A stretch of DNA of 64,000 bases from Synechococcus sp. WH 7803 (lineage in GTDB: Bacteria > Cyanobacteriota > Cyanobacteriia > PCC-6307 > Cyanobiaceae): positions 1,581,918 to 1,645,917 of the forward strand of contig CT971583.1 of the NCBI GenBank assembly GCA_000063505.1. The letters run 5' to 3'. A program made the translations under genes and the position numbers. Below are positions 1-64,000 of this stretch, piece by piece (position 1 is the first letter of the stretch; every line of letters begins with the position of its first letter). The notes beneath the pieces were generated by a model that ran no database searches, had not been told where the DNA came from, and saw nothing but the letters and a program-made list of their open reading frames with translations.

Positions 1-1565
1 ATGCCGAACTGGCCGGGCTCCCTCCGGTGACCGGTCTCTACGCCAGCATTCTCCCCTTGTTGGCCTATGCCCTGTTCGGCACATCCAGGCAGCTGATGGT
101 CAATCCTGACGCCGCCACCTGCGCCATGCTCGCGGCAGCGGTGACCCCTCTGGCAGGTGGAGATCCGGGGCTCTATGCCGCCATGGTGATGGTGCTCACC
201 CTGTTCACCGGCCTGTTCTGCATCCTGGCCAGCCTGTTCCGCCTCGGCGTGCTGGCCGACTTCCTTTCCCGCCCGATCCTGATCGGATTTCTCAACGGCA
301 TCTCCTTCAGCATTGTGCTGGGCCAGATCGGCAAGCTGCTGGGCTTCTCGGTGCACAGCGGTGGAATCATTCCCAGGCTGCTGGAGATCATCCAGAAACT
401 GCCGCAGACCCATACACCCACGCTCTTGCTGGGCCTGTTCAGCTTTGCCGTTCTGCTGCTGAGCCAGCGTCTGCTCCCGCGCATCCCCGCAGCCCTGCTG
501 GTGCTGGTGCTGGGCGCGCTCGCCGTCTGGTTGCTCGATCTCACCAGCATCAACGTGGCGGTGCTCGCCCCGGTGCAAGCAGGCCTGCCGCCGCTGAAGC
601 TGCCCTCCGCCCCTCTGAGTGCGCTGCCGTCTCTGGCTGGATCCTCGGCTGGCGTGGCCCTCGTGTTGTTCACCAGCGGCACGATCACCTGCCGAAGCTT
701 CGCCTCCCGCGGCGGCTACCGCATCGATGTTGACCGGGAACTGGTGGCCTATGGGGTAGCCAACATGGCCTCAGCCCTATCCGGCGGTTTCGCCGTGACC
801 GGTGCCGATTCACGCACGGCCATGGCGGTGACCAGTGGAGGGCGAAGCCAGGTCACCGGTCTGGTGGCGGCAGCAGCGTTGGCCTCAATCCTGCTTTGGT
901 TCACCGCGCCGATGCAATTTGTACCGCTGGCGGCCCTCGGGGCGGTGCTGATGTTGGCGGCTTACTCCCTGTTTGATCTGGCCAGCCTGAAGCGTCTCTG
1001 GACGCTCGATCGCAAGGAATTTGCTCTGTCGTTGATCACATCCCTGGGGGTGGTGACCCTGGGGGCGATCAACGGAATTCTGATCGCCGTGGCGCTGGCG
1101 GTGATCCGATTTGTGAAACACACGGCCCGCCCCCGCGTGGAGCTGCTCGGACGGGTGAAAGGGCTTCAGGGATTCCATTCCCTGCAGACCCATCCCGATG
1201 GCAAAGCAGTTCCTGGCCTGATGCTGTTCCGCTTCAACGCTCCCCTGGTGTTCTTCAATGCCGACCACTTCCTGGAGCAATCCCGCCGAGCCGTTGCCGA
1301 AGCGACTCCAAAACCGCAGTGGTTCGTGGTCGATGCCATCCCGATGGATCGCATCGATATCAGTGGCGTGAACGCCCTGCAACAACTCAACCAATTCCTG
1401 GAATCCGAAGGCATCCGCCTGGTGCTCGCCGGACGCCGCAGCGAGTTCATTCAGGGGTTGAAAGCCATGGGCATGGACAGCCCGACCCTTGAGCAAAAGC
1501 TGTTTCCCACGTTGCATCAAGCCGTCAGAGCCTTCCGGATGACGCCTGGTCAACCTGGGATGTAA
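1..1565 (+). CDS. SulP/SLC26 family anion transporter with STAS domain, 5' truncated by window edge
   Basis: This is the C-terminal part of an inner-membrane SulP anion transporter. The reading frame is open to the first base and already reads AELAGLPPVTGLYASILP, the conserved signature after the first membrane span, so the true start lies upstream and the GTG at 27 is internal. About ten hydrophobic segments follow, then a cytoplasmic STAS domain over roughly the last 110 residues (FNADHFLEQ to the C-terminus). Such proteins carry sulfate, bicarbonate or other anions. The motif differs from what I remember of the BicA bicarbonate transporter, so sulfate or another anion is as likely; substrate cannot be decided from sequence. 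The 3' end overlaps the opposing ftn2 gene by 16 bp. Confidence 0.88.
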   Translation, partial: AELAGLPPVTGLYASILPLLAYALFGTSRQLMVNPDAATCAMLAAAVTPLAGGDPGLYAAMVMVLTLFTGLFCILASLFRLGVLADFLSRPILIGFLNGISFSIVLGQIGKLLGFSVHSGGIIPRLLEIIQKLPQTHTPTLLLGLFSFAVLLLSQRLLPRIPAALLVLVLGALAVWLLDLTSINVAVLAPVQAGLPPLKLPSAPLSALPSLAGSSAGVALVLFTSGTITCRSFASRGGYRIDVDRELVAYGVANMASALSGGFAVTGADSRTAMAVTSGGRSQVTGLVAAAALASILLWFTAPMQFVPLAALGAVLMLAAYSLFDLASLKRLWTLDRKEFALSLITSLGVVTLGAINGILIAVALAVIRFVKHTARPRVELLGRVKGLQGFHSLQTHPDGKAVPGLMLFRFNAPLVFFNADHFLEQSRRAVAEATPKPQWFVVDAIPMDRIDISGVNALQQLNQFLESEGIRLVLAGRRSEFIQGLKAMGMDSPTLEQKLFPTLHQAVRAFRMTPGQPGM

Positions 1566-3646
1566 GCCTGCAGGCGCCAGCCATCGGCATCCCGGCCCAG
1601 GATGTAGGTCACGCGAATCATCGATGGTTCCGTCGTCGCCACGACGCGACCCGCTGGGGTGGCGGTTTGGTCGCGGTAGTCGACCTCAGCCAGCAATTCG
1701 ATCCGCTGCGGCGTTTCGCTCACGAGCTGCACCGACGTGATCGAAGCCTCAATCGTTTTCTTCAGACCGACGGCCTGATCGGCCGCCCGCTCCTGGCGCA
1801 CCTGGCTGATCAATCCGGGCCTGGCGATCGACTGCAACCGCGACTGGGCCGTTCCGTCACCTTGCAGGACGACAGCTTTGCCATCCAACCAGCTTTGCAG
1901 CAGGCGCTGCAGTTGCGCTGCCGTTGGCTGCTCCGCCGTCAGGGGAGCCACCACCGCTGGCACGGCGGAGCCAGATGCTTTGGGCTCCGGCTTGAGCGTG
2001 GCGGTGGGAGACGCAGCATTGTCTTGCGGCGACGAGGGTGCCTTGGCTGGAGCCGTCGCCTCACCACTGGCAGAGCCTGAACCGGCGGCACCGGAATCGG
2101 CGTCCCGGCGCAGGCCGATCAAACTGCCGGCCGCGACCACTGCCACCAGCGCAGCGAACACACCCGAGCCAATCAGCAGCGAACGGCTGGGACGCGGAAT
2201 TTCAGGAACAGAGAGTGAGGGCCAAGCTGGCCAGCGCAGCTGGGGCATGCGCAACCCGGCGAACGGAGGCGCCGCAACACCCTCGTCCTCGTCCTCAGGG
2301 GAGGCGCTGCTGTCGTCAACCACCGCTGGCGCTGGCATGGTCATCGGCAGGGTGCCATCGGGATCGAGGCCGAATGGCGGAAACGCGTCCGCTTGGGGCT
2401 GTGGGACCGATGCCTGCCTCGCCTGCTTGCGTTCCAGGCTCTCCACGTAAGCCTGCACGTCGCGATCAGCGAACCAGGTCTCGAGATCAACAGCATCCGC
2501 ATCCACATCCCGATAACCCGGCAGCACATCTCGCCCGAGCCAGGTGCGGCAGTACTCGCAGAGTGACGCCAGACCATCACCTGGATGATCGTCCATCCAG
2601 GCTTTCAGTGCCGGGTCTGCACTTGTGGAAAAGCGACGTTCGGCACGGTCGACATCCCCGAGAAGCAGATCAAGGCAACCCAGCAGGGGCTGGGTGTCGA
2701 AGCCCTCAAGCACCAAGCCCTCGAGCTTGGTACGGGCATCCTGAACCCGTTCGGGCTTGCGCTGGGAGAAACCCGCCGCCGCGAGCGCCATCACCCCGAG
2801 AAAGGACGCATCGATCGAGCCGGCTTGCTGCAGTTGGCCGAAAAGATCCACTTGCTCCTGAACCGTCAGAAAGCGGCGGATCTGCTGAAAAAACAGCTCG
2901 AAGGCACCCTGATCCATGGCGCCGGGCACCGCGGCGGGCTCTTGAGCAGCCGCTGCCGTTCCCTCAAGGCCCCCACGCTCAAGGATGAAGGTTTCCAGCA
3001 TCGCCAGGCCCTCGCGCCGAGCGGATTGCTCGGCGAGATCGCGGCTGAGCAGATCCAGGATGCGATAGGGCCTGAGCTGAAGGAGTTCGCTCTCCAGCAG
3101 TTGGCGCTGATCCGGCAACTTGCCCATGCGCTGAAGCAGCTGAATGCCCTCCTGCAGCAATGTCGCTGCCGATTCGTAGCGACGCTGGTCTCGGTCCTGG
3201 CCGGCGGCATCCCTGCAGGCAAGCGCCGCCAGCAAGGACAGATCCGACTCACGGCCACTGCCCAGAGCCGGTGCCTGCGGGGGCTGCAGCGCCTGGCGGG
3301 CCATTTGAAAGGTTTCGTGGGGGGCATGGGCCTCCCAGAGCAAGATCAATCCGGCCACTTCCCGGTTGAAGGCAAGCTCCAAGCCAGCCGTTTCGCCGGG
3401 GCGGTCGCGTCCCAGTTCCAACAGCGTCGCCTCATACTCCCGTCGGCGGAGGGGATCGCTGAGAAGATCGGCTGAGAGGCGCAGAAGCTCAGCACGTTGG
3501 CTGAGCGCATCATGGGTGAAGCCCTGGTCTGGAGCGCGATCCAGACGCAGCTGAAGGGTCCTGAGAACCATTTCGGCTTCGGCGGTGGGACTGACGCCCA
3601 GCAGCCGGAAATGGTCGATGGGCAGGTCCACCAGCAAATTCACCAT
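1550..3646 (-). CDS. ftn2: Cell-division protein Ftn2/ARC6 (ZipN)
   Basis: This is a bitopic membrane protein that anchors and stabilises FtsZ filaments at the division site in cyanobacteria (ARC6 in chloroplasts). The N-terminus starts with DLPIDHFRLLGVSP and a degenerate J-domain-like region ending DPLRRREYEATL. A long helical middle follows, then a proline/acid-rich linker, a single membrane span (LLIGSGVFAALVAVVAAGSL) and a C-terminal domain (about 110 residues, ending WRLQAYIPG) of the ARC6/IMS type. With the ATG at 3646 the protein is 698 aa. An ATG at 3685 with a weak upstream GGTGA would add 13 residues. The gene diverges from pdhA, leaving about 85 bp for two promoters. ftsZ lies 27 kb away. 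Confidence 0.9.
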   Translation of the reverse strand: MVNLLVDLPIDHFRLLGVSPTAEAEMVLRTLQLRLDRAPDQGFTHDALSQRAELLRLSADLLSDPLRRREYEATLLELGRDRPGETAGLELAFNREVAGLILLWEAHAPHETFQMARQALQPPQAPALGSGRESDLSLLAALACRDAAGQDRDQRRYESAATLLQEGIQLLQRMGKLPDQRQLLESELLQLRPYRILDLLSRDLAEQSARREGLAMLETFILERGGLEGTAAAAQEPAAVPGAMDQGAFELFFQQIRRFLTVQEQVDLFGQLQQAGSIDASFLGVMALAAAGFSQRKPERVQDARTKLEGLVLEGFDTQPLLGCLDLLLGDVDRAERRFSTSADPALKAWMDDHPGDGLASLCEYCRTWLGRDVLPGYRDVDADAVDLETWFADRDVQAYVESLERKQARQASVPQPQADAFPPFGLDPDGTLPMTMPAPAVVDDSSASPEDEDEGVAAPPFAGLRMPQLRWPAWPSLSVPEIPRPSRSLLIGSGVFAALVAVVAAGSLIGLRRDADSGAAGSGSASGEATAPAKAPSSPQDNAASPTATLKPEPKASGSAVPAVVAPLTAEQPTAAQLQRLLQSWLDGKAVVLQGDGTAQSRLQSIARPGLISQVRQERAADQAVGLKKTIEASITSVQLVSETPQRIELLAEVDYRDQTATPAGRVVATTEPSMIRVTYILGRDADGWRLQAYIPG

Positions 3647-3731
3647 TGGCTGCAGACTGTAGACAGTGTCTGGGGTTTTGCCCATTGATTCACCATCGCC
3701 CCTTAAAGTCGGTGGTCGATCACGCAGTGCC

Positions 3732-4826
3732 ATGAGCCAGGACATCGCAGTGGGCACCGAATCACGCACGTCATCCCAGGGCGGTCTCGTCGGGGCCCAT
3801 GCCGAGCGTTTATCCAGCCTGGTCACCGCCCAGAGAGCCACGGTGGATCGCGCGACCGGTTTGGAGCTCTACCGGGACATGACGCTCGGACGACGCTTCG
3901 AGGACAAGTGCGCGGAGATGTACTACCGCGGCAAGATGTTCGGTTTCGTGCACCTCTACAACGGCCAGGAGGCTGTGAGTACGGGGGTCATCGGCGCCAT
4001 GAAGCGCCAGCACGACTGGTTCTGCAGCACCTACCGCGACCACGTGCATGCCCTGAGTGCCGGCGTCCCGGCCCGTGAGGTCATGAGTGAGCTGTTCGGG
4101 AAGGAAACAGGTTGCAGCAAGGGTCGCGGTGGCTCGATGCACCTCTTCTCCAAGGAACACCATCTCCTTGGAGGTTTCGCCTTCATCGGCGAAGGGATTC
4201 CCGTTGCGCTGGGGGCAGCCTTCACCAGCCGCTACAAGCGCGATGCCCTTGGTGATTCCAGCAGCAATGCCGTCACGGCGGCGTTCTTCGGCGATGGCAC
4301 GTGCAACAACGGCCAGTTCTTCGAGTGCCTGAACATGGCGCAACTCTGGAAGCTGCCCATCCTGTTCGTGGTGGAAAACAACAAGTGGGCCATCGGCATG
4401 GCTCACGATCGCGCCACGAGCGATCCTGAAATCTGGCGCAAGGCCGGCGCCTTCGGCATGGCGGGTGAAGAGGTGGATGGCATGGACGTGCTAGCTGTCC
4501 GCGCCGCAGCCCAGAGAGCCGTGGAACGCGCCCGAGCTGGAGAAGGCCCGACCGTTCTGGAATGCCTCACCTACCGCTTCAGAGGCCACTCCCTCGCCGA
4601 CCCGGACGAGTTGAGAGCCGAGGAAGAAAAGCAGTTCTGGGCGAAACGCGACCCTCTGAAAGCCCTGGAGCGGGATCTCCTGGCCGCCAATCTGGTGAGC
4701 GCGGATGAGCTCCGGGCGATCGAGAAAGAGATCGACGCCGAGGTTCAAGACTGCGTTGATTTCGCCCTGAACGCTCCTGAGCCCGATGGCTCCGAACTCA
4801 CCCGTTACATCTGGGCTGACGACTGA
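3732..4826 (+). CDS. pdhA: Pyruvate dehydrogenase E1 component alpha subunit
   Basis: This is the alpha subunit of the thiamine-diphosphate-dependent E1 enzyme that decarboxylates pyruvate for acetyl-CoA synthesis. The 364-residue product has the family opening [15 protein letters not shown], the GRGGSMHLF segment, and the thiamine diphosphate/Mg motif beginning [12 protein letters not shown] and ending ENNKWAIGM. The ATG at 3732 fits family length; an in-frame start at 3666 would add 22 unconserved residues. The E3 component gene lpdA is also in this window (13.7-15.2 kb) but in a separate unit; E1 beta and E2 are not seen. The stop lies 1 nt from the stop of the convergent deacetylase gene. 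Confidence 0.95.
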
Positions 4827-4827
4827 A

Positions 4828-5742
4828 TCACAACCCGTGCAGCCGCGCCTGATCCGCCGCAGCGCGGAACACCAAGGCGTGTCGTTTCACCAGTGGAATC
4901 ATGGCGTCGTAGCCGCCGCCGATCACGGTGGCTACGGGAACCCCGCGGCGGAGGCAGGCATCAAGAACCAGATGATCCCTCTGCAGAAGCCCTAGATCCG
5001 TGAGGGCGAGACGGCCGAGCCGATCATCCCGATGGGGATCAACGCCTGCGTTGTACAAGACCAATTGAGGACGCAGGCGATCCAAAACGTCGGGAAGATG
5101 GTCGCCGACGGTCTGCAGGTAGGCCCTGTCCTCCAGACCGTCGCTGAGAGGCAGGTCGAGATCGCTGACCTGCTTGCGGGACGGGAAGTTTGATGCGGCA
5201 TGGGCGGACAAGGTGAACACGCGCGCATCGCCGCTGAAGATCAGGGCGGTGGCATCCCCCTGGTGCACATCCAGATCAACCACAAGCACCCGCTGAAGGC
5301 CTTCCTGCTCGATCAGCACGCGCGCGCAGACCGCGAGATCGTTGAAGATGCAAAATCCACTGCCGAAATTGGGAAAGGCATGGTGGGTGCCACCCGCAAG
5401 GTGACAGGCCAAGCCATGGCGCAGAGCAAGCCTGGCCGTGAGCACAGTGCCACCCACAGCGAGCCAGGTGCGTTGCACCAGGGGCGTCGTGGCAGGCAAG
5501 CCAATGCGGCGCTGCGCCTGCCGGTCGAGGCGGTCGCGCGCAAAGGCTTCGTGGTAACTCCTCTGATGCACCAGCTCGAGCCAGCGTCGCGGCACAGGTA
5601 GGGGGCGATGCATCTGCCCGGCGTGCGCCAGTCCACACTCGAAGAGGCAGCGCTCAAGCTCCCGAAACTTCGCCATCGGAAAGCGATGGCTGCTGGGAAG
5701 GGGTGCGCTGTAGGCCTCGTGATAGACGAGCGGTGGCTTCAA
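4828..5742 (-). CDS. Histone deacetylase/AcuC-AphA superfamily amidohydrolase
   Basis: The 304-residue protein belongs to the arginase/deacetylase fold family that removes acyl groups from acetyl-lysine or acetylpolyamines using zinc. Visible active-site elements are GGTHHAFP (the paired histidines), VVDLDVHQGDA (two zinc ligands), YNAGVDPHRDD (third zinc ligand) and a C-terminal IGGGYD turn. The length and GGGY pattern look closest to the class IV (HDAC11-like) bacterial branch. The natural substrate in cyanobacteria is unknown to me. The start appears to be TTG at 5742; no ATG is available before the conserved VYHEAYSAP segment. It lies 37 bp downstream of the sigma factor gene on the same strand and could share its transcript. 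Confidence 0.88.
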   Translation of the reverse strand: MKPPLVYHEAYSAPLPSSHRFPMAKFRELERCLFECGLAHAGQMHRPLPVPRRWLELVHQRSYHEAFARDRLDRQAQRRIGLPATTPLVQRTWLAVGGTVLTARLALRHGLACHLAGGTHHAFPNFGSGFCIFNDLAVCARVLIEQEGLQRVLVVDLDVHQGDATALIFSGDARVFTLSAHAASNFPSRKQVSDLDLPLSDGLEDRAYLQTVGDHLPDVLDRLRPQLVLYNAGVDPHRDDRLGRLALTDLGLLQRDHLVLDACLRRGVPVATVIGGGYDAMIPLVKRHALVFRAAADQARLHGL

Positions 5743-5779
5743 CGGATCGGTTCGATCCGTGAAGTCTGCAAGACGGAAC

Positions 5780-6721
5780 TCAGAACGTGGGTGCCACCCG
5801 ACGGGTGAGATTGCGAAGCTTGCGCAAGGCCTTGAGCTCCACCTGACGGACGCGCTCGCGGGACACGTCGAGGAGCCGGCCGATTTCGGCCAGGGTGTGG
5901 CGTTCGTTGCCGTTCAGGCCGAAACGCAGGGTGAGCACATGCTGCTCCTGATCACTGAGGTGGCTCATCCAGCGACCGAGCTGCTCGTGATGCATCCGCT
6001 GCTCCACCCGGTCGAGAGGCTCCTCGAGGGAGGAATCAGCGATCAGATCGCCAAGAAAACTGCGCCCTTCCTCTCCGTTCACCGGTGCATCCAGGCTGCT
6101 GGTGGTCAGTGCCTGTCTGAGCAGGGAGTCAAGCTCCTCCACTGGCATATCCATCGCCTCGGCGATTTCAAGGCGGCTGGGCATGGCTCCCAGCTTGTGC
6201 GCGAGATCCAAACTCACCTTGCGGATGGTGGTGAGACGTTCGCTGAGGTGAACGGGCAAACGGATCGTGCGCGACTGACAGGCAATCGCCCGGGTCATGC
6301 TCTGGCGGATCCACCAGAACGCATAAGTGGAAAATTTATAACCACGGGTGGGGTCAAATTTCTCAACGGCACGTTCAAGACCGAGAGAACCTTCTTGTAT
6401 CAAATCGAGAAGCTCTAGACCCTTGCCCTGATATTTCTTCGCGACGCTGACAACCAAACGCAGGTTGGCTTTCATCATGCGTTGTTTGGCACGCTGACCC
6501 ACCCGAATCAAACGGCGCTGCTTGCCATCAAACTGATCACTGTCCGCTGCAATCGACCCATCTTCAGTGAGCTGCATCAGCTGCTGCACTTGGTTTCCAA
6601 GCTCGATTTCCTCGGCAGGCGTCAGCAAAGGAATTCTTCCAATCGTTGCGAGATACCAACTGATTGGATCACTGCTTCGTCGTCTCTGGGTTTCAGAAAC
6701 CCCGGCTGCGGCTGAGGGCAT
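5780..6721 (-). CDS. Group 2 RNA polymerase sigma-70 factor (RpoD/SigA-like)
   Basis: This is a 313-residue alternative sigma factor. Region 1.2 is seen as DPISWYLATIGRIPLLT. Region 2 runs from MMKANLRLVVSVAKKY through the core-binding DLIQEG and -10 recognition segments (KFSTYAFWWIRQ). Region 3 follows, and region 4 holds the helix-turn-helix (TLAEIGRLLDVSRERVRQVE). It lacks the long N-terminal region 1.1 of the primary sigma factor, so it is group 2: near-consensus promoter recognition, usually tied to stress, light or nutrient state. The ATG at 6721 gives a standard length. The upstream 157 bp to the nnr stop must contain its promoter. I cannot assign it to a named SigB-SigE orthologue. 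Confidence 0.93.
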   Translation of the reverse strand: MPSAAAGVSETQRRRSSDPISWYLATIGRIPLLTPAEEIELGNQVQQLMQLTEDGSIAADSDQFDGKQRRLIRVGQRAKQRMMKANLRLVVSVAKKYQGKGLELLDLIQEGSLGLERAVEKFDPTRGYKFSTYAFWWIRQSMTRAIACQSRTIRLPVHLSERLTTIRKVSLDLAHKLGAMPSRLEIAEAMDMPVEELDSLLRQALTTSSLDAPVNGEEGRSFLGDLIADSSLEEPLDRVEQRMHHEQLGRWMSHLSDQEQHVLTLRFGLNGNERHTLAEIGRLLDVSRERVRQVELKALRKLRNLTRRVAPTF

Positions 6722-6878
6722 GGGGATGAACTAATGGCGTGATGCGACTGTCCTATGAAATCCCCCTGACCGGATGTGTTTTCAGCAACCCTTCAGATTC
6801 GTACGTTGAAAACGACACAAACCAATGAAGTTCGCTTCATCCCGTGTGGAAACCTCAAGAAATACTTCACACCTCACG
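6722..6878. other. Intergenic region upstream of the sigma factor gene
   Basis: These 157 bp separate the sigma factor start from the nnr stop, both on the minus strand. It is AT-richer than its surroundings. I see no RNA gene, no strong hairpin and no credible small ORF. It most likely holds the sigma factor promoter. Confidence 0.5.
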
Positions 6879-8429
6879 TCATTTCGTCACTGATCGCACC
6901 AACTGCGCCAGTTCATCAGCGATCACCAGGGCCCCGCTGCCGCGGCTGCAGCGGCCAGCGGCCTGGGCATGCATCAGCCCCACCGCGGCCAGAGCGGCCC
7001 CATCCACCGGGCCAGCGGCGGCCTGCAGCCGTGCTCCCCACCCCCCGGCCAAGCCCGCCAACAGATCCCCGAGCCCGGTGCGTGCAACCTGGCGATCCGT
7101 CCCCACCAGCTGATGCACCGATCCGGAGGGGTCTGCGATCACACTGTGTGCCCCTTTGCGCAACACCACCACACCGCTGCGTTCGGCAGCGGCGACGGCG
7201 CGTTCCAGCGGAGTGCCCTGATCGCAGCAGGGGAACAGTCGTGCAAATTCCTGAGGGTGGGGGGTGATCCAGGTGGGTCCCCTCCGCTTCAAGAACCAGC
7301 GCCAGCCCTCAACCTCCCCGGAGAGTTGATTGAGTGCATCGGCATCAAGCACCAGAAGGCCTGGGAAGGCCAGCAAAGGTTCGGCCCAGCCTCGCCAGAC
7401 CCCCTCGACGGATCCCAGACCCGGTCCCACAAGCACGGCATCCAGCCGATTGAGATCGCTGCGTTCCAAAGCAGGCCCCCACAGCAGTGATCCATGGCCA
7501 TCCGACTCGAGTGCGGGCTCCGAGATCACTTCCGGAGCCCATTGCCAGAGCTGTTGATCCACAGCCCTTGGCAGAGCCGCCCGCACACTGCCGGCACCAC
7601 TGGCCAAAGCCCCTCGCAGCGCAAGGTGCGCTGCGCCGCGGTAGGCGTCGCTGCCGGCAATGAGCAACAAACGTCCACGCTCGTATTTCATCGCCGTGCT
7701 GCTCTCAGCAGGAACCGGAAGGGTCTCGAGGTCTCGGCCCCCCACCTGAAGCACGGGGGGAGACACCAGGGAAGCCATCAGCCCTGGCGGGACCCCTGGA
7801 TCGATGCGATGCACGGTGCCGGCCAGGGGCAAAGCCGCGTCCTGAACCAGTCCTTGCTTGATGAAAGCCACAGTGAGGGTGTCGGAGGCAACGGCGACCG
7901 CGGCTCCCAACGAAGCGCCTGAATCACTGTCCAAACCAGCTGGGCAATCCAGGCTGATCAACTGTCCGGGTGCGCAGAGCTGACGCTGCTGCAACAGGTG
8001 CGCCACCGGATCGGGCAGGGGTCGCGTCTGGCCGAGACCAAAGAGCGCATCGATCCACAGGGCTGGATCTGCGGGGTCAGGCTCGGACTCCTGCACCGAC
8101 ACCCCCAGCCACAGCAGGTGCCGCCAGTGATCGCGGGTGAGGGACTGCCGCAGAGGCAACGGGGCCCAAACACGCACGGTGATGCCCCTCTCCAGCAACT
8201 TTCGGCCCAGAACCAGCCCGTCGCCTCCGTTATGGCCAGGCCCCACAAGCACCAAGACCCCTTGGGCCAGACGCGCTGGACGCTGCAGACACCACTCCGC
8301 CATCCTCTGGCCGACCGTTTCCATCAAGGCAGCGACGGGCAGGCCGCTGGCCAGCCACTGCTGCTCCAGCTCCAGCATCTGATCACTGCGAACCAGCAGA
8401 TGATCAGCATCGACAGCTGGCCAAGGCAT
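6879..8429 (-). CDS. nnr: Bifunctional NAD(P)HX epimerase / ADP-dependent NAD(P)HX dehydratase
   Basis: This enzyme repairs hydrated NADH and NADPH. The N-terminal YjeF-type epimerase domain (about residues 1-220) contains [14 protein letters not shown]. The C-terminal carbohydrate-kinase-like dehydratase contains [19 protein letters not shown], the [11 protein letters not shown] segment and the catalytic [12 protein letters not shown]. The usual GTGD reads GLGD here, a conservative change at the second glycine-loop residue. The fused layout and 516-residue length match bacterial Nnr proteins. The ATG at 8429 is preferred; a GTG at 8453 would add eight residues. The gene diverges from mnmA. 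Confidence 0.92.
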
Positions 8430-8488
8430 GGAGGGGGGCCCATGGGACCTCACTATGGAGAGAGAAGCCCATTTCTGTCCGTCAGCCC

Positions 8489-9658
8489 ATGCCGGCCGCG
8501 TTTCCAGTTACCGCCGCCACACCCGCCGGAGCCGAAGCCCTGGATCGCTTGCGCCACTGGCCCGGAGAGCATCGTGTTGCCGTGGGGCTTTCCGGTGGTG
8601 TGGACAGCTCTCTCACCGCAGCCTTGCTGGTTGAGGCCGGCTGGGAGGTGGAAGGCCTCACCCTTTGGTTGATGAGCGGGAAGGGAGCCTGCTGCGCGGA
8701 GGGATTGGTGGACGCCGCTGGGATCTGCGAGCAACTCGAGATTCCTCATCACGTTGTGGATTCACGTGACACCTTCCAGCGCGAGATCGTGAATGGCCTG
8801 ATTGAGGGCTACCAGGCCGGCATCACACCCTTGCCCTGTTCGCGTTGCAACCGGGCTGTGAAGTTCTCGCCCATGCTGCAGTGGGCCCAGGAGAAACGCG
8901 GTCTCGCTCGGATTGCCACCGGCCATTACGCCCGACTCCGTTTTGACGAGACCACGGGCCGATGGCGCTTGTTGCGCGGCCTTGATGCCCGCAAAGACCA
9001 GAGCTACTTCCTCTACGACCTCACCCAGGAGGTGCTGGCCCGCGTGGTGTTCCCCCTTGGAGAACTCACCAAGCCCGACACCCGGTTGGAGGCCGCTCGC
9101 CATGGACTGCGCACGGCGGCCAAGCCGGAAAGCCAGGACCTCTGTCTTGCCGATCACCATGGATCGATGCGCGCCTTTCTGGATGCTTACCTGCCTCCGC
9201 GGCAAGGGGAAATCGTTCTTCAAGATGGAACGGTCGTGGGAGAACACGACGGCATCGAGCACTTCACCATCGGGCAGCGCAAGGGACTGGGCGTCGCCTG
9301 GAGCGAGCCCCTGCACGTGGTTCGCCTCGATGCCGCAATGAACCGGGTCGTCGTCGCGACGCGCGATCAGGCCGGTCGCAGCCACTGTGTTGTGGGCGCG
9401 ATCAACTGGGTCTCCATGGCGCCACCGGCTCCTGAGCACTCGCAGATGGTGCAGGTGCAGGTGCGCTACCGCAGTGCTCCTGTTCCCGCGCGACTCACCA
9501 CCATGACTGCGGAAGCTTCGGATGCAGCAGCCGAACGCCCCCACCGCTGCAGGCTTGACTTTGACGAACCCCAGTTCTCGATCACTCCTGGGCAGGCGGC
9601 GGTGTTCTACGACGGTGACGCGGTTCTGGGGGGTGGTCTGATCCAGACCTCAGCCTGA
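8489..9658 (+). CDS. mnmA: tRNA-specific 2-thiouridylase MnmA
   Basis: MnmA installs the 2-thio group on U34 of Lys, Glu and Gln tRNAs using ATP and a persulfide. The 389-residue protein has the PP-loop ([15 protein letters not shown]), the first catalytic cysteine in [12 protein letters not shown] and the second in ESQDLCLAD, followed by the [11 protein letters not shown] central domain and the C-terminal beta-barrel. The N-terminus carries about 25 extra residues before the PP-loop. Its 3' end overlaps the opposing lnt gene by 77 bp, so the last 25 codons are read on both strands. Confidence 0.96.
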
Positions 9659-11093
9659 AGAGCATTGCGGCGACGATCAACAAAACTCCCACCAGGGGCC
9701 ACTCGCGCAGTCGCGCGTAAGGAGTCACAACAGCGCTGGGTTGCACCCGCACGTTCAGCAGGCCAGAGCGCATCGCTGGCAACCGGGACAGAAGCTGTCC
9801 CTCAGCGTTGATCGCGGCCGTGGGGCCTGTATTGGCAACAGACACCAGCGGGCGGGCCGTCTCCACACTGCGCAGTTGCGCCAGAGCCAAGAACTGTTGC
9901 TGCAGCAGCAAGGGATAGGGATCCAGATTGGCCGCTGCGAGGATCCATTGCCCACCCTCAGCAGCCGCTCGGGCGAGGGCCGTGCCGTTGGCAATTTCGT
10001 AACAAATGGCGACCTGGGCAGGGGGCCCGCCCCAACGCCAGAGCCTGGAGGCCTCCCCCGGTTCGAGGCCACCCACGGCGGACAACCCCGCCAGGCCTGG
10101 CAAGGCCGGAGTCCATTCCCCGAGGGGGACGAGTCGATGCTTATCGATCACGGCGCCAGGAGCACCGCCCTCCCCTTGCACGAGCAGCAGAGCACTGCGC
10201 TGACGGCCTGCGACCCAACGAAAACCACCGCTGACGAGAGGAATGGGCTCAACCAGCAGGTTCCCTCGCTGCAGGGGCAAGGTTCCCTCAGGGGCAATCA
10301 GCAGTTCAGCCCCATCAGCATCCGCTCGGGTCAAGGCAGCGTGCAGTCGTCGCGGGAACTGGCTCTGGCGCTCCTCGCTGAATTTCTCCCGGGTGGGAAT
10401 CGCGGGCTGCCACAGCGCCAGGTTCAGGGGGTCTGCAGGGAGAGCCCCACGGTCGGTGCCGACCAGGGCCGCAGCACCAAGACCGTGCAGGAGCGCCAAG
10501 CCGACCACGCCGATCCCGAGCAGGCGGTAACGCCTGCGCTCACGATCAGTGCTGACCCATAGCGTCCACAACCACCAGCCCAGAAACAGCTGCAAGGCCG
10601 CCAGGCCTCCGGCACCACACCAACGCGCCAATCCACCGAAAGCAGGATCCGAAGGAAACACGCTTCCCCCCACACCGATCCAGAACAGTGGGCCACGCGA
10701 CAGCAAGGTTTCTCCAAGGCCCCAGAGCAGGGACAACACCAGCGCCTGCAACGCACCTGCACGCCCTGGCAGCAGCCGAACCACCAGACTCCAGGCACTC
10801 AACAACAAGGCGGCAGCCAGCCCACAGCTGAGCCAAATCGCTGTTGCCACAGGACGACTGAGAAGCTCTGGCACCCCTAACCAGGTGAGTGGGTGCAAGG
10901 CCAGCAGCCAGCGATGACTGATGGCCACGGCCAGCCCCCCCCAAAGTGCTGCGGCCAACGGATGCAACGCCACCGACCACAGCAAGGCCAGCGCGGGAAC
11001 CATCCACCAAATCCCCGACAGGCTCAGACCAATGCCCGCCAGCACACCTCCCAGCAGAGCCCGAACCAGGATCTGGGATCGGTCATTGCCCAT
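9582..11093 (-). CDS. lnt: Apolipoprotein N-acyltransferase
   Basis: Lnt is an inner-membrane enzyme that adds the third acyl chain to lipoproteins. The first half is hydrophobic, with about six membrane segments. The second half is a nitrilase-fold domain with the Glu-Lys-Cys triad visible as [20 protein letters not shown] and [11 protein letters not shown] final membrane span ([15 protein letters not shown]) precedes a basic, proline-rich tail. The ATG at 11093 gives 503 aa; a GTG at 11129 is possible. The tail is encoded opposite the end of mnmA. It diverges from the phasin-like gene with 53 bp between starts. Confidence 0.93.
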
Positions 11094-11146
11094 GGTGCCC
11101 CCCAGAGGTTGACGCCATCCTGAAGTCACAACGCTCGAGTTCCGCG

Positions 11147-11476
11147 ATGGAGACCGCCAACCCTCTCCAACAGATACTGCTACGAGGCCTCGGCACCACC
11201 ACCCTGGTGGCCGAACGCCTGCGCGGCGTAACTCAGGACTGGGTGAGCAGTGGCCGCCTCGACGCCAGCCAAGCCTCGGCTCTGGTGGACGACGTGCTCA
11301 AAGCTCTGCGGGGCGAAACCCCCGAACTTGAGCAACAGATGGGGCGCAACCTGGAACGCAACCGCGACCACCTTCTGCAGGATCTCGGCGTTGCCAGCCA
11401 GAAAGAGCTGGATGAACTGCGCGGCCGCATCGATCGCTTGGAGCAGCAACTCCGTCAGCGCGAACGCCAGGACTGA
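11147..11476 (+). CDS. Phasin-like coiled-coil protein
   Basis: This 109-residue protein starts METANPLQQILLRGLGTTTLVAERL and ends in a strongly predicted coiled coil (ELDELRGRIDRLEQQLRQRE). The overall pattern, an amphipathic N-terminal helical region followed by QKELDELRGRIDRLE, is that of the phasin / polyhydroxyalkanoate granule-associated family found widely in cyanobacteria. Many marine Synechococcus lack polyhydroxyalkanoate synthesis, so the role may be different. The ATG at 11147 is the only start that avoids a run of unlikely residues. It lies 35 bp upstream of the FKBP gene and is probably co-transcribed with it. Confidence 0.75.
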   Translation: METANPLQQILLRGLGTTTLVAERLRGVTQDWVSSGRLDASQASALVDDVLKALRGETPELEQQMGRNLERNRDHLLQDLGVASQKELDELRGRIDRLEQQLRQRERQD

Positions 11477-11511
11477 ACCTGCCAGACTCTCCCGGAATCA
11501 AGGAAGCTCCA

Positions 11512-12117
11512 GTGCGCGACATTCTGATCAGTTCTGCTGTTTGCGTGGCGTGCCTCATGGTGGCGCTGGTGAGTCAGGTGGTCGCCCCGTCCACCGTGAT
11601 TGCAGCACCACCCACCTCCACCGTGCAGGCGTCTGCCGCTCAGACGGCGGACGTGCAAGCCTCCACGGCGATGGAGCTCGACCCTGACGAGACCAATCCA
11701 ACCCTCTTTGCCATGGCACCCGACTCCAATCAGGCTGATGCGTCCGCTCTCGGAGGCCCGATGAGTGCTGAAAAGCCTGAAATCACAGCCAGCGGTCTGC
11801 GGATCACCGACCTTGTGGAGGGCACCGGCGCCGAAGCAACCTCCGGGCAAACCGTGGTGGTGCACTACCGCGGCACGCTCGAAGACGGCCGCCAATTCGA
11901 CGCCAGCTATGACCGTGGCACGCCGTTCAGTTTCCCCCTCGGTGCCGGCCGTGTGATCAAGGGTTGGGACGAAGGGGTCCAGGGCATGAAGGTGGGCGGC
12001 AAGCGCAAGCTGGTGATCCCCCCCGATCTGGGCTACGGAACCCGTGGTGCCGGTGGCGTGATTCCCCCCAACGCCACGCTGATCTTTGAGGTGGAGTTGC
12101 TGGAAGTGAAGGGCTGA
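11512..12117 (+). CDS. FKBP-type peptidyl-prolyl cis-trans isomerase, exported
   Basis: This is a proline isomerase with an N-terminal signal (residues 1-30, ending in alanine-rich VIAAPPTS) and a linker of about 65 residues. The FKBP domain occupies the last 110 residues: [51 protein letters not shown] and [14 protein letters not shown]. It therefore probably acts in the periplasm or thylakoid lumen, helping exported proteins fold. The start is GTG at 11512, which begins the signal peptide. A GC hairpin without a U-run lies at 12118-12132. Confidence 0.92.
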
Positions 12118-12187
12118 GCCCGCCAAGCGGGCAACAGCTGAAGGTCACGCACTGTCGTTAGGATCCCGTCGCTCGGTTGCCCTTCCC

Positions 12188-12787
12188 ATGGCCCATACCC
12201 TCCCTGCGCTGCCCTACGCCCTCGATGCGCTGGAGCCCCACATCTCCCGCTCCACGCTCGAGTTCCACCACGGCAAGCACCACAACGGTTACGTCACCAA
12301 CCTGAATAAGGCGATCGAGGGCACGGATCTCGACGGCAAAAGCCTCGAAGAAGTGATCTCCGCTGTGTCCGGTGACGCCAGCAAGGCCGGCGTGTTCAAC
12401 AACGCTGCCCAGGTTTGGAACCACAGCTTCTACTGGCAGTGCATGAAGCCCGGTGGTGGTGGTCAGCCCAGTGGAGCCCTCCTCGACAAGATCAACGCTG
12501 ACTTCGGCAGCTACGACGCCTTCGTTGAGCAGTTCAAGGCTGCTGGTGCCACCCAGTTCGGCAGCGGCTGGGCCTGGTTGATCGTCGAGAACGGCACGCT
12601 CAAGATCACCAAAACCGCCAACGCTGATCTTCCTCTGGCCCACGGTCAGAAGGCTCTGCTCACCATGGACGTGTGGGAGCACGCCTACTACCTCGACTAT
12701 CAGAACCGCCGCCCCGATTACATCACCACCTACCTCGAGAAGCTGGTGAATTGGGATTTCGTGGCCGCCAACCTGGCTGCCGCCTGA
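12188..12787 (+). CDS. sodB: Superoxide dismutase [Fe]
   Basis: The 199-residue product removes superoxide in the cytoplasm. The metal ligands are visible in [22 protein letters not shown] and [13 protein letters not shown]. The FeSOD-type residues FGSGWAWL and the [11 protein letters not shown] context indicate iron rather than manganese. Several marine Synechococcus carry a nickel enzyme instead, so the iron form is a strain-level trait. The gene ends at a strong terminator shared with trpC. Confidence 0.96.
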
Positions 12788-12808
12788 TCCGGCGCTGAGC
12801 GAACCGTG

Positions 12809-12834
12809 AGCCCCCGCAAAGCGGGGGCTTTTTT
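12809..12834. terminator. Bidirectional intrinsic terminator between sodB and trpC
   Basis: A 9-bp perfect GC-rich stem (AGCCCCCGC / GCGGGGGCT) with an AAA loop is followed on the plus strand by six T residues, a classic factor-independent terminator for sodB. On the minus strand the A-run encodes the trpC stop (TAA at 12835-12833), so the trpC stop overlaps the hairpin flank. Confidence 0.9.
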
Positions 12835-13717
12835 ATGGCGCGATCAAATCGCGCAGCCCCTGCTCCACATTGTCTTGACGCATCAAGGCTTCGCCCACGA
12901 GCACCGCACCGGCACCACTGCGTTGCACACGATTCAAGTCGGCACGCGCAAACAAACCCGATTCACTGACGAGGAAGGCGTCCTGCGCGCGCAGGCGATC
13001 CGCAAACTGTTGCGTGAGCGCTTCTGTGGTTGCCAGATCCGTCTCAAAGCTGGTGAGGTCGCGGTTATTGATGCCGATGAGAGGAAAGCCTCCAAGGGTG
13101 AGAATGCGCTCCATCTCCGCGGCATCGTGCACTTCCACCAGCACGGTGAGACCCAGGGTGGCGGCCACCTTCTGGAGATAGGCGAGATCCTGGTCCGTGA
13201 GGATGGCAGCAATCAGCAGAGCCGCATCGGCACCAGCCGCACGCGCCTGGTAAAGCTGATGGGGACTGAGGATGAAGTCCTTGCAGAGCAACGGCAGGTC
13301 CACGGCTTCGCGCACAGCAACCAGCACATCGAAGCCACCCTGAAAAAAGGTGCGATCCGTGAGCACGGACAGACAACTGGCCCCACCAGCGGCATAGGCC
13401 TTGGCGATGGCAACGGGATCGAAATCCTCACGAATCACCCCTTTGCTGGGACTGGCCTTCTTAACTTCAGCAATCACTGCAGGAGCCACAGGGGCCTGAC
13501 GCAACGCTCCCAGAAAGTCCAGCGCCGGTGGCAGTTCAGCAACCCGTGCCTTCAACTGCACCAGTGGCATGCGCTGGCGGGCGGTTTCGATCTCGCGATC
13601 CTTTTCCCAGACAATCTTCTCGAGAATGTTGCGCGGTTCACCATCCTGGTGGGGGATGGCGTATTCGAGATGGGCCACCTGAACCTTGGGGTTGGGCGGT
13701 CGACGACGGATCTCCAT
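12833..13717 (-). CDS. trpC: Indole-3-glycerol-phosphate synthase
   Basis: TrpC closes the indole ring in tryptophan synthesis. The 294-residue single-domain protein has the signature [10 protein letters not shown], then [18 protein letters not shown]-type segments and the phosphate-binding ESGLF and GEALMR elements near the end. About 45 extra N-terminal residues ([13 protein letters not shown]...) are typical of cyanobacterial TrpC. The ATG at 13717 is 22 bp downstream of the lpdA stop, so it is probably the last gene of an operon with the TrmH/SpoU-type methyltransferase and lpdA. Confidence 0.96.
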
Positions 13718-13739
13718 AGCAGATGCGGAACGAAAGGAA

Positions 13740-15188
13740 TCAGGCAGGTGTGAGAAGGGAGGCTGCCGCCTGCTTGTAAGCCACCTCCACAACCTCACTG
13801 AGGGTGGGATGGGTATGCACTTCGGTGGAGAGCTGACGCACGCTCTGGCGACGGGCCACGGCATTCGCCACCTCTTGGATCAGATCGGCGGCATGCAGGC
13901 CATAGATGTGGGCTCCCAGCACCTCTCCAGAGGCCTTGTTGAACAGAAGCTTCATCAGACCGTCGCTGTCGAGTTCAGCGAGCGCTTTGGAATTGGCCTT
14001 GAAGTAACTGCGCACCACCCCCAGCTCAAATCCCTGATCAGCCGCCAACTGCTTGGCATCGGCCTCACTGAGGCCCACCGAACTGATCTCTGGATGGGTG
14101 AAGGTGGCAGCAGGAATGCTGCGGTAATCGATCTCGCGGCTGTGGCCAAGAATGTTGTCGATCGCCACCGTCCCCTGCGCCGCAGCCGTGTGCGCCAGCA
14201 TCAGTTTGCCGGTGACATCACCAACGGCCCAAAGGTGGGGGACCGGCTGCCCGTTGGCCAGCACCTGCATGCGGTCATTGATCGGCACAAAGCCGCGTTG
14301 GGTTTCCACACCGAGCTTGTCCAGGTTGAGGTTGCGGCTGCTCGGAACCCGGCCAGTGGCCACCAGCACGGCATCCACCTCGAGGGTCTCCACAGGCTCA
14401 CGGGTCTTCATGTCGACCAGATCGATCTGAACCGGAGCTCCGGGTTTGATCGATTGGGCCAGCACCCCGGATCGCGCATCAATGTCCCGTCCGTCAATCA
14501 AATGACGTGCCGCGATGCGGGTGATGTCGGGATCAAAGGTCGGCATCACCCGATCCAATGCCTCGATCATCGTGACCTCGCAGCCGAGAGCCGTATAGAC
14601 GTCGGCGAATTCCAGGCCGATATAGCCACTGCCGATGATGGCGAGCCAGCGCGGCAGCCACTCCAGGCTGACGGCCTCATCACTGGTGAACACGCTGCGA
14701 CCATCGGTCTCGATCCCGGGCGGAACGAACGGATCCGATCCTGTGGCCAGGATCACGTCCTTGCCGGTGATCACACGGTCCACGCCGCTGATTTCCCTCA
14801 CGCCCACGGCCTGAGCCGACTCCAAACGCCCCTGACCGCGAATGATCGTCACCCCAGCCCTTTCCAGGGTTTTGGTGAGGTTGCCGCGAATCGTGGCGAC
14901 CAGTTGATTGGCGTGATCCGCAATTTTCTGGCGCTCGAAACGCACCGGGGCGGCATGGATCCCGAAACCGGCCAGATGGTCGGCATCGGCCAGCTCGCGC
15001 ACACGGCCTGAAGCGGCGAGCAGAGCCTTGGAAGGAACACAGCCGCGGTTCACACAGGTTCCGCCCATGTCGCGCGACTCGATGATCGCCACCTTCAGGC
15101 CATGCTCGGCAGCATGCTTCGCTGCATCGAAACCGCCGTAACCGGCACCGATCACGATCACATCGAAGTCGAAACTGGCGTCGCTCAC
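13740..15188 (-). CDS. lpdA: Dihydrolipoamide dehydrogenase (E3)
   Basis: This FAD enzyme reoxidises lipoyl groups of the pyruvate dehydrogenase and glycine cleavage systems. The 482-residue protein shows the FAD fold ([15 protein letters not shown]), the redox disulfide [13 protein letters not shown], the NAD-binding [20 protein letters not shown] and the C-terminal catalytic histidine in [10 protein letters not shown]. The start is GTG at 15188, overlapping the stop of the upstream methyltransferase gene by 4 bp (GTGA), which implies translational coupling. Confidence 0.95.
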
Positions 15189-16060
15189 CCGGACTGCTGC
15201 ATGGGAGCCGTCATTGTCGCCCGTCGTCGTTCCAAGAGCAGGGGTACGGCGGCAGCTGCCACATTCAATGACTCCACTTTGCGGCCATGAGGAAGGGTGA
15301 CGCCATGGCTGCAACAGCCCAGCAGCTGGGGATGCAAGCCAGCCCCCTCATTACCGAGCACCAGCACGGTGGGGCGACACCAGTCCAATTGCCAATAGGG
15401 CTGAACCGGAAGACCGGCTGCTGCATCCGGCACAAGGGTGGCCACCACCTGCAGTCCCCTGGTTCTCGCATCCTTCAGGGCAGTGGCCAGTTGTTCAACA
15501 CCCTGGGCGTCGGTAGGGCCGAAGCGTTGGTAGGGCATTGAGAGGAGTGCTCCGGCAGCGGACCGCACCACTTTCGAGCCCAGTGGATCAGCTCCGGCCC
15601 CCATCCAGACCTGCTCAACATCGGCTGCCAGAGCTGTTCTCAGCAGGGTTCCCACATTGCCAGGATCCTGCAGGCGATCGAGGGCAAGAACAAAGTTTGG
15701 GTGGGGACCTGCGGCCGGCAAAGACTTGAGCGGCCAGAGACAGGCGACTCCGTCGGGGTGCACGGTGGTCAGAGCAGCTCCGAGCGCTTCGGGCGTCATC
15801 AACTGCACCTGAACCGGTCCTGGCAACTGGGCCAGCAAGTCCCGATGGCGCTGAAGCCAGAGCGGCGTGACCAAAACAGACAGGGGGTCGGTCCACGCCT
15901 CGCCCTGGGCGAGCAGCTCCTGCACCTGATGCGTTACCTCGAGCAACACGCACTGCTCACTCTCCCGACCGGCCTTGCTCTGCAACGAGCGAATGCGTTT
16001 GATCAGGGGATTGCGCCGACTCGAAATCGGCTCACCCTCAGCCCTTGCAATCACTGGCAC
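15185..16060 (-). CDS. TrmH/SpoU-family RNA 2'-O-ribose methyltransferase
   Basis: This knotted SPOUT methyltransferase probably modifies rRNA or tRNA. The 291-residue product has a substrate-binding N-terminal domain (SSRRNPLIKRIRSLQSK) and the three SpoU motifs: LDRLQDPGNVGTLLRTA, LVLGNEGAGL and ESLNVAAAAVPLLLE. The specific target nucleotide is not determinable. The start looks like GTG at 16060, one base after the stop of the interrupted small gene upstream, so the four genes from 16310 down to 12833 look like one transcript. Confidence 0.88.
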   Translation of the reverse strand: MPVIARAEGEPISSRRNPLIKRIRSLQSKAGRESEQCVLLEVTHQVQELLAQGEAWTDPLSVLVTPLWLQRHRDLLAQLPGPVQVQLMTPEALGAALTTVHPDGVACLWPLKSLPAAGPHPNFVLALDRLQDPGNVGTLLRTALAADVEQVWMGAGADPLGSKVVRSAAGALLSMPYQRFGPTDAQGVEQLATALKDARTRGLQVVATLVPDAAAGLPVQPYWQLDWCRPTVLVLGNEGAGLHPQLLGCCSHGVTLPHGRKVESLNVAAAAVPLLLERRRATMTAPMQQSG

Positions 16061-16061
16061 G

Positions 16062-16310
16062 TCAGAAGCTGGTGTGCTTCCGCACCTTCATGCCTTCGTG
16101 AATCGCCAGATCTGATCCATCAATATCCAAACCATTGACAGCAGCGATCTAACCTTTCAGTCCTTCGGCGGCGAGATTCTCAACCATTTTTTTGATCACC
16201 TGATCCTCAACCGCAGACACATCAACGGAATCGGGAGTTAAAAACTCAAGGAACTTGCCAACCTTCGCCGCCACCACCTCAGAAGAGTTGGAAATCTTCA
16301 GTAAGATCAT
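16062..16310 (-). pseudogene. Small conserved-type gene interrupted by in-frame TAG
   Basis: From the ATG at 16310 a 53-codon frame reads MILLKISNSSEVVAAKVGKF to NLAAEGLKG and meets TAG at 16151-16149. The same frame then continues with 28 protein-like codons (IAAVNGLDIDGS to EGMKVRKHTSF) to a TGA at 16064. Read through, the product would be 82 residues, and I think it matches a conserved small picocyanobacterial protein that has glutamate at this position (GAG to TAG is a single change). The function is unknown. The simplest reading is a nonsense mutation or sequencing error; amber readthrough is possible but unsupported. It sits 1 bp upstream of the methyltransferase start. Confidence 0.7.
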
Positions 16311-16346
16311 GGTCAGCAGTTAGAGGCTCTAGCTCTAAAAACATAG

Positions 16347-16430
16347 TGCGGATGGGGAGACTTGAACTCCCACGACATTGCTGCCACTAGTACCTGAAAC
16401 TAGCGCGTCTACCAATTCCGCCACATCCGC
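16347..16430 (-). tRNA. tRNA-Leu(CAG)
   Basis: This is an 84-nt cloverleaf with acceptor arms GCGGATG/CATCCGC, a long variable arm typical of leucine tRNA, and the T-arm GTTCAAGTC. The anticodon stem CTAGT/ACTAG encloses the loop TTCAGGT, giving anticodon CAG for CUG codons. The CCA end is not encoded. Confidence 0.95.
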
Positions 16431-16577
16431 TGGCGTGTGTCGCGTAGGCGACCAAATGACCATAGGTCATCGAAGGGCCACCTCTCCAGGCGTGATCAAG
16501 CCAGTTTGAGCGCCGGCCGTCTAGACGGTCTCAGGCGATCTCGTCAAGATGGGGCGACTTCCGCAAGAAAGCGAGGA
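16431..16577. other. Upstream region of murA with two short palindromes
   Basis: This is the shared region between the divergent tRNA-Leu and murA. It contains ATGACC-ATA-GGTCAT (16456-16470) and CCGTCTAGACGG (16517-16528), both perfect inverted repeats. They could be operators or chance. No ORF is supported here. Confidence 0.35.
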
Positions 16578-17876
16578 ATGACGACCGCGGCGCCTCCGTC
16601 TCAGGACATTCTCAAGCCGCACCTCGCAATCGATGGTGGACACAGTCTTCAGGGAGAACTGAAGGTCAGTGGAGCCAAGAACTCAGCCCTGGTGTTGATG
16701 ACGGCCTCCCTGCTCACGGCTGAACGTCTCACTCTTCACAACGTTCCACCCCTCACCGACATCGACGGGATGGAAAACATCCTGGTGTCCCTTGGAGTGA
16801 AGGTTCATCGCCGCTCAGAAACTGTCGAACTCGAGGCGTCCCATCTCACAAGCGCCGAACCCCCCTACGACCTAGTGAATGGGCTGAGGGCCAGCTTTTT
16901 TGCGATTGGTTCCATCCTCGCCCGGATGGGGTACGCCAAGGTGCCCCTCCCTGGCGGCTGCCGCATCGGCGCACGGCCTGTAGTGGAGCACATCCGCGGT
17001 TTGAAAGCCTTGGGCGCATCGGTCTCCGTGGAGCACGGTGTCGTCACAGCGGCCGTTCCCGGCGAGGGCAAGCGGCTCAAAGGGGCGTCCATCGTGTTGG
17101 ACTGCCCGAGCGTGGGCGCCACGGAAACAATCCTGATGGCCGCGACTCTGGCTGAAGGCACCAGCGTGATTGAAAACGCTGCTCAGGAGCCTGAGGTTCA
17201 GGATCTTGCCAACCTCCTCAATGCCATGGGGGCGCGCATCACCGGCGCGGGTGGTCCCACAATCACGATTCACGGGGTGGAGGCCTTGCACGGGTGTGAG
17301 TACTCCGTGATTCTTGATCGCATCGAGGCTGGAACCTTTCTGCTCGCAGCGGCCATCACCCGTTCCCGGCTGCGGGTTGCACCGGTTGTGCCCGAGCATC
17401 TGAATGCTGTGCTGCAGAAACTGCGGGACTGTGGCTGTGAGCTTGAGATCGACGGGGACGGCATCACGATCACCCCTGGAACGATCAAGGGCGTGGACAT
17501 CACCACCCAGCCCTTCCCCGGTTTTCCCACGGATCTACAGGCTCCCTTCATGGCGCTGCTGGCCACGGCTTCTGGCACGAGCGTGATCACCGAGAAGATC
17601 TACGAAAACAGGATGCAACACGTGGCCGAGCTGCAGAGGATGGGCGCAGCCATCCGCATCCAGGGGAGCACCGCCATTGTTGAGGGTGTCCCGAGCCTCA
17701 GTGCTGCCCCAGTGAACGGCACGGATCTCAGGGCAGCGGCTGCCATGGTTCTTGCAGGCCTCGTGGCTCGAGGCAGCAGCCAGGTGAGTGGCCTTAACCA
17801 TCTCGATCGGGGTTATGCCGGAATCGAAGCCAAACTGCGTGCCTGCGGTGCGGTGCTCGAACGGCACCTGCCCTGA
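16578..17876 (+). CDS. murA: UDP-N-acetylglucosamine 1-carboxyvinyltransferase
   Basis: MurA catalyses the first committed step of peptidoglycan synthesis, adding enolpyruvate to UDP-GlcNAc. The 432-residue protein has the opening GELKVSGAKNSALVLM, the active-site cysteine in LPGGCRIGARPV (fosfomycin-sensitive type), VGATETILMAA and the C-terminal DLRAAAAMVLAGL. The ATG at 16578 is chosen; an upstream frame to 16437 would overlap the promoter region. Leucine tRNA genes flank it on both sides. Confidence 0.96.
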   Translation: MTTAAPPSQDILKPHLAIDGGHSLQGELKVSGAKNSALVLMTASLLTAERLTLHNVPPLTDIDGMENILVSLGVKVHRRSETVELEASHLTSAEPPYDLVNGLRASFFAIGSILARMGYAKVPLPGGCRIGARPVVEHIRGLKALGASVSVEHGVVTAAVPGEGKRLKGASIVLDCPSVGATETILMAATLAEGTSVIENAAQEPEVQDLANLLNAMGARITGAGGPTITIHGVEALHGCEYSVILDRIEAGTFLLAAAITRSRLRVAPVVPEHLNAVLQKLRDCGCELEIDGDGITITPGTIKGVDITTQPFPGFPTDLQAPFMALLATASGTSVITEKIYENRMQHVAELQRMGAAIRIQGSTAIVEGVPSLSAAPVNGTDLRAAAAMVLAGLVARGSSQVSGLNHLDRGYAGIEAKLRACGAVLERHLP

Positions 17877-17914
17877 CCAGAGGGCACGGGGTGGTCGCTT
17901 AAGGTCATGAACGG

Positions 17915-17996
17915 GGGAGCGTGCCGGAATTGGTAGACGGACTCGACTCAAAATCGAGCGCCTTCGGGCATGTGGGTTCAAGTCCCACCGCTCCTA
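17915..17996 (+). tRNA. tRNA-Leu(CAA)
   Basis: This is an 82-nt leucine tRNA with D-arm TGCCGGAATTGGTAGACGG, anticodon stem around the loop CTCAAAA (anticodon CAA, reading UUG), a variable arm CGCCTTCGGGCA and T-arm GGGTTCAAGTCCC. The acceptor stem is GGGAGCG/CGCTCCT. CCA is not encoded. Confidence 0.94.
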
Positions 17997-18077
17997 CTTC
18001 ACCTCCAGCGAATCGCACCGGGCGCTGAGAGACTGATCTGCTCAATCTCCCGAACGGAGAACCGATCGCACAGCGTC

Positions 18078-19298
18078 ATGGTGGAGCCCAAGGCTGATTC
18101 GAAGTCCACAGCGGTGATGGGCACCTACAACCGCTTTCCCTTGTCCCTCGTGAAGGGGCGGGGTTGCTGGGTGTGGGATGACCAGAACCGTCGCCACCTC
18201 GATGCCGTTGCAGGAATTGCCACCTGCACCCTCGGCCACAGCGATCGAGTCCTGCGGCGTGCCCTCACCCGTCAGCTGCGCACGCTGCAGCACGTTTCCA
18301 ATCTTTACCAAATTCCCGAACAGGAACAACTGGCGCAGTGGCTGGTGGCCAACAGCTGCGCGGACAGCGTGTTCTTCTGCAATTCAGGTGCCGAAGCCAA
18401 CGAAGCCGCCATCAAACTGGCCCGCAAGCACGGCCACCAGCGCCGCGGAATCGACCGGCCCGTCATCATCACGGCATCGGCCAGTTTTCATGGCCGAACG
18501 CTGGCTGCCGTGAGTGCCACCGGTCAACCGCGGTATCACCAAGGGTTCGAACCCATGGTGGAAGGATTCGAATTCTTCCCCTACAACGACGGCGACGCCT
18601 TTGAGCAGCTGCTGATGCAGCTGGAGCACAACGGCCCGAAGGTGGCGGCTGTTCTGATCGAGCCACTTCAAGGCGAAGGCGGTGTGAATCCAGGCGATCC
18701 CGCTGTGATGCAGCGCATCCGCAAACTCTGCAGCGAGCGCGACATCCTGCTGATCTTCGATGAGGTGCAGGTGGGCATGGGCCGCACCGGCACGCTCTGG
18801 GGCTACCAACAACTCGGTGTCACACCGGATGCTCTCACCCTGGCCAAAGGGCTTGGCGGTGGACACGTGATCGGCGCCCTGCTGGTGAGTGAGCACGCTG
18901 ATGTGTTCGAACCCGGTGATCACGCCAGCACCTTTGGAGGCAATCCCTTCGCCTGCCGTGCGGGTCTCACGGTGGCCAGCGAACTGCAGCGTCGCGACCT
19001 ACTGAAGAACGTCCAGATGCGGGGACAGCAATTGCAGGACGGTCTGAATCACCTCGTGGAGCGCTATCCCGACCACCTGGCGGGATGCCGTGGCTGGGGA
19101 CTGCTGCAGGGTTTGGTTCTTCGCGACACCTGCGGATATTCAGCCGCCGATGTGGTGAAGGCCGCCCTTGAAGAGCAACTGCTGCTGGTGCCTGCCGGCG
19201 CCGCGGTGGTGCGCATGGTGCCCCCGCTGGTGATTGGACCGAGGGAAATCCAGAGCTTGCTGACCCGACTGGATCGGGCTCTCCAGCATCTGATGTGA
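18078..19298 (+). CDS. argD: Acetylornithine aminotransferase
   Basis: This PLP-dependent class III aminotransferase acts in arginine synthesis, converting N-acetylglutamate semialdehyde to N-acetylornithine. The 406-residue product has VFFCNSGAEANEAAIKLAR, the LIFDEVQVGMGRTG cofactor-contact segment and the PLP lysine in TLAKGLGGGHVIGAL. The ATG at 18078 is preferred over upstream in-frame starts that run into the tRNA. It overlaps folC by 4 bp (GTGA), so the two genes are co-expressed. Confidence 0.94.
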   Translation: MVEPKADSKSTAVMGTYNRFPLSLVKGRGCWVWDDQNRRHLDAVAGIATCTLGHSDRVLRRALTRQLRTLQHVSNLYQIPEQEQLAQWLVANSCADSVFFCNSGAEANEAAIKLARKHGHQRRGIDRPVIITASASFHGRTLAAVSATGQPRYHQGFEPMVEGFEFFPYNDGDAFEQLLMQLEHNGPKVAAVLIEPLQGEGGVNPGDPAVMQRIRKLCSERDILLIFDEVQVGMGRTGTLWGYQQLGVTPDALTLAKGLGGGHVIGALLVSEHADVFEPGDHASTFGGNPFACRAGLTVASELQRRDLLKNVQMRGQQLQDGLNHLVERYPDHLAGCRGWGLLQGLVLRDTCGYSAADVVKAALEEQLLLVPAGAAVVRMVPPLVIGPREIQSLLTRLDRALQHLM

Positions 19299-20539
19299 AT
19301 CCACTCCAGCCTGGATCCAGCCGAGATGATCTGGATGATCTGCTGCCGCGCTTCGATCTCCGGGGGATGGACCTCTCCCTCCAGCGCATGCAGGAGGCCC
19401 TGAAGGAACTGCAGCATCCGGCAGCGGCGGTCCCCGCAGTGCAAGTGGTGGGGACCAATGGCAAGGGATCCATCGCCTGCTTCATTCATCACGGCCTGAT
19501 CGCCGCGGGACTGCGCTCAGGCCTCACCGTCTCGCCCCACCTGCTGAGCTGGTGCGAACGCATCCGCGTGAACGACCAACTGATCACCATCGAGGAGCTG
19601 CGCAGCCTGCTGCAGGGACTGCAGCCGGTGGTGACCACCTGCCGGCTCACCCCCTTCGAACAGCTGATCTGTGCAGCCCTGGTGCACTTTGAAGCCCAAC
19701 GCCCCGACTGGTTGGTGCTGGAGGCCGGTCTGGGAGGCCGGCTGGATGCCACCACAGCCCATCCCCATCGCCCCCTGATCGCGATCGGTGCCATCGGCCT
19801 GGACCACAGGGAACATCTCGGAACCACCCTGGAGGCGATCGCAACCGAGAAAGCCGCGGCCATTCCTCCAGGAAGCCATGTGGTGAGTGCGGCACAGCTC
19901 CCGGAGGTGCAGCGCGTGCTGGAGCGCACGGCTGCAGCTGTGAACGCCAGTTTGCGCTGGGTGGAACCGCTGGCCAACGATTGGACGCTCGGGCTGCCCG
20001 GAGAACTGCAGCGGAGCAATGCCGCCGTGGCCAGAGCTGCTCTGGAATGGATCGGTGGCGATGCCAGCGAGAGCATCAGCGTCGCTGCCATGCGCAAGGG
20101 CTTTGCGGCAGCGCGCTGGCCGGGCCGACTTCAGTGGATGCAATGGCAGGGCCGGCGCCTGCGCGTTGATGGAGCCCACAATCCGCCCGCTGCCGCCGCC
20201 TTGGCCAAGGAGCGTTGCCGCTGGAGAGCTGCCGATCAAGCGCAGAGCTGGGTGCTGGCGATCCAGGCCCACAAACAGGCCCCGGCCATGCTCAAGCACC
20301 TGCTTCAGCCCAAGGATCAGGCCTGGATCATTCCCGTTCCCGAGCACCGCAGCTGGAGCTTGGAGCAGCTGCAGCATGCCGCTCCGGAGCTCGCCCACCA
20401 GCTCAGGGGCGCCGCCAATGCCACAGAGGCCTTCCACCAACTCGAACACGACGGCTGGCCCCAGGCAGCCCCGGTGGTGGCTGGTTCGTTGTACCTGATC
20501 GGTCATCTGCTGGAGACGCATCAGCTGCAGGCAGAGTGA
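19295..20539 (+). CDS. folC: Bifunctional dihydrofolate/folylpolyglutamate synthase
   Basis: FolC adds glutamate to dihydropteroate and to folates. The 414-residue enzyme has the ATP-binding GTNGKGSIACFIHHGL, the SPHLLSWCERIRVND mobile region, LEAGLGGRLDATT and the C-terminal domain element RVDGAHNPPAAAAL. The start is GTG at 19295, overlapping the argD stop. The pentapeptide protein gene follows after 4 bp. Confidence 0.93.
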   Translation: MNPLQPGSSRDDLDDLLPRFDLRGMDLSLQRMQEALKELQHPAAAVPAVQVVGTNGKGSIACFIHHGLIAAGLRSGLTVSPHLLSWCERIRVNDQLITIEELRSLLQGLQPVVTTCRLTPFEQLICAALVHFEAQRPDWLVLEAGLGGRLDATTAHPHRPLIAIGAIGLDHREHLGTTLEAIATEKAAAIPPGSHVVSAAQLPEVQRVLERTAAAVNASLRWVEPLANDWTLGLPGELQRSNAAVARAALEWIGGDASESISVAAMRKGFAAARWPGRLQWMQWQGRRLRVDGAHNPPAAAALAKERCRWRAADQAQSWVLAIQAHKQAPAMLKHLLQPKDQAWIIPVPEHRSWSLEQLQHAAPELAHQLRGAANATEAFHQLEHDGWPQAAPVVAGSLYLIGHLLETHQLQAE

Positions 20540-20543
20540 ACCG

Positions 20544-21086
20544 ATGCCGAGCCCGTCGTTCATGCCCTCGCTGCTGAAACTCATCACCGCCATCACCCTG
20601 GTGATCGCCGTCCTGTGCGATCCCGCCATGGCGCTGGACACCTCAGCCGGGGTTGGCCTTCAGGACAGAGCCTTGTTTCAGGAACGGGTGGACTACACCT
20701 TGACCAATCAAAACGGCGTTGATTTTCATAATCAGGCCCTCAGCAACACCTCTTTTGCCGGCGCGGCGGGCAAGGGCGCTGATTTCAGCGGGGCCAATCT
20801 GCAGGGGGCCATCTTCACCCAGGGTGCCTTTGCCGATGCCAACTTCCATGGCGCCGACCTCAGTGATGCCCTCATGGATCGTGCGGATTTCACCGGAACG
20901 GACCTGCGAGATGCCGTCTTGATCGGGGTGATCGCTTCCGGAAGCAGCTTTGCCGGCGCTCAGGTGGATGGAGCTGATTTCAGCGACGCCCTGCTGGACC
21001 GGGATGACCAGCGCAGGCTCTGCCAGGAGGCCGAAGGTGTGAACCCCACCACCGGCGTGCTCACCCGCGACAGCCTCAGCTGCTGA
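20544..21086 (+). CDS. Exported pentapeptide-repeat protein
   Basis: The 180-residue protein has an N-terminal signal (residues 7-31, ending AMALDTSA) and then a right-handed quadrilateral helix of A(D/N)LXX pentapeptides such as GADFSGANLQGAIF and ADLSDALMDRADF. It ends with paired cysteines (RRLCQEAEGVN... and the terminal Cys). This layout matches the lumenal pentapeptide proteins common in cyanobacteria. Their function is unknown; a thylakoid or periplasmic structural role is a guess. It follows folC by 4 bp, and its last 11 bp overlap the opposing FAD oxidase gene. Confidence 0.85.
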   Translation: MPSPSFMPSLLKLITAITLVIAVLCDPAMALDTSAGVGLQDRALFQERVDYTLTNQNGVDFHNQALSNTSFAGAAGKGADFSGANLQGAIFTQGAFADANFHGADLSDALMDRADFTGTDLRDAVLIGVIASGSSFAGAQVDGADFSDALLDRDDQRRLCQEAEGVNPTTGVLTRDSLSC

Positions 21087-22407
21087 ATCCGCCGAGCTTC
21101 CCGGGGTTGAGCAGACCTGCTGGATCCAAGCGTTGCTTTGCGGCCACCTGATCGCCATCCACAACGCCGAGCCCTCCGCCCTCCACGGTGAGCACGTGCG
21201 GGTTGAAAATCAGCGCCCCAAGGTCGCGGCACTGTTGCATCAAACGCTCCAACGCATCCGCCCCGCGCCAGCGCACGAGTGGCAGGGCCGCAAGCCGCTG
21301 AACACCCTGCTGTCGCACAGCTTCCAGGTGAATGAGCACATCCCCGCCCCAGGTTTGCTTCAGCGCATGCAGGCAGTCCAGTTCCGGTTGGGGAAGCAGC
21401 ATCTGCAGGTAAGTCCAGTCGGGGTCGTGCTGGCGCAGATGCAGGGTGGTGTGGTTCCAGGTCAGCTCCCGCAGGCCATGGCCGGCATGGTGCTGTTCCG
21501 CCTCGGAAAACACCACGGCCGCACCACAGTCGGCCGCCAACTGCTCCACCGTGCTCACCGCATCAGGAGCCACCAGCAGGAGCACACGATCCGCTTTTGT
21601 CTCCGGGACATCCCAGGCCGGTAACTGAGCCACCACGTCAGCCTCCAGCACGGTGCAGAGGTGGAGATCCAACGCTGATCCGCAGCAGCGTTGCGCCAGC
21701 TCCACAGCGGATGGCCAGTCAACGCAGTCGATCACCATTTCCTGCCAAGCAACCGCAGGGGCGGTGGCGAGCGTGAGTGCGGTGATGATCCCGTTGGTCC
21801 CGTAGGCGTGATTCAACGCCTCCGCCTCGGCGGCCTCCAACTGGAGGCGTTTGGGCTCCGGCTCCATCGTCACCACCTCAAGACCGAGCAGGTGACCTGG
21901 ATCGCGCAGAAACCCCCAGCGCACCGAACCGATTCCGCCGGAGCCGCCGGCGATGAAGCCACCGATCGTGGCACTGCGCCATGTACTGGGCAACAGGCGC
22001 AGCTGACGGCCATGCCCTCGCAGCATCTGATCGAGATCTTTGAGGAGACAGCCGCATTCCACCGTGACGACGCCGGTGGTCGCCTCAATCCTGCGAACCG
22101 CACGCAGACGTCCCATCAGCATCACCACCCCTCCCTCGAGGGGGACGCTCTGTCCGTAGTTGCCGGTGCCGGCGCCCCTGAGGGTGAGCGCAATGCCATG
22201 ACGACAGCACGCCGCAGCCACAGCGGCCACAGCCTCCACCGTGTCTGGGCGCACCACCAGCGCAGCCCGACAGGACGCCAGCCGCTCCCGCAACACCGGT
22301 GAGTAGTCGTAAGCGTCTTTGGAGTAGCGATCCAGATCTTCGGGCCGCTCAAGCAGGGTGAGATCTGGCACCGCCGCCAGTTCCGCACGCAACATCTCAG
22401 GAACCAT
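21076..22407 (-). CDS. FAD-linked oxidase, GlcD / D-2-hydroxyacid dehydrogenase type
   Basis: This is a VAO-family flavoprotein of about 443 residues. The FAD-binding half shows ALVVRPDTVEAVAAV, LRGAGTGNYGQSVP and IGGFIAGGSGGIGSVRWG. The C-terminal half is weakly conserved and ends QRLDPAGLLNPGKLGG, the family's flavin-contact motif. Relatives oxidise glycolate or D-lactate; the true substrate is unknown. It is not next to glcE or glcF. The ATG at 22407 is chosen, with GTG 22416 and TTG 22422 as alternatives. It lies about 27 bp after the amidohydrolase stop, in the same transcription unit. Confidence 0.83.
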   Translation of the reverse strand: MVPEMLRAELAAVPDLTLLERPEDLDRYSKDAYDYSPVLRERLASCRAALVVRPDTVEAVAAVAAACCRHGIALTLRGAGTGNYGQSVPLEGGVVMLMGRLRAVRRIEATTGVVTVECGCLLKDLDQMLRGHGRQLRLLPSTWRSATIGGFIAGGSGGIGSVRWGFLRDPGHLLGLEVVTMEPEPKRLQLEAAEAEALNHAYGTNGIITALTLATAPAVAWQEMVIDCVDWPSAVELAQRCCGSALDLHLCTVLEADVVAQLPAWDVPETKADRVLLLVAPDAVSTVEQLAADCGAAVVFSEAEQHHAGHGLRELTWNHTTLHLRQHDPDWTYLQMLLPQPELDCLHALKQTWGGDVLIHLEAVRQQGVQRLAALPLVRWRGADALERLMQQCRDLGALIFNPHVLTVEGGGLGVVDGDQVAAKQRLDPAGLLNPGKLGGFSS

Positions 22408-22434
22408 GGACGTCACGATCAAGGGAACGCACGT

Positions 22435-23664
22435 TCAATCCTGGACCCAGACGCCACCCGCCAGCACCTGGCGCTGGGGAGGAGCCGAGAGCAGTTCGGG
22501 CCAGCCACCGGTGGGCACATGGATCAGATCCGCAGGAGCACCTGGGCGAAAGACTCCATCCCAAGCCAAGTCCAGCAAACGGGCGGCATCCGTGCTGAAC
22601 GGAGCCATCCCCTCGTCATCCCAGGGAGCCAGCTGAGCCAGGGGAACACCCATGGCCATCAAGGCCAGGGGGTCCAGGTTCCCGCCTGGAAACCAGGGAT
22701 CCTGCACGTTGTCTCCCCCCACGGCCACACACACACCGCAATCACGCAACTGGCGAATCGGAGCGAGGGGCCTTTGCAGTGGTGTGGCCTGCCCGCGACG
22801 CCCGAGCAGCCATCCATTGGTGAGTGGCAGAGCCACCACCCGTAACTGATGCTCTGCCATCCGCACCCCCAAACGCTGCAGGGAGGCTGGATTCAGCAGC
22901 GAAAGGCTGCTGGCATGGCTGCAGGTGATCGGCACCGACACCGTCATCGTGCGCAGGACCCGCAGCAGTTGCCGAACCCCGGCCGCAGGATGCTCCGACG
23001 CCTCATCGATGTGCAGATCAACGGGGCAGCCATGGCGCTCCGCCAGTGCCAGAAGCCGTCGCAGCGCCTGGCGGGGGGCCCTGCCCCGACAAGGTGGTTC
23101 GATCACACCACCGATCACGCCTCCGGCCGCTGCAACCTGGGAGGCCAGATGCTCTCCCTCCGGAGTGGACCAATGGGCGATGGGTACGAGCGCCACCAGC
23201 TGGAGCTCAATGCGCCCCTTCCAGCGCTGACGCGCGCTTGTCAGCACCTCCCAGCTGCAGGCGGCCCCTGGCCCCAAACTGTCGATATGCGAGCGAATGG
23301 CCCGCAGGCCATGGCGCCAGGCCAAGGCCAGCGCTCGCTCACTGCGCTCATGAACCCGCTCAGCCGTGCGCGTGCGATGTTCGCGCATGTTGGCGTCCAT
23401 CGCTCCGGCGTACGTCCCTGTTGGATTTGGGAAGTCGGACCAGGAGAAGGCCTTATCGAGATGGCCATGGGGCTCGACCAGGCGGGGCAGCACCAGGCCC
23501 TGGGCGTCGGCGACAGGCAAGACGGAGGTGATTCGGCCCTCCAGCCAACGCAGCTCTACGGACAGCAGGCCGTCGGCAGGCCGCTCTGCTGCTACGCCAG
23601 CAGGCCAATCAACAAGGCTGACCGGGCAGCGGCTGCGCAGAGATCCAGCGGCTTGCCCGCTCAT
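22435..23664 (-). CDS. Amidohydrolase superfamily protein (cytosine deaminase CodA-like)
   Basis: This is a 409-residue metal-dependent hydrolase. Ligand motifs are EPHGHLDKAFSW (in place of HxH, as in CodA), the DLHIDEASEHP segment, TCSHASSL and VGGDNVQDPW. The pattern HGHLDKA and GDNVQDP is that of cytosine deaminase-like enzymes acting on cyclic ureas or N-formyl/isocytosine-type compounds. The substrate is uncertain. It overlaps the upstream DUF4359 gene by 4 bp (ATGA) and is followed by the FAD oxidase, giving a three-gene unit. Confidence 0.82.
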   Translation of the reverse strand: MSGQAAGSLRSRCPVSLVDWPAGVAAERPADGLLSVELRWLEGRITSVLPVADAQGLVLPRLVEPHGHLDKAFSWSDFPNPTGTYAGAMDANMREHRTRTAERVHERSERALALAWRHGLRAIRSHIDSLGPGAACSWEVLTSARQRWKGRIELQLVALVPIAHWSTPEGEHLASQVAAAGGVIGGVIEPPCRGRAPRQALRRLLALAERHGCPVDLHIDEASEHPAAGVRQLLRVLRTMTVSVPITCSHASSLSLLNPASLQRLGVRMAEHQLRVVALPLTNGWLLGRRGQATPLQRPLAPIRQLRDCGVCVAVGGDNVQDPWFPGGNLDPLALMAMGVPLAQLAPWDDEGMAPFSTDAARLLDLAWDGVFRPGAPADLIHVPTGGWPELLSAPPQRQVLAGGVWVQD

Positions 23665-24044
23665 TCCAAGTCTCCAGAATCCGACTGGGTCTGCAGGACC
23701 AAAAACCGACCCGCGACCCCCAAGGTCGTGACGGAGTAACGGGGAAGACGCAAGGTGGGCAGCAGGTCCTGTCCCCCCACCGTGGTCACAAAGACACTGG
23801 CCACGCCCAGATTCCAGCGCCGTGTGAACTGGTTGGCCAGCGACGCCAGCGCAGCCTCCTGGTCGGCGATCAAGCGGGGGCAGTCTTTAATCCAGAGCTG
23901 CAGCACCAAGGGGAGCGTGCGCTGCGAGCAAAGCTCGTCGGTCGCCAGACCGACCAGCTGGGTGCCGGCATGAGCGCCGTACTCCTCCTTGGTGGGGTTG
24001 GTGACAGCCAAGGCGGTCACGCTTCCACCAAGCAAAAGCGCCAT
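23661..24044 (-). CDS. DUF4359 family protein with N-terminal membrane anchor
   Basis: This is a small protein of about 127 residues that starts with a hydrophobic stretch (MALLLGGSVTALAVTNP) and contains KEEYGAHAGTQLVGLATDELC, CPRLIADQEAALASL and a C-terminal region resembling the DUF4359 family of cyanobacteria. Two cysteines (DELCSQ and KDCPRL) may pair. The function is unknown. The ATG at 24044 is the best start; longer readings run into tRNA-His. The stop overlaps the amidohydrolase start. Confidence 0.7.
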   Translation of the reverse strand: MALLLGGSVTALAVTNPTKEEYGAHAGTQLVGLATDELCSQRTLPLVLQLWIKDCPRLIADQEAALASLANQFTRRWNLGVASVFVTTVGGQDLLPTLRLPRYSVTTLGVAGRFLVLQTQSDSGDLE

Positions 24045-24131
24045 GGCAATCGCAGTGGCCGGAGACCAGCGCCGATGGACGGAGGACGTACGCAGGGCCT
24101 GGGGGGCGGATTGGTAGATTCTTACCGACGC

Positions 24132-24205
24132 GGCGGGCGTCGCCAAGTGGTTAAGGCAGCGGCTTGTGGCGCCGCTATTCGGGGGTTCGAATCCCCTCGC
24201 TCGCC
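24132..24205 (+). tRNA. tRNA-His(GTG)
   Basis: This cloverleaf has an 8-bp acceptor including the extra G(-1) paired with C73 (GGCGGGCG/CGCTCGCC), the hallmark of histidine tRNA. The anticodon stem GCGGC/GCCGC holds loop TTGTGGC, anticodon GTG. The T-arm is GGGGTTCGAATCCCC. Confidence 0.95.
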
Positions 24206-24220
24206 CTTTCATTCCATGAT

Positions 24221-25282
24221 TCATGAAGCCAACAGGGCTTTGAGCAGAGCATCAGCTCCCTGTCGGATCGGATCAACGCAAGGCAGCGACAACGTTTCGC
24301 TGAGTTCTGCGCTGGAACGCTCACACTCCGCATCGCTCAGGTGTGCGGTGTTCAGGGCCACCGCTCGCACCCTGGGTGGAGGTCCTGCGTCTTGCGGACG
24401 ACCGATCGACGCAAGCCCCTCACAAAGCTGAATGAGATCCCCCAAGGGAGGAAGGGCAATCTCCGGCAGACGATGAATGCAGCTCTGCTGGGCGCGATGC
24501 ACCAGCAAAAGGGCTGTGGGCTGGCTACCGCGCAGAAGGGGCAGGGTGGCCGTCGACCCGGGATGGCAGAGCGATCCCTGCCCTTCCACCAGCACCAGCC
24601 CCGTGTCAGGCAGCGTTGAGGCGGCATCCATCACCGCGGCTTCCACCGCTCCAGCGGCGTAATCCACCCGTATCGCATCCAAGGGAACACCGCTGCCGCT
24701 GATCAGGATCCCGGCCTGGCCGGTGCCCACAAAAGCTGAGCACACGCCGGCGCGGAGCGCCGCCTCATGCACCGCCAGGCAAGCACTCATCTTGCCCACG
24801 GCCATGTCGGTGCCAACGGCCAGCACGCGCTTGCAGGGCAACGCGGCAGCCCTGGCCTGCGCAACCCTCAGTCCCTTGGGCTCACAGCGGAGATCCCAGA
24901 TCCAGCGTCCAGGCCGAATCGCCGCACTGAGCTCCGGATCATCCGCCAGGTGGGTATGCAACCCACTGGCCACCGACAGTCCCGCCTTGAGAGCCTGCAA
25001 CACATCCGACCTCAGCGCCTCCGGCAGCACCCCACCGGAGGGAGCGAGGCCCACCACGGCCACAGACGGTCGAAAGGGGAGAGCCTCAGCCAGATCCTTC
25101 ACCACAGGAACAGACCTGGAAATCCCGGTCACCGTCTCCAAGCACTGGCCAGCATGGTCTGGATCAATCACCGCAACGATCGGTCCGCGTCGATGCCGCA
25201 ACATCGCCAATCCGGTTTTGCCGGTGAGGCTGTTGAGACCGGCGTGCTGAAGCAGCACCACGGGATCCTGATCAGCAAGCAT
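24221..25282 (-). CDS. DUF1611 protein, DgcN-like (putative D-glutamate N-acetyltransferase)
   Basis: The 353-residue protein has an N-terminal Rossmann-like domain (GPIVAVIDPDHAGQCLE) and a C-terminal P-loop-like domain with the DUF1611 signature GTDMAVGKMSACLA and EGQGSLCHPG. Families of this kind, paired with an enolase-superfamily racemase, were characterised as DgcN-DgcA, which convert D-glutamate to L-glutamate through N-acetyl intermediates. Here the gene overlaps the epimerase gene by one base (TGATG), so the same pairing is present. That this pair acts on D-glutamate is inferred from context. It ends just beyond tRNA-His on the other strand. Confidence 0.78.
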   Translation of the reverse strand: MLADQDPVVLLQHAGLNSLTGKTGLAMLRHRRGPIVAVIDPDHAGQCLETVTGISRSVPVVKDLAEALPFRPSVAVVGLAPSGGVLPEALRSDVLQALKAGLSVASGLHTHLADDPELSAAIRPGRWIWDLRCEPKGLRVAQARAAALPCKRVLAVGTDMAVGKMSACLAVHEAALRAGVCSAFVGTGQAGILISGSGVPLDAIRVDYAAGAVEAAVMDAASTLPDTGLVLVEGQGSLCHPGSTATLPLLRGSQPTALLLVHRAQQSCIHRLPEIALPPLGDLIQLCEGLASIGRPQDAGPPPRVRAVALNTAHLSDAECERSSAELSETLSLPCVDPIRQGADALLKALLAS

Positions 25283-26364
25283 CAGGAGGCCTCCAGCGGT
25301 GCAACGCCCAATCCGGATCCGTGCGGAGGCAGAAGTTGATCCCCCTTGAGCGGCAATCCGCTGTAAGGGTCATCCACCAGATTGAGGTGACTGTCGAGAT
25401 CAGGCCAGCGGATGCAGGCCAGCAACTGCGCTGCAGCGGCATTCAGCAACGTGCTGTCGGAATAGCAGCCCACCATCAGATCCAGATCAAGCCGCTCCGC
25501 CACCTGGGCCATCAGCCAGGCCTCCGTGAGACCACCGGTCTTGAGCAGCTTGAGATTGACGCCATCCACATGGGGAGCCAAGCGCAGCAGATCCTTGAGA
25601 TCCCAACAGCTTTCATCGGCCACCAAGGGCAGATTGCAGAACGGACGCAGCGCTGCAAATCCCTGCAGATCCTCCTCTGGATCAAGACGAGCGGGCAGAG
25701 GTTGCTCGAGCAACACCACCCCCGCCTGCTCCAGGTCCACCTGCATCGCCTTGGCCTGCTCCAGCGTCCAGCCTCCGTTGGCATCCACCTGAAGTTCGTG
25801 GGCCACGGCCATCCGCTGAGAGCGCTCGTCCAGGGCGATGGCCACGGCCTGCAACAGGGCGCGGTCATGCTCGAGCCCCTCCGGACTGCCGAGCTTGAGC
25901 TTGATTCGGGTGGCCGGCATCTGACGCCACCAGCGCTGAAGGCGCTCCAGAACCTTCTCAACAGAGGCCAGACCAAGGGTGACGCTCGTGGCCACCCCCC
26001 TGGTGCCATCCAACGCAAACAGTTTCCAGATCGGTTGCCCCAGCTGCCGACCCCACCAGTCCCAGAGGGCCAGATCCACAGCACACCGTGCCGGCGGAGA
26101 CAGGGGGGCCAGCCAAGGTTCGATGGAATGACGGTCCTCAGGGTTCAAGGACTCCAAGGTGGGCAACAGAGCCTGGAGTTCAGCCTCGATGGCCTCCAGC
26201 GCATAGGCGCGATGGCCCGTATCCAGCCCGCCGGTTTCGCCGAACCCCACAGTTCCGCCATGGTTTAGGCGAAGTTCCAGGCGTTCCACGACAGACGTGG
26301 TTCCCCTGCTGATCGCCAGAGGGACCGCCTTGGTGAGCGGAAATCGACGCAGACTCCAGCCCAT
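25282..26364 (-). CDS. Enolase-superfamily dipeptide epimerase / N-acyl amino acid racemase
   Basis: The 360-residue protein is a mandelate racemase-type member of the enolase superfamily. It shows the TRIKLKLGS catalytic lysine motif (KxK), metal ligands in [15 protein letters not shown] and VADESCWD, and the second catalytic lysine in [11 protein letters not shown]. This pattern is that of L-Ala-D/L-Glu epimerases and of DgcA. Its tight coupling to the DUF1611 gene favours racemisation of N-acetylglutamate, but dipeptide epimerisation in murein recycling is an alternative. The ATG at 26364 is chosen over an upstream frame to 26487 because family alignment starts at SLRRFPL. It diverges from miaB. 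Confidence 0.84.
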
Positions 26365-26491
26365 GGCCCGCGAGCACCAATCCACAAGCTGGCACAGCAC
26401 CGCCGTATCCGACACTGAAAGCAGCGTTCGACACCGCCGATCCTTCGGACGGCTCTCTGCCTTGACCGTGACCGCCTCGCCCACCACCGCA

Positions 26492-27856
26492 ATGCTGCCG
26501 AGCCGGGAGCGTGGCAGCTACTGGATCACCACCTTCGGCTGCCAGATGAACAAGGCCGATTCCGAGCGCATGGCTGGGATTCTTGAATCCATGGGCTACC
26601 GAGAGGCGAGTGCCGAGCTGGATGCCGATCTGGTGCTCTACAACACGTGCACCATCCGCGATAACGCGGAGCAGAAGGTGTACAGCTACCTGGGACGCCA
26701 GGCGCAACGCAAACGCACGAATCCGAATCTCACTTTGGTGGTGGCAGGCTGTGTGGCGCAGCAGGAAGGTGAATCGCTGCTCAGGCGGGTGCCGGAGCTC
26801 GACCTGGTGATGGGGCCCCAGCACGCCAACCGCCTCGAAACGCTTCTGCAGCAAGTGGACAGCGGCCAGCAAGTGGTGGCCACCGAAGAGCACCACATTC
26901 TTGAAGACATCACCACCGCCCGGCGCGACAGCAGCATCTGCGGCTGGGTGAATGTGATTTACGGCTGCAACGAGCGCTGCACCTACTGCGTGGTTCCTTC
27001 TGTTCGCGGCAAGGAGCAGTCACGGCTTCCAGACGCCATCAAGCTTGAGATGGAGGGGCTCGCGGCCCAGGGCTTCAAGGAGATCACCCTGTTGGGGCAG
27101 AACATCGACGCCTATGGGCGCGATCTGCCAGGCATCACCCCCGAAGGACGCCGCCAGCACACCCTCACCGATCTGCTCCATCACGTCCACGACGTGGAGG
27201 GCCTGGAGCGGATCCGCTTTGCCACCAGTCATCCCCGCTATTTCACCGATCGACTGATCGATGCCTGCGCCGACCTGCCCAAACTCTGCGAGCACTTCCA
27301 CATCCCCTTTCAAAGCGGTGATAACGATGTGCTGAGAGCCATGGCCCGGGGCTACACCGTGGAGCGCTACAGGCGCATCATCGACAGAATCCGCGAGCGC
27401 ATGCCCGATGCCTCGTTGAGCGCCGATGTGATCGTGGCCTTCCCGGGTGAAACCGATGCCCAATACAGGCGCACCCTGGCCCTGATCGAAGAGATCGGCT
27501 TCGACCAGGTGAACACGGCCGCCTATTCACCGCGGCCCAACACCCCTGCCGCCGATTGGGACAACCAGCTGCCTGAAGACATCAAAGTGGAGCGTCTCAG
27601 GGAAATCAATGCCCTGGTGGAACGCTGCGCGCGGGAACGCAACGGGCGCTACGCCGGCCGCGTGGAAGAGGTGCTGGCTGAAGGCATCAACCCCAAAGAT
27701 CCCTCCCAGTTGATGGGTCGCACCCGCACCAACAGACTTACCTTCTTCAGTGCAACCGGAGCTGACGACCGGCGGTATCAGGCCGGTGATCTGGTGAACG
27801 TGCACATCGATGCCGTGCGTTCCTTCTCCCTCAGTGGCACTCCTCTGAACTGCTGA
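26492..27856 (+). CDS. miaB: tRNA-2-methylthio-N6-isopentenyladenosine methylthiotransferase MiaB
   Basis: MiaB is a radical-SAM enzyme with two 4Fe-4S clusters that methylthiolates A37 in tRNAs reading UNN codons. The N-terminal cluster cysteines lie in [22 protein letters not shown] and [10 protein letters not shown]. The radical SAM motif is [12 protein letters not shown], and a C-terminal TRAM domain ends near AVRSFSLSG. The ATG at 26492 gives 454 aa; GTG 26468 or ATG 26363 would add unconserved residues, and the last would overlap the divergent epimerase start. Confidence 0.95.
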
Positions 27857-27894
27857 TACGTTGCGGGGCAACCCGACGCACCGACACCGCTCCC

Positions 27895-28956
27895 ATGCCG
27901 ACATCCCTTCTCCGCGTTGGCGTGGTGTTCGGAGGAGCATCCGGCGAACATGCCGTGTCGATTCGATCGGCCCGCACGGTGATCGAGGCGTTCAGCGCCC
28001 CGGAGAATCAGGAGCGGTTCGCCGTGATTCCGCATTACATCGATCGCGAGGGTCGCTGGTGGGGCCCGGCGGTGGCCGAACGTGCACTGGAGCAGAACAA
28101 GGCCCTCGACGCCCATGAGCTCCCCCAGCCTCTGCCTGCTCCGGGACTGCGTCACTGGCCGGTGGATCCCGACAGCGTGGACCTCTGGTACCCAGTGCTG
28201 CACGGTCCCAACGGGGAAGACGGAACGGTGCAGGGTCTGTTCACGCTGATGAACAAACCCTTCGTGGGCTCCGGGGTGCTCGGGTCGGCAGTGGGAATGG
28301 ACAAACTGGCGATGAAGGCCGCCTTTGCTGCCGCTGGTCTGTCCCAGGTTCCCTACATGGGCCTGACTGCCGCCGACCTGGAGGATCCGGAGCGACTGGA
28401 GCAGCTGCTGACCCGCGTGGAGCAGGAGCTGGGTTACCCCTGTTTCGTCAAACCCGCCAACCTGGGTTCATCGGTGGGCATCACCAAAGCGAACAACAGA
28501 GATGAGCTGCTGGCGGGCTTGCACCAGGCGGCCGCACTCGACCCCAGGCTGCTCGTTGAACAGGGCGTGAACGCCAGAGAACTGGAATGTGCCGTGTTGG
28601 GGCGTCGGCATCTGCGGGCCTCCGTGGTGGGGGAGATTCGCTTTGACGCCGATTGGTACGACTATGAGACCAAGTACACCGAGGGGCGCAGTCACACGCT
28701 GATTCCCGCGCCTCTCCCAGCCTTGGTGAGCCAGCAGATCCAGGCCATGGCCATCCGGGCTTGCCATGCCGTGCATGCCTTTGGCCAGGCCCGCGTGGAC
28801 GTGTTCTACGACGAAACCTCGGGCGAGATCTGGCTCAATGAAATCAACACCCTGCCGGGCTTCACCTCCCAGAGCATGTATCCCACGCTCTGGGCCGCCT
28901 CAGGTATCCCATTGCCGCAATTGGTGGCAGAGCTGGTCGATACGGCGCAAGAATGA
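27895..28956 (+). CDS. ddl: D-alanine--D-alanine ligase
   Basis: Ddl is an ATP-grasp enzyme that makes the D-Ala-D-Ala end of the peptidoglycan precursor. The 353-residue product begins [21 protein letters not shown] and contains [28 protein letters not shown] and the metal-binding [18 protein letters not shown]. It is the first gene of the run ddl, membrane protein, ftsQ, ftsZ, all plus strand and closely spaced, joining precursor supply and division. Confidence 0.96.
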
Positions 28957-28981
28957 GTCGATTGATGCTGGTGACGCGGCG

Positions 28982-29392
28982 ATGATGCACGGACTGCTCT
29001 GGCTTCCACTGCTGCTGGTGTTCGTGTTGCTGGCCGCCTTGGGTTGGCTCGAACGTCGCAGGCAGTCCCTGTTCAGGCAATGGAGTCAGTCGTCGGAGCT
29101 GGCCAAACTCGATGGTTGCGGAGCAGCCCGCCTCAAGGAGGGTGAACTCAGCTGGAGCAGTTTTCACGCCGGAAGTTTCCGAGAAGAGGGTCGGTTTGTG
29201 ATCAAGACCCTGGAACTGGTTGAGCTGATGTCGCTGGCCTCGGGAGACACACCGCTCTCGGATGAATCCCAGGGCCAATGCCGTCTGCGTTTGATCGGAG
29301 AAGGGCAACAGATGGACGTTCCTTTCTCGGATGCGGAACGGGCCCGTCGCTGGATGGAACAGCTGATGGCCAAGGCCCGCTGTGACCTCTGA
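28982..29392 (+). CDS. Conserved small membrane-anchored protein between ddl and ftsQ
   Basis: The 136-residue protein has one N-terminal membrane span (LLWLPLLLVFVLLAALGWL), a basic stretch (ERRRQSLF) and a cytoplasmic domain of about 100 residues with no motif I recognise. It lies 25 bp after ddl, and its stop overlaps the ftsQ start by one base (TGATG), so it is translated with ftsQ. Position suggests a part in septum or envelope formation, but nothing in the sequence proves this. Confidence 0.75.
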   Translation: MMHGLLWLPLLLVFVLLAALGWLERRRQSLFRQWSQSSELAKLDGCGAARLKEGELSWSSFHAGSFREEGRFVIKTLELVELMSLASGDTPLSDESQGQCRLRLIGEGQQMDVPFSDAERARRWMEQLMAKARCDL

Positions 29393-30243
29393 TGCCCCGC
29401 AGTCAGACCCAATCCAGCCAGCGTCGGGTATCGAAGGCCGCAGGACCGCTGCCTCCAAGCGTTGAACGCCGCAGGCGCCTGCGGCAAGAGCGACGGCGAG
29501 ACCAGTTGATTCAGGCCTGGAGAATCATTGTTTTCAGCGGATCTGCCTCTGCTTTGGCCTGGATTCTCCTCAGTGCTGGCTGGACGCTGCGCTCCATCGA
29601 CCAACTCCAAGTCGTTGGCAGTGATCGCCTAGGCCCTGGCAACGTCGCCAAAGCCGCAGGGCTGCGGTTTCCACTTCCGCTGCTGTCGTTGAAACCGAGC
29701 ACGCTCGAACGTCGCCTGATGGCTGAACTGCCCGTGCAGTCGGTGACCGTGCATCGGCGGTTGCTGCCGCCAGGCTTGGAGGTGGAACTGCAAGATCGAC
29801 GCCCGATCGCCGCCGCCACGCGACGGGGAGCGGGGGGAACGGAGCAGGGCATGGTGGATCGCGACGGGCGCTGGATGCCCCTGACCGTGGCGCGCCAGGG
29901 CGAGGCACCGACCAGTGCTGTACGCGTGCTGGGCTGGATCCCAAGCCGGCGCTCAACCATCGCCAAGCTGCTCGAGCAAAGGGATCAGCTCGGCAGCCCC
30001 TTGCAGGTGATCCACATCGCTCCCGATGGTGATCTCAGCCTGCGCACAACCTCCCTCGGCCTCGTGAAACTCGGCTCCAACGGAGCCTTGCTGGACCAAC
30101 AGCTCAACACCGTGGTGCAATTGACGCGCAGCCTTCCGGCCCAGCTGCGTGGTCAGAACGACACCAGCATTGATCTTTCAGATCCAAGCAAGCCCGAGCT
30201 GCAATTGCCGGCCAAAGCAGCCAAGAAAGCGAGCGAATCCTGA
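29392..30243 (+). CDS. ftsQ: Cell-division protein FtsQ
   Basis: This is a bitopic divisome protein of 283 residues. A long basic cytoplasmic tail ([14 protein letters not shown]) precedes one membrane span ([20 protein letters not shown]) and the periplasmic POTRA domain ([20 protein letters not shown], then [21 protein letters not shown]). FtsQ links early and late division proteins. The ATG at 29392 overlaps the preceding stop; ftsZ follows after about 75 bp. Confidence 0.9.
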
Positions 30244-30316
30244 CCACCGGTTGCGCTCTCGCCCAAGGAAACCGAGTGTGTCCAGACCTTCAGCGATCGT
30301 CACTCGCAGGGACATA

Positions 30317-31471
30317 ATGCACTCGCAGCTCAACGGGTCAGCACGAACCATGGAGATGGTGAACGGTCAGATGTCGTCGTCTCCAGCGGTTGAAGGGATT
30401 CTTCCCAGTCAGTCAGCCCGGATTGAGGTGATCGGCGTGGGCGGTGGTGGCAGCAATGCCGTCAATCGCATGATCATGAGTGACCTCGAGGGTGTCGCCT
30501 ATCGCGTGCTGAACACGGATGCCCAAGCCCTGATCCAGTCATCCGCGGAACACCGGGTTCAACTTGGTCAAACCCTCACCAGGGGCCTGGGCGCTGGTGG
30601 CAATCCCAACATCGGCCAGAAAGCGGCTGAGGAATCCCGCGCCGATCTCCAGCAAGCCATCCAGGGTGCTGACCTGGTGTTCATCGCTGCCGGAATGGGC
30701 GGAGGAACCGGCACCGGAGCGGCTCCCGTTGTTGCCGAGGTCGCCAAGGAAAGTGGCGCTCTCACCGTTGGCATTGTCACCAAACCGTTTGGTTTCGAAG
30801 GTCGCCGGCGCATGCGTCAGGCTGATGAGGGCATCGCTCGCCTGGCAGAGCACGTGGACACCCTGATTGTGATCCCCAATGACAGGCTCAGGGATGCGAT
30901 CGCAGGTGCTCCTCTTCAGGAAGCGTTTCGCAGCGCGGACGATGTGCTGCGGATGGGCGTGAAGGGAATCAGCGACATCATCACCTGCCCAGGCCTTGTG
31001 AATGTGGATTTCGCCGACGTGCGTTCGGTGATGACCGAAGCCGGCACAGCCCTGCTTGGCATCGGCGTTGGATCAGGACGCTCCCGGGCCATCGAAGCGG
31101 CCCAGACCGCGATCAACAGCCCACTGCTTGAGGCAGCTCGGATCGATGGCGCCAAGGGATGCGTGATCAACATCAGCGGCGGTCGTGACATGACCCTCGA
31201 GGACATGACCAGTGCGTCCGAAGTGATCTACGACGTGGTGGATCCCGAAGCCAACATCATCGTGGGTGCTGTGGTGGATGAGGCTCTCGAAGGGGAGATT
31301 CACGTGACTGTGATTGCCACGGGGTTCGAAAACGGTCAGCCCTATCGCAGCGAACGCAGCATTCCTCAGGCCGCACCCTCTGCATATGCATCCCCTGAAC
31401 CCTCGGACGCTGGGGCCAGGATTCCCGAGTTTCTGCGGCAGCGCCAATCCCGTCAGGATCCAACGGACTGA
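30317..31471 (+). CDS. ftsZ: Cell-division GTPase FtsZ
   Basis: FtsZ polymerises into the cytokinetic ring. The 384-residue reading contains the nucleotide-binding [18 protein letters not shown], the tubulin signature [14 protein letters not shown] and the T7-loop [11 protein letters not shown]. The C-terminus is [19 protein letters not shown], with the conserved (D/R)IPxFLR tail that binds partner proteins such as Ftn2. The ATG at 30317 has an upstream AGGGA; ATG 30350 (MEMVNGQM) is the alternative. It is the last gene of the ddl-ftsQ run and ends at a hairpin. Confidence 0.96.
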
Positions 31472-31478
31472 CGTTGAG

Positions 31479-31515
31479 CCACTGCAGAGCTCGCACAACG
31501 GCTCTGCAGTGTTTG
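31479..31515 (+). terminator. Hairpin downstream of ftsZ
   Basis: An 11-bp perfect inverted repeat, CACTGCAGAGC (31480-31490) and GCTCTGCAGTG (31501-31511), has a 10-nt loop and is followed by GTTTGAAAAG. The U-run is weak. It probably ends ftsZ transcripts and may also protect the 3' end of the opposing SRP RNA. Confidence 0.6.
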
Positions 31516-31520
31516 AAAAG

Positions 31521-31622
31521 GGGTGACCCGGAATCCACGCCTGTCCCGAGCATCCCGTGTGGCTGCTGCCTTCCGGATCTGACCAGGTTTGGGCGTCTGA
31601 ACCGCATGGGTCCGAGTCACTT
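31521..31622 (-). ncRNA. ffs: Signal recognition particle 4.5S-type RNA
   Basis: The minus strand carries the SRP RNA core: GGTCAGATCCGGAAGGCAGC followed by AGCC, the symmetric and asymmetric internal loops capped by a GGAA tetraloop. Flanking arms GTGACTCGG and CCGGGTCAC pair at the termini. It binds Ffh to target membrane proteins. The ends are estimated from the pairing and may be off by a few bases. Confidence 0.9.
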
Positions 31623-31662
31623 CGGATGTTAGCAATGGACTCCCGCTGCCTAGAGGAAGAGG

Positions 31663-32481
31663 TTGAGAGCCTCGGATCTGATCCGGTTCAAACAATCCGG
31701 CCGCACCATCACGATGCTCACGGCCTGGGATGCCCTGAGCGCTTCTGTCGTTGAAGAAGCCGGTGCTGACATCGTGCTGGTGGGGGACTCTCTGGCCATG
31801 GTGAGCCTTGGGCACGCCACCACCTTGCCCGTGACTCTTGAGCAGATGCTGCTCCACACCCAGGCGGTCTGCCGTGGCTTGAGCAAGCCCCCCTCTGAGC
31901 AGCCATTGGTGATCACCGATCTGCCTTTTCTCAGCTACCAGTGCGGTCTCGACCGTGCCGTGGCCGCTGCAGGACACCTGCTCAAGCATTCATGCGCAGG
32001 CGGCGTGAAACTGGAAGGCGCCGAGCCGGAAGTGGTGCAGGTGATCGAGCGGCTGGTGCGCATGGGGATTCCTGTGATGGGCCACCTCGGACTGACCCCC
32101 CAATCGGTGCATCAACTGGGGTACCGCCGCCAGGCGAAGGATCCCGTGAGCCAGGAACGGTTACGGCTCCAGGCTTCGGAACTGGAGAAGGCCGGTTGCT
32201 TTGCAATGGTTCTGGAGCACGTGCCCGAAGCCCTGGCTGGTCACCTGCGGCGAGACCTGGCGATCCCTGTGATCGGAATCGGTGCCGGGCAGAACTGCGA
32301 TGGTCAGGTGAGCGTGACCGCTGACCTGCTGGGTCTCACCCCCCGGCAACCCCCCTTCAGTCCTGCCCGCCTTGAGGGGAGGACTCTGGGCATTGAGGCG
32401 CTTCGGTGCTGGCTGGAGGAACAGCGACAGCCGGGAGCCGATCCCACCACTGCACAACCTCCACCAGGATCTGATTGCTGA
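31663..32481 (+). CDS. panB: 3-methyl-2-oxobutanoate hydroxymethyltransferase
   Basis: PanB makes ketopantoate, the first step of pantothenate and coenzyme A synthesis. The 272-residue protein shows [44 protein letters not shown]-like residues (QLGYR) and the [13 protein letters not shown] active-site loop. The start is TTG at 31663, supported by a purine-rich AGAGGAAGAGG immediately before it; no ATG lies closer. The last 125 bp overlap the opposing hemW gene, so the proline-rich tail is encoded opposite the HemW C-terminus. Confidence 0.93.
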
Positions 32482-33658
32482 GGGCCATACCAAGGGGGTC
32501 TGTGAGTCGCCAACGGCGCCCTTGTTGCTCCAGCAAGCCCTGAGCGAGGAACACCTGCCAACGCTGTTCCAGCTCTGGAAGATGCACGGCACAGCGCTGG
32601 GCACTCCAACCACTGGCCAAGGCCTGCTGCAGCAAATCCACCCCCTCCCGGCGGCGTAGCCCCACCAACAGCCGGTCTTCGAGGCTGAGCGGCTGTGCGC
32701 TCTCCCGCAGCAGCGAGGTATGGGGCCCTTCCTGCTGTTGCTGCTCGAGCCACAGGGCATAGGCCTCGCGGATGCGCGGCCTGGCGAATCGCTCACCCCA
32801 GGGGGCACTGGTGGCGCCAAGGCCAAAGGCCCACCACCCCGCACCACTCCAGTACACGCGGTTGTGGCGCGAGGCATGCCCCGGCCAGGAGTAATTGGAA
32901 ATCTCGTAGCGGCAGTACCCCGCCTCGAAAAGACGCTGCGTCGTGAACGCGATTCGATCGGCGGCACCGTCCTCATCGGGAAGCCTGAGCGTGCCCTGCT
33001 GCTCGCGCCTGGCGAACACGGTGCCAGGCTCAATGCTGAGGTCGTAGATCGAAAGGTGGGGCGCCTGCAGCGCCACGGCCTCCGAAAGGGTTGCAGCCCA
33101 GGCCGCATCATCCTGGTCGGGGAGATTGCGGATCAGATCCAGGCTCCAGCTGCGTAGACGTCCATCCTGAAGAAAGCGCTGCATCCAGCGGCAGGCCTCC
33201 AGCACATCCTTGCGGCGATGTCGGCGCCCCAGAGCAGCGAGCACACCATCATCGAAACTCTGCCCACCAAGACTCACCCGGTTCACACCGTGGCGAACCA
33301 GGGCCGAAAGGTCGTCGAGCGCGAAGCTGGCTGGATCCATCTCCAACGTGACCTCCGCCCCTTGTTGCAGGCCGAAACGGTCAGTCAGGGCCGCGAGCAG
33401 GCCTCCCACCTGATCCGCCGTCAGCAGGGACGGGGTGCCGCCACCGATGTACACCGTGGCCAGGGGGGGACCCGCTGGCGACAGGCGGATCTCTTGGAGA
33501 ATGCTGTCGAGGTAGAGCGCAATGGATCCGCTGCCAGGACCATCCAGCGCTTGCACACGATCACCAAGCGGGACGACTGCGAAATCGCAGTAGAAGCAGC
33601 GGCGATGGCAAAAAGGAATATGGAGATAGGCGCTTCGGGGCGCGGGTGCGGACATCAT
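32357..33658 (-). CDS. hemW: HemW-like radical SAM protein (haem chaperone)
   Basis: The 433-residue protein is related to oxygen-independent coproporphyrinogen oxidase. It has the radical SAM motif CHRRCFYC near residue 17, [10 protein letters not shown], the [19 protein letters not shown] segment and the HemW-type C-terminal domain ([20 protein letters not shown]). The CxxxCxxC spacing and absence of the extra N-terminal cysteine region favour HemW, thought to bind and transfer haem, over true HemN. It overlaps panB by 125 bp at the 3' end and lies divergent to the PIN-TRAM gene. Confidence 0.87.
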
Positions 33659-33726
33659 CCCGAGCCAAACGGTCGACGATGATGCATGCTGCCTTCAAAC
33701 GGGGTGAGCAGCCGGGATCCAACACG

Positions 33727-34881
33727 ATGGTTGAAGCGCTCATTCTCCTTCTCTTTCTGATCTCCGGTTCAGCCACGGGCTGGATGGGCGTGCATCTGCT
33801 GCCCCAGGAGCTTCTCGACGACGTGAACGCCCAGGGGGTTCGCCTTGGCCTGACGGCTGCTGGTGCGGGCATCGGCATCGTGGCGGGGCTCGTGTTCCGG
33901 AGGCTGCGGCAGCAGCTGATGCGGCAAGTGCGCACCATGCCCACCGACCTGCTCGTGAGCCGGGCCGTGGGCCTGATCTTGGGGCTGCTGGTGGCCAACC
34001 TGCTGCTGGCACCGATTCTGTTGTTGCCCCTGGCGGGGGCCAGCTCCCTGGTCAAACCCCTGGCCGCCATTCTCAGCAACGGATTCTTCGGTGTGCTGGG
34101 GTACAACCTGGCTGAGGTGCATGGACGCACTCTGCTGCGGTTCTTCAACCCAACGTCCACCGAAGCCCTGCTGGTGGCCGATGGCGTTCTCACACCGGCA
34201 ACGGCCAAGATCCTCGACACCAGCGTGATCATCGATGGGCGCATCCGCGGAATGATCGGCTGCGGCCTGCTGGAGGGAAAAGTGATCGTGGCCCAGACCG
34301 TGATCGATGAGATGCAGCAGCTGGCCGACTCCAACAACTTGGAGAAGCGCGGCAAAGGTCGCCGCGGCCTCAAGTTGCTCAATGAATTGCGCGAGGCCTA
34401 CGAGCGTCGCCTCGTGATCAACACCACGCGCTACGACGGCGCCGGCACCGATGACCGGCTGCTCCAGCTCACCGAAGACACCGGCGGCACTCTGGTGACC
34501 GCTGATTTCAACCTGGCCCAGGTGGCCCGCTTAAAAGAGCTGAAGGTGATGAACCTCAGTGAACTCGTGATCGCCCTGCGTCCCGAAGTACAGCCAGGCG
34601 ATGAACTCAATCTCAAAATCGTGCGGGAGGGCAAGGCCGATGACCAGGGAGTGGCCTACCTGGAGGACGGCACGATGGTGGTGGTCGAAAATGCCCGTTC
34701 AGCGATTGGAGAACGCCGTCCTGTGGTGATCACCGGCGCTCTCCAGAATCCGAGCGGGCGCATGGTGTTTGCCCGTCTCGATCAGGACCGGGCCCCAACC
34801 GTGGTCGGCAAAGAAAGCAAGGCGTCCAAACCACCGCGCAAGCTCAAAAGCAACGAGCGTCCAACGTCGGAATCCCGCTAG
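33727..34881 (+). CDS. Integral-membrane PIN-TRAM domain protein (putative RNase)
   Basis: The 384-residue protein has about four N-terminal membrane segments (first LILLLFLISGSATGWMGV), then a PIN nuclease domain with acidic residues in LDTSVIIDGRI, VIDEMQQLAD, GTDDRLLQL and LVTADFNLA. A TRAM RNA-binding domain follows and the tail is basic. This layout matches the YacL family. It is probably a membrane-bound ribonuclease; the target is unknown. The ATG at 33727 starts just before the first membrane helix. clpR begins 30 bp downstream on the same strand. Confidence 0.88.
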   Translation: MVEALILLLFLISGSATGWMGVHLLPQELLDDVNAQGVRLGLTAAGAGIGIVAGLVFRRLRQQLMRQVRTMPTDLLVSRAVGLILGLLVANLLLAPILLLPLAGASSLVKPLAAILSNGFFGVLGYNLAEVHGRTLLRFFNPTSTEALLVADGVLTPATAKILDTSVIIDGRIRGMIGCGLLEGKVIVAQTVIDEMQQLADSNNLEKRGKGRRGLKLLNELREAYERRLVINTTRYDGAGTDDRLLQLTEDTGGTLVTADFNLAQVARLKELKVMNLSELVIALRPEVQPGDELNLKIVREGKADDQGVAYLEDGTMVVVENARSAIGERRPVVITGALQNPSGRMVFARLDQDRAPTVVGKESKASKPPRKLKSNERPTSESR

Positions 34882-34911
34882 GCTCCTGCCACGACAGGAG
34901 ATGAGAAGCGG

Positions 34912-35583
34912 ATGACCACGTCAGCCCCGTATTACGGCGATTCGTCGGTGATGAGAACACCGCCACCGGATCTTCCCTCCTTGCTGCTCAAGGAACGGAT
35001 CGTCTATCTCGGGCTTCCTCTGTTTTCAGACGACGACACCAAGCGTCAGGTGGGGATCGATGTCACCGAATTGATCATCGCCCAACTCCTTTACCTGGAG
35101 TTCGACAACCCCGACAAACCGATCTACTTCTATATCAACTCCACGGGAACGAGCTGGTACACCGGTGATGCCATCGGTTTTGAAACCGAAGCGTTCGCGA
35201 TCTGCGACACCCTTCGCTACGTGAAACCTCCCGTCCACACCATCTGCATTGGCCAGGCGATGGGAACAGCCGCTGTGATCCTTTCAGCCGGCACCAAAGG
35301 GCAGCGCGCCGCTCTTCCCCATGCCTCGATCGTGCTGCACCAACCTCGCAGCGGCGCCCGCGGCCAAGCCACCGACATCCAGATCCGCGCCCAAGAGGTT
35401 CTCCACAACAAGCGCGCCATGCTGGAAATTCTCTCCACCAACACGGGACGCTCCGTGGAAGAGCTCTCGAAGGATTCCGATCGCATGAGCTATCTCACGC
35501 CTGAGCAAGCCAAGGAGTACGGGCTGATCGACCGCGTCCTCACCAGTCGCAAGGATCTGCCGGCGCCGGTTCCCGCAGCCTGA
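34912..35583 (+). CDS. clpR: ClpR, catalytically inactive ClpP-like protease subunit
   Basis: The 223-residue protein has the ClpP fold but lacks the nucleophile: where ClpP reads AASMG, this reads QAMGTAA, so the serine is replaced. The region LHQPRSG keeps the histidine. The oxyanion loop reads INSTGTSW rather than INSPGGS. ClpR forms mixed heptamers with ClpP3 in cyanobacteria. Here it lies 45 bp upstream of an intact clpP, matching the clpR-clpP3 operon. Confidence 0.92.
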   Translation: MTTSAPYYGDSSVMRTPPPDLPSLLLKERIVYLGLPLFSDDDTKRQVGIDVTELIIAQLLYLEFDNPDKPIYFYINSTGTSWYTGDAIGFETEAFAICDTLRYVKPPVHTICIGQAMGTAAVILSAGTKGQRAALPHASIVLHQPRSGARGQATDIQIRAQEVLHNKRAMLEILSTNTGRSVEELSKDSDRMSYLTPEQAKEYGLIDRVLTSRKDLPAPVPAA

Positions 35584-35628
35584 CCTCGTTCACGACCAAC
35601 TTTTTCCACCCGTCATCCCCCAGGAACC

Positions 35629-36231
35629 ATGCCCATCGGAACTCCAAGCGTCCCTTACCGTCTTCCCGGCAGCCAGATGGAGCGCTGGGTCGACATCTAC
35701 ACCCGTTTGGGAGTGGAGAGGATTCTGTTTCTCGGCTCGGAAGTGAACGACGCCGTCGCCAACAGCCTGGTGGCTCAGATGCTGTACCTCGACTCTGAAG
35801 ACAGCGGCAAGCCGATTTACCTCTACATCAATTCCCCTGGTGGCTCGGTAACCGCAGGCCTGGCCATCTACGACACCATGAAATACGTCAAGAGTGACGT
35901 GGTCACGATTTGCGTGGGCCTAGCCGCCTCGATGGGTGCCTTTCTTCTCGCAGCCGGCACCCAAGGCAAGCGCCTGGCGCTTCCCCACAGCCGGATCATG
36001 ATCCACCAACCCCTGGGCGGAACCGCCCAACGTCAAGCCAGCGATATCGAGATTGAAGCCCAGGAGATCCTGCGCATGAAAGAAATGCTCAACCGCTCCA
36101 TGGCGGACATGAGCGGCCAGAGCTTCGAGAAAATCGAGAAGGACACCGACCGTGACTACTTCCTGAGCAGCCAGGAAGCCATGGACTACGGCCTGATCGA
36201 CCGCGTGATCGCCCACCCGAACGAGGCCTGA
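35629..36231 (+). CDS. clpP: ATP-dependent Clp protease proteolytic subunit (ClpP3-type)
   Basis: The 200-residue serine protease subunit has the intact triad: Ser101 in GLAASMGAF, His126 in [10 protein letters not shown] and an aspartate in [20 protein letters not shown] forms the oxyanion loop. It is expected to assemble with the neighbouring ClpR and a ClpC or ClpX ATPase. I call it ClpP3-type only because of the neighbouring clpR. ilvC starts 56 bp downstream. Confidence 0.95.
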
Positions 36232-36251
36232 GCCAACCGGCGCTTGCGTAA

Positions 36252-37283
<1,032 letters not shown>

Positions 37284-37311
37284 GACGGGGACCATTCAGT
37301 CCGCTTATCTG

Positions 37312-38307
37312 GTGATCGCCGCGGCCGGTTTCGACTGGTTGATCGGTGATCCCCATTGGTCACCCCATCCAGTGGTCTGGATGGGGAGGGCCATCCACTG
37401 GCTCAGGCAACGGCTGGAACCCTGGGCGGGAGACCGTCCCAGGGCACTGCGCTTGAGTGGTGGTCTGATCACGGCGGCCCTGGTGTTGACCAGCGCGGGC
37501 GCTGGTTGGCTGATCGAGCGTCTTTGGCTGCAATCCAGCGGACTGTGGCAGTGGGCTGCCGGTGTGATCCTGATCGTGGCCCTCGCCAGTGCGCTGGCGG
37601 CACGAAGCCTTCACGACAGCGTCATGGCCGTGGTCAAGGCCCTCCCAGCCAAGGGCGATGAAGAGCCGACCCTGGCCCGGGAGCGGCTGAGCTGGATTGT
37701 GGGCCGTGAGACGAAGCAGCTCAGCGGCAATGAGATTTTGCGAGCAGCTGCGGAGACGGCCAGTGAAAATGCCGTGGATGGCGTCTTCGCGCCCTTGTTT
37801 TGGATGCTCGTGGGCGTGGCCCTGTGGAGCGCAGGCTGGCTGCAAAGTCCTGGCCCCCTCGCCCTGGCGTGGGGGTTCAAGGCCAGCAGCACCCTCGACT
37901 CCATGCTGGGCTACAGGCGCGGGAGATTGCGCTGGCTGGGAACCGCTGGCGCCCGTTTGGACGATGCCCTTACCTGGCTGCCCTGCCGGCTGGTGATGGT
38001 GACGCTGCCGTTGATCAGCCGCAGCTGGTGGTTCTGGCCCTCATTGGTGCGAGCAGCGGAACGGGATGGCGCTGCAGATCCTTCACCCAATGCCGGACGA
38101 TCGGAAGCGATCTACGCCCATTGCGCCGGGGTTGAGCTGGGGGGCTGGAACCGCTACGGAAACACCTGGATCGAGAAACCCCTGCTCGGCGCTGGGGGAG
38201 CACAGGCCGACCCACGCGGCGTGCGAACCATCCTGTCGCTCTCATCACGACTGGAATGGATGTGGCTGGCGGCAGCAGCAGGGCTGAGCCTGCTCACGCA
38301 GCACTAA
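37312..38307 (+). CDS. cobD: Adenosylcobinamide-phosphate synthase CobD/CbiB
   Basis: This integral-membrane enzyme attaches the aminopropanol side chain in cobalamin (pseudocobalamin in picocyanobacteria) synthesis. The 331-residue product shows AAGFDWLIGDPHWSPHPVVWMG, the ETASENAVDGVFAPLFW signature, FKASSTLDSMLGYR and SEAIYAHCAGVELGG, with four or five membrane segments. The start is GTG at 37312; the frame is closed by a stop at 37282 and no ATG is available. Its stop lies 15 bp from the stop of the opposing sugar transferase. Confidence 0.93.
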   Translation: MIAAAGFDWLIGDPHWSPHPVVWMGRAIHWLRQRLEPWAGDRPRALRLSGGLITAALVLTSAGAGWLIERLWLQSSGLWQWAAGVILIVALASALAARSLHDSVMAVVKALPAKGDEEPTLARERLSWIVGRETKQLSGNEILRAAAETASENAVDGVFAPLFWMLVGVALWSAGWLQSPGPLALAWGFKASSTLDSMLGYRRGRLRWLGTAGARLDDALTWLPCRLVMVTLPLISRSWWFWPSLVRAAERDGAADPSPNAGRSEAIYAHCAGVELGGWNRYGNTWIEKPLLGAGGAQADPRGVRTILSLSSRLEWMWLAAAAGLSLLTQH

Positions 38308-38322
38308 CGCAGCGCATGGGGA

Positions 38323-39102
38323 TCAATACGCCCCGCGGTCCATCGGCAGCAACAGCACACCGAACGTGCGCAGGATGATGGCGCAATCAAGCAGGAAGGA
38401 ACGGCCTCGGGCATAGGCCAGATCCAATCGAACCCTCTTGGCATAACTGAGGTTATTGCGCCCGCTCACCTGCCAAAGCCCCGTCAAGCCTGGACGGACA
38501 GCCAGCACTTCATCCATGTAATCGGAATAACGCTCAATCTCCTTATCAACGATCGGCCTTGGACCCACCACGCTCATTTCCCCACGCAACACATTGAGGA
38601 ACTGGGGAAGTTCATCAAGACTTGACCGCCTGAGAAACCGGCCAATCGGTGTAATCCGCGGATCGTTCCGGAGCTTGAAGTCACGCTCGAACTCAGCACG
38701 CATGGCTGGCGATCGCTCCAGCACCTGCGCCAGCACGGCATCCGCATCGGCTCGCATGGTGCGGAATTTGATGCAGCCGAAGCGCCGGTAGCCGCGGCCA
38801 ACGCGTTTCTGCACATAAAACACCGGCCCCGGAGAGCTGAGTTTCACCAGCGCTGCCAAGACACCGAACAGCGGGGCACCCACCGCAAGAACCGCGAGTG
38901 AGAAAAGCACATCACCGCTGCGTTTGAGCGTGCGCCCCACGCGGCTTTGACGGCGCACGAGGGTGAGCGCCGTCAGGCTCGAGGGAGGCGCGGAAATCAG
39001 CTCCAGATGCCGACGCGATGCACGACGCCTGAGCCCGGAAGCCGAAGTCTTCAACACAGATCGCCCTGATGCGCTGAGCAATCCCTGTCCCTCCTGTCTC
39101 AT
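38323..39102 (-). CDS. Polyprenyl-phosphate sugar-1-phosphate transferase (initiating glycosyltransferase)
   Basis: The 259-residue protein is a short WcaJ/WbaP C-terminal-type transferase that loads the first sugar onto the lipid carrier for extracellular polysaccharide or O-antigen. It has one hydrophobic re-entrant helix (SLAVLAVGAPLFGVLAAL), then SPGPVFYVQKRVG, FGCIKFRTM, SSLDELPQFLNVL, MSVVGPRP and a C-terminal LTGLWQVSGR. The ATG at 39102 is chosen; TTG 39123 is possible. No other polysaccharide genes are adjacent. The 150 bp upstream probably contain its promoter. Confidence 0.9.
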   Translation of the reverse strand: MRQEGQGLLSASGRSVLKTSASGLRRRASRRHLELISAPPSSLTALTLVRRQSRVGRTLKRSGDVLFSLAVLAVGAPLFGVLAALVKLSSPGPVFYVQKRVGRGYRRFGCIKFRTMRADADAVLAQVLERSPAMRAEFERDFKLRNDPRITPIGRFLRRSSLDELPQFLNVLRGEMSVVGPRPIVDKEIERYSDYMDEVLAVRPGLTGLWQVSGRNNLSYAKRVRLDLAYARGRSFLLDCAIILRTFGVLLLPMDRGAY

Positions 39103-39277
39103 CCCAATCAACTGCAACGCCAATGATCCGTCAGCACTTCAGGGTCAGTAGCTGCAACGGCACAGAAGCAAAGCCCAGGCTGCAAGCGTTTCGCCATCCA
39201 GTCTCACAACGCGACAGGTTCATCACGAAGTCTCTCAGGAAATTGCCGACGACTCGCCTTGTCCCGAAGCTTGGGAC

Positions 39278-39535
39278 ATGGCAATCACCAGCACCCCTCT
39301 CAACAGCCTTCTTGAGGAATCCCTGAAAGAGGCCTCAATCGGTGAGACCGTTCACTTTCGCTGGCATGCCACGCCAGTGGGAATTGCTGCCTTGTGGCAT
39401 TCAGACGACCAGCCTCTGACCCCTCCTTTCGACGACGCCTTGAAGGAAGGACTTGACGTTGGGCTTGACCTAAGCAGGGAAGAACGAGAATTCCATCAGG
39501 TCAGCCTCGGGCTGGTCCTGCTGTTTCACTCCTGA
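39278..39535 (+). CDS. Small hypothetical protein
   Basis: The ATG at 39278 opens an 85-residue acidic frame (MAITSTPLNSLLEESLKEAS to LGLVLLFHS). I do not recognise it. It has no membrane span, no signal and no cysteine. It lies between the divergent sugar transferase and the tRNA-Ser gene, with no strong ribosome-binding site in view. Codon use looks like its neighbours, so it may be real, but conservation is untested. Confidence 0.5.
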   Translation: MAITSTPLNSLLEESLKEASIGETVHFRWHATPVGIAALWHSDDQPLTPPFDDALKEGLDVGLDLSREEREFHQVSLGLVLLFHS

Positions 39536-39562
39536 TTCAGGACGATTTGATGGCATCGAAAA

Positions 39563-39649
39563 CGGAGAGGGTGGGATTCGAACCCACGAGGGTGTGACCC
39601 CTACACGATTTCGAGTCGTGCGCAATCAACCGGACTCTGCCACCTCTCC
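39563..39649 (-). tRNA. tRNA-Ser(CGA)
   Basis: This is an 87-nt serine tRNA with acceptor GGAGAGG/CCTCTCC, anticodon stem CACGA/TCGTG holding loop CTCGAAA (anticodon CGA, reading UCG), a long variable arm and the T-arm GGGTTCGAATCCC. The discriminator is G, as in serine tRNAs. CCA is not encoded. Confidence 0.95.
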
Positions 39650-39674
39650 CTGCGCAGTCATGCGCTCAATCACT

Positions 39675-41630
39675 TTAGTGCTCCGCCCCACGCCCCACCC
39701 AAGCCAGCTCCCCGCGTGGGATTAACAGATCCCTGCGACGCAGAGCAAGCAGCCGCTGTCCCACCTGAACCTGCAGGTGACGACCTCTGGCACCGGTCAC
39801 GCGCAAACCCAGGCCTGCACTTGTCAACGTCTGCCCAGAGCGCAGGGGGAGCTGCCCCTGCTGCTCCGCCAAAACAGTGTGCGCCAGGGGACTCCAACAT
39901 CCGGACTGGTCCATGGCCACAGGATCCATCACCGCCACCCAATCGAAACGGGCATGGCCAAGCCCCGCGCCCAGTTGCCTGGCCACATGGCAACTCAAAC
40001 CATCGCCATGGCTGCTCAACAAAGCCGCACGGCCGCGATGGCGCAGCACCAGCCATTGGCGTCCCCACTGCTCCACCCTGATCAGGTCATCGCTGCACTG
40101 CACCCACCCCTGCACCACCACAGCCAACAGAGCCAGGGGAACGGCGTGGCAACGCCAACGCCGCAGCGCGGGTAACCACCAGGGAATCAAGGCAAGGGCA
40201 AGCGCGAGCACCACCAGCGGTTGGGGACGGCCGGTGAGCAACTGGGCCCAAGGCCAGCCACTGATCCAGTGCACCAGAACGATCAGCACGCCTGCCAACT
40301 GCTGAACGGGCCAGATCAGCCAGGGAAGAACGAAGGCGGTGATCGGCGCCGGCGCGACCAGCACAAGCAGGGCCAACGCCATCGCCGACAGGGTGAGCGG
40401 AGCGAGCAAGGGAGCCGCCAACAGATTGCTGACCAGGGCGTAAAGGGGGGTCGAACCGAAATGCAGCAACTGCAGGGGCAGGGTCCAGGCCAGAGCAGCG
40501 ATGGGGACGGACAGGGCAGGGGCGAGGGGACGCAGCCACCCCGGCCCATGGGTGCAAAGCCACTGTTCCAAGGGAGCAGCCGACACCACCAAACCCGCGG
40601 TTGCTGCAGCGCTGAGTTGAAAGCCCACCGAACGGGCCCAAGCTGGATGCATCAGCAACATGAGCAGCAGGGTGAGCACCAGCACGCCGAGCGGGCGACT
40701 GCGCTGACCCCCTTCACGGATCAGGAGAGCGGCGGCGCCCATCAGCACGGCCCGCACCACCGAGGGCTGGGCACCGGCCAACGCCAGAAACAAGCCCATG
40801 GCACTTCCCCCGGCCCCGATGCGCAGCGCAGACGGACCTGAGCGGGTGGCCGCCAGGGTGGTGCCCAGCAGCACGGACAGATGAAACCCTGAAGCGGCGA
40901 GGGCATGAGAGAGACCCGCCACGCGGAAGGCCTCACGCAGATCCGCCATCAGATCCACCTGCGCACTCCCCAGCACAAGCGCGGCCAGCAGCCCCCCGCG
41001 CGCAGGTCCGGCTGCCGTGGTGAAGGCCTCGGCAATGCGCCGGCGGCCATCGGCCAAAGGCGTCCAGGACTGGCGCAAGACCCGAACGGACGCACTGCGG
41101 ATCTGGCTCCAACTGCCTCGAGCGAGCAAGCGCTCCGCTCCGCCACGAAGCAAGGGGTGAGCAGCAGGCCGAGGCCGTCGCAGCGCCCCTGTGACTTCAA
41201 GCCAATAGCCCCGATGCAGAGGCTGCTGACAGGGATCGACGGTGAGTTCCGTCCTCCCCCGGCGCCGCGCACCATCGAGATGATTCACCTCCAGCAGAGC
41301 GCGGCAACGTCCATCGCGAAGCCGTCCATCGTTCAGCAGACGTCCCTGGAGGGTCACCTCCACAGCCGGGCCCTTCACCGGAATCCAATGACTGGGATCC
41401 AAGGGATGGGGGCGCGGCTCAGCGGCCAGGCCGGAGCGGGCGATCACGAGCGCCAGAAACAGGCTGATCAGGCCCAGAGATGGCCTAGAAAGCCCGCAGC
41501 ACCGGCGCAGAACGCCAAGACCGAGACCCAGCACCACCAGCAGCGTGCACCAGTGCTGCCAGGTCTGGGACAGCGCCGCTCCCAGGGATCCCAGCAGCAG
41601 GAGCAACGCCGTGGCCAGGGCCGAATTCAT
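39675..41630 (-). CDS. comEC: ComEC/Rec2-like DNA-uptake channel protein with degenerate C-terminal domain
   Basis: The 651-residue membrane protein has the N-terminal OB-like domain (VEVTLQGRLLNDGRLRDGR), then the competence domain with about eight membrane spans and the family motif GLSHALAASGFHLSVLLG. It would carry single-stranded DNA across the inner membrane during transformation. Unlike full-length ComEC, the C-terminus lacks the DVGQGD and HxHxDH motifs of the metallo-beta-lactamase nuclease domain; only a short remnant is visible (LLSSHGDGLSCHVA). It lies about 50 bp downstream of glyQ on the same strand. Confidence 0.86.
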   Translation of the reverse strand: MNSALATALLLLLGSLGAALSQTWQHWCTLLVVLGLGLGVLRRCCGLSRPSLGLISLFLALVIARSGLAAEPRPHPLDPSHWIPVKGPAVEVTLQGRLLNDGRLRDGRCRALLEVNHLDGARRRGRTELTVDPCQQPLHRGYWLEVTGALRRPRPAAHPLLRGGAERLLARGSWSQIRSASVRVLRQSWTPLADGRRRIAEAFTTAAGPARGGLLAALVLGSAQVDLMADLREAFRVAGLSHALAASGFHLSVLLGTTLAATRSGPSALRIGAGGSAMGLFLALAGAQPSVVRAVLMGAAALLIREGGQRSRPLGVLVLTLLLMLLMHPAWARSVGFQLSAAATAGLVVSAAPLEQWLCTHGPGWLRPLAPALSVPIAALAWTLPLQLLHFGSTPLYALVSNLLAAPLLAPLTLSAMALALLVLVAPAPITAFVLPWLIWPVQQLAGVLIVLVHWISGWPWAQLLTGRPQPLVVLALALALIPWWLPALRRWRCHAVPLALLAVVVQGWVQCSDDLIRVEQWGRQWLVLRHRGRAALLSSHGDGLSCHVARQLGAGLGHARFDWVAVMDPVAMDQSGCWSPLAHTVLAEQQGQLPLRSGQTLTSAGLGLRVTGARGRHLQVQVGQRLLALRRRDLLIPRGELAWVGRGAEH

Positions 41631-41683
41631 GGGGCACCCGCATCAGTGATGCAGCGAGGGTTCCCCGGTTGGCCGCAAAGGGA

Positions 41684-42574
41684 TCAGACCGCTGCTGTTG
41701 CCGCACTCGGCTCCAGCAAGGGAAATCCGAGCGCCTCTCGCTCCGCCAGCCAGGCTTCGGCCACCTTGCGGGCCAGCGTGCGGATCCGGCCGATGGTGGC
41801 CGTGCGCTCGGTCACCGAGATCACGCCACGGGCCTCCAGGAGGTTGAAGGTGTGCGAGCACTTGAGCACAAAATCCAGGGCCGGAGCGGGCAAGTTCTGG
41901 GCGATCAGATCGGTGGCCTCCGCCTCATAGATCGCGAACAGCTGCTTCAGCCGCTCTGGGTTGGACGCCTCGAAGTTGAAATGGCACTGACCCTTCTCAA
42001 AAGGCAGCCAGATGTCGCCGTAACTGCGCTGGGCATTCCAACTCAGATCCCAGATGCTCTCCACATCCTGGAGATACATCGCCAGGCGCTCGAGGCCGTA
42101 GGTGATCTCAATCGACACGGGTTTGCAATCCAGACCGCCGCACTGCTGGAAATAGGTGAACTGGGTGACCTCCATGCCATCCAGCCACACTTCCCAGCCC
42201 ACACCCCAGGCACCAAGGGTGGGGGACTCCCAGTTGTCTTCCACAAAGCGGATGTCGTGGTCCGCTGCCTTGATGCCGAGAGCCTCCAGGGAGGCGAGAT
42301 AGGTCTCCTGAATGCCATCAGGGGATGGCTTGATCAGCACCTGGTACTGGAAGTAGTGCTGAGCTCGGTTGGGGTTGTCGCCATAACGCCCATCGGTGGG
42401 CCGGCGGCAGGGTTCTGGGTAGGCCACAGCCCAGGGCTCAGGACCAATGGCGCGCAGCACGGTGTGCGGACTCATGGTTCCAGCCCCCTTTTCCGTGTCG
42501 TAGGGCTGGAGCAACAGACATCCCTGCTCAGACCAGAACCGGTTGAGGGTGCTGATGATGTCTTGGAAGTGCAT
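41684..42574 (-). CDS. glyQ: Glycyl-tRNA synthetase alpha subunit
   Basis: GlyQ is the catalytic subunit of the bacterial heterotetrameric glycyl-tRNA synthetase. The 296-residue product begins [19 protein letters not shown] and shows [30 protein letters not shown], the [10 protein letters not shown] region and [12 protein letters not shown]. The ATG at 42574 matches the family start. The beta subunit gene glyS is not in this window, the usual arrangement in cyanobacteria. comEC follows. Confidence 0.96.
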
Positions 42575-42623
42575 CCGTGCGTTGGGGCCGTTGCAGGGCA
42601 TTCTCCTCAAAGACCCTCCCGGC

Positions 42624-42971
42624 TCAACTCAACGACAGACAACGGTGGAGATGGGCGATGGCGTGATGACGGTGGGGATGGCCATGGCCTGGTCCCATCA
42701 TCCCCAGCCAGAAACTGCCATCGCCCTGGAACACGAGCACGGGCTTGGACGCCCCTTTCCCATGGGTCTCAAGCAGGGACATGCAGAGCTGCTCGGCCAC
42801 TTCGGCTCCCCTGGGACGAGAGCGCAATCGGCGCAGGATGGGATCCACCTGCGAGAACGACACAAACGTGGCTTTTTGCGAGTCGGTCACCAGGATCATC
42901 CCGTCCAGCCACTGGACTTCACTGAGGAGATCTTCGATGGACGCCAACAGCGACGGCAGCGGAAAGGCCAA
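42624..42971 (-). CDS. Conserved-type small protein with histidine-rich tail
   Basis: The 115-residue protein reads [20 protein letters not shown] with a short alpha/beta core ([22 protein letters not shown] and [15 protein letters not shown]). It ends in a tail with seven histidines in about twenty residues (GHGHPHRHH then LHRC). I do not recognise the family. The tail could bind a metal such as zinc or nickel. It lies 49 bp upstream of glyQ in the same direction. Confidence 0.65.
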
Positions 42972-43057
42972 CGTGAATGCCTCCGGTTCTTAATGATTCC
43001 TTCATAAGTCACCAGTCTCATTTGTCGCAAGCGATACAAAGGGTGTGTTGCAGCTCT

Positions 43058-43759
43058 TCAAGAGCGCAGGGTTAAAAGCCCCATCAGCCCCCCAGCCACA
43101 GGGCGATGACGGGCCAGGGGAAATCCCACGGCTCTGGCCAGCTGTTCCTGGGAGGCACCATCGGGAAAGCGCTGCAAACTGGCCTCGAGATAGGCGTAGT
43201 GGTCTTTGAGGCCAAGCCCATCGGCCACGGGAACCACCACACGCCGCAGGTAGGCCCGCTGAAAGCGCGCTGCCATGGACGTGGGCTGCAGTCGATTGAA
43301 ATCAAGGAGGCCTGCCCGGCCCCCAGGCCGCAACACCCGTTTGATTTCCTGGAGACCCGCTGCCGGATCAGCAAGATTGCGCAACCCATAGGCCATCACC
43401 ACCCCATCAACCGAGGCGGTCTCGGCGTTGAGAGCCAGGGCGTCGCCCTGCTGGAAAGCAAGCGTTAGCCAGGGCTCGCGCGCTGCGCGTTGGCGCGCAA
43501 GCGCAAGCGGCGCCTCGGCCGTGTCCACTCCCACCACCTGGCCACCAGGGCGAACCCGCCTGGCCAGTGCAAGGGCCAGATCGCCAGTGCCGCAACAGAG
43601 ATCAAGCCAGCTCTCCCCAGAACGCGGAGCCAGATCGAGAAGCATCTGGCGTTTCCATTGGCGATGCAACCCAAAGCTGAGCAGGTCGTTCAGCCGGTCG
43701 TAGGTGGGCGCAGCGTCATTGAACAGCTGCTCAACAGCCTCTGGATCTCCAGGTTTCAA
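43058..43759 (-). CDS. menG: Demethylphylloquinone / ubiquinone-type C-methyltransferase (MenG/UbiE)
   Basis: The 233-residue SAM methyltransferase catalyses the last step of phylloquinone synthesis for photosystem I. It has DAAPTYDRLNDLLSFGLHRQWKR, motif I WLDLCCGTGDLALALA, GDALALNAETASVD, AYGLRNLADPAAG and the C-terminal GGLMGLL. The start is TTG at 43759, overlapping the upstream stop as TTGA. This places the start at LKPGDPEAVEQLF, matching cyanobacterial homologues; a longer frame to 43828 reads into the neighbour gene. Confidence 0.92.
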   Translation of the reverse strand: MKPGDPEAVEQLFNDAAPTYDRLNDLLSFGLHRQWKRQMLLDLAPRSGESWLDLCCGTGDLALALARRVRPGGQVVGVDTAEAPLALARQRAAREPWLTLAFQQGDALALNAETASVDGVVMAYGLRNLADPAAGLQEIKRVLRPGGRAGLLDFNRLQPTSMAARFQRAYLRRVVVPVADGLGLKDHYAYLEASLQRFPDGASQEQLARAVGFPLARHRPVAGGLMGLLTLRS

Positions 43760-44013
43760 AGCAGGAAGTCGTTCAAGGTCATCACCATCACCGTGGCTAG
43801 TCCAACGGCAGCTGAACACACCAGACACCCCGCCAGCATCAAGGAAAACTCCTGTTGATCAACGGCGGATTGCATGAGCTGCAACCCCCAGGCCACCAGT
43901 GCGATCACGATGCTTACCAGGGCAAGCCCAATCCAGAAAGTCGGCGACCATGCGTTCACCTGAGGCACCGAAAGTGCACTCAAAACCATCGATTTGGACC
44001 CTTGGTTCAACAC
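43756..44013 (-). CDS. Small two-span membrane protein
   Basis: The 85-residue protein has two clear membrane spans (FWIGLALVSIVIALVAWGLQL and FSLMLAGCLVCSAAVGLATVM) joined by a short QSAVDQQE loop. I do not recognise the family. It sits 33 bp after hisF, and its stop overlaps the menG start, so it is co-translated with menG. A link to quinone or membrane assembly is only positional. The ATG at 43989 (MVLSALSVP) is another possible start. Confidence 0.7.
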   Translation of the reverse strand: MLNQGSKSMVLSALSVPQVNAWSPTFWIGLALVSIVIALVAWGLQLMQSAVDQQEFSLMLAGCLVCSAAVGLATVMVMTLNDFLL

Positions 44014-44046
44014 GGCGCTTGGCGCTTGCAGCGACGTATCAAAACT

Positions 44047-44838
44047 TTAAGTATCACCAGCGCCTTCGGGGGGGCGAATGGCCAGACCACGATGCAGCAG
44101 GTCGTTCTTGATCTCTTGCACCGTCAGAACGCCGTCGTGAAGCAGGGACGCCAGCAACGCGGCCGACGCGTGTCCACCGCTGGGACCCTGGTCGAGAGCC
44201 TCGGCGATGTGATCGAGCGTTCCAGCTCCACCGGAGGCAATCACTGGAACCGGCACCGCTTGGGCGACAGCACGGGTGAGGTCCAGGTCATACCCCGCCT
44301 GGGTGCCATCACCGTCCATGGACGTGAGCAGGATTTCTCCCGCTCCGAGCCTGGCCACTTCACGGGCCCAATCAACAGCGTCAAGGCCGGTGTTCTCGCG
44401 GCCACCCTTCACATACACATCCCATCCACCGCCATCACGGCGACGGGCATCGATCGCCACAACGATGCACTGACAGCCAAAACGCTGCGCGCCCTCTTGC
44501 ACCAGCTCAGGACGCCGCACAGCCGAGGAATTCAGGCTGACTTTGTCAGCTCCAGCCCTCAACAACTCCGTGATTCCCTCCACAGAGCCGATTCCTCCAC
44601 CAACGGTGAAGGGGATCGTGACCTGCTCCGAGGTGCGCTTCACCAGATCAACAAGGGTGGCGCGTCCTTCGTGGCTGGCTGCGATATCCAGAAACACCAG
44701 CTCATCAGCTCCGGCCTGGCTGTAGCGGCAAGCAAGCTCAACGGGGTCTCCGGCATCGCGCAGTCCAACGAAATTGATGCCCTTCACCACCCGGCCAGCG
44801 GCCACATCGAGGCAGGGAATCAGGCGGAGAGCGACCAT
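44047..44838 (-). CDS. hisF: Imidazole glycerol phosphate synthase cyclase subunit
   Basis: HisF forms the imidazole ring in histidine synthesis using ammonia from HisH. The 263-residue TIM barrel has the catalytic Asp in [29 protein letters not shown] and the second Asp in [15 protein letters not shown], with ASGGAG near the end. The ATG at 44838 is chosen. It diverges from petP with 54 bp between starts. Confidence 0.95.
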
Positions 44839-44892
44839 GACGTTTGATTTGCGGCTGTTAGGGTTGCTGCCACTTTCCAAGCCTCGCAGGCC

Positions 44893-45111
44893 ATGTCACA
44901 GCAGGCAGTCACCATCGACATCGGCTCCAAGGTGCGTGTCACCCGCGTTCGCGATCGCATCCCCAAAGCGCTGGTTGAGCTGCTGAAAACCGACGCCAAT
45001 GGCACCGTGACGGATTTTCGGACCGTGGATGGCAAGGGAATCGGAGTGGTTGTTGAACTCAGCGATGGGTCAACCAACTGGTTCTTTGAAGATGAAATCG
45101 CTCCCGCCTGA
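44893..45111 (+). CDS. petP: PetP-like cytochrome b6f subunit (DUF2862)
   Basis: The 72-residue protein matches the PetP pattern: [19 protein letters not shown], then [22 protein letters not shown] and the terminal WFFEDEI. PetP is a small peripheral, stromal-side subunit of the cyanobacterial b6f complex, affecting electron flow. It is an SH3-like barrel with no membrane span. The chlorophyll synthase gene follows 11 bp later, tying it to the photosynthetic apparatus. The family call rests on pattern, not alignment. Confidence 0.82.
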
Positions 45112-45122
45112 GGACTCAACGC

Positions 45123-46076
45123 GTGAGTGACGCCCGTCAGCTGCTTGGCATGAAAGGTGCCAGCGGCACCACCAACATCTGGAAGCTGCGCCTGCAGCTC
45201 ATGAAACCCGTGACCTGGATCCCGCTGATCTGGGGCGTGGTTTGCGGTGCAGCCGCCAGTGGGCATTACGAGTGGCGCCTGGATCATTTCGCAGCGGCGC
45301 TCGGCTGCATGGTGATGAGCGGTCCTTTGCTGGCTGGTTACACCCAGACCATCAACGATTACTACGACCGCGAGATCGACGCGATCAATGAGCCCTACAG
45401 GCCGATTCCATCCGGGGCCATTCCTCTGGGCCAGGTGAAACTGCAGATCTGGGTGTTGCTGCTGGCAGGTCTTGCCGTGGCCTATGCCCTGGATCTCTGG
45501 GCCGGGCACACCACCCCGGTGCTCTTGCTGCTTGCGCTCGGTGGGTCGTTTGTGAGCTTCATCTATTCAGCGCCCCCGCTCAAGCTCAAACAGAACGGCT
45601 GGCTCGGTAATTACGCCCTGGGAGCGAGCTACATCGCCCTTCCCTGGTGGGCCGGCCAAGCACTGTTTGGACAGCTCACTTGGGCGACAGCGATTCTCAC
45701 CCTGGCCTACAGCCTCGCCGGACTTGGCATCGCCGTTGTGAACGACTTCAAGAGTGTGGAAGGTGACCGTGCCCTGGGCCTTCAGTCACTTCCGGTTGCA
45801 TTCGGAATTCGGCCGGCAAGCTGGATCAGCGCTGGGATGATCGATATCTTCCAGCTGTTGATGGTTGCGGTGCTGATCGCCATCGGGCAGCATTTTGCTG
45901 CCGTGCTTCTGGTGCTGCTGATCGTGCCTCAGATCACCTTTCAAGACATCTGGCTGCTGCGGGATCCAGTGGCTTACGACGTGAAATATCAAGCCAGCGC
46001 GCAGCCCTTCCTCGTGCTCGGCATGCTCGTGACCGCCCTGGCAATTGGCCATAGTTCCCTGACTCCAGGGATGTGA
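45123..46076 (+). CDS. chlG: Chlorophyll synthase (chlorophyllide prenyltransferase) ChlG
   Basis: ChlG is an integral-membrane UbiA-family enzyme that attaches phytyl or geranylgeranyl diphosphate to chlorophyllide. The 317-residue protein has the aspartate-rich motif NDYYDREIDAINEPYRPIPSG and a second VNDFKSVEGDRALGL. About eight membrane spans follow MKPVTWIPLIWGVVCG. The start is GTG at 45123. Its end overlaps the PBP gene by 4 bp (GTGA). Confidence 0.96.
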   Translation: MSDARQLLGMKGASGTTNIWKLRLQLMKPVTWIPLIWGVVCGAAASGHYEWRLDHFAAALGCMVMSGPLLAGYTQTINDYYDREIDAINEPYRPIPSGAIPLGQVKLQIWVLLLAGLAVAYALDLWAGHTTPVLLLLALGGSFVSFIYSAPPLKLKQNGWLGNYALGASYIALPWWAGQALFGQLTWATAILTLAYSLAGLGIAVVNDFKSVEGDRALGLQSLPVAFGIRPASWISAGMIDIFQLLMVAVLIAIGQHFAAVLLVLLIVPQITFQDIWLLRDPVAYDVKYQASAQPFLVLGMLVTALAIGHSSLTPGM

Positions 46077-48112
46077 CCAGCACCCGTCGTCATTGGGTTC
46101 TGATCGGCGGATCTGCCGTTGTGGTGGGTGTTGGTGTTGCCCTTGCCCAGGCCGCTGTCACCCGCGCTTTCGACGCCACCCTCCCGGATGCTCGCGGGAT
46201 CAGTCGTTTTAACCGCCCCGGCACGATCACCCTGCTCTCCAGCAACGGTGCCGTGATTCAGAAGCTCGGCCCTGCCACCCGGGAAAAAATCGAGCCTGGA
46301 CAAATGCCCCTGCTGGTGAAGCAGGCCTTCATCGCCGCTGAAGACCGCCGCTTCTATGAGCACGACGGCGTGGATCTCTGGGGCATTGGCCGTGCTTTGG
46401 TGCGAAACGTCCGCCAGGGAGCCGTGCGCGAAGGCGCCAGCACGATCACCCAGCAGCTGGCCCGCACGGTGTTCCTGAGCCAGGACCGCACGCTGACCCG
46501 CAAGCTCAAGGAAGCGGCCCTGGCCTACAAGCTCGAACGCCAACTCAGCAAGGAGCAGATCCTCGAGCAATACCTCAACTATGTGTACCTCGGCTCCAGC
46601 GCCTACGGCCTGGCCGATGCGGCCTGGGTGTACTTCTCCAAAACACCGAGCGAGCTCAACCTTCCTGAGGCCGCATTGATCGCCGGCCTGCCCCCCGCGC
46701 CCTCGGTGTATTCGCCTCTGGTGAATCCGAAACTGGCCCTGGAACGGCGCAGCCTGGTGCTCGACCGCATGCGTCAGTCGGGATTCATCACAGCCAGCGA
46801 AGCCGAGCAAGCCCGCAACAGCCCGTTGGCGCTCAAACCTGCGATTCCCAAATACTTCAACAGTGCAGCGCCGTTCTTCACCAGTTGGGTCGCCCAGCAA
46901 CTTCCCCGCCTGCTGACGCCGGAACAACTGGAAGTGGGCGGCCTGAAAATCCGCACCAGCCTGAATCTCAACTGGCAGAAGAAAGCACAATCCGTGGTGC
47001 GTGAATTCGCACCCTTCGACACCGAAGGCTCGATCGTGTCGATGGAACCGGGCACAGGCCTAGTGCGCGTGATGGTGGGTGGCAAAGACTTCAGCAGCAG
47101 CCAGTTCAATCGCGCCACCCAGGCGCTGCGCTCGCCCGGTTCCACCTTCAAGCTGTTTCCCTATGCCGCTGCGATCAATTCCGGGGTGAAGCCGGAAGAC
47201 AAGTTCGTGGACGCTCCCCGCTGCTGGGCGGGCTACTGCCCCAAGAATTTCGGCAACAAATACTTCGGCACCATTTCCCTGGCGGATGCCCTGAAGAACT
47301 CGCTGAACACCGTGGCGGTGCAGCTGCAGGACAAGGTCGGGTTCGACGCGATCATCAGCACCGCCAACAAGCTGGGCATCGGCAACCAGCGCCCACTGGG
47401 CAAGTACTACCCCATGGCCATCGGGGCCTACGAGCAGACCGTTCTCGAGATGACAGCCGCCTATGCCGCTGTTGCCAATCGGGGGGTCTACGTGAAACCC
47501 ACGGCTTTCGAGGAGATCCGAGGCCCAAACGGCAATGTGCTCTGGAGCAGGCGCGTGGACGGCGACAAAGGGCGGCGGGCCCTCGACAGCGACGTGGCCG
47601 ATGCCATGAACTGGATGTTCCAACGGGTGGTGAGTGGGGGAACCGGCGCTGCGGCCCGCCTGGAAGACCGTCCGGTGGCCGGCAAAACCGGAACCTCAGA
47701 GGGAGCCCGGGATCTGTGGTTTATCGGATCGATCCCCCAACTCACCACGGCCGTGTGGTTTGGCTACGACAACAACAACGAAACCAACAGCAACAGCGGA
47801 GAAGCTGCCTGGGCCTGGAAGCAGTTCATGGAGGAGGTGAAGGGCACCTACCCGGTGCAGAACTTCCCCCCCAAGCCCGTGCTCACGCGCACCTTCCAGC
47901 CGCCCGGCAAAGCCAAACCCTCCGGAAGACGAGAGGAAGCCCCTTATCAGGGATACGACTACACCCCAGGGCCTGATCTCTGGGCTCCCGGCGAAGAGCC
48001 CTTCATCGGGGGAGAACCGCCGGCTGCACCAACGGCACCGCCACCCCGTTACGTCGCCCCACCAGGAGGACCGCCGGTGGATGAAAATTTCAGGCCGCTG
48101 CCGGTGCAGTGA
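46073..48112 (+). CDS. Class A penicillin-binding protein (bifunctional peptidoglycan synthase)
   Basis: The 679-residue protein has one N-terminal membrane anchor (VLIGGSAVVVGVGVALAQAAV), then a GT51 glycosyltransferase domain (AAEDRRFYEHDGVD, GASTITQQLARTVFLS, RKLKEAALAYKLE). The transpeptidase has SxxK as SPGSTFKLF, SxN as NSLNT and KTG as AGKTGTSEG. The C-terminus is a proline-rich tail. It polymerises and crosslinks murein. The start is GTG at 46073 within the chlG stop. The last 23 bp overlap the opposing rsmB. Confidence 0.94.
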   Translation: MTSTRRHWVLIGGSAVVVGVGVALAQAAVTRAFDATLPDARGISRFNRPGTITLLSSNGAVIQKLGPATREKIEPGQMPLLVKQAFIAAEDRRFYEHDGVDLWGIGRALVRNVRQGAVREGASTITQQLARTVFLSQDRTLTRKLKEAALAYKLERQLSKEQILEQYLNYVYLGSSAYGLADAAWVYFSKTPSELNLPEAALIAGLPPAPSVYSPLVNPKLALERRSLVLDRMRQSGFITASEAEQARNSPLALKPAIPKYFNSAAPFFTSWVAQQLPRLLTPEQLEVGGLKIRTSLNLNWQKKAQSVVREFAPFDTEGSIVSMEPGTGLVRVMVGGKDFSSSQFNRATQALRSPGSTFKLFPYAAAINSGVKPEDKFVDAPRCWAGYCPKNFGNKYFGTISLADALKNSLNTVAVQLQDKVGFDAIISTANKLGIGNQRPLGKYYPMAIGAYEQTVLEMTAAYAAVANRGVYVKPTAFEEIRGPNGNVLWSRRVDGDKGRRALDSDVADAMNWMFQRVVSGGTGAAARLEDRPVAGKTGTSEGARDLWFIGSIPQLTTAVWFGYDNNNETNSNSGEAAWAWKQFMEEVKGTYPVQNFPPKPVLTRTFQPPGKAKPSGRREEAPYQGYDYTPGPDLWAPGEEPFIGGEPPAAPTAPPPRYVAPPGGPPVDENFRPLPVQ

Positions 48113-49433
48113 TCACGGCTGCATAAAACCCATCCCCACCCTGCGGGTCTGGCCAGCGCTGCTGTTCAGACGCCAGCACGAGCTGGGGATGACGCTGCAA
48201 CCAGCCATGAATCTGTTCGGTGTTCTCGGCAGGGTGCACGGTGCAGGTGGCATACACGATCCGTCCGCCAGGCTTGAGCAATGGCACCAGGGCATCAAGA
48301 AGGCCAGCCTGCAGCTTCACCAAATCGGCAATCGACGCTTCGCTGATGCGCCAGCGCGCATCCGGGTGACGGGCCAACGTTCCCAGACCGGAGCAGGGGG
48401 CATCCAACAGGATCCGATCAAAGGAAGCTCGCCACTGCGGGCGTTCTTCGAGCAATTGCGCGGCATCCGCCGCCAAGGCATTGATGCAGCCACAGCCGAG
48501 TCGAGCAGCGTTGGCGGCCACCCGTTGCAGGCGCCCGCCCGAGCGGTCCACAGCCCAAACCTCTCCTTGATCCCCCATTAATTCCGCCAGATGGGTGGCC
48601 TTACCGCCGGGCGCTGCGCAGGCATCCAGCACCCGCTGCCCTGGCTCAACGGCCAGCAACGGCGCCACCCACTGAGCCGCACGATCCTGCACGCACCAGT
48701 GGCCTTCCTCGTACCCCGGCCACTGGCGCAGATCCCCTGCTGAGTGCAACACCTGCAAACCATCCGGGCAGCCGGGGATCGCCGCCGTGGGCATGCTGCA
48801 TTCCGCCAGACGTGCAGCCATCTCTGCGGGCGATGAACGCAGCCGGTTGATGCGTAGATCCAACGGCGGCACCTGATTGCACGCCTGCGCCACTTGAGCG
48901 GCCTGAGCCGGGCCGCACCAGCGCAGCAAATCCTGGGTGAACCAGAGCGGCAGCGACTGGTTTTGCGCCAGCGCCAGCGCCGGATCGGTCGGCTGAACCA
49001 AACCATCGCCCGCTTCACGGGCCCGAAGCGCTGCGCGCAGCAGGCCATTCACCACAGGCGCCAGGCGCGCCAGCTTGCCCCGTTTGGCCAGTTCCACCGT
49101 CGTATTCACGGCAGCGGCGGCAGGGATCCGCTCCATGCGCAGCACCTGGTACAAACCGAGATGCAGCAACCAGCGCAGGCGTGGAGGCTGCTTGCGTGCC
49201 GGCACTTTGCCGAGCTTGTCGAGCCAGGCATCCAGCCACTGACGCCAGCGAATGGCGCCATAGGCCAATTCGGTGGCCAGGCCGCGGTCCGCGGCCTGCA
49301 AGGGGTGCTGACGCAGCGCTCGCTCGAGGGCGACATCGGCGTAAGCCCCAGCCGCCACAGCTTCCAGCACCTCCAAGGCCACACGGCGCGACGCCAGCCC
49401 GGGCGTTTCGGATCGAGACGGCGACTCACTCAC
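48090..49433 (-). CDS. rsmB: 16S rRNA (cytosine967-C5)-methyltransferase RsmB (Sun/Fmu)
   Basis: The 447-residue protein has an N-terminal NusB-like domain (RVALEVLEAVAAGAYADVAL) and a C-terminal Rossmann methyltransferase. Motifs seen are DACAAPGGKATHLAELM, the LDAPCSGLG cysteine and the catalytic cysteine in YATCTVHPAENTEQI. It methylates C967 of 16S rRNA. The start is taken as GTG at 49433; TTG 49457 would add eight residues. It diverges from the porin gene. Confidence 0.94.
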   Translation of the reverse strand: MSESPSRSETPGLASRRVALEVLEAVAAGAYADVALERALRQHPLQAADRGLATELAYGAIRWRQWLDAWLDKLGKVPARKQPPRLRWLLHLGLYQVLRMERIPAAAAVNTTVELAKRGKLARLAPVVNGLLRAALRAREAGDGLVQPTDPALALAQNQSLPLWFTQDLLRWCGPAQAAQVAQACNQVPPLDLRINRLRSSPAEMAARLAECSMPTAAIPGCPDGLQVLHSAGDLRQWPGYEEGHWCVQDRAAQWVAPLLAVEPGQRVLDACAAPGGKATHLAELMGDQGEVWAVDRSGGRLQRVAANAARLGCGCINALAADAAQLLEERPQWRASFDRILLDAPCSGLGTLARHPDARWRISEASIADLVKLQAGLLDALVPLLKPGGRIVYATCTVHPAENTEQIHGWLQRHPQLVLASEQQRWPDPQGGDGFYAAVITAPAAA

Positions 49434-49536
49434 GCGTGACAAACAACACCTTCTCAAGAGCTAGCGCCACACCCTTGACGGAACCACTCCAAAGTTGCAG
49501 CTGTTTTTTTGGAATACAAACGTGCCAGCGTTTGCC

Positions 49537-51192
49537 ATGCAGAGAATGATCTTGGCTAGTACGGCTCTCGTGGTTTTCGCTCCTGTGTCGGTTGAAGCCA
49601 CGGACGTGATAGGCGACAGCTTGGAACAGGTCACCAGCATCACTCAGTTCTCTGATGTGTATCCCACCGACTGGGCTTACCAGGCACTGAGCAACCTGAT
49701 CGAGCGCTACGGCTGCGTCGCTGGCTACCCCAACGGCACCTACCGCGGCAACCGGGCCATGACCCGCTTTGAAGCGGCTGCCCTGCTGAACGCCTGTCTC
49801 GACCGCGTCACCGAAGTGACCGACGAGCTCAAGCGTCTGATGAAGGAGTTCGAGAAGGAACTCGCCATCCTCAAGGGCCGCGTGGACGGTCTGGAAGCCC
49901 GCGTGGGCGAACTGGAAGCCACCCAGTTCACCGCCACCACACGGCTGAAAGGACGGAGCGTGTTCGTTGTGGGCGCGAATACTTACTCGGGTTCAGACAC
50001 CTTCGGGTTTTGGTCTGTGCCAATGGCCCAGACGATGAATGGAGCAGCGAGCTTCAACTACAACTTTGAAATCGACCTGGATACAAGCTTTACCGGTAAC
50101 GATCTCCTACGCACACGATTGCGCGCAGGCAACTTCCAAAACAGCGGGTTTGGCAATAACTACCTGGCCATCAACACACTTGAGAGTGCATTTCAGGAGC
50201 CAGCCCTGGCCAATACTTTTGCGATTAACAGGTTGTTTTACTCAGTCCCCTTTGGGGCAGATGTGAAGGTTGCCCTCGGGCCGATCGTTCGAATGGATGA
50301 TCCAGGGATGCTCGGTCTCTGGCCCAGCGCCTACAACAAAGGGAGAATCCTCAGTCTGTTCACGTTTGCTGGCGCGCCAGCCACGTACAACTTCAATGCT
50401 CTTGGTGCGGGCGGGGGGTTCACGCTCCAACGACTCTTTGGTCGTGACAATCTGCGATTGAGCAGCAGCTACATCGCAGTCAATGGCCAATTCAGCAATA
50501 CAAATCCCAATGATGCGCAAACTCCTGGAGTTCTGCCTTCCTCCTTTAGCAACGCAGGCGGTCTTGCCAGTGAGGCCACGAGCTCGTCCTGGACAACGCA
50601 ACTGAGCTTCAGTGGCGAACAACCGCGATGGCGATGGGGCGTGGCTGCGGCCTACACCTACAGCCGCAATCTCTCATTCCCGAATGGAACACCCCGCGCC
50701 ATTGAGATATCAGGACCAGACAGTAACTTCCCAACCAACAGCACCAGCAATGTGGGCGTCAGTGCCTATTTGGAACCGCTGACATCAGGTGTTTGGCCAT
50801 CAATCAGCCTGGGCTGGGGATATAGCTCTGTTGAACGAGCTCCCTACATGCCTGTGTACAGGCCACGGGTGCAATCATGGATGGTTGGGTTGCAATGGGC
50901 TGGCAAAGCCTTGGAAGGCAACAGCTTCGGAACAGCCATTGGGCAGGCTCCATTCGTGACGAACAGTGGCGTAGGTACGCCTCGGGGATTTCCTGTAGCC
51001 CGCATCGCCCAGGATTCCAATCTGGTGTGGGAAGCCTGGTACCGCTGGCAGCTGTCGGATCACATCGCCATCACACCTGCCATCTACTACGCATGGCAGG
51101 TGGGCGGGGAAGTTGGCGCCTTATCCCCCACTGGGCTTGGTACAACCATCAACAATCTCGGCGGATTGATGCAAACCAGCTTCCGCTTTTGA
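49537..51192 (+). CDS. SLH-domain outer-membrane porin (OprB/SomA type)
   Basis: The 551-residue protein has a signal peptide (MQRMILASTALVVFAPVSVEA), one SLH domain (FSDVYPTDWAYQALSNLIER, YPNGTYRGNRAMTRFEAAALL) that grips peptidoglycan, a coiled coil (ELKRLMKEFEKELAILKGRV) and a beta-barrel of about 400 residues ending in phenylalanine (TSFRF). Such porins pass small solutes and ions. Base composition changes near 49945: the SLH part is GC-rich with optimised codons, while the barrel is visibly AT-richer. The ATG at 49537 is preferred; 49495 is possible. The 3' end overlaps the alkyltransferase-like gene by 72 bp. Confidence 0.9.
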   Translation: MQRMILASTALVVFAPVSVEATDVIGDSLEQVTSITQFSDVYPTDWAYQALSNLIERYGCVAGYPNGTYRGNRAMTRFEAAALLNACLDRVTEVTDELKRLMKEFEKELAILKGRVDGLEARVGELEATQFTATTRLKGRSVFVVGANTYSGSDTFGFWSVPMAQTMNGAASFNYNFEIDLDTSFTGNDLLRTRLRAGNFQNSGFGNNYLAINTLESAFQEPALANTFAINRLFYSVPFGADVKVALGPIVRMDDPGMLGLWPSAYNKGRILSLFTFAGAPATYNFNALGAGGGFTLQRLFGRDNLRLSSSYIAVNGQFSNTNPNDAQTPGVLPSSFSNAGGLASEATSSSWTTQLSFSGEQPRWRWGVAAAYTYSRNLSFPNGTPRAIEISGPDSNFPTNSTSNVGVSAYLEPLTSGVWPSISLGWGYSSVERAPYMPVYRPRVQSWMVGLQWAGKALEGNSFGTAIGQAPFVTNSGVGTPRGFPVARIAQDSNLVWEAWYRWQLSDHIAITPAIYYAWQVGGEVGALSPTGLGTTINNLGGLMQTSFRF

Positions 51193-51561
51193 GGCATCCC
51201 AGCGCAAAAGCACCTGCGCTAGCTGTTCTCGGTCGGGCTCCCAGAGGAAACGGCGCAGCGGCAGCCGTCCCTCGTCATCCACGGGGATGCCTTCGCTGAT
51301 CAGCAGCTCACGCTGGATCCAATCCGAGCCCTCGCGGCTCAGACTCATCGAAATCTTTCCTTGGGCATTCACCACCCGCTGCCAAGGGATGGGCGTTGGC
51401 AGGGACAGCCTGCGCAGGGCCCAACCCACCTGCCGCGCACAGCCATAGGCGCCGATCCAGTCGGCCACCTGCCCGTAGGTGGCCAGCCGTCCATGGGGAA
51501 TGAGGGCAACGACCGCATGGACACGCCCATCAAAGCCAAGCTTGGAGGGCGCCTTCGCCAT
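51121..51561 (-). CDS. Alkyltransferase-like protein (ATL; MGMT DNA-binding domain without the active cysteine)
   Basis: The 146-residue protein has the MGMT C-terminal fold: HAVVALIPHGRLATYGQVADWIG, then ARQVGWALRRLS and PIPWQRVVNAQGKIS. Where active methyltransferases have PCHRV, this has PWQRV, so it cannot accept the alkyl group. ATL proteins bind O6-alkylguanine and hand it to nucleotide-excision repair. The ATG at 51561 overlaps the stop of the glycine-zipper gene (TGATG). The C-terminal tail of about 25 residues is encoded opposite the porin end. Confidence 0.87.
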   Translation of the reverse strand: MAKAPSKLGFDGRVHAVVALIPHGRLATYGQVADWIGAYGCARQVGWALRRLSLPTPIPWQRVVNAQGKISMSLSREGSDWIQRELLISEGIPVDDEGRLPLRRFLWEPDREQLAQVLLRWDASKAEAGLHQSAEIVDGCTKPSGG

Positions 51562-51893
51562 CAACCACCATCCACCTGACAACCGAGCAGGGCACCGGCA
51601 GCGCCTCCCACCGGCACACCGATCCAGCGGCCATTGCCGCGGGACAGAGCAGCGCCCAGACCGGCCCCCAGCAATCCGCCGATCACGCTGCCTTCCACGC
51701 AGCTGTTGGTGTCGGTGTCGGCAGCGGCACTGGATCGCACCCGACGCCCTGCAGTCCCATCGCGGCGATCAACGTCGTCTCTGTCGTAGTCATACACCGT
51801 GAGGGGTGCAGCCGTCGCCGGGGGATGGAACGCAGGTGCCGTGGCCGCCAGGGCCATCACCACAGCAACGCCGGTGCCGAACGAACGCTTCAT
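51561..51893 (-). CDS. Exported glycine-zipper protein
   Basis: The 110-residue protein has a signal peptide (VAVVMALAATAPAFHPPATAA), an acidic/basic middle rich in Asp and Arg (YDYDRDDVDRRDG) and a C-terminal glycine-zipper of the 17-kDa-antigen type (VIGGLLGAGLGAALSRGNGR then VGGAAGALLGC). Two cysteines may form a disulfide. It is likely periplasmic or outer-membrane associated; the function is unknown. It shares a junction with the ATL gene. Confidence 0.8.
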   Translation of the reverse strand: MKRSFGTGVAVVMALAATAPAFHPPATAAPLTVYDYDRDDVDRRDGTAGRRVRSSAAADTDTNSCVEGSVIGGLLGAGLGAALSRGNGRWIGVPVGGAAGALLGCQVDGG

Positions 51894-52035
51894 GCCAGTG
51901 CTTGTGAAGTCAGCTTGATGCTGAATCGCTGCAACGCCAATTCATGACTGATCAGCCTCAAGGTTGCGTCGGAATCTGACTGGGTCGGGCGTTGCATACC
52001 CTCAAAGCAGGCTCCATGCATTCCCCCATCGGCTG

Positions 52036-52725
52036 ATGCCCCTGCTCCCCCGGCGCTTCGAGCGCTTGCGCACCGTGCTCAATCAACGGATGGCCGACCT
52101 CACGGTTTTGGTGGAGCACGTTGAAAAACCCCACAACCTCTCAGCCATCCTGCGCAGCTGCGATGCGGTGGGTGTGCTGGAAGCCCATGCGGTGAGCTTC
52201 AGCGGCAGACCGAGAACCTTCAACAGCACGGCCCAGGGCAGTCAGCGCTGGGTTCCCCTGCGCGACCACGCCACGATCGCTTCCGCGGTGCACCACCTCA
52301 AGGATCGAGGCTTCAAGCTCTATGGCACCAACCTGGGCGTGGATGCCCGTGATTACCGCGACTGCGACTTCACCGGGCCCTGCGCCTTCGTGCTCGGCGC
52401 TGAGAAGTGGGGTCTCACCGAGGAGGCCACGGGCTTGATGGACCAGGCCGTATTCATCCCCATGCGGGGGATGGTGCAATCTTTGAATGTGTCGGTGGCC
52501 ACGGCCACCCTGCTGTTCGAAGCGCTGCGCCAACGCCAGGCAGCGGGCGTGGCACCGCACAACGGCGAAGGCATCCCAGCGGAGCAATACGGCGATCTGC
52601 TGTTCGAATGGGCTTACCCCCAGGTGGCCGCCTGGTGCCGGGAACAGGGACGCAGCTATCCAGCACTGAGCGGGGATGGAGAGATCCTTGAGGATCTTCC
52701 GCGCACCGCCAAATTGCGCTGCTGA
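52036..52725 (+). CDS. trmH: tRNA (guanosine-18-2'-O)-methyltransferase TrmH
   Basis: The 229-residue SPOUT enzyme opens with PLLPRRFERLRTVLNQRMADLTV, the TrmH N-terminal signature, then VEKPHNLSAILRSCDAVGV, FVLGAEKWGLTEEA and QSLNVSVATATLLFEALRQR. It methylates G18 in the D-loop of tRNAs. The ATG at 52036 is chosen; upstream frame to 51964 is not conserved in character. Confidence 0.93.
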   Translation: MPLLPRRFERLRTVLNQRMADLTVLVEHVEKPHNLSAILRSCDAVGVLEAHAVSFSGRPRTFNSTAQGSQRWVPLRDHATIASAVHHLKDRGFKLYGTNLGVDARDYRDCDFTGPCAFVLGAEKWGLTEEATGLMDQAVFIPMRGMVQSLNVSVATATLLFEALRQRQAAGVAPHNGEGIPAEQYGDLLFEWAYPQVAAWCREQGRSYPALSGDGEILEDLPRTAKLRC

Positions 52726-52775
52726 TCTTCGAACCAGCGGCTACGGTCCGGATCAGTGAATGCGACCGCCCCGCG

Positions 52776-53495
52776 ATGGCCATCGAACTGGGTGATGTGC
52801 ATCTCTATCGCATGTCGCTGCCGGAGCATGAGTGCCCCTGGGGACTGAAGGCCATTGCGCTGCTGAAGAACCGGGGCATCGCCTTTCAGGACCACCTGCT
52901 CAGCAGCCAGGAGGATGTGAACGCCTTCAAGCAGCGTCACAACGTGCCGACCACGCCGCAGATTTTTGCGGGCGACAGGCGCATCGGGGGGTACAGCGAA
53001 CTCGCCGCTGCGCTGGGAGAACAGGCGGAAAGCGCTGATTACTCCTACACACCCGTGGTTGCCGTGTTTGGCACGGCTCTGTTGATGGCCCTGGTGCTGG
53101 GCGACAGCATCATCCAGCACTTCATGGGCTTTTCGATCTGCGCGCTGGCGATGCTCAAGCTGATGGATGTGGAGTCGTTCGCGGCCAGCTTCGTGAAGTA
53201 CGACCTCATCACCCAGCGCTGGCGGCCCTGGGGAAAGCTCTACCCCGGCGTTGAGCTGCTGATCGGCCTTGGCTTTCTGCTCAGTTCTCCCTTGCCTCTG
53301 GCCGGTTGGGCCGCGCTGGTGGTGGGCGTGCCCGGCATGGCCTCGGTGATCAAGGCGGTGTATGTCGACAAGCTCGCCCTCAACTGCGCCTGTGTGGGAG
53401 GCAACACCAAAACGCCCCTGGGAATCATCAGCTTCTCGGAGTACGCCATCCTCACCGTGATGGGCTTTCTAGTGGCGTTTCAGCTGGCGTTCTGA
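52776..53495 (+). CDS. Glutaredoxin-like domain fused to MauE/DoxX-type membrane domain
   Basis: The 239-residue protein joins an N-terminal glutaredoxin-like fold (VHLYRMSLPEHECPWGLKAI, TTPQIFAGDRRIGGYSEL, residues 1-85) to a four-span membrane domain resembling MauE/DoxX (TALLMALVLGDSIIQHFM, PGVELLIGLGFLL, GWAALVVGVPGMASV, YAILTVMGFLVAFQL). The active site is monothiol (CPWG). A second pair of cysteines lies in the membrane part (LNCACVGGN). The layout suggests membrane thiol-disulfide exchange; the partner is unknown. Confidence 0.78.
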   Translation: MAIELGDVHLYRMSLPEHECPWGLKAIALLKNRGIAFQDHLLSSQEDVNAFKQRHNVPTTPQIFAGDRRIGGYSELAAALGEQAESADYSYTPVVAVFGTALLMALVLGDSIIQHFMGFSICALAMLKLMDVESFAASFVKYDLITQRWRPWGKLYPGVELLIGLGFLLSSPLPLAGWAALVVGVPGMASVIKAVYVDKLALNCACVGGNTKTPLGIISFSEYAILTVMGFLVAFQLAF

Positions 53496-53529
53496 GGATC
53501 GTCCATCCGTTGCTTCAGCACGCCAATAA

Positions 53530-53790
53530 TCAGAACGGCATCAATACGTCTTTGCTTCCCTGGGTGCGCTGCTGAACCGGATGGTTCCGGCGGGCCGCAG
53601 GCAAGCGCAGCGCAAACACCAGCGCCAGCACCTCAAGCAGCAGGCTGCGCCCGATAAACAGAACCACCAGCCCCAGGGTGATGGCCAGCATCTGCTCGAG
53701 CAGACCGATCACATCATCGGGATTGCCGCGGCCCGACACCCAGAGGATCACCATCAGCGACAGCAAAACGAGCGTGGCCCAGAACGGCAT
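53530..53790 (-). CDS. Small membrane protein
   Basis: The 86-residue protein has two predicted spans (FWATLVLLSLMVILWVSG and MLAITLGLVVLFIGRSLLLEVLALVF) and a basic C-terminus (RLPAARRNHPVQQRTQG). I do not recognise it. It starts 20 bp after the ABC permease stop, on the same strand. An upstream frame to 53847 would overlap the permease. No function can be assigned. Confidence 0.6.
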   Translation of the reverse strand: MPFWATLVLLSLMVILWVSGRGNPDDVIGLLEQMLAITLGLVVLFIGRSLLLEVLALVFALRLPAARRNHPVQQRTQGSKDVLMPF

Positions 53791-53810
53791 GGATGGTTCA
53801 AGCGCTGCTT

Positions 53811-54683
53811 TCAGTGTGCCGCGTCTCGGCCCGTGCTGCTCACCCAAGCCTCCAAGCCTTCACCCAGGAAGGAGAGGCCCAGCACCAGGATGAACATCGC
53901 CAGCCCTGGATAAAGGGCTGTCCACCAGATGCCCGTGGGGACAGCCGCCAGGGCCAGGTTCAGATCGCTGCCCCATTCCGGAACCGTTTCCGGCAAACCG
54001 AGGCCGAGAAATCCCAGGCCACCCAGCACCAACACCGCATCAGCGGCATTGAGCGTGAGCAACACCGGCACGGACGTGATCACGTTGCGCAGCAAGTAGC
54101 GGCGCAGAATCCAAAGCGGCCCCGCCCCGAGGGTGCGGGCGGCTTCCACGAACAACTCAGCCTTCACCTGGGCTGTTTGATTGCGCACCACGCGGAAATA
54201 CTGGGGCACATACACCACGCAGAGGGCTGCCGCGGCGTTGGGGATGCCCCGACCGAGCAGAAAGGCCAGCACCACCGACAGCAGCAGCACCGGCAGGGTG
54301 TAAAGGGTGTCCATAAGCAACACCAGGATCCGGTCCACAGCGCCGCCGAGATACCCGCTCACCATGCCCAGGGGCACTCCGATCACAAGGGCAAGGGCGA
54401 CGGCCAGCAGCACCACCTGCAACGCCACCCCACTGCCCTGCAACGTGCGCACACACACGTCCCGCCCCAGCCGGTCCGTGCCGCACCAGTGCTGCCACGA
54501 CGGAGGTGCATAGATGGGGTTGTCCAGCCCGGCATTGGGGTCGGGCAACACTCCAGCGGCCAGCAACAGCGGAGTGACCAAGGCCACGAGCACATAAATC
54601 GCCACGATCACCAAACCCCAGCGCGCCATGCGGCCCGAGAGGCTCGGCCGGGCGGTGCCCAGGGGAGACGACGCAAAGCTCAC
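53811..54683 (-). CDS. ABC transporter permease, DppC/OppC (peptide/nickel) family
   Basis: The 290-residue protein has six membrane segments, the N-terminal DppC-type extension, CGTDRLGRDVCVRTLQGS (the typical GTD(E/R)LGRD motif) and the EAA loop EAARTLGAGPLWILRRYLLRN. It would form half of the pore for a peptide, nickel or related solute importer. No DppB, ATPase or binding protein is adjacent, so partners must lie elsewhere. The start is GTG at 54683; it diverges from the kinase gene at 54749. Confidence 0.88.
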   Translation of the reverse strand: MSFASSPLGTARPSLSGRMARWGLVIVAIYVLVALVTPLLLAAGVLPDPNAGLDNPIYAPPSWQHWCGTDRLGRDVCVRTLQGSGVALQVVLLAVALALVIGVPLGMVSGYLGGAVDRILVLLMDTLYTLPVLLLSVVLAFLLGRGIPNAAAALCVVYVPQYFRVVRNQTAQVKAELFVEAARTLGAGPLWILRRYLLRNVITSVPVLLTLNAADAVLVLGGLGFLGLGLPETVPEWGSDLNLALAAVPTGIWWTALYPGLAMFILVLGLSFLGEGLEAWVSSTGRDAAH

Positions 54684-54748
54684 GTCAGCGCAAGCGTGTG
54701 ATGGGATGCATTCTTGCCTGCCTGAGCGGCAACGAGCAGGATTGACCT

Positions 54749-56158
54749 ATGCAACCGTCGCGCCCCTGGAAGCAACGCCTCACCGGCAGCATGCTGGGGC
54801 AGTTGCAGCTGGCCACCTATGCCGCCGTGCTGCTGGGATTCACAGCGGCCACAAGCACAGGGCTCTGGTTGAGCGAGCGCACACGCCTGCAGGTGGGAGA
54901 GGCAGAGCTCCGGGCTGGTTCGGAATCGCTGGCGTTCTGCCTGGTGGCCCACGGCGGCGAAGGAAAGGATGTGATCCGCAGGGAACTGCAGGATCACTCC
55001 AGCGTGCGCACCCAACTCTGGCTGGAGCAACCGGATGGCTCGGTGCTCAGCCCGGAGCGCTCGCATCTGCCGCTACCGCAGGGTCTGCTGCAAACAGCCA
55101 TGGCCGCCAACAGCACGCGCACGCCAGGACAGGCCCATGTGATCGAGCTGAATGGGCGCGACTACCTCACCCTGCTCGACCGCAAGTTGAACTCCGGTGC
55201 CCTGCTCTGGAGCAGCACGGAAATCACCGGGCTGGGGCGATCGCAAACGGAATTTCTGGGCTGGATGATCGTGATCTGGGGAAGCTGCCTCGGAGGCTCC
55301 CTGGCGCTGGTCACCCTGCTGGTGCGTCGGATCACCAAGCCCCTGCAGGATCTGAGCGACCGCAGCGCGGAACTCACCGCCGACGGGCTGAAATCGGCGG
55401 CCCTGCCGGTCCCCACGGGGCCCGTGGAGCTCACCCGCCTCACGCGCACCTACAACGCCCTGATCGATCGGCTGGCCTGGTCGTGGAGTCAGCAGCGCCA
55501 ATTCGTGAGCGCGGTGAGCCATGAACTGCAAACACCACTCACCCTCGTCTCCGGTTCGCTGAAACGGGTGATGCGCAAGGCGCCGGATCTGGATCCGGCC
55601 TTGAGGCAACGCCTGCAGGACGCCCAGGACGAAACCACCGACATGCAGCAGCTCCTCAATGACCTGCTCGATCTCTCCCGCAGTGATTCCGGCCGGTTGC
55701 AGGTGAAGAAGGAAGCCGTGCAGCTGCAACCCGTCATCGACACCATCGTGCGCGTGCAAGGGCCTGCCTACGGGCGCACGATTGAAGCGCAAGGGCCCGG
55801 CGATCAGGCCGGCCTTGTCGTTCTTGCCGATGCATCCCGGCTGCATCAGGTGCTGGTCAACCTGGTGGAAAACGCCCACAAATACTCACCGCCGGATCAA
55901 CCGATCGAGCTCACCCTGGCGCGGGTTGCCAAGGGCGTTCAGGTGGAGGTGATCGACCATGGCATCGGCATTCCCAGCAGCGACCAACCCCACATCTTTG
56001 AACGCTTCCATCGCGGGTCGAACACCGGGGGCTACAGCGGCAGCGGCCTCGGACTCTCCGTGGTGAAATTACTGGTGGAAGCGATGGGGGGATCGATCAC
56101 TGTGGCCAGTGAACCCGGGATGGGTAGCCGCTTCTGCATCCTTCTGCAATCGGCTTGA
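54749..56158 (+). CDS. Sensor histidine kinase 1 of the pilus-linked region
   Basis: The 469-residue kinase has two membrane spans (about residues 18-40 and 170-192) flanking a sensor loop of about 130 residues, then a HAMP linker (RRITKPLQDLSDRSAEL), the phosphoacceptor His258 in SAVSHELQTPLTLV and the ATPase boxes LVNLVENAHKYSP, DHGIGIPSS, FERFHRG and GSGLGLSVV. The sensor domain has no motif I recognise. No response regulator is adjacent; the nearest is at 60131. The stop overlaps the next gene by one base (TGATG). Confidence 0.92.
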   Translation: MQPSRPWKQRLTGSMLGQLQLATYAAVLLGFTAATSTGLWLSERTRLQVGEAELRAGSESLAFCLVAHGGEGKDVIRRELQDHSSVRTQLWLEQPDGSVLSPERSHLPLPQGLLQTAMAANSTRTPGQAHVIELNGRDYLTLLDRKLNSGALLWSSTEITGLGRSQTEFLGWMIVIWGSCLGGSLALVTLLVRRITKPLQDLSDRSAELTADGLKSAALPVPTGPVELTRLTRTYNALIDRLAWSWSQQRQFVSAVSHELQTPLTLVSGSLKRVMRKAPDLDPALRQRLQDAQDETTDMQQLLNDLLDLSRSDSGRLQVKKEAVQLQPVIDTIVRVQGPAYGRTIEAQGPGDQAGLVVLADASRLHQVLVNLVENAHKYSPPDQPIELTLARVAKGVQVEVIDHGIGIPSSDQPHIFERFHRGSNTGGYSGSGLGLSVVKLLVEAMGGSITVASEPGMGSRFCILLQSA

Positions 56159-56529
56159 TGATCGCCTACCTCATCCTCTGCACCTTGCTGGTGCCGGCCA
56201 ACCTCTGGGCCACGATCACCCCCCACTTGCACAGCGAGGTGAGCATGCGCCTGCTGCATGCCCTCTCAACCGCCGTGCTGATCCCCCCTTTGGTGAGCCT
56301 GTGGCGTCAACACCGCAGCATCAAGCCGCTGCCTGCTTTGCTGCTCGCTCCCTTCTTGGTTGTGCTGGTGGTGGTGAACACCCACATCGCCCTGATGGGC
56401 ATGGGCGTGCGCTTTGGCTGGATCGATCATTTGTTTCTCACCATCGCCTGTCTCGCCGTGATCGCCTTTTATCTCCTCAATGGCGATGAGGCTGGAGCCG
56501 TGGATCCGAGGGACGAGGGCATCGCCTGA
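56158..56529 (+). CDS. Small four-span membrane protein
   Basis: The 123-residue protein has about four hydrophobic helices (YLILCTLLVPANLWATI, LLHALSTAVLIPPLVSL, LPALLLAPFLVVLVVVNTH, HLFLTIACLAVIAFYLL) and an acidic tail (GDEAGAVDPRDEG). I do not recognise it. It is translationally coupled to kinase 1 and may be its accessory or sensor partner, an inference from position only. Its last 53 bp overlap the opposing kinase 2 gene. Confidence 0.65.
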   Translation: MIAYLILCTLLVPANLWATITPHLHSEVSMRLLHALSTAVLIPPLVSLWRQHRSIKPLPALLLAPFLVVLVVVNTHIALMGMGVRFGWIDHLFLTIACLAVIAFYLLNGDEAGAVDPRDEGIA

Positions 56530-57967
56530 GGCTGATCACGAACACGGCTCCTCCGCCCTCGCCGTCCTCCACCGACACCGCTCCTTCCATCTGCGAGACG
56601 AGAGTGGACACCACCGCCAGGCCGATGCCGCTGCCTGGGATACCGGCGTTGTGTTGTCCGCGGCGGAACCGCTCAAACACGAGGCTGCGTTCCTCCAAAG
56701 GGATTCCCGGGCCATGGTCGCGAACGCGCAGCTCCACCTGCGACGGCGTGCTGGAGCAGCCAATCTCAACCGGTGTGTGAGCGGGGCTGTACTTGCAGGC
56801 ATTCTCGATCAAATTCACGAGGCACTGCACCACCCGGTCGCGATCCGCCCAGGCCTGCAGGCTGTGGGGATCGATGCCTTCCGCTGGGCAGAAGAGAAAC
56901 TGGCGTTCGCCGGCCCCCTCGGCCAGGGCAATGGCTTGCTGCACCGCCTCGCAAACGCTCAAGGGTTGGAGCTCGAGTTGAAGACTGCCGGTTTCGGCTC
57001 GCGTGATCGCCAGCAAGCCCGTGACCAGCCGCCCCAAACGACGGCTCTCCTCCTCGACGATCGCCAGTTGATGACGCTGCTCCTCAGAGAGATTGTGGGA
57101 ACGCCGCAATAAACGGCGGCTGTAGCCGGCGATCAGGGTGATCGGGTTGCGCAGCTCGTGGCTCACGGTGCTGGCAAATTGGCGCTGACGCTCAAAAGAC
57201 TGAGCCAGGCGGTCCAGCAGCTCGTTGAAGGCATGGGCAAGGGGCTGGAGCTCGTCTGGTTCCTGGCCCGGCATGAAGCGATGCTGTTGCAGCGAACTGG
57301 AGCGCACGGCGCTGAGGGTTTCACCAAAACGGCGCAGGGGGCGAAGGCTGCGCTGAATTCCGCGGCGATTGATCATCAGCGTCAGCAACGACGCCAACAG
57401 GGCCGCCGCGGTGAGGATCCCATTGAGCTGGCGCTGCAAGGCCACGTCCTCGCTCACGTCCTTCAGCAGATAAAGGCTCCAGGGGGTTTTGCCCAGGCTG
57501 AGGGTCGTGCCACTCACCATGTAGGTGCGGCCTTCGGCGTCAAAGGTTTGCGGACGGGACGTGCGACGCACCTGTTCTTCAGCCTGAAAACGCAGCGCCG
57601 GAGTGGAAACGATCAGATCGTTGCTGCTGAGCTGGGGCATCACCATGCCGGCCGGAAAGCCCTCGGGATGCCCCCAGAGGGCCAGATCAAAGGTGGAGAA
57701 GTGGCTCAAGGTGCGCTGCAGCGTTTGCGCATCCACCTGCTCGGCACTGCTGCGCAGGACGACACGCTCGGCCCTGCGCATGATGTCCAGCTGGCGTTGA
57801 TAACGCTGCTGGGCGAACACCTGCAGGTTCACCACCAGCAGCAATCCGTAGCCCAACAACACGGCCACCAGGCTTGTGCGTTCCAAACGCCGCTGAATCG
57901 CTGTGGATGGTGCCGTGAACAGGCGTGGCCGCCAGGGCATCAGCCAACCTGGGAACAACACTCTCAT
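56477..57967 (-). CDS. Sensor histidine kinase 2, downstream of the minor pilin operon
   Basis: The 496-residue kinase has two spans (about residues 32-52 and 180-198) around a sensor loop of about 130 residues, a HAMP-like linker, His270 in STVSHELRNPITLI and the ATPase boxes LVNLIENACKYSP, DHGPGIPLE, FERFRRG and GSGIGLAVV. It lies about 66 bp after the PilW-like gene in the same direction and is probably the last gene of the pilin operon. That placement suggests that it senses or controls pilus state. Confidence 0.92.
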   Translation of the reverse strand: MRVLFPGWLMPWRPRLFTAPSTAIQRRLERTSLVAVLLGYGLLLVVNLQVFAQQRYQRQLDIMRRAERVVLRSSAEQVDAQTLQRTLSHFSTFDLALWGHPEGFPAGMVMPQLSSNDLIVSTPALRFQAEEQVRRTSRPQTFDAEGRTYMVSGTTLSLGKTPWSLYLLKDVSEDVALQRQLNGILTAAALLASLLTLMINRRGIQRSLRPLRRFGETLSAVRSSSLQQHRFMPGQEPDELQPLAHAFNELLDRLAQSFERQRQFASTVSHELRNPITLIAGYSRRLLRRSHNLSEEQRHQLAIVEEESRRLGRLVTGLLAITRAETGSLQLELQPLSVCEAVQQAIALAEGAGERQFLFCPAEGIDPHSLQAWADRDRVVQCLVNLIENACKYSPAHTPVEIGCSSTPSQVELRVRDHGPGIPLEERSLVFERFRRGQHNAGIPGSGIGLAVVSTLVSQMEGAVSVEDGEGGGAVFVISLRRCPRPSDPRLQPHRH

Positions 57968-58033
57968 TTCAAGGCAGAGCCAAGCCCTTGTCGTCCCCCA
58001 ACTAGGGGATCTCCGAGCAAGACCCGTCGTGAC

Positions 58034-58624
58034 TCAGGCATCCAGGCGGCTCTGGAGACGCCGCTGTTGGCCGGACCGATCATGAAGCTCCTGCTCCAGT
58101 TGCAGTTGAAGCAGCGGAAGCGTTGGATGGTTCTGGGCGCTGAATCCAGGAACGGAACGATCGGGCAATGCATCCAGCAACACCCGGTTTTGATAGGCCC
58201 CTTCAAGATTAATCACGCCATCGAGCCCGTAAGACGGACCGCAACGCATCAGCACCTGTCCCCGCCAGATCGCCGAAGGTGCCCGGCCAACGGAGTAAAC
58301 GATCACAGCGCTGCCCCGGGCATCTGGATCGCCGGCCCCCATGGCGATGGCGAGCACGGGTCGCCGTCCGCTGAGGGAGCAAGGCCAGGCTTTCGAGGGG
58401 GGTGGATCGACCATCCAGCCCTGGGCGGTTGCGATCTCGGCTTTGATCAGCGCCAACGTGCGGCGCTGCAGCCCGGTGGTCTGCAGGCGCTCGGCCATGG
58501 CCGAACCCAGCCGCAGGTCGGCACCGATCAAGCGCAGCAACAGCGCAAACAACGCAGTGCCCAAACTCATAGCCAGCAACAGCTCCAACAGGGTGAAGCC
58601 CCTGGCGCGTTGGCGATCCATCAC
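58034..58624 (-). CDS. PilW-like minor pilin
   Basis: The 196-residue protein starts with a short basic leader and the prepilin cleavage site RG-FTLLELLLAMSLGTALF, with the conserved Glu at mature position 5. After the hydrophobic helix comes a large globular domain of PilW/GspJ size with one cysteine pair. GTG at 58624 is preceded by AGGAGG at 9 nt; ATG 58621 is the alternative. It is the fourth of four pilin-like genes that overlap or nearly touch. Confidence 0.85.
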   Translation of the reverse strand: MMDRQRARGFTLLELLLAMSLGTALFALLLRLIGADLRLGSAMAERLQTTGLQRRTLALIKAEIATAQGWMVDPPPSKAWPCSLSGRRPVLAIAMGAGDPDARGSAVIVYSVGRAPSAIWRGQVLMRCGPSYGLDGVINLEGAYQNRVLLDALPDRSVPGFSAQNHPTLPLLQLQLEQELHDRSGQQRRLQSRLDA

Positions 58625-58628
58625 CGGG

Positions 58629-59156
58629 TCAGCCCTCCTGAGGCAACGGCCGACACTGGCTGCTGCGCAACGCCTCTCCCTCCGCTGGGGAAGGCGCCGT
58701 ATAGCGGCCGATTCGGCTGATCCCCAGGGGCAGGCTCACCACCAGACAGGGGCTGGCGGATACCCGGGGATGGTGCAGCACCGTGGTGCCGCCATCGAGC
58801 AACAACCCGTTGGCTGACACCCGCAGGACCGAAGGCAGATTGGTGTGCACCTTGATTCCGGCTTGGCCGTCGCCCTCCTGGAGCGACAGCGCCGCACCCC
58901 TGCAAGGAGGCAAGGCGTCACTTTCAGCCGCCAGCCAGGCCTCAGGACCAAGGGCCACTGCACAGGCCTGCTGATGCCGGCGGGCAGAAAGCCGGGCGCG
59001 TTCAAGCCCCAGGCGCAGGCGACGGGCCGCCGCCTCGATCTGCAACCGATCCCGGTCGGCACCGGCATGCACCAGGCCGATGCTGCAGGTGATGCCCACG
59101 ATGGCGACCACCACCATCACCTCCACCAGGGTGAATCCATTGCGAACACGCGTCAT
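58629..59156 (-). CDS. GspH/FimT-like minor pilin
   Basis: The 175-residue protein starts MTRVRNG-FTLVEVMVVVAIVGI, a type IV prepilin leader and helix. The globular part includes LQIEAAARRLRLGLERARLSA, the pattern of the GspH/FimT family. FimT in competent bacteria binds incoming DNA, so a DNA role is possible. The ATG at 59156 overlaps the stop of the PilV-like gene (ATGA). Confidence 0.85.
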   Translation of the reverse strand: MTRVRNGFTLVEVMVVVAIVGITCSIGLVHAGADRDRLQIEAAARRLRLGLERARLSARRHQQACAVALGPEAWLAAESDALPPCRGAALSLQEGDGQAGIKVHTNLPSVLRVSANGLLLDGGTTVLHHPRVSASPCLVVSLPLGISRIGRYTAPSPAEGEALRSSQCRPLPQEG

Positions 59157-59557
59157 GGCTGGCACAGGCCGTAGGCCGCTGGGGTGATCAGCTGACGCCG
59201 CTGCGGGCCAGCAGGGCCCTGGGGTGGGTGCGCCTCAAGCTCCTGCCAGAGACCAACGCCATCGGGATCGACTGTCCACTGCCGGCGGATCCCCTCGGGC
59301 AGCGGCAGCGCTGCATCCATGGCTGCGCTGAGGCTGCTCACAGCAAAGTGGCAGGAGCCATGGGTGAGCATGTGGGGCCCGGCTTCGGCGATCAGCCAGC
59401 GATGGCTCGCCAGACGGAGCTGTTCCAACTGATCCCCCTGCTGCTCGAGCCGAGTGGACGCCGCCACTTCGCTTGCAGCCTGACTCCACACCCCCAGTGC
59501 TGCGGCACTGCTTCCTGCCAGCAGCAGGCTGGAGATCAACACTTCGATCAGGTTCAT
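59153..59557 (-). CDS. PilV-like minor pilin
   Basis: The 134-residue protein begins MNLIEVLISSLLLAGSSAAAL: a pilin helix with Glu at position 5 of the expected mature form, but almost no leader before it and no FTL. It thus resembles PilV/GspI proteins with a short or altered leader. The globular domain has a cysteine pair (GSCHFAVS and GLCQP). The ATG at 59557 overlaps the upstream PilX-like stop (TGATG). Confidence 0.78.
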   Translation of the reverse strand: MNLIEVLISSLLLAGSSAAALGVWSQAASEVAASTRLEQQGDQLEQLRLASHRWLIAEAGPHMLTHGSCHFAVSSLSAAMDAALPLPEGIRRQWTVDPDGVGLWQELEAHPPQGPAGPQRRQLITPAAYGLCQP

Positions 59558-60054
59558 CAGGCCTCCTCCTGAGCGGGTCGGCCGAGTAGCTGGGGCTCCC
59601 CGAGCGCTGTGATGCCAACGCCATCCAGCAGATGCACCAGCACCTGCGCCTGGCGGCCATCGCCTGTGGCCAGCAGCAGAGTTCCGCGGCTGGCAGCGGG
59701 CTTCCAGTTGATCAGGCGCCAGGGCTCTCCAGCCACAACGCCACTCGTGAGCAGCTGGGGGTCGGCCTGCGGGCAGGCGGAGGGCCTCACCTCCCAGGCC
59801 GCAGACGGCAAGGGCAGCAAACAGGCCTGGGGGCCCTGGGCCGCCGCCGCAAACGCCTGGGCCGCCGAGCGCAACTGATCCGCGCCGGCGGCGCGCTGTT
59901 GATGGGCCGCCGCCCGCAAGCGCCCCTGAAGGCTGAGGGTGTGAATGGAGGCACTGCCCAACAGGAGCAGGGATGACACCCCAAGAGCCAGGGGCATCAC
60001 GAAGCCCTGGGCCTGCGGCCTGAACGGATGCCGACGCGGTTTGCAACAAAACAT
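59557..60054 (-). CDS. PilX-like minor pilin / pilus assembly protein
   Basis: The 165-residue protein has a basic leader (KPRRHPFRPQAQG), then FVMPLALGVSSLLLLGSASIHTLSLQ, a hydrophobic helix lacking Glu5. That arrangement (QGFVxPL, leader after a Q-G pair) is typical of PilX/GspK-like proteins. A globular domain of about 120 residues with a cysteine pair follows. It is the first gene of the four-gene minor pilin operon and diverges from the response regulator gene with 76 bp between starts. Confidence 0.78.
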   Translation of the reverse strand: MFCCKPRRHPFRPQAQGFVMPLALGVSSLLLLGSASIHTLSLQGRLRAAAHQQRAAGADQLRSAAQAFAAAAQGPQACLLPLPSAAWEVRPSACPQADPQLLTSGVVAGEPWRLINWKPAASRGTLLLATGDGRQAQVLVHLLDGVGITALGEPQLLGRPAQEEA

Positions 60055-60130
60055 GGGAACAGGAGCAGCACAACTGGCTGAAGCATTCCCCGCCCGCCAG
60101 CCATAAGGTGACGGCAACGACCTGTTCGCG
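60055..60130. promoter_or_regulatory. Divergent intergenic region between minor pilin operon and response regulator
   Basis: This 76-bp gap must contain both promoters. I see no clear -10/-35 pair or repeat. It is the natural place for the response regulator to control both units, an inference. Confidence 0.4.
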
Positions 60131-60838
60131 ATGGCCGAGGAGCCCAGCGGCCAACTGCTGATCGTCGACGACGACCCGAAGCTGTTGCAGTTTCTGCTCG
60201 AAGAACTCAGCCAAGACGGCATCGTTTGCCAGGGGGCCAACTGCGGAGCCGAGGCTTTGCTGCTGCTGCGCCAACAGCGTTTTGATCTAGTGGTGCTCGA
60301 TTGGAACCTGCCGGATTTCAACGGCATCGAGATCTGCAGGCGCCTGCGCAGCAGCGGCGATACCACACCGGTGCTGATGCTCACGGCCCACCACGATCTG
60401 GAGGATCGGGTGCAAGCCCTGGATCTGGGAGCCGATGACTACATCACCAAGCCGTTCGAGCTGCCGGAACTGCACGCGCGGGTTCGCGCCCAGCTGCGGC
60501 GCAGCCGCTACGCCAACCCAGATGCTTTCGCCGAACCATTGACCCTCGGCGATCTGCAGCTGGACCTGATGAGCCGCAAAGTGCAGCAGGGCGAACGGGA
60601 GTTGGCCCTCTCCCAGCGGGAGTTTGATCTGCTCGCCTTTCTGGTGAAACACCACGGCGAAGTGCAGGCCCGCCAACACATCCTCGACAGCGTGTGGGGA
60701 GCGCCGTTCGTCGGCGACCCCAACACCCTGGATGTGTACATGGGCTATCTGCGCCGCAAGCTGGAAGGGCCCGACCGTCCCCGGCTGCTGCACACCGTGC
60801 GAGGGGTGGGCTTTATGGCGCGGCTGCCGCAACCTTGA
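60131..60838 (+). CDS. OmpR/PhoB-family response regulator
   Basis: The 235-residue protein has a receiver domain with acidic pocket IVDDDPK, phosphoacceptor Asp57 in VVLDWNLPD, Thr85 and Lys107 (ITKPF). The C-terminal winged helix (LSQREFDLLAFLVKHHG, VDPNTLDVYMGYLRRKLE-like residues, LLHTVRGVGFM) binds DNA. It is convergent with kinase 3 (26-bp overlap) and divergent from the minor pilins, and is the only regulator near the three kinases. Confidence 0.94.
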   Translation: MAEEPSGQLLIVDDDPKLLQFLLEELSQDGIVCQGANCGAEALLLLRQQRFDLVVLDWNLPDFNGIEICRRLRSSGDTTPVLMLTAHHDLEDRVQALDLGADDYITKPFELPELHARVRAQLRRSRYANPDAFAEPLTLGDLQLDLMSRKVQQGERELALSQREFDLLAFLVKHHGEVQARQHILDSVWGAPFVGDPNTLDVYMGYLRRKLEGPDRPRLLHTVRGVGFMARLPQP

Positions 60839-62099
60839 AGCGCAGCTGCAGATCGGCCCCACCGCCGGGTGCCTCAGCAATCACCACCTCACCGTTCATC
60901 GCCCGCGTGAGTTCATCCACCAGCGCCAGGCCGATACCAGGCCCCCGTTGCCCCGCCGCTGTGGATCCGCGCTGAAAGCGCTGAAACACCAGCGCCCGCT
61001 CGGCTTCGGGAATGCCCGGGCCGGAATCCTGCACATGCAACACCAGCTGATCGCCGATCACCTCAGCCAGCAAACGCACAGAGCCGGTGCTGAAGCTGAG
61101 GGCATTGCTGATCAACAACTGCAGGCTTTGCTGCAAACGGGTGGCATCAGCAGAAAACAGCGGCAGCCGTTGCGCGGAGGGAAGCGGCAACTGCAGGCGC
61201 TCCCCCGCCTGGGCACAGGCCTGCTCATAGGCCAGAAGCAGCTGTTCATCGGCATCGAGAAGGGCCGGCTGCAGTTGCAGCCGGCCGGCATCGCAGCGGG
61301 CCAGTTCACGCAGGGAGGTGAGCAACTGGCCCATCCGCCTGGCCTCCCCCGTGATCGAGTTCACCGAGTCCCGGGCCGGATCAGAGAGCACCTGGCGCTG
61401 CAACCGTTGGCTGTGGCCGGAGATCACCGTGATCGGCGTGCGCAGCTCATGGGCCACCCCATCCACAAACGAGCGCTCCCGTTGCCAAGCCGCTGCCAGG
61501 CGTTGCTGGAGATTGTTGAAGGCCTCGGCGATCGCACGCAGTTCCTGGGGCTGACGGCTGGGATCGAGCAGGTGCTCACCAAGGGTGTCGGCCTCGAGAG
61601 CCTGGAGCTCCTGATCGAGATCATTGAGGGGCAGCACCAACCCGCGCTTCAACACGGGCCGCAGGAGCAGGGAAGTGAACAGGATCGATGCGCCGGCGGC
61701 GGCCACCAGCAACATTTGCGAGAACTGCTGCTGCTGCAGGGAGGCCGTCACGTCTTGGCGCAGCTCAAGCAGACGGCGCTCATTGTTCGGCAATTGCAAG
61801 CTGGAGCGGCTAAGCAACCACTGCTGGCCGGATGGCCCTGGTTGGAGCGTGGGCGACTGCAGCTCACCATCAGCGAGCACCCGCGCTTCCAAGCCCAGGG
61901 AACCGAGGGGTCCAGCGTCCAAGGCACCGGTGGAGGCCTGCTGCAGCAGGGATGCCGCCAACTTCAGGTGTTGCTGTTTGCGTTGGAGATCTCCTAAGGC
62001 CGCATTCACCAGCAGCAGCAGCACATAGCCGGCAATCACCGAAAGCAGAGCAGTGGACTGAAGCCAACCGCGCAGTGATGGCAGAACGGTGCGCCGCAA
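60813..62099 (-). CDS. Sensor histidine kinase 3 of the pilus-linked region
   Basis: The 428-residue kinase has two spans (about residues 13-33 and 129-147) and a short sensor loop of about 95 residues. His217 lies in GVAHELRTPITVI; the ATPase has a weak N-box (LLISNALSFST), DSGPGIPEA, FQRFQRG and a G2 box with proline (RGPGIGLALV). It is convergent with the response regulator and divergent from pilA, so it is the likeliest cognate kinase. The start is TTG at 62099. Confidence 0.9.
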   Translation of the reverse strand: MRRTVLPSLRGWLQSTALLSVIAGYVLLLLVNAALGDLQRKQQHLKLAASLLQQASTGALDAGPLGSLGLEARVLADGELQSPTLQPGPSGQQWLLSRSSLQLPNNERRLLELRQDVTASLQQQQFSQMLLVAAAGASILFTSLLLRPVLKRGLVLPLNDLDQELQALEADTLGEHLLDPSRQPQELRAIAEAFNNLQQRLAAAWQRERSFVDGVAHELRTPITVISGHSQRLQRQVLSDPARDSVNSITGEARRMGQLLTSLRELARCDAGRLQLQPALLDADEQLLLAYEQACAQAGERLQLPLPSAQRLPLFSADATRLQQSLQLLISNALSFSTGSVRLLAEVIGDQLVLHVQDSGPGIPEAERALVFQRFQRGSTAAGQRGPGIGLALVDELTRAMNGEVVIAEAPGGGADLQLRFKVAAAAP

Positions 62100-62113
62100 A
62101 AGCTGAGAGCAAC

Positions 62114-62131
62114 CCTAAGAACCTTCTTAGG
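62114..62131. promoter_or_regulatory. Perfect inverted repeat between kinase 3 and pilA
   Basis: CCTAAGAA-CC-TTCTTAGG is an 8-bp perfect inverted repeat with a 2-nt centre, located 15 bp upstream of kinase 3 and about 100 bp upstream of pilA. The short centre argues against a terminator and for a protein-binding site. Confidence 0.5.
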
Positions 62132-62161
62132 AAGCTTTAGCCGTTCCTTCCTGTACGAACC

Positions 62162-62236
62162 ATGAGAAAAGGAGATGGTGAATCCGTGAGCACCACAGGT
62201 GCCAAGACCTTCACCCAATCCACGGACCAGCCATGA
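62162..62236 (+). CDS. Short open frame upstream of pilA (possible leader peptide)
   Basis: An ATG at 62162 opens 24 codons (MRKGDGESVSTTGAKTFTQS, then TDQP) ending in TGA at 62234-62236, which overlaps the pilA start as ATGA. A strong AAAAGGAG lies within it, upstream of an in-frame GTG (62186) that would give 16 codons. This may be a leader that couples translation to pilA, or it may be chance. Confidence 0.35.
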   Translation: MRKGDGESVSTTGAKTFTQSTDQP

Positions 62237-62697
62237 CCACTCTCAACAGCCGGCTCCAGCTGGCCATGCTCAACCGCAAAAAATCACGCAATCTGCTCGA
62301 GAAGGGCTTCACCCTGGTGGAGCTGATGATCGTGATTGTGATTGCTGGAATTCTGTCTGCAGTCGCACTTCCCAACTTCCTCAGCCAATCCAACAAAGCG
62401 CGTGCAACCGAAGGAAAAATGCAGGTTGCAACCATTCTGAAACAAGCAGTCTCCCTGTATGTTGAAACTGGCGCAATCACTGCAGATAATTGCACAGAAA
62501 TCGATGATACACTAATCGCAGATTTGAATACCGGCGCACTAGCAGGCAAATACTCACTTTCATCCGACTGCGTGCCTGGCCAAGCGACAATGACAGTCAC
62601 AGCAGAGGGAGAAAACGACAACTTTCCAGATGGAACAGGAGCCATCACGTATGACACAGGTGTCACAGCTTTCACCGGATGGGTCAAAAACGAATGA
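62233..62697 (+). CDS. pilA: Type IV major pilin-like protein (PilA)
   Basis: The 154-residue prepilin has a 25-residue leader ending EKG, then FTLVELMIVIVIAGILSAVAL with Glu5, the sorting and polymerisation helix. The globular domain (SNKARATEGKMQVATILKQA, an alpha-C pattern typical of cyanobacterial PilA) has a cysteine pair (DNCTE and SDCVP) forming the D-loop. The 5' third is GC-rich like the genome; the variable C-terminal part is AT-richer. A strong terminator follows. ATG 62266 is another start. Confidence 0.9.
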   Translation: MTTLNSRLQLAMLNRKKSRNLLEKGFTLVELMIVIVIAGILSAVALPNFLSQSNKARATEGKMQVATILKQAVSLYVETGAITADNCTEIDDTLIADLNTGALAGKYSLSSDCVPGQATMTVTAEGENDNFPDGTGAITYDTGVTAFTGWVKNE

Positions 62698-62710
62698 TAT
62701 AGGTTAAGCA

Positions 62711-62738
62711 AAGGCCCCCTCGAATGGGGGCCTTTTTT
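62711..62738 (+). terminator. Intrinsic terminator of pilA
   Basis: A 7-bp GGCCCCC/GGGGGCC stem, extended by AA/TT, has a 6-nt loop (TCGAAT) and six T residues. It closes the pilA unit, so the downstream pilin genes need their own promoter. Confidence 0.93.
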
Positions 62739-62860
62739 GTGCCTCAGCAAACACGACTACAAGCCTCGACTGAACCTCACAACAAAAACACAAATACGCA
62801 GATAATCACTATATGAGCGTTTTAAAGAATCTGAGGTCAAAATAACTCTACAGCACTCAC

Positions 62861-63065
62861 GAGTGCAAATTGTCACTGGCGGAGCCACTCATCGCAGTTT
62901 CTGTCATCGGCATCCTCGAAGCAATCTCGCGCCCGAACCATATCAATAAAGTGCCGCAATCAAGACATTCACCCCAGACGTTTCTACAAATAATCACACC
63001 AAACACTCAGATCAACAAACCAAACATGAGCAAGAATGAACATAGCTCAGTGATTGTTGCACGAC
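62861..63065 (+). pseudogene. Decayed type IV pilin gene remnant
   Basis: A frame beginning near 62861 reads CKLSLAEPLIAVSVIGILEA then ISRPNHINKVPQSR, clearly a pilin N-terminal helix in which FTLVEL has become LSLAEP, so Glu5 is displaced and the leader is lost. The rest (after about 62970) is not pilin-like. No proper start or leader is visible; the TTG at 62870 is not preceded by a cleavable leader. It lies between pilA and the second pilin and is probably a degraded duplicate. Confidence 0.65.
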
Positions 63066-63569
63066 ATGCCAAAGAAAGACACGACGGGATTCACACTCAC
63101 CGAAATGCTCGCAGCGGTCAGCATTTTAGGCATCTTGACATCAATCAGCCTCCCAATATTTAGCAACCAAGTAGCCAAAACCAGGCAAGGCGAAGCAGAG
63201 GCCCTTCTCGTACAACTTCAAATCAGCACGATGGCTTATATCGATGAATTCATGGTCCCACCCACGCATTGGGGAGACCTGAGCCGGATCTCGACAATCT
63301 TGACTGAAAGTGGCCCGATTGAAGCGAGCACCGCAAATGCTAAAGGCGGAGATGCACTTTCAACAGAAATAACCATCCCAAGCGGTAAGTACACAATCAA
63401 AGCAACACCAGGCAACAATTTTCTATTTGAAGCCGTCTCCCAGCTGGAATCTCACAAAGGCGAAAATCGCTTCAACGTGATTGCCTGCATCAACACAAAA
63501 AATGGTGCATCAGATCTGACCAAAGGAAATGACACAACCGCAAATCAAAGCTCATTGACTTGCGGCTAA
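63066..63569 (+). CDS. Type IV pilin-like protein, second copy
   Basis: The 167-residue prepilin has a short leader (MPKKDTTG) followed by FTLTEMLAAVSILGILTSISL with Glu5, and a globular domain with a terminal cysteine pair (IACINTK and LTCG). ATG 63066 is better than 63054 because it gives a compact basic leader. GC content is about 45-48%, well below the genome. It lies 14 bp upstream of the PilX-like partial gene, so they form a unit. Confidence 0.85.
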   Translation: MPKKDTTGFTLTEMLAAVSILGILTSISLPIFSNQVAKTRQGEAEALLVQLQISTMAYIDEFMVPPTHWGDLSRISTILTESGPIEASTANAKGGDALSTEITIPSGKYTIKATPGNNFLFEAVSQLESHKGENRFNVIACINTKNGASDLTKGNDTTANQSSLTCG

Positions 63570-63583
63570 AAAAATTCAATACA

Positions 63584-64000
63584 ATGAAACCATTCATCCT
63601 AAAAGCAGCACGCAAATCAGCACCGAAACAAGAGCAAGGCGTGGCTCTTGTACTCACATTGATGATGGGAGCGTTACTGGTAGGCGGCACAAGCGCGCTA
63701 GTGCTTCGGCAGATCATGGCCAGGAAACTGGGCGCATCGGAAAGTTACCAACAACTTGCTGAGAATGCTGCGATGACCGGTTTAAATCGCATCATGGGAG
63801 AGCTCAACAACCCCAACGGCAATCAATATCTGGGATATCTCTACGCAGTGCAACACAACAACGGAATCGATCCTTTGGACCCGGACGATGACCAATGGGG
63901 ATGGATGAACCCCGGCAGCGAAGCCTTCCCAATTGCAGGCATCTGCACTGAAACTCTGGACGCTGAAGCTCAGCCAAAGAGGATCACCATTGACCCAGAC
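63584..64000 (+). CDS. PilX-like pilus assembly protein, 3' truncated by window edge
   Basis: The ATG at 63584 opens a frame that stays open to the last base (139 codons). It begins MKPFILKAARKSAPKQEQGV, then ALVLTLMMGALLVGGTSALV and RQIMARKLGASESYQQLAEN. The basic leader, QGVALVLTLMM hydrophobic helix lacking Glu5 and following amphipathic helix match PilX-type proteins. It is AT-rich like the preceding pilin. The remainder is outside the window. Confidence 0.78.
   Translation, partial: MKPFILKAARKSAPKQEQGVALVLTLMMGALLVGGTSALVLRQIMARKLGASESYQQLAENAAMTGLNRIMGELNNPNGNQYLGYLYAVQHNNGIDPLDPDDDQWGWMNPGSEAFPIAGICTETLDAEAQPKRITIDPD

Follow-up and report, generated by a model that had tools for sequence, protein, structure and literature searches.

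The present analysis shows that a small minus-strand gene of the window, the 64,000-nucleotide stretch of DNA analysed here (positions 1581918-1645917 of a single 2,366,980-base contig), carries an in-frame TAG at a position where the ancestral codon specified glutamate. The stop is unique to this genome, which has no tRNA with a CTA anticodon. It is fairly probable, in our assessment, that a recent nonsense mutation specific to this strain broke the gene. The interruption of this conserved small gene is in any case of an ordinary kind, either a nonsense allele confined to this strain or a sequencing error of one base. One gene call of this genome is thus marked as broken or wrongly sequenced, and annotation of the 53-residue open reading frame as a naturally short protein would be wrong. 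The features of the locus are collected in Table 1.

Table 1. Features of the interrupted gene and its neighbours, in window coordinates
Feature	Position	Strand	Basis
Conserved 82-codon gene of marine picocyanobacteria, interrupted at codon 54	16062-16310	-	translation and homologues
In-frame TAG; relatives have GAG or GAA (one CAG)	16149-16151	-	codon comparison
N-terminal part, 53 codons, ended by TAG	16149-16310	-	open reading frame
C-terminal part, 28 codons, carrying the ancestral TGA; sequence conserved; out of reach without readthrough	16062-16148	-	comparison with relatives
tRNA-Leu (CAG), just upstream of the small gene	16346-16430	-	present upstream at 19 of the 22 scanned loci
SpoU-family rRNA methylase gene, conserved downstream neighbour	15185-16060	-	GTG start at 16060

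A single gene on both sides of the stop

Translation of the minus-strand frame from 16310 to 16062 gives 53 codons, TAG at 16151-16149, 28 codons, and TGA (M...LKG, stop, IAAVNG...KHTSF, stop). This confirms the original prediction of two segments sharing one frame and parted only by the amber codon. The second segment was also said to end 1 bp before the next gene, and the TGA indeed ends at 16062 while the SpoU methylase starts at 16060. In a scan of all in-frame stops of the window having 26 open codons on each side (n = 696), the TAG comes second when the stops are ranked by how coding-like the codon use is on both sides. Four other high-scoring stops, including the one ranked first, resemble antisense shadow frames opposite real genes and were rejected. 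Judged from the sequences, the pairing of the two segments exceeds chance, and the question is settled by full-length homology: the split frame is one gene because its full-length relatives show homology across the stop.

The 17 relatives found in a scan of species genomes were confirmed by tblastn, and every match spans residues 1-82. Within the genus, 28 of the 31 genomes have a match, including all 24 of those of good quality, and the corresponding figure for the cyanobacterial family is 132 of 151 genomes, the window's own included. Beyond this genome, full-length copies are present in most of the family's 150 remaining genomes, and every one of the 27 further genus members with a match has one. 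None of these 27 matches contains an internal stop, the window's own genome being the only one in the genus that does, and none was found in the best match of the other family genomes among the matches listed. Alignment with related genomes, which had been proposed as the check, thus gives relatives that run full-length across the stop. Across 34 aligned sequences G60 is invariant, while position 54, V76, R77, and F82 are nearly so. By these comparisons all 82 residues of the frame belong to a genuine gene, conserved among marine picocyanobacteria.

The surroundings of the gene are also conserved. The murA gene lies upstream, beyond the tRNA-Leu, and the arrangement with SpoU downstream and murA upstream is found in most loci examined. 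No promoter- or terminator-like site was found between the tRNA and the small gene (16062-16346). In several relatives (e.g., L032, L042, and L044), the ATG of the small gene lies only about 6-10 bases past the 3' end of the tRNA, and therefore tRNA processing could leave the mRNA with almost no leader in those genomes.

Origin and age of the stop

Codon 54 was compared in 69 copies, two of which (L002 and L137) do not differ anywhere in the gene and could represent a single genome. It is GAG in 46 cases, GAA in 21, CAG in one, and TAG in one, namely the window's own. TAG is accordingly absent from all 68 other copies read. With 67 of these carrying GAG or GAA, and with GAG in L135 and L136, GAG is the likely ancestral codon, in line with the earlier suggestion that a single GAG/TAG change would restore an 82-residue protein. 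Because the two closest genomes, L136 (87% identical) and L135 (86%, both over 3.2 kb), carry GAG, the TAG is explained by a single G-to-T change on the branch leading to this strain.

The favored scenario would then be as follows. A recent G-to-T transversion, specific to this strain, would have converted GAG to TAG, and the resulting nonsense mutation would have broken a conserved, although not universal, small gene of marine picocyanobacteria. Translation would most likely stop at residue 53, leaving the last 28 codons as an untranslated remnant, too recent for decay. It speaks for a nonsense allele that intact full-length homologues span the stop, that the nearest relatives lack it, and that one base change suffices. 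An intact, divergent paralogue in the same genome (see below) also counts in favor of the mutation.

The age of the stop was considered by comparing the window copy with its four nearest relatives, the stop itself being left out. Unique to the window copy are nine silent codons and four amino-acid changes; three of the latter (V3L, S15A, and Q31V) fall in the first half and one (T81S) falls in the second. Besides the stop, the C-terminal 28 codons thus contain one change, the conservative T81S. A rough estimate based on nine silent changes in 82 codons gives about nine amino-acid changes expected in a neutral 28-codon tail. As only one is observed where about nine would be expected under neutrality throughout the branch, either the stop is not real or it probably appeared late on the branch. 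In the first half, three amino-acid changes stand against five unique silent codons, as compared to 2 against 27 in the four relatives together (Fisher p 0.057, from tiny counts), and no excess of amino-acid changes was found on this branch in SpoU and MurA. The first-half excess, which is not statistically significant, hints only weakly at relaxed constraint.

The near-absence of C-terminal decay counts against the nonsense mutation to the extent that it fits a sequencing error or readthrough equally well. If the TAG were a wrong base call in the genome as deposited, the living strain would have an intact 82-residue gene, and it would be natural that the rest of the gene seems under almost full constraint, that no relative has the stop, and that a single base change is enough to produce it. 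However, the genome has been finished to one contig, a one-base error that creates a stop is a priori rarer than one that creates a missense codon, and the N-terminal half, with its weak surplus of amino-acid changes, points to a real loss. We regard such an error as rather unlikely, although it is the most serious competitor of the nonsense mutation.

Possible readthrough or a truncated product

Three options had been put forward in the original prediction for the in-frame TAG, and two of them, a recent nonsense mutation and a sequencing error, fit the data. The third, programmed readthrough, lacks support and is unlikely. None of the 43 tRNAs of the genome (tRNA matches read with ARAGORN) has a CTA anticodon, and RF1 is encoded in the genome, with a match above the family cut-off. 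No stimulatory RNA structure could be recognized after the TAG, as the downstream RNA folds no better than shuffled sequences (z 0.13), and the only Rfam matches near the locus are to tRNA. In addition, TAG ends two of the 33 long open reading frames of the window. Programmed or leaky readthrough giving the full protein would account for the continued conservation of the C-terminal codons, but the lack of the stop in every relative weighs against it along with the tRNA, RF1, and folding results, and we consider it highly improbable. One study links U directly after a stop to reduced readthrough (PMC5289835), so that the TAG, which is followed by A, does not have the tightest context; as an argument for readthrough this is weak at best. 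It is likewise scarcely credible that near-cognate tRNAs read through the new UAG often enough for selection to maintain the C-terminal half.

Another alternative is that the truncation is tolerated, the 53-residue N-terminal product still being made and functional. The structure model of the protein places its predicted helices at residues 2-23 and 31-48, both before the stop, which would be compatible with a working short form. However, the model, with a mean pLDDT of 51, is too poor to be of use, and the C-terminal part, which contains the invariant G60 and the nearly invariant positions listed above, is normally constrained. Homologues ending naturally at residue 53, which would have spoken for a short protein, were looked for, and none ends there. 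A functional short product is quite improbable, if somewhat less so than readthrough. Returning to the nonsense mutation, we infer that living cells do carry the stop, and that the gene now gives a truncated product without function.

The gene family and comparison with known systems

The gene belongs to a family mostly confined to this cyanobacterial family; outside it, weak matches occur in one further genus of the class. Scans of the 82-residue protein against Pfam, NCBIfam, and PHROGs gave no family match, and when 34 homologues were run against Pfam, only weak, scattered matches appeared. No homologue is carried in the phage records, profile searches returned no convincing relative in the PDB, and a literature search found nothing on this small gene. 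As a by-product, the analysis thus yields a family of conserved small proteins in picocyanobacteria that is uncatalogued and has no Pfam or NCBIfam model. Many relatives have second copies of the family. In the present genome, a profile search located a second, intact, divergent member at 326477-326704, an 87-residue open reading frame with 24% identity (E 4.5e-7); this paralogue (G000:C1:326477-326704; L094:1468-1731, minus strand) adjoins a DUF3181 gene. In one other genome, a second copy that has diverged (G079:C36:2741-2962) contains one in-frame TGA, and occasional breakage of this small-gene family may therefore not be unique to the window's genome.

With amber recoding and programmed readthrough, as in pyrrolysine insertion, suppressor tRNAs, or readthrough elements, the locus shares an in-frame TAG with conserved coding sequence after it. 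It differs from them in having no CTA-anticodon tRNA, no stop conserved in relatives, and no downstream structure, and in the presence of RF1. The resemblance to a strain-specific nonsense allele, that is, a young pseudogene, is much closer: a single-base stop interrupts a conserved gene, no relative shares it, and the rest of the frame is intact, with no difference beyond what is ordinary for such alleles.
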